Below the pieces are notes generated by a model. The model saw only the letters and a list, made by a program, of their open reading frames with translations, was not told the DNA's origin and did not search any database. A DNA stretch of 44,070 nt from the IMG/VR virus record IMGVR_UViG_3300023199_000099, positions 1 to 44,070 of that record. One strand, written 5' to 3'. A program made the position numbers and the translations under genes. This DNA comes from a virus. Shown here in pieces: positions 1-44,070 of this stretch (its first letter is position 1; each line of letters begins with the position of its first letter).

Positions 1-127
1 CCGGCAATCAGGTCGGCGGCGATGGCGTGATCGGCAGCGACAACCAGGACATTTTCACGGACAAGACCGCCGACCCGCCCGAGCCCGTCATCGTCGAGCA
101 GCCCGAGCCCGTCATCGTCGAGCAGCC
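1..127. repeat. Contig-end overlap, left copy (circular assembly)
   Basis: Bases 1-127 are identical to 43944-44070. A length of exactly 127 matches the maximum k-mer of common short-read assemblers, so this is most simply a circularisation overlap and not a biological terminal repeat. Joining the ends keeps the lipoprotein reading frame open across the junction, which supports a true circle of 43,943 bp. Confidence 0.9.
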
Positions 128-188
128 CGAGCCCGTCATCGTCGAGCAGCCGGACCCGGTCATCGTGGAGCCGGGTGATGGCGATTAA
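1..188 (+). CDS. C-terminal part of small lipoprotein (continues from 43610-44070)
   Basis: This is the tail of the gene that starts at 43610; position 1 is the second base of a codon in that frame, and the frame closes at TAA 186-188. The end of the protein is built of an eight-residue repeat, PEPVIVEQ, three times, then a degenerate PDPVIVEP and a short acidic end. The stop overlaps the ATG of the i-spanin gene (TAATG), so the two are translationally coupled. Function unknown; the position inside the lysis cassette suggests an envelope role, and the proline-rich valine/glutamate repeat could act as a stalk or spacer. Confidence 0.75.
   Translation, partial: GNQVGGDGVIGSDNQDIFTDKTADPPEPVIVEQPEPVIVEQPEPVIVEQPDPVIVEPGDGD
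81..174 (+). repeat. 24-bp tandem repeat coding for PEPVIVEQ
   Basis: Three direct copies of a 24-bp unit at 81-104, 105-128 and 129-152, followed by a diverged fourth at 153-174. The units are in frame and give the peptide PEPVIVEQ. Near-identical codons in neighbouring units suggest recent expansion by slippage, so copy number may vary between isolates. Confidence 0.85.
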
Positions 189-739
189 TGGCCCGCGCGC
201 GCAAGAAGGCCGGCCTGCTCTCCTCGCTCGGCGGCGCGCTGCTCGGGAGCTGGCCGCGCCTGATCCTCACCGCCGCGATCGCCCTGGCGGCGCTCGCCGC
301 GCTGGGCTGGGGCGGCTGGGTGCTCTACGACTACGGCGGGCTGAAGGACGCCCAGCAAGGCCTGGCCACCCAGCAGAGCCAGGCCGAGGCCCTGAACGAG
401 GCGCTGACCGGCGCCGACGCCGAGCGGGAGCGCGAGCGTGAGCGGCTCGACCGGGCGAGCGAAGCGGTGGAAGCGGCGGTGGATCCCGGCGCTCGTGGTC
501 CTCGCTGGCTCTCTGTCTGGCTTGACTGCGTGCACATCCACGCAGATCCGCAGCTGCGCGCCTGTGCCGCAGCCGTTGACGACGGTGCCGGAGCCGCCAT
601 GGCGCGAGCTGGGCCCGGACGCGACGGTCCGCCAGCAGCTCACGGAGCTGGAGAAAACGGAGAAGGACCGCCTGGAAGTGAGGCGGCGACTGCAGATCAT
701 CGAAGCGCAGCAACAGGCCTGCCGGGAGTGACCGAGTGA
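188..739 (+). CDS. Inner-membrane spanin (Rz-like)
   Basis: A 183-residue ORF with a basic N terminus (about residues 1-22), one transmembrane segment (about 24-48) and an alanine/glutamate/arginine-rich helix predicted to be a coiled coil (about 50-95). This is the layout of an Rz-type i-spanin, which joins with an outer-membrane lipoprotein partner to fuse the two membranes in the last step of lysis. The partner reading frame (438-731) lies wholly inside it, as in lambda Rz/Rz1. The C-terminal half is low-complexity and looks constrained by the embedded frame. ATG at 188 overlaps the upstream stop. Assigned by architecture and context, not by recognised sequence similarity. Confidence 0.6.
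   Translation: MARARKKAGLLSSLGGALLGSWPRLILTAAIALAALAALGWGGWVLYDYGGLKDAQQGLATQQSQAEALNEALTGADAERERERERLDRASEAVEAAVDPGARGPRWLSVWLDCVHIHADPQLRACAAAVDDGAGAAMARAGPGRDGPPAAHGAGENGEGPPGSEAATADHRSAATGLPGVTE
438..731 (+). CDS. Outer-membrane spanin lipoprotein (Rz1-like), embedded
   Basis: A 97-residue GTG-started frame inside the i-spanin gene, preceded by a purine-rich GGGAG. It has an arginine/lysine-rich n-region, a hydrophobic segment, and a signal peptidase II lipobox ending LTAC at about residue 32. After the lipidated cysteine comes a proline-rich stretch and then a helix rich in Glu, Gln and Arg. Rz1 proteins are short proline-rich outer-membrane lipoproteins, and nesting inside Rz in another frame is the classical arrangement. 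It ends just before the next gene (GTG 736). Confidence 0.68.
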   Translation: MSGSTGRAKRWKRRWIPALVVLAGSLSGLTACTSTQIRSCAPVPQPLTTVPEPPWRELGPDATVRQQLTELEKTEKDRLEVRRRLQIIEAQQQACRE

Positions 740-1077
740 CGATTAAAAAACAAGGCTACGACGCGGGCGCCGGCCCCTTCGAGATCCCGTTCCCCGAGCA
801 CAAGCAGTCGGGCTCGACCCACACCATCCAGATCACCATGCGCAACTCGGCCGGCGCGATCGCCGCGCCCAGCGCCGGCACGCTCACCATCAAGGTGAAG
901 GCCCCGGGCGGCGCCGCCTACGAGGACGTCGGCTCCAACCAGATCGACGTGACCTCGCGCACGAACTGGATCCAGACCATCACCCAGCACGTCGAGGCAC
1001 TCCAGGTCACTCCTGCGGGCGTCGACGCCGGCTTCACCTTCGACCTGGCCATCTCCAGCTCTTTTGGTGGGGCCTGA
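736..1077 (+). CDS. Hypothetical, probable virion protein
   Basis: 113 residues, GTG start overlapping the stop of the i-spanin gene (GTGA). The sequence is rich in Gly, Thr, Ala and beta-branched residues with alternating hydrophobics, as expected of a beta-sandwich; it has no signal peptide or membrane segment. It leads the group 736-2566 that includes the fibre-like gene, so a role in fibre or capsid decoration is possible. Family not recognised. Confidence 0.6.
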   Translation: MTIKKQGYDAGAGPFEIPFPEHKQSGSTHTIQITMRNSAGAIAAPSAGTLTIKVKAPGGAAYEDVGSNQIDVTSRTNWIQTITQHVEALQVTPAGVDAGFTFDLAISSSFGGA

Positions 1078-1298
1078 TGACGGCATTGCAGGGACCGGCA
1101 TTCAAAGCGCCCGCGCTGGGCGCGCCGATGCTCTGCGCGGCGGCCGGGTTCGGCGGCGATGCCGAGTCCATCACGGTGCTGGATGAGACCGGGGCGAGCT
1201 ACATGATCTCCCTGACCGTCCTCGACGAAACGGGCGCCGGCTATGAGATCCCGGCAACCGTCCTGGACGAAAACGACAACCCGTACCTGTTGAGCTGA
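1077..1298 (+). CDS. Small hypothetical with VLDE repeats
   Basis: 73 residues, ATG overlapping the previous stop (TGATGA). The second half is three related copies of a unit like VLDETGA-x-Y-x-I, spaced 15-16 residues, ending VLDENDNPYLLS. Each unit could form a beta-hairpin. It lies directly before the fibre-like gene and may be a short fibre or tip component. Function unknown. Confidence 0.6.
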   Translation: MTALQGPAFKAPALGAPMLCAAAGFGGDAESITVLDETGASYMISLTVLDETGAGYEIPATVLDENDNPYLLS

Positions 1299-1300
1299 CC

Positions 1301-2116
1301 ATGACCGAGCACGTCATCCTGGCGCTGGACAAAGCCACCCCGCAAGGCAGAGCCCCCGCGGCCGGCGACACCTACCTGCTCCCCCGCTCGATGCACGTCG
1401 CCGAAGGCGCTCAGTTCATCAGCAAGGTGGCCGACGGCGCGTCGGCGGTGGCGCATCATTTAGATACTGAGAATGCGCTATCAACGTCCGGGTCAAAGCT
1501 ATTTTCTCTGTCGAACAATACGACCGAGAAAGCGTACTTTGATAAAGACGGTGCGCTGGTTCAGCCTGGTGTTGGGGGGTCGGATAATGTAGCTATTGGG
1601 GAGGGGGTGTTAACTTTAGCTACAGCAGGGACGCAAAATGTAGCGATAGGCTCGTTCGCCATGGCAGCCAGTTCTCTCACATCAGCCACGAGGGGAAACG
1701 TAGCCATTGGCGCGTCAGCTCTCGGTGCTGCTGATGGGGGTGAACATAATGTCGTTTTGGGTCATCAGTCGGGGCTGAGGATAACTTTTACAGACTTCAA
1801 CGTCATGCTCGGAAGCCAAACAAACATGGGAGTTAGTACTGGTGACACTGGATCTAACAATATCTTTATAGGGAGGAGAGCTGCTTATGATGAGACTGGA
1901 AGCGGTAAACTATTTATAGACGGCTATGGCGATCGTGGGGATGAAGCGACGGGCCGCGCCGAATCGATCATATACGGCGTCATGTCCGCCACGGTCGGAG
2001 ATCAGGAACTCCACCTGAACGCCAAGCTGCTGCTCTCGCAGATACCCACCTCCGACCCCGCCAATGCCGGGGAGGTGTGGAACGATTCCGGAACCCTCAA
2101 AGTGAGCGCAGGATGA
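1301..2116 (+). CDS. Tail fibre / receptor-binding-type protein
   Basis: 271 residues. The N terminus (about 1-50) is GC-rich and phage-like. The centre holds repeated motifs of the form N-V-A-I-G (about four, plus the variants NVVLG, NVMLG and NIFIG) spaced roughly 20-25 residues, resembling the head repeats of trimeric adhesins and the beta-helical shafts of phage fibres. The end (IPTSDPANAGEVWNDSGTLKVS) is the common fibre terminus of a Pro/Asp turn followed by a small beta-strand domain. The centre (about 1455-1960) is clearly more AT-rich than its surroundings, indicating recent exchange of the binding region. Likely host-recognition protein; the exact receptor is unknown. Confidence 0.65.
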   Translation: MTEHVILALDKATPQGRAPAAGDTYLLPRSMHVAEGAQFISKVADGASAVAHHLDTENALSTSGSKLFSLSNNTTEKAYFDKDGALVQPGVGGSDNVAIGEGVLTLATAGTQNVAIGSFAMAASSLTSATRGNVAIGASALGAADGGEHNVVLGHQSGLRITFTDFNVMLGSQTNMGVSTGDTGSNNIFIGRRAAYDETGSGKLFIDGYGDRGDEATGRAESIIYGVMSATVGDQELHLNAKLLLSQIPTSDPANAGEVWNDSGTLKVSAG

Positions 2117-2274
2117 ACGCCGAGCTGACCAAACGCCAGGCGGCTATCGTCCTTGAACTGCTGGTGGCGAATGCCATCAGCGCCGAATACAAGCAGGACG
2201 TGGTGGATCTCATCATCAAGTGCCAGCGCGTCGTAGACGAGACGGAGGAGAAAGATGGCAAGACAAAGAACTGA
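2113..2274 (+). CDS. Small hypothetical helical protein
   Basis: 53 residues from the ATG at 2113, which overlaps the stop of the fibre gene. All-helical and charged (MNAELTKRQ start, lysine-rich end), without a membrane segment. The overlap with a fibre gene is typical of fibre assembly helpers, but no family is recognised. Confidence 0.55.
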   Translation: MNAELTKRQAAIVLELLVANAISAEYKQDVVDLIIKCQRVVDETEEKDGKTKN

Positions 2275-2566
2275 TCCAGCCGAGCAGCCAGTCATTAACG
2301 AGGATCGGATCGTATCGGTCGGGCCGTTGATCGTGGCCTACAACGAGGACGGGACCTATAACCCGGGCGAGACGTACTTTCAGTACACAGCCAATAACCT
2401 CGACGCGGAGGGCAACGTCGTCGCCTCGCACCAGGTGCGGATCCCCTGGTCGGACATCCCGCGCGGCTTCAAGAGCCCCCTGTTGTCGTTGTTCAGCGGC
2501 AGCAAGACGCACGCCGCGAACAACGGCTATATCGGCGCCGGAACGGACAGCGGCGATCCGCAGTAG
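2255..2566 (+). CDS. Hypothetical protein
   Basis: 103 residues; ATG 2255 preceded by GGAGGAG and overlapping the previous gene by 20 bp. Mixed beta-rich sequence with many aromatic and acidic residues (YNEDGTYNPGETYFQYTANN region). No signal peptide or membrane span. Belongs to the fibre-side group; function unknown. Confidence 0.6.
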   Translation: MARQRTDPAEQPVINEDRIVSVGPLIVAYNEDGTYNPGETYFQYTANNLDAEGNVVASHQVRIPWSDIPRGFKSPLLSLFSGSKTHAANNGYIGAGTDSGDPQ

Positions 2567-2710
2567 ATGGCTAGCGAGCACCTGGTCCTGCTGCTCATCT
2601 TCGCCGGCGTCGGCCTCGCGCTGTACGTCGCCGGGCGGATCGGCTGGCGGTACCTCGGCCCCGCGCTGATCAATGTGTCGGGCTGGCTGCGGGGGCGCCC
2701 ATGGCGCTGA
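2567..2710 (+). CDS. Small single-span membrane protein
   Basis: A 47-residue frame, ATG immediately after the TAG of the preceding gene and ending 10 bp inside the next one. Residues about 6-24 form one hydrophobic helix, followed by a basic/aromatic tail (GRIGWRYLGP) and a second weakly hydrophobic part. No gap is left on either side, which supports it being real. It could be a lysis or envelope-associated helper; function unknown. Confidence 0.5.
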   Translation: MASEHLVLLLIFAGVGLALYVAGRIGWRYLGPALINVSGWLRGRPWR

Positions 2711-3309
2711 CCCAGGCCGCGCTGATCGTCACCCTCAAGGCCTCCCTCGGCGATACCGCCGAGGCGTTCACGGCGGCGAGTGACGCGGACTTCAAGCGCT
2801 TGCTGGCGTATGCCGCGCGGGATTACTCGCGGCGGCGGCCGCGGACGTTGAGCGCGACGCTGGCGCTCGAGGCGGGGGTGGGCAATTACTCGCCGCCGGG
2901 GGATCTGTTGCAGGTGAAATCCAGCGAGTGGGGGCGCCACGAGCGCAACCGCGTGCCGGTGTGGGACCGGGGGGCGGTGTACGACCTGCCGAGGTTGTCC
3001 TGGGAGGGCGGTGAGATCTGGCTGACGCCGGCGCCGACGTCGGCGCAGATCACGGCGTTCGGCGCGGCTTACCAGTTCTTCTATTACGCCGCGCACCAGG
3101 TCACTGACCAAGCCGTGACCATCCCGGACGGCGACGAGCTGCTGTTGATCACCCGCGCCCAGGCGGAGGCGGCCAAGGAGCTCGCGGCGCGCGGGGTGAC
3201 CAAGCCGGTATCCGGCTGGAAGAACGGCCTGCAATCCGTGCCCAAGCCGATGACGCCGGCGGCCATTCACCAGATGCTGATGGAGACGTTCGAGAGGATG
3301 GCCGCATGA
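2701..3309 (+). CDS. Head-tail connector / adaptor-type protein
   Basis: 202 residues, ATG 2701. Mostly helical at both ends with a beta-rich centre (SPPGDLLQVKSSEWGR, WEGGEIWLTPAP), a pattern common in head-completion and connector proteins. It lies directly before the HK97-gp10-like protein and the tail terminator candidate, where such adaptors normally sit. The call rests on position and fold impression. Confidence 0.5.
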   Translation: MALTQAALIVTLKASLGDTAEAFTAASDADFKRLLAYAARDYSRRRPRTLSATLALEAGVGNYSPPGDLLQVKSSEWGRHERNRVPVWDRGAVYDLPRLSWEGGEIWLTPAPTSAQITAFGAAYQFFYYAAHQVTDQAVTIPDGDELLLITRAQAEAAKELAARGVTKPVSGWKNGLQSVPKPMTPAAIHQMLMETFERMAA

Positions 3310-3797
3310 GGACGGACATCGACATCTTCCACCGCCGGGTGTCGCGCGCCTTCAAGCGCGCCCCCAAGCTGATGATGGACCGCGTCGACCGCGCCGCCGG
3401 CCGCGCGGCCCTCGAGCTGGCGAATAAGGCGCGCGACGAAGCGCCCAAGGCGGACAGCACCCTGGCCAACTCGATCAAACCGGACAAGCTTGGCCCGGCC
3501 CATTACTTGATCGGCCCGCACGTGCAGCACGGCGTTTACCGGGAGCTCGGCACCCGCGGCGGCGGCCCGCACCCGCCGCACGAGCCGATCCTCGACTGGG
3601 TGCGCAGCGCCGGCGGCCTGAACATCAAAGACGACGCCGAAGCCCGGCAAGTCGCCTGGGCCGTGCAGCGCAAGATCGCCCGCCACGGCACCCCGGCGCA
3701 GCCCTACATGGCCCCCGCCGCCGAAGCGATGGAAGACCGCGCCGGGCTGCTCATCAACCAGGGCCTCAACGCCGGCCTGCGGGCCGCGGGATTGTGA
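3306..3797 (+). CDS. HK97 gp10-like tail completion protein
   Basis: 163 residues. Features of the HK97 gp10 family are visible: an N-terminal helix, then [16 protein letters not shown], a YRELGTRGG turn, and the C-terminal [12 protein letters not shown] motif, the usual 'QPYL.PA' signature. Members of this family join or complete the tail end of the head-tail interface in siphoviruses. ATG overlaps the upstream stop, and the downstream GTG overlaps its own stop. Confidence 0.75.
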
Positions 3798-4039
3798 CGA
3801 TGAGCTTGGTCATCGACCCCCAAACCGGACTGACAACCAACCTGATGGAGGCTTCCATGCAGCAAACCATACCGCGCCCACTGGTCAGCGAATTCCGGGA
3901 GCAGGACCCGGCCAACCAGAGCTTCCGGGCCGCCGGCGAGACTTACCGGCGCGCCGGCCCCAAGGTCGGCCGCAACGAGCCCTGCCCGTGCGGCAGCGCG
4001 GCCAAGTACAAGAAGTGCTGCATGAGGGCGGCTGCGTAA
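3794..4039 (+). CDS. SEC-C zinc-motif small protein
   Basis: 81 residues, GTG 3794 overlapping the previous stop (ATG 3800 is an alternative). The last about 25 residues are a textbook SEC-C motif ([18 protein letters not shown]), which chelates one zinc through three Cys plus His or Cys and in SecA contacts SecB and ribosomes. The N-terminal 55 residues are polar and of unknown fold. A SEC-C module within a head-tail joining operon is unusual; a protein-contact or chaperone role is an inference. Confidence 0.75.
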
Positions 4040-4474
4040 ATGTGGTGGCCCCTCCTCCAGTCCCTCGCGGAGCACTACAAGGCGGACGCCAATCTGTCCG
4101 GCCTGCAGGTCAACTACGGCCTGCGCGTGCCCGTGCCCGAGCAGGACTCGATCGACGTGCGTTACGGCGGCTCGCCGGGCTTCGACCTGGCCGAGGCCGT
4201 GGAGGGGACGGACCGCATCTGGGTGGACGTGCTCAAGAAACTATCCCGGGACGATGCCGAGACGGCTTTTGACACCGGCATCGCCTATCAGCAGCTCTAC
4301 GAGCTGACCGAGCGGGTGCTGGATTCCACCCGCGAGTGGTTCCGCGGCGCGGCGGTGTCCGATCTCGCCAGCTTCAACGCCACCGTCGAGGAGCTGCGCG
4401 GCGACGGCGAGGCGCTGCGCGACGACGAGATCGCCGCATCGCGGATCATCCTGCATATCAACTGGCGCAAATAG
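4040..4474 (+). CDS. Tail terminator-type / minor tail protein
   Basis: 144 residues, ATG directly after the stop of the SEC-C gene. Mixed alpha/beta with a helical C-terminal half. It lies between the gp10-like protein and the tube protein, the normal place of the tail terminator (gpU-type), and its length fits. No decisive motif. Confidence 0.5.
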   Translation: MWWPLLQSLAEHYKADANLSGLQVNYGLRVPVPEQDSIDVRYGGSPGFDLAEAVEGTDRIWVDVLKKLSRDDAETAFDTGIAYQQLYELTERVLDSTREWFRGAAVSDLASFNATVEELRGDGEALRDDEIAASRIILHINWRK

Positions 4475-4485
4475 CGGAGGCAACC

Positions 4486-4656
4486 ATGCCCGACGAACAA
4501 CCCAAGGCCCCGGCCCCGGCCGGCGCGAAAGCGGCGGTGGAGGAAGTGAAGCTGAAAAAGCCCCATCGCCACCAGGACCGGGACCACGTGCCCGGCGACA
4601 AGATCAAGGTCACGCAGGCCCAGAAGAAGCGGTTGCAAGACCGCGACATCATCTGA
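4486..4656 (+). CDS. Small phage protein with H-x-x-PGD-x-I-x-V pattern
   Basis: 56 residues from ATG 4486 with GGAGG seven bases upstream. The first 20 residues are Pro/Ala-rich; the rest follows a pattern common in small siphovirus and Mu-like proteins, KPH..(7)..VPGDKIKVTQAQKKRLQDRDII, a beta-hairpin followed by a short helix. Function unknown; expressed just before the tail tube gene. Confidence 0.6.
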   Translation: MPDEQPKAPAPAGAKAAVEEVKLKKPHRHQDRDHVPGDKIKVTQAQKKRLQDRDII

Positions 4657-4694
4657 GCCGGCGCGCCCCCACAGCCAAGCGGAGATAGAACGAC

Positions 4695-5474
4695 ATGTCC
4701 AACGAATACAAGCTCGGCAAGGGCAAGGTCTACGTGGACCTGCTCGACGCCGACGGCAACAGCATCGAGGGCGAGCGGTACATGGGCAACACGCCCGGTT
4801 TTACCGTCTCGGTCGACAGCGAGAACCTGGAGCACTTCAGCTCCGAGGGCGGGGTCGGCGAAAAGGATGCCGAGGTCCTGCAGGACCTGACGCGCACCGT
4901 CAACATCACGTTCGACAGCATGGAGCGCGAGAACCTGGCGCTGTTCGTCGTCGGCGACCTGGCCACCAAGAGCCAGAGCGCGTCGTCAGTGACGGCCGAG
5001 GCGATCAGCGGCGTGAAGCAGGACCGCTACTACCAGCTCGGCGTCGACGCCAGCCACCCGTCCGGCGTGCGCGGCGTGTCGAACGTCGCGGTCAAAGGTT
5101 CGGGCGGCACGCCGACCCACACCGTGGACACGGACTACACCGTGGACCTGGCTACCGGCCGGCTCTACATCGTGCCCGGCGGCGGCATCGCCGACGACAC
5201 GGACCTGGAGATCGATTACGACAAGGACGCCGTGGACTGGGAGCAGATCGCCACTTCCTCGACCGCCGCCAAGGACGCCGCGATCCGCTTTGTCGCCAAC
5301 AATCCCCGGGGCCAGAACGACGACGCATACTTCCCCAAGGCCTCCGTGCGCCCGACGGGCGACCTGGCGATGATCGGCACCGAGTGGCAGCAGGGCCAGC
5401 TCGAGGTGGAAGTGCTCAAGAAGACCGGCTTGGCCTCCGCCTACATCGACGGGCGCCCGGTCTCGAGCGCGTAA
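4695..5474 (+). CDS. Major tail tube protein
   Basis: 259 residues, ATG 4695 with GGAG upstream. The N-terminal half has the tube-protein signature: GKVYVDLLDADG, TPGFTVSVDSENLEHFSSEGG and the long loop before VNITFDSM. The middle carries a small inserted domain (DTDYTVDLATGRLYIVPGG), as seen in tube proteins with surface Ig-like or hairpin insertions. It is followed by the chaperone with its frameshift and the tape measure, the conserved siphovirus order, so its role as tube subunit is well supported. Confidence 0.8.
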   Translation: MSNEYKLGKGKVYVDLLDADGNSIEGERYMGNTPGFTVSVDSENLEHFSSEGGVGEKDAEVLQDLTRTVNITFDSMERENLALFVVGDLATKSQSASSVTAEAISGVKQDRYYQLGVDASHPSGVRGVSNVAVKGSGGTPTHTVDTDYTVDLATGRLYIVPGGGIADDTDLEIDYDKDAVDWEQIATSSTAAKDAAIRFVANNPRGQNDDAYFPKASVRPTGDLAMIGTEWQQGQLEVEVLKKTGLASAYIDGRPVSSA

Positions 5475-5478
5475 CGCC

Positions 5479-6003
5479 ATGAGCGAGGTTTCGGGCACCT
5501 ACACGGCTACGACCCCGGACGAGCCTCCGCCGCCCGGGGCCAATGGCGCCGACGACTCCGGCATGGAGGTGCTGCTGCCGGACAAGACGGTGACGCTCGA
5601 CGACGGCGATGTGGTGACGGTGAAGCCCGTCACCTTCATGCAGCTCCCCCAGGGCGCTCGGCATATCGACGGCGTGATCCGCGCGGCGCTGCGCAGCGGC
5701 GTGCTCACCGAGCACGGCGAGATCAATGTCTCGGGCCTGGCCGGCATGTACGCCGAGGCCGGCGAGCACGTCAACGCGCTGATCCTGCTGTGCACCTACA
5801 TCGACGGTCAGCGGATCGACCGCCAATGGCTGGAGCGGGTGTCGATTGAAGAAGGCCTGGATCTGGCCGCGGCGGTGATCGGCGTGAACTGGAGGGCCAG
5901 CATCCTAAAAAAGCTGGAGGCGCTGAGCGAGGAGATGGAGACCCTGGGGCGGACCCTTCTGGACCGCCTGGGCACTCCTGGCCCAGCGTCGTCCAGCGAC
6001 TGA
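5479..6003 (+). CDS. Tail assembly chaperone, short form (gpG-type)
   Basis: 174 residues in the zero frame, ATG 5479. A Pro-rich N terminus is followed by a tail-chaperone-like domain (MEVLLPDKTVTL, VKPVTFMQLPQGA). It precedes the tape measure gene, and a classical slippery site lies near its end (5907-5913). Chaperones of this type coat the tape measure before tube polymerisation and are absent from the virion. Confidence 0.8.
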   Translation: MSEVSGTYTATTPDEPPPPGANGADDSGMEVLLPDKTVTLDDGDVVTVKPVTFMQLPQGARHIDGVIRAALRSGVLTEHGEINVSGLAGMYAEAGEHVNALILLCTYIDGQRIDRQWLERVSIEEGLDLAAAVIGVNWRASILKKLEALSEEMETLGRTLLDRLGTPGPASSSD

Positions 6004-6155
6004 TCGCGCACGGGCACCGATGGCCGGACATTCAGCGCTACACCCTGGCTCAGATCGATGCCTTCCTCGAGGCGATCAACGCCGCCGAGGAGCGGGACGC
6101 CGAACAACAGGTGCTGATCGTCCGCGCCGGCGCCTGGGGCAAGCCGGACAAGTAG
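5479..6155 (+). CDS. Tail assembly chaperone, -1 frameshift form (gpGT-type)
   Basis: Reading shifts -1 at 5907-5913 and continues open for 80 codons to TAG 6153-6155. The extension contains WPSVVQRLIAHGHRW and an acidic helix, ending GAWGKPDK. In lambda the T extension binds the tail tube protein while the G part binds the tape measure. Without a shift, 6004-6172 would be an unexplained gap; the shifted product fills it. Expected product 225 residues, joined segments 5479-5912 and 5912/5913-6155. Confidence 0.8.
5907..5913 (+). promoter_or_regulatory. Programmed -1 ribosomal frameshift site (A AAA AAG)
   Basis: The heptamer A AAA AAG is in phase with the zero frame (CTA AAA AAG at 5905-5913), the same sequence used in E. 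coli dnaX. It is the only A-run in a GC-rich gene, and the -1 frame is open on both sides. Confidence 0.85.
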
Positions 6156-6172
6156 CGCACGAGGTGCCGTAG

Positions 6173-9100
6173 ATGGCCGGCCCGAGCAACCGTGACATCA
6201 GCGTCCGGCTGCGGGTGCTGGACGACGGCAGCGTCGTCCTCGCCAACTTCGGGCGCCAGACCGGGCGCACCGCCGCCAAGGCAGAGCGGAACTTCGCGCG
6301 GGTCGAGGCCGCCAGCCGGCGCAGCGCCGGCGCCGTGCAGCAGTTCGCCGCCAGCATGGGCCTGCTCGGCGGCGTGACCGGCGCGGCCATCGGCATTGCC
6401 GCCGTGGTGCTGCCGATCGTCAAGGCCGCCCAAGTCACCGACCGTCTGCAGGTGGCCCTGGCCGGCGTGCGCGCGGTGAGCGGCGCCACCGCCGACCAGA
6501 TGGCGGAGCTGGAGGAGCAGGCCCGCAGCCTCGGCGCCACCACTCAGTTCTCCGCCAGCCAGGCGGCGGAGGCCCAGGAGTTCCTGGCCAAGGCGGGCTT
6601 CGAGGTGAACGAGGTGCTGGGCGCGACCCCCGCGACCCTCGATCTCGCCGCCGCCGGCATGCTGGATCTCGGCCGCGCCGCGGACATCTCCTCCAACATC
6701 CTGCAGGCCTTCGAGGGCGACGCCGAGGAGCTGCAGAACATCGTGGACATCATGGCCGCAACGGCGAGCAACGCGAACACCAGCGTCTCGCAAATGGGCA
6801 AGGCCATGGAGTTCGTCGCGCCGGTGGCCAACAGCTTCGGCGTCTCCATCGAGGAAACCGCCGCCGGGATCGCCGTGCTGTCGAACGCCGGCTTCCAGGC
6901 GGAGAAGGCCGGCACGGGCCTGCGCCGCGTGCTGGTGGACCTGGCCAACCCCTCGGGCAAGCTGGCCGCGGTGATGGGCGAGCTGTCCGTCGAGAGCGAC
7001 GGACTGGTGGCGGTCATGGAGCGCGTCGCCAACAGCACCTTGAGCGCCCAGGACGCCATGGACATCTTCGGCCAGCGCGGCGGCCCGGCCTTCAACATCC
7101 TGCGCGCCGGGGCAAGCAGCGCGGCGGAGTTCGCCGAGATGCTGGGCGACGTGGACGGCGTGGCGCGGCGCATCGCCGAGACTCGCCTGGATAACTTGAG
7201 CGGCGACGCCCGCAAGCTGGGCTCGGCGCTGGCGGAGCTCGGCATCCAAGTCGGCGAGAACGAGCTGATCGAGGACCTGCGCGACCTGACCCAGGCGCTC
7301 ACCGAATTCGCCCGCGGCGACGCCGCCGCGGCCATTGCCAGCAATCTGTTCCCGGCGCTGAAGAGCATTTTCGGGCTCCTGGCCTCGCTCGCCGCGGCGC
7401 GTTTCGGCTCGCGGATCTTCGGCGCCCTGGCAACCAGCGCGGCGACCGCGACCGGCTCCCTCAATCTGCTCGCGACTCAGTTGGGCACGGCCCGGGGCCG
7501 GTTCGTTGTAGCGGGCCGCGCCGCGCGGGTTTTCGGCGCGACCCTTGCCGCGCTGGGTGGCCCGGTCGGGCTGGCGATCCTGGCCGGGATCGGCATCTTC
7601 AAGCTGATCACGCGGGAAACGGAGCTGGCGAAAGCCAGTGAGGCCGCCGCGGAGGCGCAAAAGACGCTGAACGACGAGCTGAAAACCAGCAGGACCGCCT
7701 CTCTGGACGCGGTGCTCACGGCGGCCCAGGCCCAGCGCGCGCTTGTGGAAGAACTGGAGAACGCGACCCGCAACCTTCAGGGGGAGACCATCCCCGACCG
7801 CTTCCTGCCGCAAGAGACCGTCGACCGCCTCGAGGAGGCGCGGCAGAAGCTGGCCGAGCTGGAGGAGCAGGTCAGCAACACGTTCCCGGACCTGCAGGCG
7901 TTCGGCGGCGCTGGCCCGGTGATCGCCAACGCCTACGGCACCGTAACCGACCAGGTCGAGGGGACGGAGAGCGCCATGGACCGCCTGGAGGCGGCCACCA
8001 AGCGGCTCGGCGATCAGCAGAGCAACGCCGTGAACGACGCCCGTGCCTTTGCCGCGGCGCAGCGCGATATCCTGCAGGCGCAGTTCGAGGCCCGGGCGCC
8101 GGACCTGGACCAGGACGAGCGACTGCGCCAGCGCGAGGAGCTGAACAACGAGCTGGCCCGGCTGCAGCGCGAGCAGTTCGACGAGGAGCGCCGCCTGGCG
8201 ACGAAGGCGGCCAGCGAGCGGCTGTTCCTGCTCAAGTCCAACATCAGCGACGAGCAGCAGCTCCGGCGCGGGCAACTGGCCATCCGCCGGGATCTGGCCG
8301 AGGAAGAGCTGGACATCGAGCGCCGCAAGTTCCAGGCGATTCAGCAGGAGCTGCTGGACTCGCTGGCCGAGGAGCAGCGCCTGCGCGAGCAGTCCGCGAG
8401 CGCCTTTGATATCGCCGACGAGCTGGAGCGCCAGGCGCGCAACGCCGGCAAGAGCCAGCGCGCGCTGATCGACGACGCCGCCCTGGAGGCCATGCGGGCG
8501 AGCGGCCAGGAGGCCATCGAGCTGTGGCAGGAATTCGCCCGCCTGGGCGGCGACGCCTTCCGGGCGGCCCGGAACATCCGCCAGGAGGCCAAGGGCCTCG
8601 AGGAAGAGGCGGAGGCGGCCGGCGAGAACACCAAGACGCTCGCCGACGAATTCAAGAGCGTGCAGCAGGCCATCATGGACACCGAGGAGAGCCTGCGCCA
8701 GCTCACCAAGGAGCGCGACCTCAACACCAAGGTGAAGGTCGACGACAGCGAGTTCCGTAAGTTCCTGCGCCGGCTGGCCGGCGGCGCGGATTTCGATGTG
8801 CAGGTCACTCCGAAGGGTGGCCCGGGCCAGGGCAATACGCAGAACCGCCGCCTCGGCGGCCCCATCCTCAAGGCGGCCACCGGCCGCCGGGTGCCGGGCG
8901 GCTACGGCGGTGGCGACAAGGTGCGGGCCATGCTGGAGCCGGGGGAATACGTGGTGCGCAAGGAGGCCGTGCGCCACTACGGCGGCGACCTGCTGGCGGC
9001 GCTGAACTCGATGCGCCTGCCGCCGCCGATCTACCGCGCCGGCGGCGGCCCGGCGGGGGAAGTGCTGCGGCGCACCTCGCTGCGCACGCCGGAGCGCGAC

Positions 9101-9226
9101 CAGGTGGACGTGAACCTGGACCTGGGCGGCGAGCGCTTCCGGCTGAGCGGCGAGCGCGAGACGGCCCGGGCGCTGGCCAAGACGCTGCGCGGGCTGAGCT
9201 CCAGCGTGCCCGGGGGCGTGGGATGA
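6173..9226 (+). CDS. Tail tape measure protein
   Basis: 1017 residues, the longest gene. The N-terminal third matches the TP901-type tape measure core (LARSLGATTQFSASQAAEAQ-like region, GTGLRRVLVDLANP, EFAEMLGDVDGVA). Hydrophobic segments lie at about residues 62-85 and 445-475; long alanine/glutamate/arginine coiled coils fill about 480-860. The C terminus is Gly/Arg-rich with a PGGYGGGDKVRAMLEPGEYV motif typical of tape measures. By the known rule of about 0.15 nm per residue the tail should be about 150 nm long. ATG follows 17 bp after the chaperone. Confidence 0.9.
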   Translation: MAGPSNRDISVRLRVLDDGSVVLANFGRQTGRTAAKAERNFARVEAASRRSAGAVQQFAASMGLLGGVTGAAIGIAAVVLPIVKAAQVTDRLQVALAGVRAVSGATADQMAELEEQARSLGATTQFSASQAAEAQEFLAKAGFEVNEVLGATPATLDLAAAGMLDLGRAADISSNILQAFEGDAEELQNIVDIMAATASNANTSVSQMGKAMEFVAPVANSFGVSIEETAAGIAVLSNAGFQAEKAGTGLRRVLVDLANPSGKLAAVMGELSVESDGLVAVMERVANSTLSAQDAMDIFGQRGGPAFNILRAGASSAAEFAEMLGDVDGVARRIAETRLDNLSGDARKLGSALAELGIQVGENELIEDLRDLTQALTEFARGDAAAAIASNLFPALKSIFGLLASLAAARFGSRIFGALATSAATATGSLNLLATQLGTARGRFVVAGRAARVFGATLAALGGPVGLAILAGIGIFKLITRETELAKASEAAAEAQKTLNDELKTSRTASLDAVLTAAQAQRALVEELENATRNLQGETIPDRFLPQETVDRLEEARQKLAELEEQVSNTFPDLQAFGGAGPVIANAYGTVTDQVEGTESAMDRLEAATKRLGDQQSNAVNDARAFAAAQRDILQAQFEARAPDLDQDERLRQREELNNELARLQREQFDEERRLATKAASERLFLLKSNISDEQQLRRGQLAIRRDLAEEELDIERRKFQAIQQELLDSLAEEQRLREQSASAFDIADELERQARNAGKSQRALIDDAALEAMRASGQEAIELWQEFARLGGDAFRAARNIRQEAKGLEEEAEAAGENTKTLADEFKSVQQAIMDTEESLRQLTKERDLNTKVKVDDSEFRKFLRRLAGGADFDVQVTPKGGPGQGNTQNRRLGGPILKAATGRRVPGGYGGGDKVRAMLEPGEYVVRKEAVRHYGGDLLAALNSMRLPPPIYRAGGGPAGEVLRRTSLRTPERDQVDVNLDLGGERFRLSGERETARALAKTLRGLSSSVPGGVG

Positions 9227-9609
9227 ACCTGTCGCTGGGATCCGTGACCTTCGACCGCCCACTGGTGTGGGTGGACCGCGAGGATCACGCCGGGGTGGAC
9301 CAGACCCGGGCGCGCACCGTGGGCGGCGGCCAGGTGGTGTTCACCGCGCCGCTGGCCGGCGGGCGGCCCATCACCCTGGAGGCGCGCCGGGACCAGGGCT
9401 GGATCACCCAGGCGCAGCTCGACGCGCTGCGGGCCATGGCCGCGCAGGTCGATTCAAGCTGGGTGCTGATATATGGCGCGGAGACGCACACCGTCGAGTT
9501 CGACGCCACCGGCGGCCCGGCGCTGTCGTTCACGCCCCTGCTGCGGCCGCGCACCGAGCCGGCCCCCACTGACTTCTTTACCGGCACGATCCGGCTGAGG
9601 ACCTTGTAA
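9223..9609 (+). CDS. Tail tip-side minor protein
   Basis: 128 residues, ATG overlapping the tape measure stop. Beta-rich, beginning MNLSLGSVTF with several Trp. Proteins of this size directly after the tape measure usually belong to the distal tail or tip. No firm family match. Confidence 0.55.
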   Translation: MNLSLGSVTFDRPLVWVDREDHAGVDQTRARTVGGGQVVFTAPLAGGRPITLEARRDQGWITQAQLDALRAMAAQVDSSWVLIYGAETHTVEFDATGGPALSFTPLLRPRTEPAPTDFFTGTIRLRTL

Positions 9610-10607
9610 TGACCATCCAATCGAGCGAGATCAAAGCCTACAGGGCGGCGACCAACAACGACAGCGCCAGCAACGGCGGCATCATGAGCGCCAACGAATC
9701 CGTCAGCGGCGTGGCCGGGAACGTGCTGCCGCCGGTGACACAGGCCGAGCTGACCAGCGGCGTGACCCGCCACCGCAAGCTGTTCCGCAAGGTGGCGAAC
9801 GACGCGGACGAGACGCTGTTCAACGCCCGGGCCTGGGTGGAGAACTTCACCCCGGGCGACGATCGCGTGCTGATCTTCGCCGGCACGCAAACCGACGTGC
9901 AGTCCGACCTCTCCGGCAGCGAGCGCGTCTACGGCGCCGGCCAGCTCGACAGCGACGTGACCGCGGGCGCCACCAGCATCGACGTGCTGATGGAGGCCGG
10001 CGGCGACGACGCCATTCAGAACGGCGACACCGTCCGCATCTCGGATAAGCCGACCTTCGACGGCGCGGGCAACGAGGAGGAGCGCACCGTCTCCGGCGCG
10101 CCGGGCAAGGCCGGCGACGTGTACACCATTACGCTCGACTCGGGGCTCGACAACGGCTACCTGGCCGCGGACACGCGGGTCGCGTCCATCCTCACCGTCG
10201 GCGACATCAAGGGCGCTTATTCCGGCTTCACGGTAACCAGCGCCGGCGACGGCGCCTACGACGACACGGCCAACCCCGTGGAGCTGGACAACATCGGCAC
10301 TATTCAGGACACCTTCACGCTCACCTTTACCAGCGCCACGGCGTTCGACATCGCCGGCCTCGAGGCGGGTGCCCTCGGCAGCGGCAATATCTCCAGCGAC
10401 ACCGCGCCCAACAACGCCAGCTTCGGCAAGCCTTACTTTACGCTGCGCTCGGCGGGCTTCTCCGGCACCTGGCAGGCCGGTGACACCATCGAGTTCACCA
10501 CCAGCCCGGCGGCGGCGGCGTTCTGGTATAAGCACATCGTGCCGGCCGGAGCGGCCTCGCTCACCGCCAATAAGGCCATCGTAGTGCTGGACGGTGAAAG
10601 TGCCTAG
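9609..10607 (+). CDS. Putative virion protein, tail tip region
   Basis: 332 residues; ATG overlaps the previous stop. Low Cys, very rich in Asp, Thr, Gly and Ala, with repeating beta-strand patterns (AGATSIDVLMEAGGDDAIQNGDTVRISD). The first 90 residues look like a separate capping domain. Similar proteins in other siphoviruses lie between tape measure and hub, but I do not recognise a named family. Confidence 0.55.
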   Translation: MTIQSSEIKAYRAATNNDSASNGGIMSANESVSGVAGNVLPPVTQAELTSGVTRHRKLFRKVANDADETLFNARAWVENFTPGDDRVLIFAGTQTDVQSDLSGSERVYGAGQLDSDVTAGATSIDVLMEAGGDDAIQNGDTVRISDKPTFDGAGNEEERTVSGAPGKAGDVYTITLDSGLDNGYLAADTRVASILTVGDIKGAYSGFTVTSAGDGAYDDTANPVELDNIGTIQDTFTLTFTSATAFDIAGLEAGALGSGNISSDTAPNNASFGKPYFTLRSAGFSGTWQAGDTIEFTTSPAAAAFWYKHIVPAGAASLTANKAIVVLDGESA

Positions 10608-10660
10608 CATTCCTCTCTCGCGAAGCTCTGCCTGCAACGTGACGCCGACCGGAGGCGCTG

Positions 10661-11617
10661 GTGGCCCTCAATGAGCGGATCGGTGTTGATTTCGCTCCGG
10701 GGGATGCCGGGGCCGGCCTGGAGATCACCGCCCACGAGGTGATCGACGCCAGCGGCGCGGTGCTCCCGCAGCCCGTGCCCCTTGCCGATCCGCATGTGCT
10801 CCTGCGACTTTACCCGGCCGTGTGGCCCAGCCCGCTGCGGGCGACGGTGGGCAGCGTCGCGCAGCAGGGCGTGCGCGCCGAGCAGATCATCGACGAGACG
10901 GTGGTGTTCCGCGGCGAGGCCACCGCCCGCACCCGCCGGCGCCCGGCCAGCGGCGTGCAGCTCCGCACCGACGGGCTCACTTTTGACGTGGACGGAAACA
11001 CGGTGGCCGTGTCCGTGACGGCCGACGCCAACGGCAACCTGCGCGCCAGCCAGCCGTTCCACGGCGCCGCCCTGGTCACCTACACCGCCGAATACCGCCT
11101 GCTGCGCTACGACTACGGCATCGAGGCGCTGGCCGGCGGCGGCGCCCGCATCACCGCCGGCACGGTGCTCGCCTGGCACGGCGGCGAGGTGGCGGACTTC
11201 GAGGTCGAGCCCCTGCAGCTCGGCGACAGCGAGCCGGACACGGCCGTGTTCTTCCGGGACGTGAGCTTCACGATCCTGCAGCAGTCCGAGGAGTTCGAGC
11301 GCCCGCCGAGCTGGCCGGACACCACCTGGGGGCCGGGCGGCACGGAGATCCCGGTTGCCAGCGCGATCAACCCGGCGCCGGACCCGGACGAGGCCTGGGT
11401 CGAGCACGAGCGGGTGCACCAGATCGGCCGCATTGACGACGCCTGCCGCGTCTCGCTGGACACTTATTTCGTGACGCCGGCCGCGCCGTTCGTCGGCACT
11501 AGCAACTACACGATCCCGGTGGCGCGCCAGTTCACCAGCGAGCAGCAGCTTAACGACCGCGGCTACTCCAGCGCCTGCATCGCCCGGGCCAACCAGCAGA
11601 TGCAGTCCATCGAATAA
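10661..11617 (+). CDS. Putative tail protein
   Basis: 318 residues, GTG 10661 with CCGGAGG upstream. Beta-rich, acidic, with VVFRGEATARTRRRPASG and the C-terminal QLNDRGYSSACIARANQQMQ. The 53 bp before it holds only the ribosome site. Part of the tip module; function unknown. Confidence 0.6.
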   Translation: MALNERIGVDFAPGDAGAGLEITAHEVIDASGAVLPQPVPLADPHVLLRLYPAVWPSPLRATVGSVAQQGVRAEQIIDETVVFRGEATARTRRRPASGVQLRTDGLTFDVDGNTVAVSVTADANGNLRASQPFHGAALVTYTAEYRLLRYDYGIEALAGGGARITAGTVLAWHGGEVADFEVEPLQLGDSEPDTAVFFRDVSFTILQQSEEFERPPSWPDTTWGPGGTEIPVASAINPAPDPDEAWVEHERVHQIGRIDDACRVSLDTYFVTPAAPFVGTSNYTIPVARQFTSEQQLNDRGYSSACIARANQQMQSIE

Positions 11618-14193
11618 TGGCGAACCCGTACCCCGACCGATACACCCGGGCCGCCTTTCCGAGCGGCGCCAAGGGGTTCCTGTTCATACCGCGGGTGGGT
11701 GCGATCGCCGGCGGCACGATCGACAGCTACGGCTGGAGCGCGCCGTTCTTCGATGCTGAGGGTAACGAGATCCGCGAGGACGGCGTGAACCTCGGCACGG
11801 TGGTGACCGAGGGCGACAAGGCAGTGCCGGCGCTGACCGACGGCGACGGCACCACGCGCCAGCTCCACTTGTTCGACCCCGGAGGGCTGGCCGAGTGGAC
11901 GCTCAAGCGCACGCCGCCGGGCGATTTCGCCAACCTCGACTGGCGCGGCCACGCCGGCGAGCCCGAGGGCAAGCAATACGTGCTGCAATGGTGGGGGCCG
12001 CCGAACCGCTACTGGAACGCCACCGGCGAGAGCGCCTACCCGCCCTACACGGACCGCATCTACCGGCGCGGCAAGCTGTATCTGCGCGCGCCGGAGAACT
12101 TGTGCGGCTGCGCGCTGCACAAGGAGGGCGGGGCGCTGATGGCCGCGTGCATGGCGCCGGTGGGCGGGGCCTACGCGGACGGCAACATCACCCACGACAA
12201 GCTGTTCGTGCGCGTGGTCTCCGGCCTGCACGGCACGCGGGACGCCGAGGAAACCGGCCTCTTCGACCAGGCCGAGTTCGATGCGCTCGTGGCCGAGTAC
12301 AACAGCGCGGTGCTGGCGAACCGCGAGCTGAAGAAAGCCGAGATCATCGCCTACGCGCAGCGCTGGCACGAGATTGACCTCAAGGATCACGAGGACCTGG
12401 TCGACACGACGGTGCCGGAGTCCGAGCAGGGGGCCGACAACACGCGCACCGCCGCCGAGCTGTTCCCGTGGCACTTCAACGCCTCGGGCACCGAGTGCCA
12501 GGCCCTGCGGCGGATGACGGCGCACGTTGAGCACCAGGTCGCAGGCAGCACGGAGGAGTGGGACGTCAAGGCTTTTCGGTTCGACCGGCTCAAGCTGCTG
12601 GTCAACTACGGCGTCAGCGAGCAGGAGATCGCCGGGGATTTCGCGGTGACCATGATCTCGCCAACCCTCACTCCCGAGCGCATTCTCAATGAGCGGGTGC
12701 CGATGTGGCGCGTGAACGAAGACTGGCACGACACCGACCCGTTCCCCGGGTCGCACCCGGTCGGTGAACCGATCCCGCACACGACCCATGGCACGACCGG
12801 CAGTTTCTCGGACGGCTACCACATCAAGGTGGAGCAGGAGACCTTCCCGGAAGAGTCCGCCCCGGGGCTCGAAACATGGGGGGCGCAGTTTGATGTGTCT
12901 CAGGCCTCCTTCGAGGGTTTCTTCCGGTTTGTGCCGCCCACCTCCTTCACTCCCGACGAGAGCACGGCCAAGGGCCGGGCCGACATCGACCTGCGTGACC
13001 ATTTCCAGGAGGGGTTCGACAGCGAGGCGGCGGCTTTCGTGACGAAGCTCACCGACGGCGTCTTCGACGGGGACTCGGCCATCGACAGCAGCCGCTCCGC
13101 GACCATCGAGGTCGCCGTCGACTACGTTGACGACCAAGAGGTGGTGGCGACCCTGGAATACGATGAGAGCCTGGTGATTAACGACGATGGCAGATTCCAC
13201 GACTTCCGGTTCTCATGGGCGCAGCCCGGGTTTTTCCTGGCGGAAGTGCCCTCCGGCCCGCCGGAGGACGAAGTCACCTACTACGCCATCTGGACCCTCG
13301 AGCCTGATGCCGCCGTCGCTGACACTAACGGGCGCCTCAAGGATTCGTCTCTGGTGTATGCGCGGACGGTCACGCTGGGATGGGGGGGCATCTCTGTCCC
13401 GTTGATCGGGACATCGGCCGATAACGAGCTGCTGTGGGACGAGGACGAGAGCCTGTTCATGGCGCACCATCGCGATCAGTCCGAGAGGGAGGTGGTCCAC
13501 ATGGATCTGCGCCACGATCTCCTGGTGTGCCGGGAGAAAGTGCGCACAATCGACCAGACGGTCGATTTGCAGTCCGACCCTGGTTTTATTCTGCCGGTGG
13601 ACGACGAGATAGTGACCGTTGCCGGGGCGGTCAGCTATTGGAGCCGGTGGCACATGGCGTTCCCGGCCCGCGCCGAAAGCGAGACCTATCAAGAGAGGAT
13701 GGCGTTTCGGCTCGCCGGGCAGGAGACCGAGCTGTTTACGGACGGGCTGACCGTTGAGTCCGAACCGGAGAGCTTCGGCGAAGCGCTCTCGATGGAGCAG
13801 CCATGGTTCACGTTCATCGAGCACAATAACCGGACGGACGGCACACCGTGGGCGATCGGCAAGCTGCTGCGCCAGGAGGACAGCGAGACGCGCGCTTATA
13901 TCTCAGGCGAGCGCGACAGCCAGGCCATGCCGCTGAGCTGGGCCGCGGAGCTGGGCGGCTGGGCGGTGGATGCCGATGGAGGCATCATGCTGTCAATGGT
14001 TGCGTCCTATAACGCCAGCGCCCTGCAGGTCAATTACGGCGAGGACGGGTCCGCTCCGGCGGAGCCTGTCGCCGAGGATGTCGTAGAGGCCAGCAACCAC
14101 CTGACCGGCGGCGACCTGGTCTCCCTCAACGAGCTGACCGTGCCGGACGGCGAGCACGCGGCGTTCTTCAGCTGCGCGTTCGTGGGGGTGTAG
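11617..14193 (+). CDS. Large tail tip / fibre-like protein
   Basis: 858 residues, ATG overlapping the previous stop. An N-terminal domain with Cys-rich segment (LCGCALHKEGGALMAAC, about 165-185), a helical region at 210-255, then beta-rich sequence with many acidic and aromatic residues to the C terminus. No signal peptide, no enzymatic motif seen. Its size and place between tip and hub proteins suggest a structural or host-contact role. Confidence 0.6.
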   Translation: MANPYPDRYTRAAFPSGAKGFLFIPRVGAIAGGTIDSYGWSAPFFDAEGNEIREDGVNLGTVVTEGDKAVPALTDGDGTTRQLHLFDPGGLAEWTLKRTPPGDFANLDWRGHAGEPEGKQYVLQWWGPPNRYWNATGESAYPPYTDRIYRRGKLYLRAPENLCGCALHKEGGALMAACMAPVGGAYADGNITHDKLFVRVVSGLHGTRDAEETGLFDQAEFDALVAEYNSAVLANRELKKAEIIAYAQRWHEIDLKDHEDLVDTTVPESEQGADNTRTAAELFPWHFNASGTECQALRRMTAHVEHQVAGSTEEWDVKAFRFDRLKLLVNYGVSEQEIAGDFAVTMISPTLTPERILNERVPMWRVNEDWHDTDPFPGSHPVGEPIPHTTHGTTGSFSDGYHIKVEQETFPEESAPGLETWGAQFDVSQASFEGFFRFVPPTSFTPDESTAKGRADIDLRDHFQEGFDSEAAAFVTKLTDGVFDGDSAIDSSRSATIEVAVDYVDDQEVVATLEYDESLVINDDGRFHDFRFSWAQPGFFLAEVPSGPPEDEVTYYAIWTLEPDAAVADTNGRLKDSSLVYARTVTLGWGGISVPLIGTSADNELLWDEDESLFMAHHRDQSEREVVHMDLRHDLLVCREKVRTIDQTVDLQSDPGFILPVDDEIVTVAGAVSYWSRWHMAFPARAESETYQERMAFRLAGQETELFTDGLTVESEPESFGEALSMEQPWFTFIEHNNRTDGTPWAIGKLLRQEDSETRAYISGERDSQAMPLSWAAELGGWAVDADGGIMLSMVASYNASALQVNYGEDGSAPAEPVAEDVVEASNHLTGGDLVSLNELTVPDGEHAAFFSCAFVGV

Positions 14194-14196
14194 CGG

Positions 14197-16500
14197 GTGG
14201 CTTTTGACATCGCCAACGCCCAGCTCGCCAAGACGGCGGACCTGTCGGCCGAGTTCACGACGGTAGGAATCGGCGGCTTCGATGTGCTCGGCGACAAGAG
14301 CAAGCTATACGCCGTCGAGCGCGTGGTGGACCAGGAGGATCGGGGCACCGGCCTTTACGACGGCACCTCCGTTTATATCCGCCAGTACAGTTTCGGCACC
14401 GCCGGCGAGGTGGACACGCTCAGCTACGACAGCGTCGAGGTCGACATCCGCGCCGACATCGATGCGCACTTGAGCGGCGACCCGCTGGAGATCCGTTCGC
14501 TGTTTGTGAAGCCGGACGGCGCCAAGTTGTACGTGCTGGTCGGCGATAGTGATTTCGTCCTGCAGTACACCCTATCGACGCCCGGGGACCTGAGCACGCT
14601 TTCCAAGGACGGCATCATGGATTTCGGGCCGGCGTGGCCGCGCGCGCTGCAGTCACTCGCCCTGGGCGACAGCGGCGGCGTGATCTACGTGGACACGGAC
14701 GAGATCGTTTACGCCGTGTCGCTGTCGACGGCTTGGGACATCGTGCAGACGGCACTGATTGATGATTCGTTCGATCACGGCATCAGCGGCGAGGACAGCG
14801 CGGCGGCTTTCGCCTGGCGGGACGACGGCGGGCGCTTCTATACCGGCAGCAGCGATCTCGACGAGGCGACGGATTTTGATCAGTACGACCCGGGCGGCGC
14901 CTGGGCGCTGACGAGCCCGACCGTCACCGGAACCTTCGACTTCAAGGCCCATCACAGCCACGCCCAGGAGATACGGCTGGATTCGGTGGAGACGTTGTGG
15001 GCGGCGGCCGGCACGGAGCTTTACCAGTACACGGCGGCGCACGCGGCGCGGATCCCGCTGCGCCTGGGGTCGGCCCATTCCGCCCCCGTGCCGCTGCGCC
15101 TTCAGGCCGGACACGCCGCGGCGGTTCGCCAGCGGGCGGCGCGCGGCCACACCGCCCCGGCGGCGCTGCTGCAGCGGCACGCCGCGGGGCATACCGCGCC
15201 GGTGGCGCTGGAGCCCTTCACGGCGGTGGCGGCGGCGCACGCCGCGGGCCTCCCGCTGCGCGTGGCGGCGGGGCACAGCGCGCCGGCGGCGCTGCGGGCG
15301 TTGCGCCAGGTGGCGCACGCGGCGGTGTTCGACTTGCGCATTGACGTGGCGGCGGCGCACGGGGCGAGCGCGCCGCTGCTGGACCATACGCCGGTGCGCT
15401 CGGCGCACTCGGCGGTGTTCTCGCTGCTGGCGGCGCCGCGCACGCATCTGGCCATGGACGTGACGCTCACCGCCGGGGGCCGGACGCTGCCGGTGATCGC
15501 CTGGGATATCGGCGCGGACGAGGGCGGCTACCTCTACGAGGGCACGGTGGACGTGGGCGCGGCGGGCTACGCGGCGCTGGCGGTGGATGATGACGTGGTG
15601 CTGTCGCTGTTCGGCGAGACGTACAACCTCAAGGTGGAGAGCCGCAGCCGCGAGCGCACCGGGCCGGCGGGGCGGCGCTACGAGATCGGCCTGCGCTCGC
15701 CGAGCATCCGGCACGACTTCCCGCGCGCCACGCCGCTGACCAAGACGTTCAGCACGTCGGTGCTGGCGCGGGACGCGGTGGAGCAGCTCCTTGATGAGGC
15801 GGTGACCTGGGAGCTGGTGGACTGGCGGATCCCGGCCTTCCGCCTGGCCTGGGAGGAGGCCTCGCCCATCGAGGCGGCGCAGCAGATCGTGCAGGCGGCC
15901 GGCGGCACGCTGCAGACGGACCCGGACGGCACGCTGCGCGCCCGCCACCTTTACCCGACCTCGCCGCCGGACTACGCGGCGACCGCCCCGGCCCGCACGG
16001 TGGACGACGCGGACGACGTGGTGACTTCCAGCGAGAGCTTCGCCCCGCGCCGCCTGGTGGACCGGCTGACGATCCGCGATACGGTGCAGGGCATATTCAG
16101 CGACCGCCTGGAGTACGCGGCCGACGAGTACGACGACCGCGCGGGCACGCTGCACGTGTATCCCTCGCCCTGGCGCACCAACCTGGTGGTGACGCACACC
16201 TCGAACGCGGCGCTGGATCTCACCCAGGTGGGTGAGGTGACGCGCGATGAAGAGGAGGTGGTGGAGTTCGCCGCCGGCACGGCGACGCTGAGTTACCCCA
16301 TCGAGGCGCTGCTCGACGTTGAATGGTTGTATGTATCGCTGGGCGGGCTCACCTTTGAGGCCTTCGCGAGCGAGCTGCAGGCGGCGGACGCCGACGGCTA
16401 CAGCCTCGCGCGCATCACGTACCGCACGCGGTCGATCGATTACCGGGTGGCGAGCCCCACGGTCGACCAGGCGCAACTGCTCCTCGAGGAGGTCGCATGA
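14197..16500 (+). CDS. Tail tip / baseplate hub-like protein with Ala-His repeats
   Basis: 767 residues, GTG 14197. The first about 280 residues carry beta-propeller-like units (SLFVKPDGAKLYVLVGDSDFV). Residues about 283-410 are around ten imperfect repeats of 12-16 residues centred on A-H/G-H followed by A-P-x-x-L (for example AHSAPVPLRL, GHTAPVALEP). The C-terminal about 340 residues resemble a hub-type domain (YLYEGTVDVGAAGY, TFSTSVLARDAVEQLLDEAVTW, IEAAQQIVQAAGGTLQTDPDG), as found in tail hub proteins that hold the central channel. The function of the repeat is unknown. Confidence 0.6.
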   Translation: MAFDIANAQLAKTADLSAEFTTVGIGGFDVLGDKSKLYAVERVVDQEDRGTGLYDGTSVYIRQYSFGTAGEVDTLSYDSVEVDIRADIDAHLSGDPLEIRSLFVKPDGAKLYVLVGDSDFVLQYTLSTPGDLSTLSKDGIMDFGPAWPRALQSLALGDSGGVIYVDTDEIVYAVSLSTAWDIVQTALIDDSFDHGISGEDSAAAFAWRDDGGRFYTGSSDLDEATDFDQYDPGGAWALTSPTVTGTFDFKAHHSHAQEIRLDSVETLWAAAGTELYQYTAAHAARIPLRLGSAHSAPVPLRLQAGHAAAVRQRAARGHTAPAALLQRHAAGHTAPVALEPFTAVAAAHAAGLPLRVAAGHSAPAALRALRQVAHAAVFDLRIDVAAAHGASAPLLDHTPVRSAHSAVFSLLAAPRTHLAMDVTLTAGGRTLPVIAWDIGADEGGYLYEGTVDVGAAGYAALAVDDDVVLSLFGETYNLKVESRSRERTGPAGRRYEIGLRSPSIRHDFPRATPLTKTFSTSVLARDAVEQLLDEAVTWELVDWRIPAFRLAWEEASPIEAAQQIVQAAGGTLQTDPDGTLRARHLYPTSPPDYAATAPARTVDDADDVVTSSESFAPRRLVDRLTIRDTVQGIFSDRLEYAADEYDDRAGTLHVYPSPWRTNLVVTHTSNAALDLTQVGEVTRDEEEVVEFAAGTATLSYPIEALLDVEWLYVSLGGLTFEAFASELQAADADGYSLARITYRTRSIDYRVASPTVDQAQLLLEEVA

Positions 16501-17003
16501 CAGTCACGGCATCACTGGTGGTGGATTTTTCGGACGGCGCGCAGGACGGGCTGCTGCAGGCCGAGATAGACAGCCGGGAGGACGGCTTTAACCAGGGCAA
16601 GACGTCGTTCATCCCCGGGGACGATGCGTATTTTCTCGTCTACCTGGGCAGCAACACGGCGCTCAAGACGGTGGCTGCGACCCTCGGCGCGGTAAGCCTG
16701 GTGCAGACCGCCGGGCGCGAGGTCGAGCCGGAGACGGTGCAGTTCACCGAGCAGCAGCGCGAGGCGACGCTGGGCTACCCGGTGAGCGGCGGGCTCTCTG
16801 TGAGCTGGATGGGCGCGAACCCCGGCGCGGCGCAACTGCGCGGCGACAACCAGCTTGTGCTGCCGAGCCCTGGCCTCGGCATCGCCCGGGTGACGTACAA
16901 GACGACGTTCCGGGTGTATCGGCTATCCAACCTGCCCTCGACGGTGAACGGCAAGGGCGATTATTCCGTGCTGATCGCGCTGACCGGGGAGGTGGTGGCA
17001 TGA
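16497..17003 (+). CDS. Putative tail tip protein
   Basis: 168 residues, ATG overlapping the hub gene's stop. Beta-rich with an N-terminal strand pattern MTVTASLVVDFSDG and a C-terminal YKTTFRVYRLSNLP segment. Placed at the end of the tail module; family not recognised. Confidence 0.55.
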   Translation: MTVTASLVVDFSDGAQDGLLQAEIDSREDGFNQGKTSFIPGDDAYFLVYLGSNTALKTVAATLGAVSLVQTAGREVEPETVQFTEQQREATLGYPVSGGLSVSWMGANPGAAQLRGDNQLVLPSPGLGIARVTYKTTFRVYRLSNLPSTVNGKGDYSVLIALTGEVVA

Positions 17004-17170
17004 TCGAAGTGGCGCTCGCGATGGGAATAATCGGAGCGATCTACGCCTGGGAGCGGTGGCGAGTGCGGCGCATCCGCGCCGAAGCTGAGCTGGAGCGCCA
17101 GCGCACGCGCGAGCTGTTCGGAGACCTGCGCAAATGTGTGGAGCATTTTCATGACGACCAACAAGACTGA
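17000..17170 (+). CDS. Small membrane-anchored coiled-coil protein
   Basis: 56 residues, ATG 17000 overlapping the previous stop. One N-terminal hydrophobic helix (about 3-17) and a long Arg/Glu helix ending CVEHFHDDQQD. It overlaps the next small membrane gene in another frame. Together the two look like an accessory lysis or membrane pair. Confidence 0.5.
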   Translation: MIEVALAMGIIGAIYAWERWRVRRIRAEAELERQRTRELFGDLRKCVEHFHDDQQD

Positions 17171-17369
17171 AGGCAACGGCTGGAGCCAGTGGGAGAAAAA
17201 GGTCCTGGGAGACCTGAAGCGCCTGGAGGAGAACCAGGTGCGCTTGTTCACCAAGCAAGAGGACCACAGCGTGGCCCTGGCGACGCTGTTCGCGCGAATG
17301 TCCATGCTGGCGGCCGGCATCGCCTCCGGCGTGTCGCTCGCGTTTAGAATCGTGCCGTTGATGATGTAA
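17151..17369 (+). CDS. XhlA-like small membrane protein (coiled coil plus C-terminal span)
   Basis: 72 residues from ATG 17151, with GGAG eight bases before it. N-terminal Trp and a heptad-like helix (WEKKVLGDLKRLEENQVRL), then one C-terminal membrane segment (about 48-68). This is the layout of XhlA/haemolysin-type proteins that accompany holins. Similarity is by architecture only. It could be a second lysis component far from the main cassette. Confidence 0.5.
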   Translation: MTTNKTEGNGWSQWEKKVLGDLKRLEENQVRLFTKQEDHSVALATLFARMSMLAAGIASGVSLAFRIVPLMM

Positions 17370-17692
17370 TGGTGCACATCATCGTCAAGCGCGGCGCCGG
17401 CACCAGCCCCGGCGACGAGATCGTGGACCCGCTGCTCTCCACGCAGCCGGCCGCGCTCAGCCGTGGCCGCGCCGAGCTGGACAAGCAAGGCAGCGGCGCG
17501 CAGGAAGTCACCCTCACCGTGCCGTTCGTGACCGGCCGCCGCCCCGGCCAGCTCGAAGCCGTGCACGATATCGAGTCCGGCCGCGTCTTCAAGGGCAAGA
17601 TCACCAGCCTGCGCCACCACGGCCGCGGCGGCGATAGCCCCGAAGCCTGGACCGATGTAACATTGGAGACCCCCAGCGAGGTATTTGTGTGA
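17369..17692 (+). CDS. Hypothetical late protein
   Basis: 107 residues, ATG overlapping the previous stop. Begins MVHIIVKRGAGTSPGDEIVDP and shows the pattern of a beta-barrel phage protein (VPFVTGRRPGQLEAVHD, GKITSLRHHGRG). Similar sequences often close siphovirus tail operons; function unknown. Confidence 0.55.
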   Translation: MVHIIVKRGAGTSPGDEIVDPLLSTQPAALSRGRAELDKQGSGAQEVTLTVPFVTGRRPGQLEAVHDIESGRVFKGKITSLRHHGRGGDSPEAWTDVTLETPSEVFV

Positions 17693-17997
17693 CCTATCGA
17701 CCCGCAGTGAACTGGAACGCCGGCATGTCGGCGGACTCCGACGACCTGCATGACGCCGACATGCTAGCCACCAGGCGCCTGAACAAGCCGGACGTCGCAC
17801 ACTACAACGGCGAGATCGAGCCCATCGACTACATGCGCGCCATCATGTCCCGCGAGGAGTTCCGCGGCTTCCTGCGCGGCAACGTCATCAAGTACATCTC
17901 CCGCTTCCACCGCAAGGGCGGGGTGGAGGATTTGCGCAAGGCGCAGGTCTACCAGCAGTGGCTGCTCGAGCACGAGACCAATGCACCCACTGACTGA
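17689..17997 (+). CDS. DUF3310 (SaV-like) protein
   Basis: 102 residues, GTG 17689 overlapping the previous stop. The DUF3310 signature is clear: DVAHYNGEIEPIDYM, then FRGFLRGNVIKYISRFHRKGG, then EDLRKAQVYQQWLLE. The family is common in phages and often next to nucleotide metabolism genes; its biochemical role is unsettled. Its presence at the end of the tail module is unusual but it may be read from the late transcript. Confidence 0.85.
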   Translation: MTYRPAVNWNAGMSADSDDLHDADMLATRRLNKPDVAHYNGEIEPIDYMRAIMSREEFRGFLRGNVIKYISRFHRKGGVEDLRKAQVYQQWLLEHETNAPTD

Positions 17998-18208
17998 GCT
18001 CAAGCGCCTGCTCTCCGCCCGCGCCGACCGGCGCACCGGCACCATCCTCTCCGTCGCCCACGGCCGCGCCCAGGTGCGCACCGCCGCCGGCGTGCAGGAC
18101 GTCGCCCTCGGCGCCGTCACCGCCGCCGCCGGCGACCGCGTCGCCGTGCAGCAGGGCGAGATCATCGGCCGCCTGTCCTCCGATCCTCCCCCCGAATACC
18201 GGGTATAA
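17981..18208 (+). CDS. Small OB-like hypothetical
   Basis: 75 residues, ATG 17981 overlapping DUF3310 by 17 bp. After a short helix the sequence RTGTILSVAHGRAQVRTAAG, VALGAVTAAAGDRVAVQQGEIIGRL has the strand pattern of a small beta-barrel. It ends the rightward late block. Function unknown. Confidence 0.6.
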   Translation: MHPLTELKRLLSARADRRTGTILSVAHGRAQVRTAAGVQDVALGAVTAAAGDRVAVQQGEIIGRLSSDPPPEYRV

Positions 18209-18235
18209 ATTCAGAAGATTTTTCTGCGGTTGTGC

Positions 18236-18264
18236 TTGACAAGGTATACTGAGTATACTAATAT
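18236..18264 (+). promoter_or_regulatory. Sigma-70 promoter overlapped by palindromic operator
   Basis: TTGACA (18236-18241), a 17-bp spacer and TAATAT (18259-18264) make a near-consensus promoter. The spacer contains GTATACT-G-AGTATAC (18244-18258), a perfect 15-bp palindrome with one central base, ideally placed to block RNA polymerase. It drives the operon from 18330. The bound regulator is unknown; the XRE protein at the operon end or the BrnA-like RHH protein are candidates. Confidence 0.85.
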
Positions 18265-18329
18265 ATGCACATGGTCAATACAGACCAACCCGCACCGGCC
18301 GGGAGTAGCCGGGGAATTGGAGAGAGACA

Positions 18330-18548
18330 ATGAGCGAGCACACCATCACCACATGCAAGGGTGCTTACACCGGCACATTGATTGAGTGCCTGGAATGGCA
18401 GGCGACCATGCAAGGCGCCGCGCCAGACATCGACGGCACGGACATATCGGACCTGTGGATTGCCCATGGCGATGACCCGTACCGCGACGACGACGATCTC
18501 ACGCCGGAAGATGCCGAAACCATCGTACAGAGCCGCATGAACCAGTGA
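18330..18548 (+). CDS. Small acidic hypothetical, first gene of promoter-driven operon
   Basis: 72 residues, ATG 18330 with GGAGAGAGA upstream. Two Cys near the N terminus (TCKGAY, IECLEW) and a strongly acidic C-terminal half (DDPYRDDDDLTPEDAE). It follows the operator-covered promoter by about 60 bp. No family recognised; the acidity would suit a DNA mimic or an inhibitor, but that is speculation. Confidence 0.65.
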   Translation: MSEHTITTCKGAYTGTLIECLEWQATMQGAAPDIDGTDISDLWIAHGDDPYRDDDDLTPEDAETIVQSRMNQ

Positions 18549-18640
18549 CTCACTCCCGAGCGCCTGCCAACGCGGGCGCTCCAGAGTGGGATTCGCCCAC
18601 AGCCCCACCGGAGGGCAGTTGCCGGGACAGGAGAGAGACC

Positions 18641-18757
18641 ATGAGCAACGAGCGCGAGCAATTGATCGATGCACTCATAGCCCGGATACAGGCCAAATGG
18701 CCAAATATAGATGCCGACGGGGAGCGCGCCGATGACTGGCAGCGATGGCGCGCTTAA
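18641..18757 (+). CDS. Very small hypothetical
   Basis: 38 residues (MSNEREQLIDALIARIQ start), ATG preceded by GGAGAGAGACC, the same leader sequence as at 18330. One amphipathic helix followed by an acidic Trp-containing tail (DDWQRWRA). Its end overlaps the next gene. The strong ribosome site argues that it is translated. Confidence 0.5.
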   Translation: MSNEREQLIDALIARIQAKWPNIDADGERADDWQRWRA

Positions 18758-19046
18758 GCGCAACAAGGTCCAGATAACGCTGCGTGTCGACGCGGATGTC
18801 CTGGACGAGTATCGCGCGCTGGGAAAGGGATACCAGCGCGCGATGAACGATGCGCTGCGTAGCGCTCTACGCAAGCGCGGAGATGTCAGGCGAGAGTGGA
18901 CGCCAGTGGAGGACGACTACCTCGCGCAGCATTACCGGGCCCTCGGTGGCCGCCAGTGCGCAATCAGGCTAGGGCGCAGCCAAATGGCGATACACCATAG
19001 GGCCAGCTACCTCGGGTTGACCAATGGCGAAGAAATCACAGACTGA
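18732..19046 (+). CDS. BrnA C-terminal-like ribbon-helix-helix fused to Myb/SANT-like domain
   Basis: 104 residues from ATG 18732. Residues about 9-50 (KVQITLRVDADVLDEYRALGKGYQRAMNDALRSAL) match the C-terminal RHH part of BrnA-type antitoxins, which bind operator DNA. Residues about 56-100 (EWTPVEDDYLAQHYRALGGRQCAIRLGRSQMAIHHRAS) resemble a Myb/SANT or GcrA-type helix-turn-helix. The BrnA N-terminal toxin-neutralising part is missing here and occurs in the next gene. Overlaps that gene by 23 bp. Likely a DNA-binding regulator. Confidence 0.65.
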   Translation: MTGSDGALKRNKVQITLRVDADVLDEYRALGKGYQRAMNDALRSALRKRGDVRREWTPVEDDYLAQHYRALGGRQCAIRLGRSQMAIHHRASYLGLTNGEEITD

Positions 19047-19629
19047 TTGGCGGAAAGTCGACGCTATGACGGACGACGAGATTGACAAATCCGATATCCC
19101 AGAGCCTTCGCCTGCCGACATGCGGCGTAGTGTCCCCCGCATAGGTCTGCGTCGCTACATCCAGCACATCACGCTCACGACCGGCGACACCCGCCGGTCG
19201 TATCGTGATGAGGTCGGAGACGACGTGGTGGAGTACCTCTCCACCACGATCCTCCCGGAGGCCCTGGCCGAGCGCGAGCCCGGCGCGCAGGGGCCGGAGA
19301 TCTCCGGCATGGGCCTGCACCTGACCGCGCTAGCTCGCGGCCGGTGCGGGCTCATCGCCTCCGTCGTCTCTCCAGTCGAGGGCGGCGATCGGCCGTATGT
19401 GCCAGTGCTGGTGATGGGCGTGGCCGCAGAGCCCCGCTGCTCCCGTAAGGTGTGGGAACTGCTACATATGCCCGGTGCCTACTACGTGACGGATCCAGCA
19501 ACGCCGCCGTCTCCACCGTGGTGCGCCGCGCGCCTGGAGCCCGCCGCTTCGATCCTCGGCCGCGAACGGCTCATGATGCTGGGAGACTTTGAGCGCTGCC
19601 TCGCCTGGGCGTGGCTGGAACGGCAATGA
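19024..19629 (+). CDS. BrnA N-terminal-like segment fused to unknown domain
   Basis: 201 residues, ATG 19024. The start KKSQTDWRKVDAMTDDEIDKSDIPE is the characteristic N-terminal stretch of BrnA antitoxins, normally found before the RHH part now seen on the previous gene. Residues about 40-200 form an unrecognised domain (RRYIQHITLTTGDTRRS, GDRPYVPVLVMGVAAEPR, MLGDFERCLAWAWLE) with three or four Cys. No BrnT toxin is visible in the window. The domain could be a replacement effector or simply a phage regulator. Confidence 0.6.
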   Translation: MAKKSQTDWRKVDAMTDDEIDKSDIPEPSPADMRRSVPRIGLRRYIQHITLTTGDTRRSYRDEVGDDVVEYLSTTILPEALAEREPGAQGPEISGMGLHLTALARGRCGLIASVVSPVEGGDRPYVPVLVMGVAAEPRCSRKVWELLHMPGAYYVTDPATPPSPPWCAARLEPAASILGRERLMMLGDFERCLAWAWLERQ

Positions 19630-19829
19630 AGCTGGTCGACACCCCCGCCAAGCTGCGCGCCGCGCGCCGGGCGCTGGGCTGGACTCAGCCTTACCTGGCC
19701 GAGGAGCTCGGCCTTACGCGCGACGCGGTGGCCAAGATGGAGGCGGGCGTCCGGCCGATCGAGCGCCGCACGGACCTGGCGATCCGCTATCTGTTGGAGC
19801 GCGAGGCGCCCTCATCCGTCACGGCTTGA
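19626..19829 (+). CDS. XRE-family HTH protein
   Basis: 67 residues from ATG 19626, overlapping the previous stop (ATGA). The helix-turn-helix is clear: LRAARRALGWTQPYLAEELGLTRDAVAKMEAG. Ends 18 bp inside the convergent repressor gene. As the last gene of the operon it is a good candidate to bind the palindrome at 18244-18258 and act as autoregulator. Confidence 0.8.
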   Translation: MKLVDTPAKLRAARRALGWTQPYLAEELGLTRDAVAKMEAGVRPIERRTDLAIRYLLEREAPSSVTA

Positions 19830-20600
19830 TCCGTCGCTGCCGTCTCGCTCTGCGCCGGCGGCTCGATCGTCTGCTGCAATAAACGCATCCCCAACCTCCC
19901 GCCACCGGACGCGGCTCGCAGGGGTGAGCTGGCGGTGTATCTCCACCAGTTTTCTCTCCTCCTCTGAGATGGCCACGTCCGGCTCCTTGGTCGAGTACTC
20001 ATGTGCGCCCGGCTCGGCGACGAGCTGGGCTGGTGGGGTCATCGTGTCATAGTGCGTGAGCAGGCCCTCGTCGCCCAGCAGCGGCCAGGTGCCGGCGGTG
20101 GCGCCCGAGGCGACGGCCGCGACCGCCTCTGTGCTGGTTTGGGTGGCGCGGTGCTCGGGCAGGCCGTGCAGACGCGCCAGGGTGGCCGGGCCGGCGCCGG
20201 CGAGGACGTATATCTCGGTGTAGTGGACCCAGCGGCTCCTGCGCTCAACCGCCGCCGGCGCGTGCAGGACCAGCACATCGACGCGCCCGCCGTCGGTGAG
20301 GTGGTGGGCCGTCCATGCCTGGAACGCCAGCAGCTCGTCGAGGTAGGCGCGGCAGGCTTCGTCGGTCGCGAACCAGTGGACGATATACGGCGCGCCGATT
20401 CCTTCCGCCAGCCATGTGATGCTGGCGTTCTCCGTGCGCATGATCAGGCCGAGGACATCCGGGCCCGGGACCTCGCCCTTGAGCATGCGCCCGACGGTGC
20501 CGCGAGTGATCCCGATGGACTCCGCCCAGGGATAGGGTTTCCGGCCGGCTAATACTAGGTCCAATCTGTATTGAAATTCCTGATACACGGATTTGGGCAT
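19812..20600 (-). CDS. CI-like phage repressor without S24 peptidase motif
   Basis: 262 residues from the ATG at 20600. The N-terminal HTH (LDLVLAGRKPYPWAESIGITRGTVGRMLKGE) followed by SITWLAEGIGAP is typical of phage CI repressors of proteobacteria. The remainder (about 80-260) lacks a visible LexA-type Ala-Gly cleavage site or Ser/Lys dyad. It has a helical stretch plus VDVLVLHAPAAVERRSRW, and then a linker and an acidic/basic C-terminal helix. It is divergent from the gene at 20679, with operators between. Longer upstream starts (20663, 20630) lie inside the operator repeats and lack a ribosome site. Confidence 0.7.
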   Translation of the reverse strand: MPKSVYQEFQYRLDLVLAGRKPYPWAESIGITRGTVGRMLKGEVPGPDVLGLIMRTENASITWLAEGIGAPYIVHWFATDEACRAYLDELLAFQAWTAHHLTDGGRVDVLVLHAPAAVERRSRWVHYTEIYVLAGAGPATLARLHGLPEHRATQTSTEAVAAVASGATAGTWPLLGDEGLLTHYDTMTPPAQLVAEPGAHEYSTKEPDVAISEEERKLVEIHRQLTPASRVRWREVGDAFIAADDRAAGAERDGSDGSSRDG

Positions 20601-20662
20601 CGGTGATTGACAATGCCCGGATACGGGCATACCGTATTGAATCATTTGAATCACTTGAATCA
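20592..20662. promoter_or_regulatory. Divergent control region: inverted repeat and three direct repeats
   Basis: Contains ATGCCCG-GATA-CGGGCAT (20613-20630), a further half-site GGGCAT at the repressor start (20595-20600), and three copies of TTGAATCA at 20637-20644, 20646-20653 and 20655-20662, at exactly 9-bp spacing. A TTGACA at 20607-20612 sits between, with a poor -10 17 bp on, facing right. The arrangement fits a repressor/early-switch operator region. Confidence 0.65.
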
Positions 20663-20678
20663 ACCAGGGTTATAGCAC

Positions 20679-20882
20679 GTGAGCCACAGCACAGAAACCG
20701 CGCGGGAGCCGGCCGGGCAGTCGGAGCCGCCGATCATCGTCCGCCTGTATCCGGGCCCGATCCGTGACGCGGTGGTGCGGCTGGCGAGGGAGGGGAACCG
20801 CCCGTATCAGCGCCAGGTTGATCTGATCATGGAGAAGGGCTTGGAAGTGCTGGGCGCCCCACGGGAGCGGCCGAGAGAATAA
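20679..20882 (+). CDS. Small RHH-like regulator (Cro position)
   Basis: 67 residues, GTG 20679. The core PIIVRLYPGPIRDAVVRLAREGNRPYQRQVDLIMEKGLEVL has the strand-helix-helix pattern of Arc/MetJ-type DNA-binding proteins. It is the first gene to the right of the repressor, divergent from it, where Cro would lie. A role as early-switch antagonist is inferred from place. Confidence 0.6.
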   Translation: MSHSTETAREPAGQSEPPIIVRLYPGPIRDAVVRLAREGNRPYQRQVDLIMEKGLEVLGAPRERPRE

Positions 20883-20891
20883 ACAAGTGGC

Positions 20892-20924
20892 CCGGCCGGC
20901 GCTGCCACGCCGACCGGGCCGGGT
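20892..20924 (+). terminator. GC-rich hairpin, probable terminator or attenuator
   Basis: CCCGGCC (20892-20898) pairs with GGCCGGG (20918-20924), and inner GGCG/CGCC add to the stem. There is no T-tract, so intrinsic termination is uncertain; it could attenuate the early transcript before the CII-like gene. Confidence 0.5.
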
Positions 20925-20953
20925 GAGGTTGTCGGCTTGAGTCACCTTGGAAC

Positions 20954-20976
20954 CTCGCGTGTGATTGTACCGCGAG
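20954..20976. promoter_or_regulatory. Inverted repeat before CII-like gene
   Basis: CTCGCG (20954-20959), 11 bases, CGCGAG (20971-20976), within the only non-coding stretch before 21027. Possible operator for the CII-like or another regulator; no promoter hexamers of good quality were found next to it. Confidence 0.35.
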
Positions 20977-21026
20977 TGTAAGCCGCCGGCCTCGGGATAA
21001 CCTGTGAACCGAGGAGGAGCATCCAC

Positions 21027-21488
21027 ATGAATCGCGTGGATCTGGCGATGTATCAAACGGTGCACGACTACGGCGGCGCCGAGGTGCTGTCGCAGTACCT
21101 GGCCATCCGGCCGGGCACGCTGAACAACAAGGTGGATCCGGGCTGCGACACCCACAATCTCACCGTGCACGAGGCCGTGGCGCTGCAGCTCGCCACCGGC
21201 AGCCGCAAGATTGTCCGCGCCGAGGCCCAGGCCCTGGGCGGGGTGTTCGTGCAGGGCGGCAACTGGCGCGGCGTCTCCGACCAACACCTGCTCGACGCCT
21301 GGGCGACGCTCCAGGTCTCCCACGGCGAGACCGCCAAGACCATCCAGCGCTCGCTCGACGACGGCATGATCTCCCGCAAGGAGCTGCGCGACATTCGCCA
21401 CGAGGTGTTCGAGGATTTCCGCTGCGCGATGGAGCTCTACCAGCGACTTGAGGGGCTGTGCGATGAGCCGAGGGAGGAAACGGAATGA
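21027..21488 (+). CDS. CII/CP76-like phage regulatory protein
   Basis: 153 residues, ATG 21027 with GAGGAGG upstream. It follows the CP76-type CII family: MYQTVHDYGGAEVLSQYLAIRPGTLNNKV, then HNLTVHEAVALQLATGSRKIVRAEAQALGG. Members are early activators that help establish lysogeny in P2-like and related phages. The C-terminal half is helical. It lies downstream of the Cro-position gene, as in lambdoid layouts. Confidence 0.8.
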   Translation: MNRVDLAMYQTVHDYGGAEVLSQYLAIRPGTLNNKVDPGCDTHNLTVHEAVALQLATGSRKIVRAEAQALGGVFVQGGNWRGVSDQHLLDAWATLQVSHGETAKTIQRSLDDGMISRKELRDIRHEVFEDFRCAMELYQRLEGLCDEPREETE

Positions 21489-21670
21489 TGGCCGCGCGCG
21501 GCAGACTGTGGGCTCTGGTCGCGGCGATCGTGGACCGGCTGCGGCATATGCCGCTTGCCGTCGACTGGCGGCGCTGCGCCTGCGGCCGCGAGTACGAAGC
21601 GACCCGCACCGACCAACAAACCTGCACCCAATGCGCCCAGCCCGAGGCGCGCCCGCCGGGGGCGAGCTGA
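21485..21670 (+). CDS. Small zinc-ribbon protein
   Basis: 61 residues, ATG 21485 overlapping the CII-like stop. An N-terminal basic/hydrophobic helix, then four Cys arranged C-x-C...C-x-x-C (RRCACGREYEA, QQTCTQCAQ), a zinc-ribbon spacing. Unknown function. Confidence 0.6.
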   Translation: MMAARGRLWALVAAIVDRLRHMPLAVDWRRCACGREYEATRTDQQTCTQCAQPEARPPGAS

Positions 21671-22005
21671 TGAGCGCGCGGCTGATCGAGGTGCTGACGT
21701 TCGGCCACTTCGGCCCGCCCTCGGCGCGCCGGCGCCTGTGGGTGGAGCCCGGCCGGGCGCTGCCGGTGACGCAGTGGGATCTGTTGATGGTCTACGTCGA
21801 CCGCCTCAACGGCCATGAGCAGGTGGTGTTTGATTTGCACGGGCCGGGCACGCGCTACGGCCCGCGCCGGGGCGCGCTGTCGCTGACGTGCCTGGAGCTG
21901 AACTTCGACGTCGTCGCCCGCGCCATCAGCCGCACCGAGCACGGCCGCGTCGAGGGCATCCACGTGGAGCTGATCAACCTGGCCCTGGCCGCGAGGGCAT
22001 CATGA
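21670..22005 (+). CDS. Early hypothetical protein
   Basis: 111 residues from ATG 21670, overlapping the previous stop. Mixed alpha/beta with no membrane segment (MSARLIEVLTFGHFGPP start, ALSLTCLELNFDVVARAIS centre). The phrase MSAR at the start recurs in 22002 and 22816, reflecting the shared ATGAGCGCG start context, not homology. Function unknown. Confidence 0.6.
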   Translation: MSARLIEVLTFGHFGPPSARRRLWVEPGRALPVTQWDLLMVYVDRLNGHEQVVFDLHGPGTRYGPRRGALSLTCLELNFDVVARAISRTEHGRVEGIHVELINLALAARAS

Positions 22006-22205
22006 GCGCGCGGCATGGCCGATACTGCGATTACTGCGGCGTGTGGTTCACGACGCCGTATCCGTTCAAGAAGTTCTGCGACGATCCTTGCCGCTTGGCA
22101 TTTAACAAGATCGTCGACGACAACGCCCGCGTGGTCATGCGCGCGGTGCGCGAGAGCGTCCGGGAGATTATCCGGGCGCGCCATTCCAACCCAGCTCACA
22201 GGTGA
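22002..22205 (+). CDS. Small zinc-finger protein
   Basis: 67 residues from ATG 22002, overlapping the previous stop. Cys pattern C-x-x-C...C-x4-C (YCDYCGVWF, KKFCDDPCRLAFN) resembles short treble-clef fingers of phage early proteins. A basic C-terminal helix could contact nucleic acid. Role unknown. Confidence 0.65.
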   Translation: MSARHGRYCDYCGVWFTTPYPFKKFCDDPCRLAFNKIVDDNARVVMRAVRESVREIIRARHSNPAHR

Positions 22206-22819
22206 CCACTATGTACGAGCGCAACACATTCGAGCGGTATCTCCGCGACGACGAGGAGCGCAAGCTCTTTGCCACCATCAAGGCGTACCGGGCGGACTTA
22301 TACGCCCGGCGCGATCTCTACATGCTGCAGCTCATCCGCCAGACCGGGGTGCGCATCGGCAGCGCGGCGCGGCTGACCTGCGCGGACGCCCGCGAGACGC
22401 TGCGATCCCACCGGCTGCGGCTGCGCCCGGAGATCTGCAAGCGCGGCCAGGGCTATTCGACCTACGCGAACAAGGCGGCCCGGGCGGCGCTGCGCGGGCT
22501 GCTGGCTTGCCGGCGCGAGATGGGCCACGACGAGCACCCGGACGGCTGCCTGATACTGAGCCGCCACGGCAAAGGGATCTCCGTGCGCTCGATCCAGGCG
22601 CGGATGCAAAAGTGGTGCCAGGCCGCCGAGATCGACGTGCAGGCCAGCCCGCACTGGCTGCGCCATACCCTGGCCAAGCGCATCGTCCAACGCTCGACCA
22701 GCCGCAACCCCGTCGCCATCGTCCAGCGCCAGCTCGGCCAGTCCAGCCCCTCAAGCGCCGCCGTCTACACCATGCCCGACCGCGAGGAAATCGAGGCGGC
22801 GGTGGAGGCGGCGAGATGA
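22202..22819 (+). CDS. Minimal tyrosine recombinase (catalytic domain only)
   Basis: 205 residues, GTG 22202 (ATG 22211 possible). Catalytic landmarks: R51 (TGVRIGSAARL), H151/R154 (HWLRHT) and the nucleophile Y189 (AAVYTM). The usual second His of LGHSS is Gln (LGQSSPSS, Q180), a tolerated change in some members. The N-terminal SAM-like core-binding domain is absent, so on its own it may bind DNA poorly or act with a partner. It sits among early genes and not near an att site. Confidence 0.75.
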   Translation: MTTMYERNTFERYLRDDEERKLFATIKAYRADLYARRDLYMLQLIRQTGVRIGSAARLTCADARETLRSHRLRLRPEICKRGQGYSTYANKAARAALRGLLACRREMGHDEHPDGCLILSRHGKGISVRSIQARMQKWCQAAEIDVQASPHWLRHTLAKRIVQRSTSRNPVAIVQRQLGQSSPSSAAVYTMPDREEIEAAVEAAR

Positions 22820-23124
22820 GCGCGAGACCGTTCGAGCACACTCTGTTCCGCCACGCCTTGCGCCTCTCAGGCAGCGAGGCGCCCGCGCCGCACTTTCGCG
22901 AGGCCACGCGCTTCTACTACGACGATACGTTCGGAGCGGCCACGCTCCCCAATCTCGCCCGGGAAGTGATGGGCGGCTACGCCCGCTACACAACCAGCGG
23001 CGCGGTGCGCGTCTACGTCTGGCGCGACAACGGCGAGTTCATCGGCTCCGTCGTCGTCAACGTGCTACTCGTGCCGAAGATCCACGTTCTGGACGCCACC
23101 ATCGACCGGGGCCTGCCGGCATGA
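22816..23124 (+). CDS. Early hypothetical protein
   Basis: 102 residues from ATG 22816, overlapping the recombinase stop. Aromatic-rich with beta-strands at the C terminus (RVYVWRDNGEFIGSVVVNVLL). No motif recognised. Confidence 0.6.
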   Translation: MSARPFEHTLFRHALRLSGSEAPAPHFREATRFYYDDTFGAATLPNLAREVMGGYARYTTSGAVRVYVWRDNGEFIGSVVVNVLLVPKIHVLDATIDRGLPA

Positions 23125-23351
23125 GCCAGCTCGACATGCAATTCGTCGACGAGGCGGACGCCTTCATGATGCAGGGCGCCCGCCCGGGCGTGCAGTGGTC
23201 CATCGTCCGGTACCGCCGCCTGTTATGGACCGCAATCATGCTCTACCAGGGCCGCGAGGTGTGCTGGACCAGCATCGACCACAGCCCGGAGCCCGGCGAC
23301 GAGCACCTGACAGAAAGCGAGCGGAGGTATTTCCATGACCACGCTGGCTAG
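23121..23351 (+). CDS. Early hypothetical protein
   Basis: 76 residues, ATG overlapping the previous stop. Acidic ends with a central aromatic core (WSIVRYRRLLWTAIMLYQG). Possibly a small DNA- or enzyme-binding host-takeover protein; not recognised. Confidence 0.55.
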   Translation: MSQLDMQFVDEADAFMMQGARPGVQWSIVRYRRLLWTAIMLYQGREVCWTSIDHSPEPGDEHLTESERRYFHDHAG

Positions 23352-23532
23352 CACCGCACGAAGTGAGCTACCCCAGCGGGCGGTGGGGCCAATAACACCC
23401 GCAGCCGGGGCCGACAATGCGAGCCGTGCTGACATCCCCCGCCAGCGCCTGCTCCTCCTACTGGTGACCCGGCCGACTGGCCGCCGTAAGCGGCTCCTTA
23501 ATCACAACGGAGGCTCACGCCATGCAGCCTGA
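23335..23532 (+). CDS. Small hypothetical, uncertain
   Basis: 65 residues, ATG 23335 with GGAGG six bases upstream. Composition is basic with little secondary-structure signal. The ribosome site is good but codon use is less regular than in its neighbours, so it may be a leader or spurious. Confidence 0.35.
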   Translation: MTTLASTARSELPQRAVGPITPAAGADNASRADIPRQRLLLLLVTRPTGRRKRLLNHNGGSRHAA

Positions 23533-23767
23533 TGAATTCCCCGAGCACAACTGCGTGTTCGGCAAAGACCAGCCGGAGTACCTACCGCTGCCGGCGCTGT
23601 GCACTGACGACGGACACGTCATCAGTTGTTGGCGGCTAACCTGGCGCGAGCGCGTGCAGGTACTGATCAGCGGCCGCCTGTGGCTGGAAACGTTGACGTT
23701 CGGCACGCGGCTGCAGCCGCAGCGCCCGAGCGTCACCAAGCCATTCTCTCCCCACTCTCGGAGTTAA
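23522..23767 (+). CDS. Small conserved-type phage protein
   Basis: 81 residues, ATG 23522 with GGAGG upstream. The pattern PDEFPEHNCVFGKDQPEY..LPAL, then VISCWRLTWRERVQVLISGRLWLE, and a PF near the end, is one I associate with a small protein widespread in phages, of unknown role. It is part of the early block. Confidence 0.65.
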   Translation: MQPDEFPEHNCVFGKDQPEYLPLPALCTDDGHVISCWRLTWRERVQVLISGRLWLETLTFGTRLQPQRPSVTKPFSPHSRS

Positions 23768-23771
23768 ATCT

Positions 23772-24218
23772 ATGAGCAATACCCTCAGAGCAACGACTGA
23801 CATGATGCGCGCCGTGAAGCGCGCGAGCGGGATGAAGGTGTCCCGGAATTTCGAGGGCTTTTTCGCCGACCGGATCATACAGGCGGCCTCACAGCCGGCG
23901 CTGGCGGAGTTCGTCGAGCGCCTGGCGCAGTCCGTGGATGTGTCCGTGGAGTATGTCGGCGGCAAGAAGACGGCCGCATTTGTGGCCGCGGACGGGGCGG
24001 ACGATGCCCCACGCGTGCTGGCGTGGATCCGCCGGCACCCGCGGCTGGCGGCGATGATCTGCATGCTGCGCGACGAGGAGGATTACGCCAACGCGCTGGC
24101 CAGCGTGCGGCTGCCGGCGGGCGACGGCGTGCGCCGCGTACGGCCGCGGCCGCCCTACTGGAACCCGCACGGCGCGGTGCCCTGCTGCGAAGTGGGCGCG
24201 GAGGTGGGCGAGCTATGA
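23772..24218 (+). CDS. Early hypothetical protein
   Basis: 148 residues. Helical N-terminal half with basic residues (MRAVKRASGMKVSRNFEGFFADR), a strand pair (VSVEYVGGKKTAAFVAADG), and a C-terminal helical part with CML and CCE cysteines. No family recognised. Confidence 0.6.
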   Translation: MSNTLRATTDMMRAVKRASGMKVSRNFEGFFADRIIQAASQPALAEFVERLAQSVDVSVEYVGGKKTAAFVAADGADDAPRVLAWIRRHPRLAAMICMLRDEEDYANALASVRLPAGDGVRRVRPRPPYWNPHGAVPCCEVGAEVGEL

Positions 24219-24487
24219 AAAAACCGCGCGCCTCACGCCCCATCGACGTCATGCGCGCTCGCGCCGAGGGCGACCGCCTGGCCCGCGAGCTGCACGACCT
24301 ACCAATCGAGGTGAAGCGGGAAATGATGGCAGAGATCGACGCCCATGCCCCGGAGCTGCGCGAGTGGATCACGGCATTCCAGGCCGCCCCGCTGCGCTTC
24401 ACCGTCACAGACGGGAACGAGCGCCGCGACGTGATCTCGACGGAGATCATCCGGCGGCATTCAAAGCAACGAGAGAATGAATCATGA
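24215..24487 (+). CDS. Early hypothetical helical protein
   Basis: 90 residues from ATG 24215, overlapping the previous stop. Strongly charged helices (RARAEGDRLARELHDLPIEVKREMMAE). Function unknown. Confidence 0.6.
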   Translation: MKKPRASRPIDVMRARAEGDRLARELHDLPIEVKREMMAEIDAHAPELREWITAFQAAPLRFTVTDGNERRDVISTEIIRRHSKQRENES

Positions 24488-24681
24488 GCGAGCCAGCCCT
24501 TGAGACGATACTGGAGGAGCTGGACTGCGCCTCGGCCATCGGCGAGATCAGGCTGTCCGAGTGGGAATGGGATTTCGTGCACGATTTGCAGGACACGGCA
24601 GCCCAAGGCAACGACGCCATCATCTCCGCCGACCAGGACCAGAAGGCGCGGGAGATCCACGCCGAGAAGTTCGGGGGCTGA
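24484..24681 (+). CDS. Small acidic early protein
   Basis: 65 residues, ATG overlapping the previous stop. Very acidic (about one in four residues Asp/Glu) with a typical amphipathic pattern WEWDFVHDLQD. Such small acidic early proteins are often inhibitors, but nothing specific is visible. Confidence 0.55.
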   Translation: MSEPALETILEELDCASAIGEIRLSEWEWDFVHDLQDTAAQGNDAIISADQDQKAREIHAEKFGG

Positions 24682-24683
24682 TC

Positions 24684-25019
24684 ATGCGCCCGCTCACTCA
24701 ACTCCTGGTCGTCGTTGCCGCATCCGCGGCACTCAACCTGGCCGTCATCGCCATGCTGCACACGGCCCGCCAGGAGCGCGACGCGCTCGACATCGCGCTG
24801 GTCGATACGACTCTCAAGCGCAACGCCCTGCGCGAGCTGTCTGACTATCGCCACCGCCGCGCTCAGGCCAGCAGCGACCTGCTGAGCGCTTGCCGCAACC
24901 GCCTCGCCCTGCGCGACGTCCAGCACGACAGCACGATCATCGAGCTCGCGATTCGCGGCGCCGAGCACTACGACGCCACGACCACCGAATACGTCAACGC
25001 CACAGCGGGGGCGGAATGA
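24684..25019 (+). CDS. Membrane-anchored hypothetical protein
   Basis: 111 residues from ATG 24684, two bases after the previous stop. One N-terminal hydrophobic segment (LLVVVAASAALNLAVIAML, about 7-25) and then a helical, charged domain with one Cys. It could be an uncleaved membrane anchor exposing the domain on one face of the membrane; a superinfection or lysis-timing function is possible but not shown. Confidence 0.6.
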   Translation: MRPLTQLLVVVAASAALNLAVIAMLHTARQERDALDIALVDTTLKRNALRELSDYRHRRAQASSDLLSACRNRLALRDVQHDSTIIELAIRGAEHYDATTTEYVNATAGAE

Positions 25020-25050
25020 CTCTGGTGCTCAACCCACTGTCGCGGGCGAT

Positions 25051-25419
25051 GTGAATATGACGTTATTGCTCACACCGGCGGAGACGGGCGGCGAGCTGCG
25101 TGTATCCTTGTCGACCGTGAAGCGCCTGGTCCAAGAGGGCGAGCTGGACTTCTTGTATGTGCGAGGCCAGCTCCGGATCCCGCGCGATTCGCTCGATGAC
25201 TACGTCAGCCGCCAAAGGGGGAACCGCAAGGCATGCCATTCAGACAACGACACTCGCGATACTGGGGCATCTCGTGGTATCCGTCCCCAGGGGCCCGACA
25301 GATTAAAAGATCGTCTGGAACGGAAGACTGGGCTGAAGCGAAAAGGCTCGAGCACGAAAAAAGAGCCCAAGCAGAGCGCGAGTGTGCTCTCCTTCCCAGA
25401 TACAGTTTCAACATCATGA
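25051..25419 (+). CDS. xis: Excisionase / MerR-type HTH protein
   Basis: 122 residues (GTG 25051; ATG 25057 possible). The first about 55 residues are an excisionase-type winged HTH: LTPAETGGELRVSLSTVKRLVQEGELDFLYVRGQLRIPRDSLDDYV. The rest is basic and overlaps the integrase start by 187 bp in another frame; int and xis overlap in lambda as well. Its place directly before the integrase supports a role in directing excision. Confidence 0.75.
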   Translation: MNMTLLLTPAETGGELRVSLSTVKRLVQEGELDFLYVRGQLRIPRDSLDDYVSRQRGNRKACHSDNDTRDTGASRGIRPQGPDRLKDRLERKTGLKRKGSSTKKEPKQSASVLSFPDTVSTS

Positions 25420-26246
25420 TGGACCGCTACCTGGACGACATCATGAATCTCGATCACCATGATCGCTCGTTCTACGCGACCCAGCGCCTGGTCGAGCACT
25501 TCGATGGGCGCAGCATTACCGACTTGAAACAGTCGGACTTCCGTGCGTATCGCAAACGTCGCTTGAGCCAGGGTGCGGCCGACAGCACGATCGACAAGGA
25601 GCTGCGCACACTTTCGGCCGCCGCCACGCACGCACGACAGAATTGGAATTGGCCTATCCAGCCGTTGCGGGTCCAGATTGAGAAGCGGGAGGGCCGGATA
25701 CGGTGGATTAAGAAGGCGGAAGCGCGGAAACTGATCAAGGCGGCGAAAGACGGGAACCAGGGCAAGGCCGGTTACTTGGCGAACTTTATAATCCTGGCGC
25801 TCAACACCGGCATGCGGCACCGTGAGCTTCTCAATCTGGAGTGGTCCCGCGTGGATTTACACCATAACCTCATCTATCTAGGGCCGGTCGATCAGAAGGG
25901 CAAGAGACACTCCTCCGTGCCGCTCAACGCCGCCTCGAGACGCGCCCTGAAGCGCCAGCTCGGCCAGCATAATAAGTACGTTTTTGTATACAAGGCGGGT
26001 GAGGGAGTTCGGAAGATCCAGTCCGTGCGTAAATCATTCGCCACCGCGTGCCGCAACACCGGGCTCCAGGACTTCCACGTCCATGACCTGCGCCACACTT
26101 TTGTGAGCTGGATGGTCCAGTCTGGTGTGCCCCTGCGCACGGTCAGCGAAGCGGCCAGGCACAAGAGCATCGAAACCACCATGAAGTACGCACACCTGGC
26201 GCCCGAGCACGTCAGGGACGCTGTCGAATCCAACAGCTTCGGCTGA
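25233..26246 (+). CDS. int: Phage integrase (tyrosine recombinase)
   Basis: 337 residues, ATG 25233. An arm-binding N-terminal domain (RYWGISWYPSPGARQIKRSSGT), a core-binding domain (about 58-140) and a catalytic domain with R195 (TGMRHRELL), K224, H284/R287 (HDLRHT), H310 and nucleophile Y319 (TTMKYAH). All key residues are present. It ends 94 bp before the attP core, the usual int-attP arrangement, so it is the enzyme that inserts the phage in a host tRNA-Pro gene. Confidence 0.92.
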   Translation: MPFRQRHSRYWGISWYPSPGARQIKRSSGTEDWAEAKRLEHEKRAQAERECALLPRYSFNIMMDRYLDDIMNLDHHDRSFYATQRLVEHFDGRSITDLKQSDFRAYRKRRLSQGAADSTIDKELRTLSAAATHARQNWNWPIQPLRVQIEKREGRIRWIKKAEARKLIKAAKDGNQGKAGYLANFIILALNTGMRHRELLNLEWSRVDLHHNLIYLGPVDQKGKRHSSVPLNAASRRALKRQLGQHNKYVFVYKAGEGVRKIQSVRKSFATACRNTGLQDFHVHDLRHTFVSWMVQSGVPLRTVSEAARHKSIETTMKYAHLAPEHVRDAVESNSFG

Positions 26247-26284
26247 GGCCGGACCCACTTAATAAGAGGGGCTTAGAAAGCGAT

Positions 26285-26500
26285 GATCGTACATATTGAG
26301 AGTACAACCAACAGGGGGGCACGTAAGTCCTTGATTTCATGGTCGGGGTGGCGTGATTCGAACACGCGGCCCCTGCCTCCCGAATGCACAGGGCCGTGCC
26401 ATGCCCTCGTAAAATCAATCGCTTACGGGGGGCCATGATGTCAGGTCAGGGCACGAAAACCACCCCCTCCGCAAGTGTTGATCGTACTGGTGAGAGTACA
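26285..26500. other. attP: attP region: direct and inverted repeats around the core
   Basis: GATCGTAC-N6-AGAGTACA (26285-26306) and GATCGTAC-N5-AGAGTACA (26480-26500) flank the core as direct repeats. Inside them, AATCAAGGACTTACG (complement of 26322-26336) and AATCAATCGCTTACG (26414-26428) flank it as inverted repeats. These are the best candidates for arm-type or accessory protein sites of the integrase and excisionase. The right direct repeat lies in the next small gene. Confidence 0.75.
26340..26384 (-). other. attP: attP core: 3' half of tRNA-Pro (CGG)
   Basis: The complement reads from the anticodon loop TTCGGGA through the T arm (GCGTG-TTCGAAT-CACGC) to CACCCCGACCA. The anticodon stem's 5' strand and everything before it diverge, so this is not a whole tRNA but a 45-bp piece that would restore the host tRNA-Pro after integration. 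Confidence 0.88.
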
Positions 26501-26680
26501 GTCGTCGACGCCTACCACCGCCCCGGCGGGGCCGGTAATGCTTCCTCTCAGACGTTCGTGATCATCGGCTCCGCCGGCGCGCACCAGTTCGAGGTGCACC
26601 GCGGCGAGCCCTTGGATCTGGTGGCTCAGCGGCTGCACGAGTTCGCGGACCGGCTGTGGATATCAGGCCGGGCTGAGTGA
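26435..26680 (+). CDS. Small hypothetical downstream of attP
   Basis: 81 residues, ATG 26435 (or 26438). The N-terminal part covers the right attP arm repeat. The C-terminal part FVIIGSAGAHQFEVHRGEPLDLVAQRLHEFADRLW looks like a small alpha/beta domain. Its frame would be separated from int by integration. Function unknown. Confidence 0.5.
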   Translation: MMSGQGTKTTPSASVDRTGESTVVDAYHRPGGAGNASSQTFVIIGSAGAHQFEVHRGEPLDLVAQRLHEFADRLWISGRAE

Positions 26681-26694
26681 GCTGGGTGTAGCAG

Positions 26695-29439
26695 ATGGCA
26701 TCAATTGACGACCTCAAGGAGCTGATCGATCTCCACGACCTGGCCGACAAGATGGGCCTGGAGCGCCCGCACAGCCGAGGCAATTATAAGAGCCCGCACC
26801 ACGACGATAAGTCGCCGTCGCTGTCGATCTACGATAACGGCAGGCGGTGGAAGGACCACAGCCAGGACGGCGCCGGCGGGAGCTGCGTTGATCTGGTCGT
26901 GTATGTGCTGGGCTGCGAGGTGGGCGAGGCGGTGCGCAAGCTGCACGAGTGGTACGGGCTGCCCATGCATCGCCCGGACACCAGTGCGCCGCGCCGGGAG
27001 AAGAGCCGGGCGGAGTGGATCGCTGAGAAGGTGACAGCGGATCCGCAGCCGGCCAGGGAGTACCTGGAGGGCCGCGGTATTGATGCGGATGTGATCGGGC
27101 GGGCCTTCAAGCACAAGACGGTCGGCTTCAACGCCTGGCGCAGCGAGCGGGTGCCGGAGGGGGAGTTCGGGCATGGCGGGCCTGGGGTGTCGTTCGTGGT
27201 GCGCTCAATGAACCCGGGCCACGTGGTGGCGGTGGATACGCGCTACCTGGATCCGGACCTGAACGGCGGCGTCAAGACGCAGACGCAGGGCGACAAGGCC
27301 GGGGCGCCGTGGGTGATGGAGCCGAGGCGTATCGAGAAGGCGCAGGTGGTTTATATCGTCGAGAGCCCGATCAATGCGCTCTCGGTGGAGAGCTGCGCGA
27401 TGCCGGGAACGGTGGCGCTGGCGACGCGGGGCACGCAGACGATCGACAGCATTGACTGGACCTACCTGCGGGGTAAGTCGGTGCGGGTCTGCATGGACTA
27501 CGACGCGCCGGATGATTATGGCCGCTGCGCCGGGCAGTCGGCGGCGTGGCATTTGTATCACGTGCTGGCGTGGCACGGGATCTCGGCGATGTTGGTCAAC
27601 CAGTACACCTGGCCGGACGATGAGTGGAACGACATCAACGACGTGATCCAGGAGCTGGGGCCCGACGAGACGCGGAAGAAGCTGAAACAGCTCGATGAGG
27701 CGATCATCCCGGGCATGCACTGGGATACGACGCGCCAGCTCGGCAAGCCGCGGGTGTATTTGCCGCCGCACGATTTTGGCGTCTACGGGACCTACCGCGT
27801 CACCGAGGACTTTACGCGCCGGCTCAAGGAGAAGACCGACGACGAGGGCAACACGCAGAATGAGTGGAACGACGTCTGCGGCTTCCGGATCGTGGATATT
27901 TCCCGGGTGCGGATCGCCAGCGCGAAGTCGGTGATGACAGGCGAGGCGGACTATCAGCCCACGACGCTGTTCTCGGTCTCCGTGCAGGAGGCGAGCCATG
28001 GGCGGGACCTACAGCGGCGGGTGTTCACGCCGGAGCGGCTTTATAACGTCGAGCACTGGAAAAAGCTCGGCTTCGTCTACAACCAGGGCCACTTCACTCG
28101 AATGGTGAACATTCTGAGTCGGACGGTGGACCTGGGCTCGCATGACGCGATCAATTTTGTCGGTCTGGCCTGGCGCGACGGCCGGCCGGCCGTGAATGAA
28201 GGGCCGGACTGCTATTTCATCGAGGCGGATAAGCAGTGCCCGTATCACAACTTGATTTTCCCCCGCGGCACGCCCGCCCAGGGCGCGCGGGTCGTCGAGG
28301 CCTATCAGCGCACTTTCACGGACAATGCAGCCGTTCTGCCGCTCGTGTGGGGCTTGGGCGGGCATCTCAAGGCGTTCCTGGGGTTTTGGCCGCACTTCGT
28401 GATGGAGGCGGAGAAGGGGGCGGGAAAGAGCACGCTGATCAAGCGCCTGGAGTCGACGCTGGCGTTCATCATGTTTTCCCGCACGCAGATGGAGACGCCG
28501 TTCCGGACGGTGACGTCGACGTCCCATACGTTTCACCCGGTCGGCTGGGAGGAGCTGTCAGCCGGCAAGCAGGAGGTGATCGACAAGGCGATATCGACGC
28601 TGCAGGAGACCTACCAGTACGCCATCGAGCGCCGTGGCGCTGAGATGACGGAATTTGTGAAATGCGCGCCGGTGATGCTCGCCGGCGAGGATGTGCCGGT
28701 GAAAAGCCTCACCGGCAAGCTGATCCGGACGCAGCTGCATGTATCCAAGCAGGGGCCGGTGCTGGACGACAATTTGCCGGCATTCCCGGTGCGCGGGTGG
28801 CTCGAGTTCCTGGCTGGTTTTACCAAGGCGCAGGTCAAGGAGCGATACCGCAAGGCCCAGGAATACTGCATGGCCAAATCGAGCGCCACGGGCAGCGACG
28901 GCGGCGCCAGGCGCATGGTGGAGAACTACTCGGCCGTTTTGTGCGCCTGGAGCCTGCTGTGCGACTTCCTAGAGATGGGCAAGCAGCAGGGCGGGTTCGA
29001 TGACGACCTCATCAAGGAAATGAACCAGCACATCAACGAGACGAGCTCGGACCGCGAGCCGTGGGTGTGGATCATCGAGACGCTGCTCAGTGAGATCTCG
29101 AGCAACAATTTCCAGCATCCGTACCTGTTCGAAGCCACGCGGGGCAATCAGCCCGTGCTGGCGATCCGCCCCAGCCATGTGATGGACCATATTGCCCACA
29201 CCAACCGCCTGAGAGCGAAATGGGACTCGCTGCCGGTCAAGACCGCCCGTGTGCTGAAGCGCCAGATGGTCGGCGCCGACGTCCTCGTCAAAAACGACTC
29301 AGGCGCCCCTGTGGAGGTCGAGCGCACCATCGGCAACCGCCGCGAGGGCCACCTGCTGCTCCTGGACCTGGACCGCCTCGAGCAATACGGCCTGTATGCC
29401 TCAATCCCGGAGAACATCGACCATGAGCCACAGTTCTGA
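26695..29439 (+). CDS. Primase / P-loop helicase-type replication protein
   Basis: 914 residues, ATG 26695. Residues about 29-70 mirror the DnaG zinc domain (SPHHDDKSPSLSIYDNGRRWKDH...GGSCVDLV), but the usual zinc cysteines are mostly replaced. A toprim domain follows, with E223 (IVESPINALS) and D268/D270 (VCMDYDAPDD). A P-loop GAGKS at about 576-580 (EAEKGAGKSTLIKRL) starts a C-terminal ATPase domain. This combination is typical of stand-alone phage replication proteins that prime and unwind. It lies directly before the iteron region. Confidence 0.75.
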   Translation: MASIDDLKELIDLHDLADKMGLERPHSRGNYKSPHHDDKSPSLSIYDNGRRWKDHSQDGAGGSCVDLVVYVLGCEVGEAVRKLHEWYGLPMHRPDTSAPRREKSRAEWIAEKVTADPQPAREYLEGRGIDADVIGRAFKHKTVGFNAWRSERVPEGEFGHGGPGVSFVVRSMNPGHVVAVDTRYLDPDLNGGVKTQTQGDKAGAPWVMEPRRIEKAQVVYIVESPINALSVESCAMPGTVALATRGTQTIDSIDWTYLRGKSVRVCMDYDAPDDYGRCAGQSAAWHLYHVLAWHGISAMLVNQYTWPDDEWNDINDVIQELGPDETRKKLKQLDEAIIPGMHWDTTRQLGKPRVYLPPHDFGVYGTYRVTEDFTRRLKEKTDDEGNTQNEWNDVCGFRIVDISRVRIASAKSVMTGEADYQPTTLFSVSVQEASHGRDLQRRVFTPERLYNVEHWKKLGFVYNQGHFTRMVNILSRTVDLGSHDAINFVGLAWRDGRPAVNEGPDCYFIEADKQCPYHNLIFPRGTPAQGARVVEAYQRTFTDNAAVLPLVWGLGGHLKAFLGFWPHFVMEAEKGAGKSTLIKRLESTLAFIMFSRTQMETPFRTVTSTSHTFHPVGWEELSAGKQEVIDKAISTLQETYQYAIERRGAEMTEFVKCAPVMLAGEDVPVKSLTGKLIRTQLHVSKQGPVLDDNLPAFPVRGWLEFLAGFTKAQVKERYRKAQEYCMAKSSATGSDGGARRMVENYSAVLCAWSLLCDFLEMGKQQGGFDDDLIKEMNQHINETSSDREPWVWIIETLLSEISSNNFQHPYLFEATRGNQPVLAIRPSHVMDHIAHTNRLRAKWDSLPVKTARVLKRQMVGADVLVKNDSGAPVEVERTIGNRREGHLLLLDLDRLEQYGLYASIPENIDHEPQF

Positions 29440-29598
29440 TCCCACTGTCCCGCTGATGAGTCTCTCCCCTCGTACTCCCCAAGATATTTACCGGGCCGCC
29501 TACGGCGGAGCCTAAGGAAGGCAGTGACGATGCTGGAACAAAAAACGTCGTTTTCGTCCGCCGCCATTCCAGAAGGACGCGGGGGGAACGCCACAAAC

Positions 29599-29960
29599 CC
29601 GTGGATTTCGCCCCTTGTCGCTCGTAAGTCATTGATTCTTGAGCAGAACCCTCCCACGGAATTACTCCCGATTTCCACGGAACAGGTCTCCGCTTCCACG
29701 ATTTACCCTCAAACTTCCACATCGGCCTTTTTGGGCCATTTGTGCCATTTATTTATATTTTTTCTTAAAAAAGAGATAGTTATAGAGGGAGAGAGCTGGA
29801 ATATTAGTATTTCCTTATCCACGGAAGTTGACGGTTGCTTAATTTTTAATCCACGGAAATTTCCACGGAAAAACCCGTTTTCGTGGATTATCGTGGATGC
29901 ATTTTTGCAGCGTATTCAGGCACTTATATCAATATTGGCCCCCATCCACGGATCCACGGA
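29599..29960. repeat. Iteron cluster with AT-rich segment: candidate replication origin
   Basis: About twelve copies of a WTCCACGGA-type motif lie on both strands, at about 29599, 29652, 29673, 29694, 29714, 29817, 29849, 29861, 29881 (complement), 29890 (complement), 29944 and 29952. Some extend to the near-palindrome TTCCACGGAA, and one reads TTATCCACGG, close to a DnaA box. Between them 29735-29815 is strongly AT-rich in an otherwise GC-rich genome. The place directly after the primase gene favours an origin; the sites may alternatively serve the recombinase that starts at 29966. Confidence 0.65.
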
Positions 29961-29965
29961 GAAAA

Positions 29966-30997
29966 ATGCCCCCCTCCCCCGGTAATAACGACGAGCTGCT
30001 CGCCGCCTGGTGCGACTACATGCACTACAACAAGGGCCGCACCCAGGGCACGATCAACAAATACCGCGGCTACCTCCAGCGTCTCGCCAAGCACTACGCC
30101 GGCCGCTCTCTGCTCGAGCTCGACGAAATGGAGGTCCAGCTATTCGCCGGCGGTGTCACAGCGAAAGCCGGCCTCTCTGGCCGCAGCCGCCGGGCCCTGG
30201 TCTCTGCGATCCGTATGTTCTACCGCTGGGCGGCCCACAATGGGCACATGGCCAAGAACCCGGCAAGCGCTCTCGAATATCCCGGCGTGCCCCGGTCTCT
30301 GCCTATACCTATCACCCCGGAGAATGCCGAGCGCCTCATCTGGGCCCCTGATATCAGTACCTTCAAGGGCCTGCGGGACGTCACCCTGTTCGCTGTGCTG
30401 TGCGGCTGCGGCCCGAGAGTGTCCGGCCTGGTGCACCTGAATCAGGAGGATCTGGTCAGGTCAGGCAAGAACGAGGACCAACGGCTGCTGCTACGGCTGC
30501 GCGAGAAGGGCGACCGTGAGCGCCTGGTCCCTGTCCCCCGTGACGCCGAGCTGCTGCTCACCGCCTACCTGGGCCACCCCGAGCTCGAGGAGATTGACCG
30601 ACGCACTGAGACGGGCCGGGTCCTATTCGTCAGCGTCAACAACCGCCGTATTCCACCCCAGGATTACAAGGGCGAGCACCGCAGGCTGACAGCTCGAGGC
30701 ATCCAATACCTGATCCGATACTACGGCAGGAAGCAGGGCATCCCCGAAGACCAGCTCCGACCCCACGCCATGCGCCACCTCTACGGCGCCGAGCTCGCCG
30801 AGTCGGACGTTGATCTGATCACCAGCCAGACGCTCCTGGGCCATGCCGACGCCAGGTCGACCGAGATCTATTCCCACATCGCAGTCCGCAAGTTGATCAG
30901 AACCTGCGACCTCGCTAACCCGCTTTCAAGGATGCGCACACCAGCCACCGATATCCTCGAGGCTTTATGCGGCCCTTCTGGGCCAGGAGATACGTAG
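29966..30997 (+). CDS. XerC/D-like tyrosine recombinase
   Basis: 343 residues from ATG 29966 (GGAG upstream; the longer frame from 29897 has no ribosome site and crosses the iterons). An N-terminal SAM-like core-binding domain (about 8-105) and a full catalytic set: R151 (CGPRVSGLVHL), K181, H267/R270 (HAMRHLYG), H293 (LLGHADARSTEIYSH) and Y302. Unlike the integrase it has no arm-binding N terminus and is more like host Xer and integron/island recombinases. The substrate is unknown; the repeat-rich upstream DNA is the first candidate. Confidence 0.85.
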   Translation: MPPSPGNNDELLAAWCDYMHYNKGRTQGTINKYRGYLQRLAKHYAGRSLLELDEMEVQLFAGGVTAKAGLSGRSRRALVSAIRMFYRWAAHNGHMAKNPASALEYPGVPRSLPIPITPENAERLIWAPDISTFKGLRDVTLFAVLCGCGPRVSGLVHLNQEDLVRSGKNEDQRLLLRLREKGDRERLVPVPRDAELLLTAYLGHPELEEIDRRTETGRVLFVSVNNRRIPPQDYKGEHRRLTARGIQYLIRYYGRKQGIPEDQLRPHAMRHLYGAELAESDVDLITSQTLLGHADARSTEIYSHIAVRKLIRTCDLANPLSRMRTPATDILEALCGPSGPGDT

Positions 30998-30999
30998 AA

Positions 31000-31185
31000 A
31001 TGCAAGAGCCTGCACTTAACCTAGGCACGGAAGTGGATGCTGGTGGGCGGTTGCGGACGTCTCGAAAATCGGCCTTGGAACGGGCTATATCAATTAGGTT
31101 CGCAGAACTTTATGAGCTGCGTGGTTTATCAAATAGCGCAGCTCACCCCGACACTGACCGCATGGAATCAGGGCGCCATGACTAG
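31000..31185 (+). CDS. Small hypothetical, uncertain
   Basis: 61 residues, ATG 31000 with AGGAG ten bases upstream. Overlaps the Mor-like gene start by 8 bp. Composition is ordinary and no motif is visible; it fills the gap between recombinase and activator candidate. It may be a leader. Confidence 0.3.
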   Translation: MQEPALNLGTEVDAGGRLRTSRKSALERAISIRFAELYELRGLSNSAAHPDTDRMESGRHD

Positions 31186-31645
31186 CGACGACAGCGAATC
31201 GCGCAGCTCGACAGACGAAACCGGGCACGATTACAGCTCCGGCGATGGGGTGGGGGCTCGGCAGACGGACCCGCCGCTCCCCCAGGACGGGGGTGGGTAC
31301 CAGGATATCTGCACTACTGGAGAGCCCGATTCCGGCGCGCTGCAGCTTCGGGAGTTGCAGCGGATGGGGTTGCCGCGTTTCTGGCTGGACGTCGCGGCCG
31401 GGCTGGGGACAGCGCGATTCCTGGAGCTGTGGCGCATGCTGGACCGTCCGGAGCTGATCGAGCAGGAGGGGCGACTGCGGATCACGATCCCGCGCTTCGG
31501 GCTATATCTGAGGTATCAGCGGAATCGGTACATCCAGGAGCTCGCCAGGGAAGGGCGCTCAGCGAGAGAGATCCAAGGCATTCTGAAGCGCGAGCTCGGC
31601 GAACGGATATCGAAGGTTCACGTCTGGCGGCTGATGCGCGGATGA
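31178..31645 (+). CDS. Mor-like transcription activator candidate
   Basis: 155 residues from ATG 31178. The first 50 residues are polar and disordered. Residues about 52-155 run LPRFWLDVAAGLGTARFLELWRMLD, LRITIPRFGLYLRYQRNRYIQELAREGRSAREIQGIL, ERISKVHVWRLM. This follows the order of the Mor family of phage activators: N-terminal dimer part, iPrf segment, and HTH. Mor-type proteins switch on middle or late genes in Mu-like phages. It sits just before the terminase block and 8 bp before a shared promoter motif. A small-terminase role is the main alternative. Confidence 0.5.
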   Translation: MTSDDSESRSSTDETGHDYSSGDGVGARQTDPPLPQDGGGYQDICTTGEPDSGALQLRELQRMGLPRFWLDVAAGLGTARFLELWRMLDRPELIEQEGRLRITIPRFGLYLRYQRNRYIQELAREGRSAREIQGILKRELGERISKVHVWRLMRG

Positions 31646-31652
31646 ATCGCGG

Positions 31653-31666
31653 GATTGTCCCTGTTT
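31653..31666 (+). promoter_or_regulatory. Shared late-promoter motif, copy 1
   Basis: GATTGTCCCTGTTT, identical to 39293-39306. It lies 33 bp before the start of the terminase gene. No good -35/-10 pair is present, as expected for an activator-dependent promoter; in both places GTA recurs 19-21 bases after the motif. Confidence 0.55.
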
Positions 31667-31698
31667 GTGCAATAGACCCCCGCTGTACTCTGCGCGCC

Positions 31699-32640
31699 AT
31701 GGCGGAATCCGACCGTAAAAAACAGCTCTACAGGGTGGCATTTATCTGCCGCGCCTGTGACCACCAGTTCCGGGCCGAGCCTGGACGGGTTGAGGATGCG
31801 CCGGACGACCCTGTGCACCCGTGGATCTATTTCGCGACGTGCCCGGAGTGCGGTGTTGAAGTCGAGCAGGCCTACTGGGAGCGGAACCTGCTCAAAGCCC
31901 ACGCCAAGGCGACCGGCCCGAAGACCGCGGCAGGGATGGCGGCCGTCACCAAGAACCTCGAGGGACACCCTACTCCCGAGGAGGCCAAGCGCACCCGCTT
32001 CAACCGGCTCACGCACGCGCGATACGCCCAGACAGCGACCTATTTCCCGGCCCGGCCTGGCCGATACCCCGAGTGCGAGGGCTGCGAATACCGGGAGAAC
32101 ATCTGCCCGCAGCAGGTCGCTTGCCTGAAGAAAGTCGAGCTGTTCCTCCAGGTACACGCGGCGGTGGACAGCGGCGACCCGGCCGCGCTGAACGACATTA
32201 ACGCCAATATCCAAAGCTCGTACATCGGCCTGCTGCAGGACGTCATGCGCCGGGCTATCGCCATCGGCCCGGACCTGTCGCACCAGGCCTGGTACTACGA
32301 CAAGGACGGCGGCCTGCACTGGGTGGAGCGCGTCAACGATGAGACCGGCGAGCTCGAGCCGGTGATCGTCCACGAGGCGAACCCGCTGCTGAAAATACTC
32401 ATGGAGATGATGAACAAAAACGGCCTGACCCTCGAGGACCTGGCACTCACGCACAAGGGCAAGGAGGACCGCGACGTCGACATGGGCTTCATCGAAGCCG
32501 ACAAGCAGAACAAGGAGCAGATCGCGGGCTATCAGGAACGCTCCGCCAAGGCGCTCGAAGACCTGCGCGACATGGCGGCCAAGGGCCGGCAGCAGCTCGA
32601 GCAGGATCCGGTTTACCTGGAGCATAAAGAGCATGGCTGA
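31699..32640 (+). CDS. Terminase small-subunit-like zinc-binding protein
   Basis: 313 residues from ATG 31699; the frame is open further upstream but that part crosses the Mor-like gene. Two zinc-type clusters: CRACDHQF...CPECGVEVE (about 16-55) and CEGCEYRENICPQQVAC (about 122-137). The centre is helical, and the C-terminal part (SYQER..KALEDLRDMAAKGRQQLE region) is a charged coil. Its stop overlaps TerL, where the DNA-recognition subunit normally lies. The assignment rests mainly on position. Confidence 0.55.
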   Translation: MAESDRKKQLYRVAFICRACDHQFRAEPGRVEDAPDDPVHPWIYFATCPECGVEVEQAYWERNLLKAHAKATGPKTAAGMAAVTKNLEGHPTPEEAKRTRFNRLTHARYAQTATYFPARPGRYPECEGCEYRENICPQQVACLKKVELFLQVHAAVDSGDPAALNDINANIQSSYIGLLQDVMRRAIAIGPDLSHQAWYYDKDGGLHWVERVNDETGELEPVIVHEANPLLKILMEMMNKNGLTLEDLALTHKGKEDRDVDMGFIEADKQNKEQIAGYQERSAKALEDLRDMAAKGRQQLEQDPVYLEHKEHG

Positions 32641-34222
32641 ACGCCTCCGCCCCGAGCAGCGGATCCGGTTGCGGAACGTGGCCGAGGGGGAGATTCAGCG
32701 GTTCGCCGGGGACCATGGGCTGTGGCACAAGCACGTGCACAACGTCGAGCTGGATCCGGCGCAGATTCTCAAAATGGAGGAGATGGACCGCTACCCCAAC
32801 ACCATCGACTACTCGTGCCGGCGCACGGGCAAGACGGCCGTCAAGGAGCTTTACGAGCTGGAGCACAACGCGCGCAACGCCGACCAAGAGCTCGGCGTCG
32901 TCGCCCCGCGCGAGGCGCAGTCCATCGTCAACCTGAACTACCACCTGGACGCCATCCGCCGCTCCGAGATCCTCACGGCCTACCTCGGCTACAAGGGCGG
33001 CCGCCGCCAGCTCGGCGACACCTACTACCAGCTCGCCAACCGTTCCACCGCCCGGGCCTACGGCATCATGGCGCAGATCGACGGCGGCGACCTGACCGCC
33101 GCCTCCCTCGAGGAGGTCGACGACATGCCGCGCAACCGCCTTTATTCTCGCTTCTTGCTGATGCTGGGCGCCAACCGCCGGCTGGGCGCCTCGAACGAGA
33201 GCCAGAACGACCCGCAGATCCGCATCACCGGCGTATTCAAGGGCGCGGACACCCTCACGGACCTGGTCGCCGGCGGCCAATACACCACCCTCCCCGTGAT
33301 CGACGTCTACACCGCGATCGAAATGGGCATCGTGAACAAGGAGTTCATGGAGCGCATGCGCCACGAGCTGAGCCCGGACGAATACATCCGCCAGCTCCTG
33401 TGCAAGAACATCAGCTCCCGCAACCTGATCTGGGAGCAATACGTGCGCCGCGCCATGCAGCTCGGCCTCAAATCCGGCCTCGAGATCGCCGGCCCGCTGC
33501 CGGGCGCGCAATACAAGCGCCGCGGGCTGATCGGGCTGGGCTACGACGCCGGCGGCCACGGCGAGAACCCCTCTGGCTCCAAGCACGCCGCCGTCGTCGC
33601 CGAGATGGTGGGTAATTTCGTAACGTTCCCCTACGTGCGCACCTGGGCGCCGAACGCCGACGACCAGCTCGTCCGGCGGGACCTCCAAGGCCTGTGGCGC
33701 TACTTCCGCCCCGACTACGCCATCGGTGACGCCTACGGCGTGGGCCTGCTGAGCCAGCTCAACGACGAGCTCTACCGCGAAGGCCTCACTACCATCGACC
33801 GGCGCACCATCGGCGACGGCGACAGCAGCAAGAGCACCTGGCCGGACTGGGCCTTCTCCCCCATGTGGTTCGAAGGCCAGACCAAGCACCAGATGGCCCA
33901 GGCCCTGCGCTCGATGTTCCACAACGGCCACGCCGCCATCCCCTACATCGACGACCAGGACCCCACGGACCCGGAAACCGCCGACCTCCGGGCCCTGGTG
34001 CGCCAGCTCCCGAACATCAAGCCGGTCGCCACCAGCCAGGCCTACCCGAAATACGAAATGGTCGACAAAAAGCTCGGCGACGACCTGTTCGACGCGGCCA
34101 TGGCCGCCGTCTGGTCGCTCGCCACCCGAGGCCTCGAAGACGTCCCGACGGTGGTCCGCCACCGCCGCCAGACCCGCGAGGACCTGCTCGGACAAACCCT
34201 CTCGCTGCCCGGCGCGGCGTAG
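32633..34222 (+). CDS. terL: Terminase large subunit
   Basis: 529 residues, ATG 32633. Walker A at about 62-69 (CRRTGKTA) and acidic Walker B at about 159-164 (LEEVDD) form the packaging ATPase. The nuclease domain begins around 298 with GLIGLGYDAGG (D305) and includes D366 (YAIGDAYGVG) and a late DDLFDAAMAAV. It powers DNA translocation and cuts the concatemer. The cut type (cos or pac) cannot be told from the sequence alone. Confidence 0.88.
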   Translation: MAERLRPEQRIRLRNVAEGEIQRFAGDHGLWHKHVHNVELDPAQILKMEEMDRYPNTIDYSCRRTGKTAVKELYELEHNARNADQELGVVAPREAQSIVNLNYHLDAIRRSEILTAYLGYKGGRRQLGDTYYQLANRSTARAYGIMAQIDGGDLTAASLEEVDDMPRNRLYSRFLLMLGANRRLGASNESQNDPQIRITGVFKGADTLTDLVAGGQYTTLPVIDVYTAIEMGIVNKEFMERMRHELSPDEYIRQLLCKNISSRNLIWEQYVRRAMQLGLKSGLEIAGPLPGAQYKRRGLIGLGYDAGGHGENPSGSKHAAVVAEMVGNFVTFPYVRTWAPNADDQLVRRDLQGLWRYFRPDYAIGDAYGVGLLSQLNDELYREGLTTIDRRTIGDGDSSKSTWPDWAFSPMWFEGQTKHQMAQALRSMFHNGHAAIPYIDDQDPTDPETADLRALVRQLPNIKPVATSQAYPKYEMVDKKLGDDLFDAAMAAVWSLATRGLEDVPTVVRHRRQTREDLLGQTLSLPGAA

Positions 34223-34237
34223 CCACAGGAGAACAAC

Positions 34238-35602
34238 ATGTTCCTGGGACTTTTCCGCAGACTGCCCCCGGCCCCGGCACTGCCGGACCGGGTTGAGCAA
34301 GCCGTCCACGAACGCGACGGCTTCAACTTCGGCCGCACCACCGAGCGCGGCTTCCGCGCCACGCCCGAAAATCAGGTCGAATACCTCTACCGGCGCATGT
34401 GGGTAGATACCCGCCTGCGCGCCAAGATCCTCGACATCCGCGACATGGACGAAAAAGACCCCCGCGTCAAAAAGATCCACCGCCGCATGGCGAACACCGC
34501 CATCAAGGGTGGCCTGATGCTGCGCAAGACCACCAACCGCCGCATCCGCCGCGCCTGGGAAAACTACTCGCGCCGCTGCCGCCTGCTGAACCCGCAAAAG
34601 CTCTACTCGGACGCCCGCGGCCTGGCCATGGAAGGCAACCTCCCCATGCAGTGGATCCTCGACGGCAACAACCGCGTCGTCAGCGGCATCCGCATGCCCT
34701 CGGAGACCATCGTCCCCATCGTCGAGGAGAACGGCCAGTTCCACGACCCGCGCCTCGCCTACCAGCAGTGGGACGTCGCCACCGCCGCCCCCGTCGCCAG
34801 CTTCGCCCTCTGGCAGCTCGACCTCGTGCGCCTGGACCCGCCCAACTTCGACGACCGAGGCTCCATGGGCCGCCCCTACCTGGACGCCGCCCGCAAAGCC
34901 TGGCGCCAGCTCAACATGACCGAGGAAGATCTCGTTGTCCGCCGCCGCGTGCGCGCCCCGCTGCGCCTGGCGCACTCCCTCGAGAACGCCACCGAGCCGG
35001 AGGTGCAGGCCTACCGCAAGGAAGTCGAGGACGACCAGAACTCCATCACCACCGACTACTACAGCAATAAAAAGCTCACCGTGCAGGCCATTCAAGGCGA
35101 CTCGAACCTCGACCAGATCGCCGACGTCGTGCACCTGCTGGACACCTTCTTCGCCGGCGCCCCCGCGCCCAAGGGCCTGTTCGGCTACACCGAAGGCCTC
35201 GCCCGCGACATCCTCGAGGACATGAAGCGCGATTATTTCGAGGAGATCGACGCCGTGCAGGAAGTGCTCGCCGGCGTCTACCAGTCCGGCTTCGAGCTGG
35301 ACCTCCTCCTCCAAGGTATCAACCCGGACCTGGACGACATCATGGTCACCTTCGCCGAGCGCAACACCGAGACCAAGAACCAGGCCGCCGACCGCGCCCT
35401 CAAGTACAAGAGCATCGGCGCGTCGAACCAGACCACCTGGGAAACCGCCGGCCTCGACCCCGCCGAAGAGCTCGAGCGCCGCGAGGAGGAAGCCGAATCC
35501 ACCGACCCTTATCCGGACAGTGGCGCCGGCGGCTCGGACGTCAGCATCACGCCGGGCAACGCGCCGAAAGGTGAGAGCGCCACTGACGTGACCAATGATT
35601 GA
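34238..35602 (+). CDS. Portal protein
   Basis: 454 residues, ATG 34238 with AGGAG upstream. Portal features include a helical N-terminal stretch, the wing/clip region with PSETIVPIVEENGQFHDPRLAYQQW, and the stem-like helix followed by KGLFGYTEGLARDILED. The C-terminal 60 residues are acidic and disordered (TDPYPDSGAGGSDVS). It directly follows TerL and precedes the MuF-type protein, the standard order. It forms the dodecameric entry channel of the head. Confidence 0.82.
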   Translation: MFLGLFRRLPPAPALPDRVEQAVHERDGFNFGRTTERGFRATPENQVEYLYRRMWVDTRLRAKILDIRDMDEKDPRVKKIHRRMANTAIKGGLMLRKTTNRRIRRAWENYSRRCRLLNPQKLYSDARGLAMEGNLPMQWILDGNNRVVSGIRMPSETIVPIVEENGQFHDPRLAYQQWDVATAAPVASFALWQLDLVRLDPPNFDDRGSMGRPYLDAARKAWRQLNMTEEDLVVRRRVRAPLRLAHSLENATEPEVQAYRKEVEDDQNSITTDYYSNKKLTVQAIQGDSNLDQIADVVHLLDTFFAGAPAPKGLFGYTEGLARDILEDMKRDYFEEIDAVQEVLAGVYQSGFELDLLLQGINPDLDDIMVTFAERNTETKNQAADRALKYKSIGASNQTTWETAGLDPAEELERREEEAESTDPYPDSGAGGSDVSITPGNAPKGESATDVTND

Positions 35603-35662
35603 TTGCTACGACGTCGCAACGGTCACTCTCATCGTAGCTATGATGGTCATGGTGGCGCGCCT

Positions 35663-36019
35663 ATGAACAAAACCCAACGCGCCAAGATCCAAGCCCTGCG
35701 CCGCCACGTGCGGCTGTCGCGCGCGGCGGGGGATCATCGCTTCCTGGCGTCGATGATCTGGCTGCGGGATAACGAGCCCGGCACCGTGCTGCAGCCCAAG
35801 CAGGCCTGGCTGCTGGACGTCGTCGTCTACAAATACCGCCGCCAGCTCGGCGGGCTGGATCTCGAGTTCGACATCCCGGCCAAGCCGCCGCAGCTCGTCG
35901 ATTACGGCGGCGAGCCGAAGGCCGGCCCCAAGCAGGCCAACATCTTCGGCGGCGAGGACAACCCCCGCCGCACCCCGCTCCAGACCGAGCGCCGCGGCCC
36001 GCAGCGGGACCTGTTCTAA
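35663..36019 (+). CDS. Small hypothetical between portal and MuF
   Basis: 118 residues from ATG 35663. Basic helical N terminus (KTQRAKIQALRRHVRLSRAAGDHRF), then a WLLDVVVYKYRRQLGG helix, and a polar C terminus. It is the expected place for a small head accessory protein. No family recognised. Confidence 0.55.
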   Translation: MNKTQRAKIQALRRHVRLSRAAGDHRFLASMIWLRDNEPGTVLQPKQAWLLDVVVYKYRRQLGGLDLEFDIPAKPPQLVDYGGEPKAGPKQANIFGGEDNPRRTPLQTERRGPQRDLF

Positions 36020-36020
36020 C

Positions 36021-37148
36021 GTGGCCAAGAACGTCCGCACTTCCATCAAGGCCGCCATCCGCCGCGGCGAGGCCGCCGGGCGCCGGCGTATCCGGAGCCA
36101 GGTGTCCGGCCAGCTCGGCGAGCTGGAAGCCGTCTACCGCCGCGCCGCCGAGGAGATCCGCCAGGAGATCGCCGCCGCCGCCGGCCCGGACGGCAACCTG
36201 CGGCTCGACACCCTCGAGACCCTCCGGCGCCAAATCCAGGCCCCCCTGAACGGCCTCGGCCGCGACCGCGACGAGCTGCTGCAGGCCGGCATGCGCGAGG
36301 CCTCGCGGATCGGCGTCTCCCCGTTCGAGGAAGTGCCGGACATGAAAACGGACCTGGTCAACGTCGCGGACGACGCCCTGCAATTCGTGCGCGGCCACGT
36401 CGCCGAGGACGGCCTCCAGCTCTCGGATCGCCTCTGGCGGCTCAACCGCGGCGCCCGCGAGGCCGTCACAGAATCCCTCGAGCAAGCCGTCATCCAAGGC
36501 CACAGTGCCAGCCGCGCCGCCGAAGAATTCCTCTCACGCGGGGAATCCGTGCCCGCCGGCGTGCGCGACAAGATCAACGACGCCCAGGCCGACAAGGTCG
36601 CCCGCAACGCCAGCCGCCGCCTCATCCAAACCGACGACGACCGCAGCGCCTTCCTCAACGCCCTGCGCGTATTCCGCACCGAAATCAACCGCGCCCACGG
36701 CCAAGCCTTCCAGGCCGCCGCCTTCGAGCACCCGGACGTCATCGGCACCCGCTTCCTCCTCTCCCCGCAGCACCCCGAGCCGGACATCTGCGACATGCAC
36801 GCCCGCGTCAACCTCTACGGCCTCGGCCCCGGCGTGTACCCCAGGGGCAAAAGCCCCTGGCCCGCGCACCCGAACACCCTCAGCTTCGAGCAAGTCGTGT
36901 TCGCCGACGAGCCCACCCAGGCCGACAACGACGGCCGCGAAGACCGCATCGAATGGCTCAAACGCCAAGAGCCCACCATGCAGGAAGCTGTGCTCGGCTC
37001 CCGGAAGAAGCGCGCCGCGCTGCAGCGCGGGATACTCAAGCAAAACGAAATCCGCACCCCGTGGAAAACCCTCAAGGAGCGCTACCGCAAGCGCGGCATC
37101 GACGTGGACACCCTGGATATCGCCTTCGTCGAAGTAGAAGGAGACTAG
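36021..37148 (+). CDS. MuF-like head morphogenesis protein
   Basis: 375 residues, GTG 36021. Helical N terminus and a C-terminal minor-head domain with RVFRTEINRAHGQAF, then TRFLLSPQHPEPDICDMHARVN and the PAHPNTLSF segment, the signature of the SPP1 gp7/Mu gpF family. Members assemble with the portal and enter the procapsid. A hydrophilic C-terminal part of about 60 residues follows. It ends the head genes before the inserted cassette. Confidence 0.82.
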   Translation: MAKNVRTSIKAAIRRGEAAGRRRIRSQVSGQLGELEAVYRRAAEEIRQEIAAAAGPDGNLRLDTLETLRRQIQAPLNGLGRDRDELLQAGMREASRIGVSPFEEVPDMKTDLVNVADDALQFVRGHVAEDGLQLSDRLWRLNRGAREAVTESLEQAVIQGHSASRAAEEFLSRGESVPAGVRDKINDAQADKVARNASRRLIQTDDDRSAFLNALRVFRTEINRAHGQAFQAAAFEHPDVIGTRFLLSPQHPEPDICDMHARVNLYGLGPGVYPRGKSPWPAHPNTLSFEQVVFADEPTQADNDGREDRIEWLKRQEPTMQEAVLGSRKKRAALQRGILKQNEIRTPWKTLKERYRKRGIDVDTLDIAFVEVEGD

Positions 37149-37383
37149 CGTGCGCTCGTCGGTAGGTTCGGAGCGGTAGAAGGATTGAGGTGCCATGTTG
37201 GCCTCCTTGTGATGCTGTTAGGTTGACTACCAGCGGTAGCTGGCGGCCGGGAGCTAACAACGCTCACAAGGTGGCGCCGGCTGCTTCCCCGAAGGTCTTT
37301 TATCCACCGACTCCCGGCCACTGAGTGGCCGAGCATACCGCCTACACTCTCACAATAAAACGTACTTGTTGGGCACGAGCGGG
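37149..37383. other. Non-coding stretch between head genes and inserted cassette
   Basis: No convincing gene. It holds a perfect short inverted repeat GGCCACTGAGTGGCC (about 37317-37331) and the imperfect arms CGGCCGGGAG/CTCCCGGCC around 37240-37320, which may end the head transcript. The lower GC after 37350 marks the cassette edge. Confidence 0.45.
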
Positions 37384-37384
37384 G

Positions 37385-37415
37385 CCCGGCCCGGACACAC
37401 TGTGGCCGGGCCGGG
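37385..37415. terminator. Perfect GC hairpin between convergent genes
   Basis: CCCGGCCCGG (37385-37394) and CCGGGCCGGG (37406-37415), 10-bp perfect arms with an 11-base loop. It lies just beyond the stop of the leftward membrane gene and after the rightward head genes, so it probably works as a two-way terminator. No T-run on the rightward side; the leftward side runs into a weak T-rich stretch about 35 bp on. Confidence 0.65.
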
Positions 37416-37420
37416 TGGGC

Positions 37421-38125
37421 TCAGGCGAGGGCTTCTTCGGGGACTTGGCCTTGCAAGTAGGCGCCGAGGCGGCGGCCGTCCTTGCGCTTCTTGCGGACCA
37501 TGCGGATCGCCTGCGGGCGGGGCGCCTTGGCGGGCTGCTCGGCCGGGGCGGGCCGGGCGGCCCAGGCGGCGGACAGCAGCCGGATCATCCGCACATTGTT
37601 GATCTGCACCAGCAGCAGCACCCAGATATACATCGCGACCGGGGCGATCTCCTCCCAGCGGATGCGGTGCTCCACCGCGGCGGCCTGCTCAAGATCCGCG
37701 ATCTCCCGGTTGAGGGCCAGGATATTCTCGCGGGAGTCTTCAATGGCCGGCAGCCAGCCGGTGCGCTCCTTGCTGTTGCCCAGGAAGGTGTTCAGGGCTT
37801 TCTGCTCCTGCTCCAGCTCCGCGGTGAGCAGCGCGATCTCGCTGCCGGCGGTCTGGCCGTTGCCCTGGGCCGCCCGGATGTCCTGGTAGATCGGCTTGCC
37901 GAGGTGGTACATCGGGCCGGCCAGCAGCATCACGGTGGCCGTCAGGGCCAGGGCGCGCAGCCCCAGGCTCCGGCTCCACCAGAAGCTCAGCGCCACGGCC
38001 TCGATCATGATGGCCAGCGCCCAGCCCGCGTGCGGATCAACTTCGTTGGTCCAGAAGGGAATGGCGTGCCACTGGATCAGTACCACGCCGGTGACGAGCT
38101 GCAATATCAGAATTGCGGTTTTCAT
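37421..38125 (-). CDS. Moron: multi-span membrane protein
   Basis: 234 residues, leftward, ATG at 38125 with GAGGAAA upstream. Hydrophobic segments at about 4-20, 32-50, 56-76 and 163-182 surround a coiled coil (about 95-150: LLTAELEQEQKALNTFLG, NREIADLEQ). The C terminus is strongly basic and Ala/Pro-rich. It is transcribed against the head genes and has its own terminator, typical of a prophage-expressed gene. A superinfection-exclusion or other envelope role is possible, not demonstrated. Confidence 0.65.
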   Translation of the reverse strand: MKTAILILQLVTGVVLIQWHAIPFWTNEVDPHAGWALAIMIEAVALSFWWSRSLGLRALALTATVMLLAGPMYHLGKPIYQDIRAAQGNGQTAGSEIALLTAELEQEQKALNTFLGNSKERTGWLPAIEDSRENILALNREIADLEQAAAVEHRIRWEEIAPVAMYIWVLLLVQINNVRMIRLLSAAWAARPAPAEQPAKAPRPQAIRMVRKKRKDGRRLGAYLQGQVPEEALA

Positions 38126-38238
38126 AGCGGTTTCCTCGTGATTTTGTTAATTGCGTCGGTCTTGGTGACTTGTGGTCCGTGTCTGGTTCTGTCCTCTTGG
38201 CTCCAAACTGCTTTCCCGGTGCCTTTTCTATCCTATGG

Positions 38239-38268
38239 TTGACAGTATAGGGCCAACGGGCCTACTAT
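38239..38268 (+). promoter_or_regulatory. Sigma-70 promoter for HTH gene
   Basis: TTGACA (38239-38244), 18-bp spacer, TACTAT (38263-38268), about 50 bp before ATG 38318. The good match makes it likely to be active in the lysogen without phage activators. Confidence 0.7.
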
Positions 38269-38317
38269 GCAACCGGCAAGAGCAACGAATTCCAACAATC
38301 CGACGAACGGTAGGTAT

Positions 38318-38527
38318 ATGAAAGACTCAGATCACCATGAAGAGCTCAAGGCAATCGTGGCCGCCCATGGCCTCACTCAGCGCGAGGTCGCGGAGCTGCT
38401 CTCACGGGCGACCGGCGATAACCATCCGCCCAGGACGGTGCGCCGGTGGATGAATGCGCGGGGGCTGAAGAACTCCAGGAGCTGCCCCGGCTGGGTGATT
38501 TATATCCTCAAGCGCGAGCTGGCGTAG
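38318..38527 (+). CDS. Moron: small HTH regulator
   Basis: 69 residues from ATG 38318. HTH is visible: LKAIVAAHGLTQREVAELLSRAT, then PRTVRRWMNARG, plus a short C-terminal helix. It is transcribed away from the membrane gene with a shared upstream region, so it may regulate that gene and itself. Confidence 0.7.
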   Translation: MKDSDHHEELKAIVAAHGLTQREVAELLSRATGDNHPPRTVRRWMNARGLKNSRSCPGWVIYILKRELA

Positions 38528-38538
38528 CTCGCAGCGGC

Positions 38539-39243
38539 TCAGTTCCTGGCTCTCCTCGCCTTGATGAACAGAAGGCCGTGGACATGACCAGCCCCATTGG
38601 ACAGAATTTTCGCGCGGTACTCGCCGCCGTGCCCGGTCAGAGTGATTTTCCCGTCTGACACGTAGTAGGCCATGTCATGAGCGCGCTCGTCCCTGAAATG
38701 TTTATTGACCGCCCACGCCGCCGCCTGAAAGAGGACGGGGTTCTTCTCCTCCAGGGGCGGAGTAAAGTAGAACCCGGGGTCCGAAGTGCTGTTGATGTAA
38801 ACAGTGACACGGTGCCCGCTATCTGCTCCCGGCTCGCCGGTGTAGTAGCCGAGCAGTTTTTCGGTGGGCGATGGTTTCTTTGGGGCCGTGCTTGTTCCGC
38901 CGCCCGAGCCGCTGGGCTTCCTCGCCCCGCCTGTTTGGACATTCTCGATGTTCGTCCACAGCTCGACCGATCCGCGGGCCGTGTGTGCCCGCACTTTGGC
39001 TTTCCCCGAGAACAGCTTGGTATCGAGCACTGTGACCGGCGTGCCGGAAGCGGGCACGAGACAGCCGAGGCGCGAAAGGCGGCGGAGGGCCTGCAGGTTC
39101 TCGTCTATAAGCGCCTGCAAATACTGGTCGAACAATTCTTCCCGGGTGCACGCGACGTATCCGCCCTTCAAAGATTGTTCAGCCGCAGCGGGCAGGGAAG
39201 CCAGGGCAGCCGCGAGCGCGGCCGTGATGGTAAGCCGTTTCAT
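38539..39243 (-). CDS. Moron: secreted protein with signal peptide
   Basis: 234 residues, leftward, ATG at 39243 preceded by AAAGGAGG. The first 21 residues are a classical Sec signal (MKRLTITAALAAALASLPAAA). The mature part has two Cys (C32, C61), a Gly/Ser/Pro-rich linker (about 105-125) and a C-terminal domain with GYYTGEPGADSGHRVTVYIN and HDMAYYVSDGKITLTGHGGEY. It is probably exported to the periplasm and is a candidate lysogenic-conversion gene. Family unknown. Confidence 0.65.
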   Translation of the reverse strand: MKRLTITAALAAALASLPAAAEQSLKGGYVACTREELFDQYLQALIDENLQALRRLSRLGCLVPASGTPVTVLDTKLFSGKAKVRAHTARGSVELWTNIENVQTGGARKPSGSGGGTSTAPKKPSPTEKLLGYYTGEPGADSGHRVTVYINSTSDPGFYFTPPLEEKNPVLFQAAAWAVNKHFRDERAHDMAYYVSDGKITLTGHGGEYRAKILSNGAGHVHGLLFIKARRARN

Positions 39244-39292
39244 TGTTCTCCTCCTTTCCTCTCCGCCCTCAATTGTAGCGAACCACTCTCAC

Positions 39293-39306
39293 GATTGTCC
39301 CTGTTT
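39293..39306 (+). promoter_or_regulatory. Shared late-promoter motif, copy 2
   Basis: GATTGTCCCTGTTT, identical to 31653-31666, placed after the inserted cassette and 125 bp before the capsid gene. It would restore late transcription beyond the cassette's opposite-strand genes. Confidence 0.55.
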
Positions 39307-39373
39307 TCGTAACTGGCTTGCCGAGTAGCTTCCAGGCTACCTAGAAAGGTGAGAACCACGCGGGCTGCTGCCA

Positions 39374-39415
39374 CGGGCTTCGGGGGCCGAAAGGTCACCC
39401 GGCTCCCGAAGCCCG
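39374..39415 (+). other. Hairpin in capsid leader
   Basis: CGGGCTTCGGG (39374-39384) and CCCGAAGCCCG (39405-39415), perfect 11-bp arms with a 20-base loop. It ends 15 bp before the capsid ATG and would come close to the ribosome site, so it may tune translation or stabilise the capsid message. Confidence 0.55.
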
Positions 39416-39430
39416 ACAGGCTTGGGTCAC

Positions 39431-42058
39431 ATGAAAACAGCACGGCTGATATGTCTCGATAACCCCCACACCCCGGAAGGGGTGATCCGAATGTTCGCTG
39501 ACCGCGTGGACGCGCGGATGCTGGCGAAATCGGACAAGCGCGAGAGCGTCGTAACGGTCACCCGGACGGGCACCTTCAGCGACCCGCGCTACGGCACCTT
39601 CGAGATCACCCGCCAGATGCTGTCGTCGATGATCGACAACTTCAAAGCGCGCGTCGTCGGCCAGGAAGTATTCGTGGACAAGACGCACGAGCCCGGCGAA
39701 GGGGCTGCCGGGACCATCCGCGAGCTATTCCTGAGCGATGGCAAGCTGCGCGCCCGCGTTGAGTGGACGGACTACGGTCTGGAGCTCATCCAGAAGCGCG
39801 GCTTCCTCTACCTCTCGGCCGAGTTCCACGAGGACTGGGTCGACAACGAGCAGCAGCAGCACCACGGCCCCACGCTGCTCGGCGCCGCGCTCACGACCCG
39901 CCCCGTCATCAAGCACCTCGATCCCATCCAGCTCTCCGAAAAAGCGCTGTGGGAATGCCCGACGTATCTCACCGACCGATTTCAAAAACTTCTCTCCGAG
40001 GAGCACGACGCCATGATGAAAGAATTGCTAGAACGGCTGCGAAGGGAGCTCAGCACCGTCAAACTGAACAAAGAGCTGATCAAGCAGCTCGCCGATGCCT
40101 TCCAGGCCGCCGGCGAGCAGCTCGACGACAAAGACACCCTCGAAGCGATGCTGGCCGAGTTCGTCAAGACCGGCAAGCAGCTCGCCGAGCAGGTCCAAAG
40201 CGCCCAGAACCCGGGCGAGATCAAGCTGTCCATCGACATCCCCGAGGGCGCCGGCAAGAAGGGCGTCGACGAGGAAGCGGTCAAGCGCATCCTGGCCGAG
40301 CAGAAAACCGAGGCCGACAAGCAGGCCAAGCAGCTCGCCGAAGCCAAGGACGCCAACGTCAAGACTTTCTCCGAGGCGCTCGACAATGCCGACGGCCTGA
40401 AGGACCTGGACGAAGACGTCATGGCGGATCTCAAAAAAGCGAGCGAGCTGATCACCGCCGACATGACCGCCGAGCAGGTCAAGGCGCTGGCCGAGCAGCA
40501 GATCGCGCTCGGCAACAAGTTCGCCGCCCAGGGCAAGCTGGCCAGCAAGGGATTCCAAATCCCCGGCGGCGCCAGCGGCTCCGTGCGGGTGCTCAAGGCC
40601 GAGGAGGACAAGCACGTCACCGAGCTGCAGGAAACGGTGGACAAGCGCCTGGGCTACTCGGACATGCCGGACTCGCGGCGCTTCTCGCGCATCGGCGGCC
40701 AGCTCCAGGCGGAGAACAAGCAGCTTGCCGAGAAGGCGCTGGCCATGTTCGACGCCGAGCACGGCCCGCAGCTCGAGGCGGAGCACAAGATGCTGGCCGG
40801 CGGCGACGGCAAGGTCTCGGATGTCGCCGTGCCCTCGATCTTCGAGCGCACCGTCATCCGCGAGGCGCTCTACCAGCTCATCAGCCTGCAGTTCGTTGAC
40901 AGCGGCACGTACCAGTTCGGTGAATCGGCAACCATCCCGTACTCCTTCCGCGACACCACCGCCGCCGGCAAGGGCGACACCCGGGTCTACGAGGGCGGCG
41001 CCATCAAGCGCGCCGGGGTGAAGCAGACCACTGAGCTGGCCTACCCGATCCCGCAGAAGATCGCCTTTGAAGTGAGCGACGAGCTGCGCTACCTGACGCG
41101 CGACTCCATGTACAACTGGGACGCCGTCGCCGAGAACACCCGCAACGCGGTGCGGATAGTGGGCGAGGACACCGAGCAGCTCAATTTCAACGCGATCCTC
41201 CAGGCGAGCCACGAGTACGGCAAGGTGGATGTCACCGACGAGGACCTCGAGCCCCAGGCCGACGGCACCGACAGGGTGTTCATCCTGGCGAACTTCCCGG
41301 TGGTCCGCCCGCGCAAGCTGTTCGACCTGCAGGGCAACCAGATCGGCAACACCTTGAACCCGGTCACGGTCTCCCATGGCGGCAACGAGATCCAGGAGTA
41401 CGACGGCACCGGCAACCAGGCCGCCGGCACCTACTACGTGCTGGACTACGACCTGGGCGAGATCTATCTCACGGACGAAGCCGGCGCGATACAGACCCCG
41501 GCGGACGCCACGGCGTACACCATCAGCTACTCCTATGCGACGAACGTGTACGCCTTCGACACCGACGAAGGCGCCACCGAAACCGCGGTGCACTGGGATC
41601 AGTTCCTGTATCGCTTCGGCTTGCGCAAGAACGTGATCGAGGACGACCGCTTTCACCAAGCGAATTTCTCGATCATGTCCGGCAACTACATGACGCAGGT
41701 CGAGCAGGCCCGCAAGTTCGCCGCCAACTTCCGCGTGCCCGGGAGCGACCTCAACGCCGACGGCAACCTCGGCCGCATCAAGGACGTGCCCGCCTTCAAG
41801 ACCACCGCCCCCGGCCTGCGGATCGCGGACCGCTACGCGGTGATCGGGGAGCGGGGCGTGACGCGCTTCCGGATGATGAAGCCCTGGCAGATGTACGAGC
41901 TGGAAAACCAAAAGGACTCCAACGGCCGCTTCACCGGGCAGAAGGAGGCCTACGGCGACCAGTTCGTTGTCGTTCACACGCCGACCCAGCTCAAGCGGGC
42001 CTACACCTCGATCATGCACTACAGCGCCTCGGCGCGCGTGGCGCGGGTGAGCCCGTAA
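39431..42058 (+). CDS. Protease-scaffold-major capsid polyprotein
   Basis: 875 residues from ATG 39431 (a TTG at 39422 is also in frame). Residues about 1-180 resemble Mu gpI-type head proteases: VDKTHEPGEGAAG (H86), FLYLSAEF (S129) and GPTLLGAALTTRPVIKHLDPI. Residues about 190-385 form an acidic, Lys/Glu/Ala-rich helical scaffold. From about 390 the sequence is a major capsid protein (SDMPDSRRFSRIGGQL, SIFERTVIREALYQLISLQFVDSGTYQF, MTQVEQARKFAANF). In most phages these are two or three genes. Here no stop interrupts them, though an internal start at 40013 could supply scaffold-capsid without protease. Confidence 0.8.
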   Translation: MKTARLICLDNPHTPEGVIRMFADRVDARMLAKSDKRESVVTVTRTGTFSDPRYGTFEITRQMLSSMIDNFKARVVGQEVFVDKTHEPGEGAAGTIRELFLSDGKLRARVEWTDYGLELIQKRGFLYLSAEFHEDWVDNEQQQHHGPTLLGAALTTRPVIKHLDPIQLSEKALWECPTYLTDRFQKLLSEEHDAMMKELLERLRRELSTVKLNKELIKQLADAFQAAGEQLDDKDTLEAMLAEFVKTGKQLAEQVQSAQNPGEIKLSIDIPEGAGKKGVDEEAVKRILAEQKTEADKQAKQLAEAKDANVKTFSEALDNADGLKDLDEDVMADLKKASELITADMTAEQVKALAEQQIALGNKFAAQGKLASKGFQIPGGASGSVRVLKAEEDKHVTELQETVDKRLGYSDMPDSRRFSRIGGQLQAENKQLAEKALAMFDAEHGPQLEAEHKMLAGGDGKVSDVAVPSIFERTVIREALYQLISLQFVDSGTYQFGESATIPYSFRDTTAAGKGDTRVYEGGAIKRAGVKQTTELAYPIPQKIAFEVSDELRYLTRDSMYNWDAVAENTRNAVRIVGEDTEQLNFNAILQASHEYGKVDVTDEDLEPQADGTDRVFILANFPVVRPRKLFDLQGNQIGNTLNPVTVSHGGNEIQEYDGTGNQAAGTYYVLDYDLGEIYLTDEAGAIQTPADATAYTISYSYATNVYAFDTDEGATETAVHWDQFLYRFGLRKNVIEDDRFHQANFSIMSGNYMTQVEQARKFAANFRVPGSDLNADGNLGRIKDVPAFKTTAPGLRIADRYAVIGERGVTRFRMMKPWQMYELENQKDSNGRFTGQKEAYGDQFVVVHTPTQLKRAYTSIMHYSASARVARVSP
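39998..40015 (+). promoter_or_regulatory. Internal ribosome site and start for scaffold-capsid form
   Basis: GAGGAG (39998-40003), nine bases, ATG (40013-40015; a second ATG follows) in frame at the boundary between protease and scaffold (residue 195). This spacing is a usable Shine-Dalgarno site. It resembles the in-frame internal starts for scaffold in lambda C/Nu3 and Mu I/Z. Confidence 0.6.
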
Positions 42059-42083
42059 CGGCCGGCTGACGAGATGACCAAAG

Positions 42084-42108
42084 CGGGGCGGTGAGGGACC
42101 GCCGCCCC
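42084..42108 (+). terminator. Hairpin after capsid gene
   Basis: GGGGCGG (42084-42090) faces CCGCCGCCCC (42099-42108) across a short loop. It is followed directly by the ribosome site of the next gene, so it would give partial termination or protect the abundant capsid message from decay. Confidence 0.5.
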
Positions 42109-42124
42109 CATAACGGAGGCAATA

Positions 42125-42751
42125 TTGAGCATTAAACCGATCCACAACGCCGGCGCCACCAACCTGTTCGTGGCCGGCGTCGTCATCCCGCCCGGCGAGA
42201 CCAAGGTCTTCGAGGAGGCCGACCTCCCGCCGCACCTGCGCGGCGGCAGCGCCGAGCCCGCCCCGGCTCCCGTGCGGCCGGCGGACCCCGTGCTCGAGCT
42301 GCTCGACCAGAACGTCGCGGAGATCATCAAGGCCATCGAGGCGCGCGACGAGCAGGGCCGCCCGACCGTTTCCGACGACGACGTGCTGCGCCTCAAGCAG
42401 GCCGAGGAAGACGGCAAGACCCGCAAGACGTTGATGAAGGCCATCGACGAGGAATGGGTGCGCCGCGCCGACGAAGCCCAGAACCGCGAGGACCTGGCCG
42501 CCTTCGCCGCGAGCCTGCCGGACATGACGGCCGAGCAGCTCGCCGAGCTGAAGACCAAACACCAGGAAGACCCCCAGCGCGTGCAGGCCATCGCCCTGCA
42601 GCAGGTGCGCAACCAGGTGCGAGACGCCGTCGAGATGGAAGACGCCGACTCACTGCGCGAGCTGCGCGACAACCTCCCCGGGGACGTCGAAGTGCCCGCC
42701 GCGGTCGAGATCATCGACCAAGCGCTCGCCGAGCTGGAGCCCGCCGAATGA
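42125..42751 (+). CDS. Head-associated hypothetical protein
   Basis: 208 residues, TTG 42125 with a strong GGAGG six bases upstream; no nearer ATG fits. The N-terminal 35 residues are strand-rich (NLFVAGVVIPPGETKVFEE), followed by a Pro linker and a long Glu/Asp/Ala-rich helical part. This may be a connector or head-completion protein by position after the capsid gene. Confidence 0.55.
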   Translation: MSIKPIHNAGATNLFVAGVVIPPGETKVFEEADLPPHLRGGSAEPAPAPVRPADPVLELLDQNVAEIIKAIEARDEQGRPTVSDDDVLRLKQAEEDGKTRKTLMKAIDEEWVRRADEAQNREDLAAFAASLPDMTAEQLAELKTKHQEDPQRVQAIALQQVRNQVRDAVEMEDADSLRELRDNLPGDVEVPAAVEIIDQALAELEPAE

Positions 42752-43104
42752 CGCCGCGCCTGGAGCGCATCCTCCAGGTGGCGGCCTGGGTGAACCTGGT
42801 CGGCACGTTGATCGTCGTGTCGCTGATGGGCCTGGCCCGCGACGCCCAGGCCGCGGACGGCGACGCCGGCGGCGCCGGCGCCCTGGTCGCCATGAACCTG
42901 TGGCACTTCGCCATCAACATGGTCTACGCGGCCGCCGCGATCGCGGTGCTGTTCGCCGTGCTGCGGCTGCGCGACCGGCTGCTCGAGGTGAAATTCCGTG
43001 ACAAAGTGGTGCCGCTTATTCATCGCAGCAGCATTGCTGCCGCCATTTATTACGGCGTGTGGGTCCTCGCCGGCGCCCTCATCGTCGCCCGGGCGTTCGC
43101 ATAA
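42748..43104 (+). CDS. Holin-like membrane protein
   Basis: 118 residues, ATG overlapping the previous stop. Three hydrophobic helices at about 13-30, 50-72 and 95-116, with a basic segment before the third. Length and three-span layout fit class I holins, and it directly precedes and overlaps a cell-wall hydrolase. Sequence family not recognised. Confidence 0.6.
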   Translation: MTPRLERILQVAAWVNLVGTLIVVSLMGLARDAQAADGDAGGAGALVAMNLWHFAINMVYAAAAIAVLFAVLRLRDRLLEVKFRDKVVPLIHRSSIAAAIYYGVWVLAGALIVARAFA

Positions 43105-43597
43105 TGTTCGCGTTGCCGTTGAGCTCCCGGATCAATACGACGACCAGGTCCGCAAGTGGGCGCACCGCTACCTCGGCCGCGCCTGGCCCTGGCATCGCTA
43201 CTGGGCGCAGGGGTACCAGGAATCGCTGTTCGATTGCTCGGCTGTCAGCCACGCTGGCGCTCGCGGTTGTTACCAGTTTATGCCTGGCACCTGGCGCGAG
43301 GTCAGCGGACAGCTCGGATTCGACCCGGGAACGTCTCCGCACTCTGCCCGACATGCCATCCGGGCAGGCGCGTTTTATGACAGTCGACTTTATTCCGCGT
43401 GGACCGCACCTCGACCTGATGAGGATCGAAAGCGTCTTGCTGAAGCGAGCTACAACGCGGGCCTCGGCAGGGTCCTTGACGCTCAGCGTCGAGCGCAGGG
43501 TAGTGTCTATTACGCGGATATTGCCCCGGGGCTCCCCGACGAAACTCGAACCTACGTCGCGCGGATACGGCGGTGGTGGCAGCGCAAGGCGCGATGA
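42998..43597 (+). CDS. Lytic transglycosylase with lipobox (endolysin)
   Basis: 199 residues, GTG 42998 with GAGGTGA upstream. Catalytic Glu is likely E75 in YWAQGYQESLFD, followed by HAGARGCYQFMPGTW and EASYNAGLGRVLDA, the SLT-type lytic transglycosylase motifs. The first 21 residues form a signal ending ITAC, a plausible signal peptidase II lipobox, then a Ser/Pro linker. The first 107 bp overlap the third span of the holin-like gene in another frame. A lipid-anchored endolysin would reach the wall by Sec and act once the membrane is opened. Confidence 0.75.
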   Translation: MTKWCRLFIAAALLPPFITACGSSPAPSSSPGRSHNVRVAVELPDQYDDQVRKWAHRYLGRAWPWHRYWAQGYQESLFDCSAVSHAGARGCYQFMPGTWREVSGQLGFDPGTSPHSARHAIRAGAFYDSRLYSAWTAPRPDEDRKRLAEASYNAGLGRVLDAQRRAQGSVYYADIAPGLPDETRTYVARIRRWWQRKAR

Positions 43598-43609
43598 GGC
43601 CCTGGAGAT

Positions 43610-44070
43610 ATGAAAAGCAACGCACTGATCCTGATGATCGCCGCCGCCGGCCTGCTGCTCGGCGGCTGCGCCAGCTACGAGCGCATGTACGGCCAGTACG
43701 CCGCGCTGCAGGCCCAGGCCTGCGGCTCTCAGCGCCAGCCCATCGTCGAGTTCACCGACAGCGGCGGCAACCCCATCAGTGTCTACGAGCGCGGCACGCC
43801 CTGCCGCATCGAAGCGCCGGACAACCCGGGGCGCATCGCCGCTGACGTGACCACCGGCGTCGCCGGGGCGGCGGTCAAGGGCGTGATCGGCTTCAAGGCG
43901 CTGGACGAGCTCGGCGGCGTGCTCAAGCGCGGCTACGACCGCGCCGGCAATCAGGTCGGCGGCGATGGCGTGATCGGCAGCGACAACCAGGACATTTTCA
44001 CGGACAAGACCGCCGACCCGCCCGAGCCCGTCATCGTCGAGCAGCCCGAGCCCGTCATCGTCGAGCAGCC
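43610..44070 (+). CDS. Small lipoprotein, N-terminal part (continues at position 1)
   Basis: ATG 43610 with GGAG upstream. A signal of about 19 residues ends LLGGC, a consensus lipobox, so the mature protein begins with lipidated Cys followed by ASYERM. A conserved-looking globular part (YERGTPCRIEAPDN, TGVAGAAVKGVIGF) precedes the PEPVIVEQ repeats. With the piece at 1-188 the full protein has about 173 residues. It is one of three lipobox proteins of the lysis cassette. Confidence 0.75.
   Translation, partial: MKSNALILMIAAAGLLLGGCASYERMYGQYAALQAQACGSQRQPIVEFTDSGGNPISVYERGTPCRIEAPDNPGRIAADVTTGVAGAAVKGVIGFKALDELGGVLKRGYDRAGNQVGGDGVIGSDNQDIFTDKTADPPEPVIVEQPEPVIVEQ
43944..44070. repeat. Contig-end overlap, right copy
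   Basis: Identical to 1-127; see the left copy. It contains about 80 bp of unique sequence before the 24-bp repeats begin, so closure does not depend on the repeat alone. Confidence 0.9.

Follow-up and report, generated by a model that had tools for sequence, protein, structure and literature searches.

BrnA-type antitoxin segments on two neighboring genes of a phage accessory locus, one joined to a phrog_28365 domain

Organization of the locus

The window analyzed here is the whole of a 44,070-nt stretch of viral DNA (positions 1 to 44,070 of IMG/VR record IMGVR_UViG_3300023199_000099). A presumed operon on its plus strand comprises, in order from a promoter-like site at 18236, a 72-aa open reading frame (ORF) without a family match (18330–18548), a 38-aa ORF (18642–18758, MSNEREQL...DDWQRWRA) that overlaps the start of the next gene, gene 1 (18732–19046, 104 aa), gene 2 (19024–19629, 201 aa), and a gene for an XRE-type helix-turn-helix (HTH) protein (19626–19829, 67 aa). 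An upstream ATG at 18711 would extend the gene 1 product to 111 aa, and 19611 is an alternative start of the XRE gene. Genes 1 and 2 overlap by 23 nt, and gene 2 shares its last 4 nt with the start of the XRE gene. The convergent neighbor on the minus strand (19812–20663) resembles phage repressors (phrog_4, 2.7e-4; phrog_2328, 7.2e-4), so that the small operon beside a repressor proposed in the first-pass annotation was recovered, with the promoter-like site upstream.

That site (18236–18264, plus strand) is sigma-70-like, reads TTGACA-17-TAATAT and agrees with the consensus at 10 of 12 bases; one such site was found against 0.6 expected in shuffles, which is by itself not significant. Between its −35 and −10 elements lies a candidate operator, the perfect 15-bp palindrome GTATACTGAGTATAC (18244–18258), which has no mismatches and is unique in the window (0.10 matches expected at ≤3 mismatches). 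The palindrome was absent from 19 brnTA promoters, eight of which contained TATATA. GTATAC was considered as a shared operator of ribbon-helix-helix (RHH) antitoxins and rejected, being absent from all 19 of these promoters.

The end of the 38-aa ORF, DDWQRWRA, bears a faint likeness to TDWxxVDA in BrnA arms and might be a remnant; the ORF did not stand out in profile searches. Elsewhere in the window, a tyrosine-recombinase-like integrase was recognized by eye at 25233–26246, and a primase-like gene at 26695–29439 contains a stretch 75% identical to gene 2 of Burkholderia phage KS5; from these two genes the virus is taken to be a temperate phage. In a 767-aa tail-region protein (14197–16500), AGHTAPVALRL-like units are repeated along an internal stretch. 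An 8-residue pattern scan with one of this phage's tail genes returned no relatives.

BrnA-type segments of genes 1 and 2

BrnTA is a type II toxin–antitoxin system in which the toxin BrnT is a ribonuclease and brnT usually lies upstream of brnA. BrnA, a common bacterial antitoxin, consists of a toxin-gripping arm and a DNA-gripping head. The head is a C-terminal RHH domain, and BrnA controls brnTA transcription, as described in passages of PMC11980606.

Gene 1 carries the C-terminal RHH part of BrnA. A Pfam search matched its product to PF14384 (BrnA_antitoxin) with E=1.8e-13, over profile positions 30–67 of 68 only, and the matching segment (18747–18866, profile positions 29–67 at 51.8 bits) scored 51.1–51.8 bits against a curated cut-off of 26.1; it was the one PF14384 match in the 44-kb record. 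On a profile of 60 unselected BrnAs gene 1 reached 48.2 bits, with a shuffle maximum of 10.2. The remainder of the protein (18891–19022) is a D5/Myb-like HTH, which matched phrog_323 in a PHROG search (E=3.7e-6) and shares 53% identity over 47 aa with a segment of mycobacteriophage HNH-endonuclease/methylase genes. Structure prediction from the single sequence gave a pLDDT of 41. The combination of a BrnA RHH head and a Myb/SANT-like HTH had been suggested before and is borne out by the PF14384 and phrog_323 matches; carrying both an RHH head and a D5-like HTH, the gene 1 product is predicted to bind DNA. Close relatives were sought in IMG/VR with exact 8-residue patterns, from which relatives below about 70% identity can escape, and none were found; the same method was used for the scans of species genomes.

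The other part of BrnA lies at the start of gene 2. Residues 1–42 (19024–19149) correspond to the toxin-binding arm, and in tblastn residues 1–44 were 58% identical to a plasmid BrnA of Gloeocapsopsis (E=2e-7) and 51% identical to one of Chroococcidiopsis (E=1e-5), both of which have a BrnT gene listed alongside. When six full-length BrnAs were made into a profile, gene 2 aligned at positions 8–54 and gene 1 at positions 45–83; as this profile was built from BrnAs found with gene 2, a second test was made with BrnAs for which the RHH half had been the sole search criterion. Arms of such BrnAs were combined with the antitoxin fragment of PDB 7vd7, and on this second profile gene 2 scored 39.6 bits (E=1.5e-11), whereas no other segment in the six frames of the window exceeded 5.3 bits; the arms used were picked by eye among the 60 BrnAs and are mostly of the SDIPE type. 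Against the unselected 60-BrnA profile the arm scored only 8.8 bits, compared with 9.3 for the highest-scoring of 5000 shuffles, a result explained by the variability of BrnA arms. We thus assign the segment, on sequence similarity, to the arm of one BrnA subgroup (TDW..ID.SDIPE), the motif of which is intact in gene 2. Third-position GC content (GC3) was 0.62 in the arm versus 0.82 in the domain fused to it (p = 0.011).

BrnA similarity was accordingly present in both proteins, where its absence had been named beforehand as the outcome that would speak against the idea, and the proposed swap of the two halves between neighboring genes agrees with their positions on the full-length profile. 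Arm and RHH, which form one polypeptide in BrnA, are here divided between gene 2 and gene 1. It is very probable that a BrnA-type antitoxin has come apart into its two halves, which were fused to other domains in the opposite order, with gene 2 built from an arm and a phrog_28365 domain as described here.

The phrog_28365 domain and its genomic context

Gene 2 gave no Pfam, NCBIfam or PADLOC match, and the first-pass annotation had described its last 160 or so residues as an unrecognized domain. This description does not hold: residues 44–201 (19153–19626) form a phrog_28365-type domain (E=1.8e-4), and the same PHROG was matched by 21 of 23 family members. All family invariants are kept (T50, P165 and GDFERCxAWAW at 187–197; alignment A2), and the presence of both the H.TL.TG..R.S...EV and the GDFERCxAWAW motifs marks the domain as full-length. 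A family profile, which included gene 2 itself, matched it with E=2.5e-48. A motif scan and a homology search together yielded about 40 relatives, carried on viral contigs, bacterial genomes and plasmids and distributed over Proteobacteria, Firmicutes and Leptospira. By these matches, phrog_28365 is a widespread phage and plasmid family without a name or an assigned function.

AlphaFold2 with the family alignment modeled gene 2 at a mean pLDDT of 87; within the domain, most positions exceeded 90. The Foldseek comparison that had been suggested for gene 2 gave no match in the PDB at E≤0.001 and one relative, A0A8S5VMJ7, in a viral library; the modeled fold is apparently new. No toxin family or known toxin fold was found for the domain (Pfam, NCBIfam, PADLOC; PDB at E≤0.001), and gene 2 had no recognized match among anti-CRISPR (acr) families.

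The relatives mostly start a few residues ahead of the first strand, and the domain normally stands alone. None of 47 phrog_28365-domain matches (duplicates and the window counted) carried a BrnA arm outside gene 2, and a pattern scan for other arm–domain fusions returned four chance matches, none in frame. The canonical arm motif had no match in the viral contigs scanned, and the arm is therefore rare in phage contigs. Neither close relatives of gene 2 (8-residue patterns, IMG/VR and one genome per species) nor copies of the pair formed by genes 1 and 2 were found. As judged from these alignments, gene 2 is a complete phrog_28365 accessory protein, the own start of which has been replaced by a BrnA arm. 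Two diverged copies of the domain were seen on Cereibacter plasmids (locus L002, 1646–2122 and 4097–4609); the N-terminal extension of one of them contains QIPEASP, a likeness that may be due to chance and was not counted as a BrnA arm.

In the relatives, a small gene typically lies immediately downstream of the phrog_28365 gene or overlaps its end. At least 13 of 24 such downstream neighbors were XRE-type by Pfam, with further cases of the TrfB/KorA and RHH types, whereas an HTH or repressor match was found for about two of 24 upstream neighbors, a comparison somewhat biased by the choice of downstream genes for overlap. Weak matches to Aca2_YdiL were obtained for four of the 24, and a few partners matched Xre-like or MqsA antitoxin models, also weakly. 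Several plasmid copies of the domain lack a small downstream gene. Clustering of the neighbors by sequence, with crude gene calling, produced no clusters. A small DNA-binding gene directly downstream of the domain, a feature drawn from this analysis, is represented here by the XRE gene. Since the domain gene of the relatives precedes a small DNA-binding gene, the equivalent of which is 19626–19829, the conserved unit is gene 2 together with the XRE gene, and gene 1 is an addition. The earlier treatment of genes 1 and 2 as the unit is thus to be revised: no other copy of the pair was found in the searches made, and what recurs beside the domain is the small gene downstream. The XRE protein is probably the autorepressor of the operon.

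Candidate toxin partner of the arm

The role of the arm was approached through PDB 7vd7, of which only the sequences were compared. Its chain A is a BrnT relative that matched a plasmid BrnT with E=6.4e-13, a stronger match than the BrnT structure 3u97, and its chain B, named antitoxin, has 44 residues that align with residues 13–55 of full-length BrnA (E=2.8e-6) and stop where the RHH begins. Gene 2 aligns with this chain around DDEIDxSDIP, an alignment that is weak alone (E=0.84). Because 7vd7 pairs a BrnT-family toxin with the same BrnA segment, a toxin-binding role can be proposed for the arm: the part that grips the toxin probably lies on gene 2, and the part that grips DNA on gene 1.

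As had been reported for this locus, no BrnT lies nearby. PF04365 had no match at E≤10 in the 44-kb record, which may be a fragment of the virus, and there is no cognate brnT adjacent to either gene. Among possible hosts, BrnA was detected above the cut-off in 107 of the 369 genomes sampled from one class and in 41 of 240 from another. As BrnA is common there, BrnTA presumably is too.

Discussion

Neither BrnA half is new, and the domain fused to the arm comes from a known, unnamed family. The separation of the halves and their swap onto two neighboring genes was found neither in the other records searched nor in the literature seen. Two accounts of this arrangement, capture of BrnT and a recombination chimera, appear about equally likely.

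We tentatively favor capture, at somewhat less than an even chance: gene 2 would capture a BrnT-type ribonuclease via its arm, and regulation would fall to gene 1 and the XRE protein. The arm would grip a ribonuclease from the host or from a rival element, and gene 2 would thereby neutralize or tether BrnT while the phage or prophage is active, a form of counter-defense in which a phage effector would have acquired the arm of an antitoxin. Operon transcription from the promoter at 18236 may be tuned by the two regulators. The BrnT-capture function, taken by itself, is held with similar reserve. In its favor, both BrnA parts are real and complementary, and the arm motif and domain invariants are kept; the frequency of BrnA in possible hosts and, by analogy, the existence of phage antitoxin mimics are compatible with it, as is the presence of small DNA-binding genes after the domain in other family members. 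Against it, the arrangement is a single instance, with the arm present in no relative of gene 2 and no close relatives in the collections searched, the candidate operator is not shared by the 19 brnTA promoters, and the difference in GC3 between arm and domain is as expected of a recent, possibly neutral join.

That last point leads to the second account, which we consider quite possible. The arm and the RHH would be scars of a brnTA module that once occupied this accessory (moron) site; the arm would have no toxin partner, gene 2 would be an ordinary phrog_28365 protein, and gene 1 a generic DNA-binding protein. Acidovorax phage Acica holds an intact brnTA at a comparable site, between late control gene D and the repressor, and brnTA at such a site is therefore a plausible source of the BrnA parts. 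The junction also falls at similar sequence, the BrnA linker/strand "..Q.ITLR" against the domain start "YIQHITLT", and both the restriction of the arm to gene 2 among phrog_28365 proteins and its lower GC3 fit such an origin. A scar would nevertheless be free to decay, whereas both BrnA pieces keep full consensus motifs in open, overlapping frames with probably coupled starts; a recent scar, on the other hand, would show no decay yet.

A new toxin–antitoxin pair, which the first-pass annotation had raised and for which we obtained no positive evidence, is less likely than either and on the whole improbable. The toxin would be the phrog_28365 domain, with its antitoxin supplied either by gene 1 or by the small DNA-binding gene downstream. 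A domain followed by a small XRE-, RHH- or KorA-like protein is a layout known from toxin-first operons, and the weak matches of a few partners to Xre-like or MqsA antitoxins point the same way. The domain nevertheless matches no toxin family and no known PDB fold, gene 1 is not conserved with it, and the variety of unrelated folds among the partners is easier to reconcile with an autorepressor than with a specific antitoxin. Least probable is a split antitoxin, in which the two products would associate, rebuild BrnA, and regulate and neutralize a BrnT encoded elsewhere: the halves are complementary and adjacent and their genes are probably coupled by the 23-nt overlap, but each half is now part of another module, both are short and may come from different BrnAs, and the record contains no BrnT.

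If the arm works, the two jobs of the antitoxin, toxin neutralization and operon control, would be separable in nature and re-usable by a phage, and gene 2 would be a directly testable counter-BrnT protein. The strongest form of the capture reading is rather unlikely: a phage would have dissected the antitoxin, grafting its arm onto an anti-defense-type protein to capture or redirect host BrnT and re-using its head as a separate regulator. Were it true, arm grafting could be a general phage route for retargeting an accessory protein to a host toxin. The phrog_28365 family deserves attention independently of the arm. Being widespread, apparently of new fold, and found in a regulator-coupled layout like that of anti-defense genes, it is a good candidate for functional screening as an anti-defense or toxin–antitoxin family (19153–19829 in the window; loci L014–L049).

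Comparison with known systems

Like BrnTA (PF14384, PF04365; PDB 3u97, 7vd7), the locus has an SDIPE-type arm and an RHH, both with consensus motifs; unlike BrnTA, it carries them on separate proteins, in reversed order and each fused elsewhere, without a BrnT gene. BrnTA on a phage has a precedent in the P2-like Acica (L013), the brnT-brnA of which is intact. Rearrangement of BrnA modules by fusion is known from BrnT–BrnA fusions and HTH-type BrnAs (PMC11980606); in the cases described in passages of that source the toxin is joined to the antitoxin or the DNA-binding head is exchanged, and those passages do not describe separation of the BrnA halves. Phage antitoxin mimics, for example against DarTG, are described in part of PMC11481870. 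They resemble gene 2 in that a phage protein carries an antitoxin part; the DarTG case is an antitoxin mimic, whereas here the arm alone sits on an unrelated domain and its function is putative.

Compared with the other phrog_28365 proteins, gene 2 lacks no part of the domain and none of its invariants and is followed, as is usual, by a small DNA-binding gene; it differs in that relatives start at the domain and gene 2 alone has a BrnA arm. Anti-CRISPR genes are often followed by HTH regulators of the aca type, according to passages of PMC9410906, and the locus shares with acr/aca operons (PMC9410906, PMC8434428) a small effector gene overlapped by a small downstream HTH regulator gene; gene 2 has no recognized acr and the domain families are unrelated, so that the likeness is one of gene layout.
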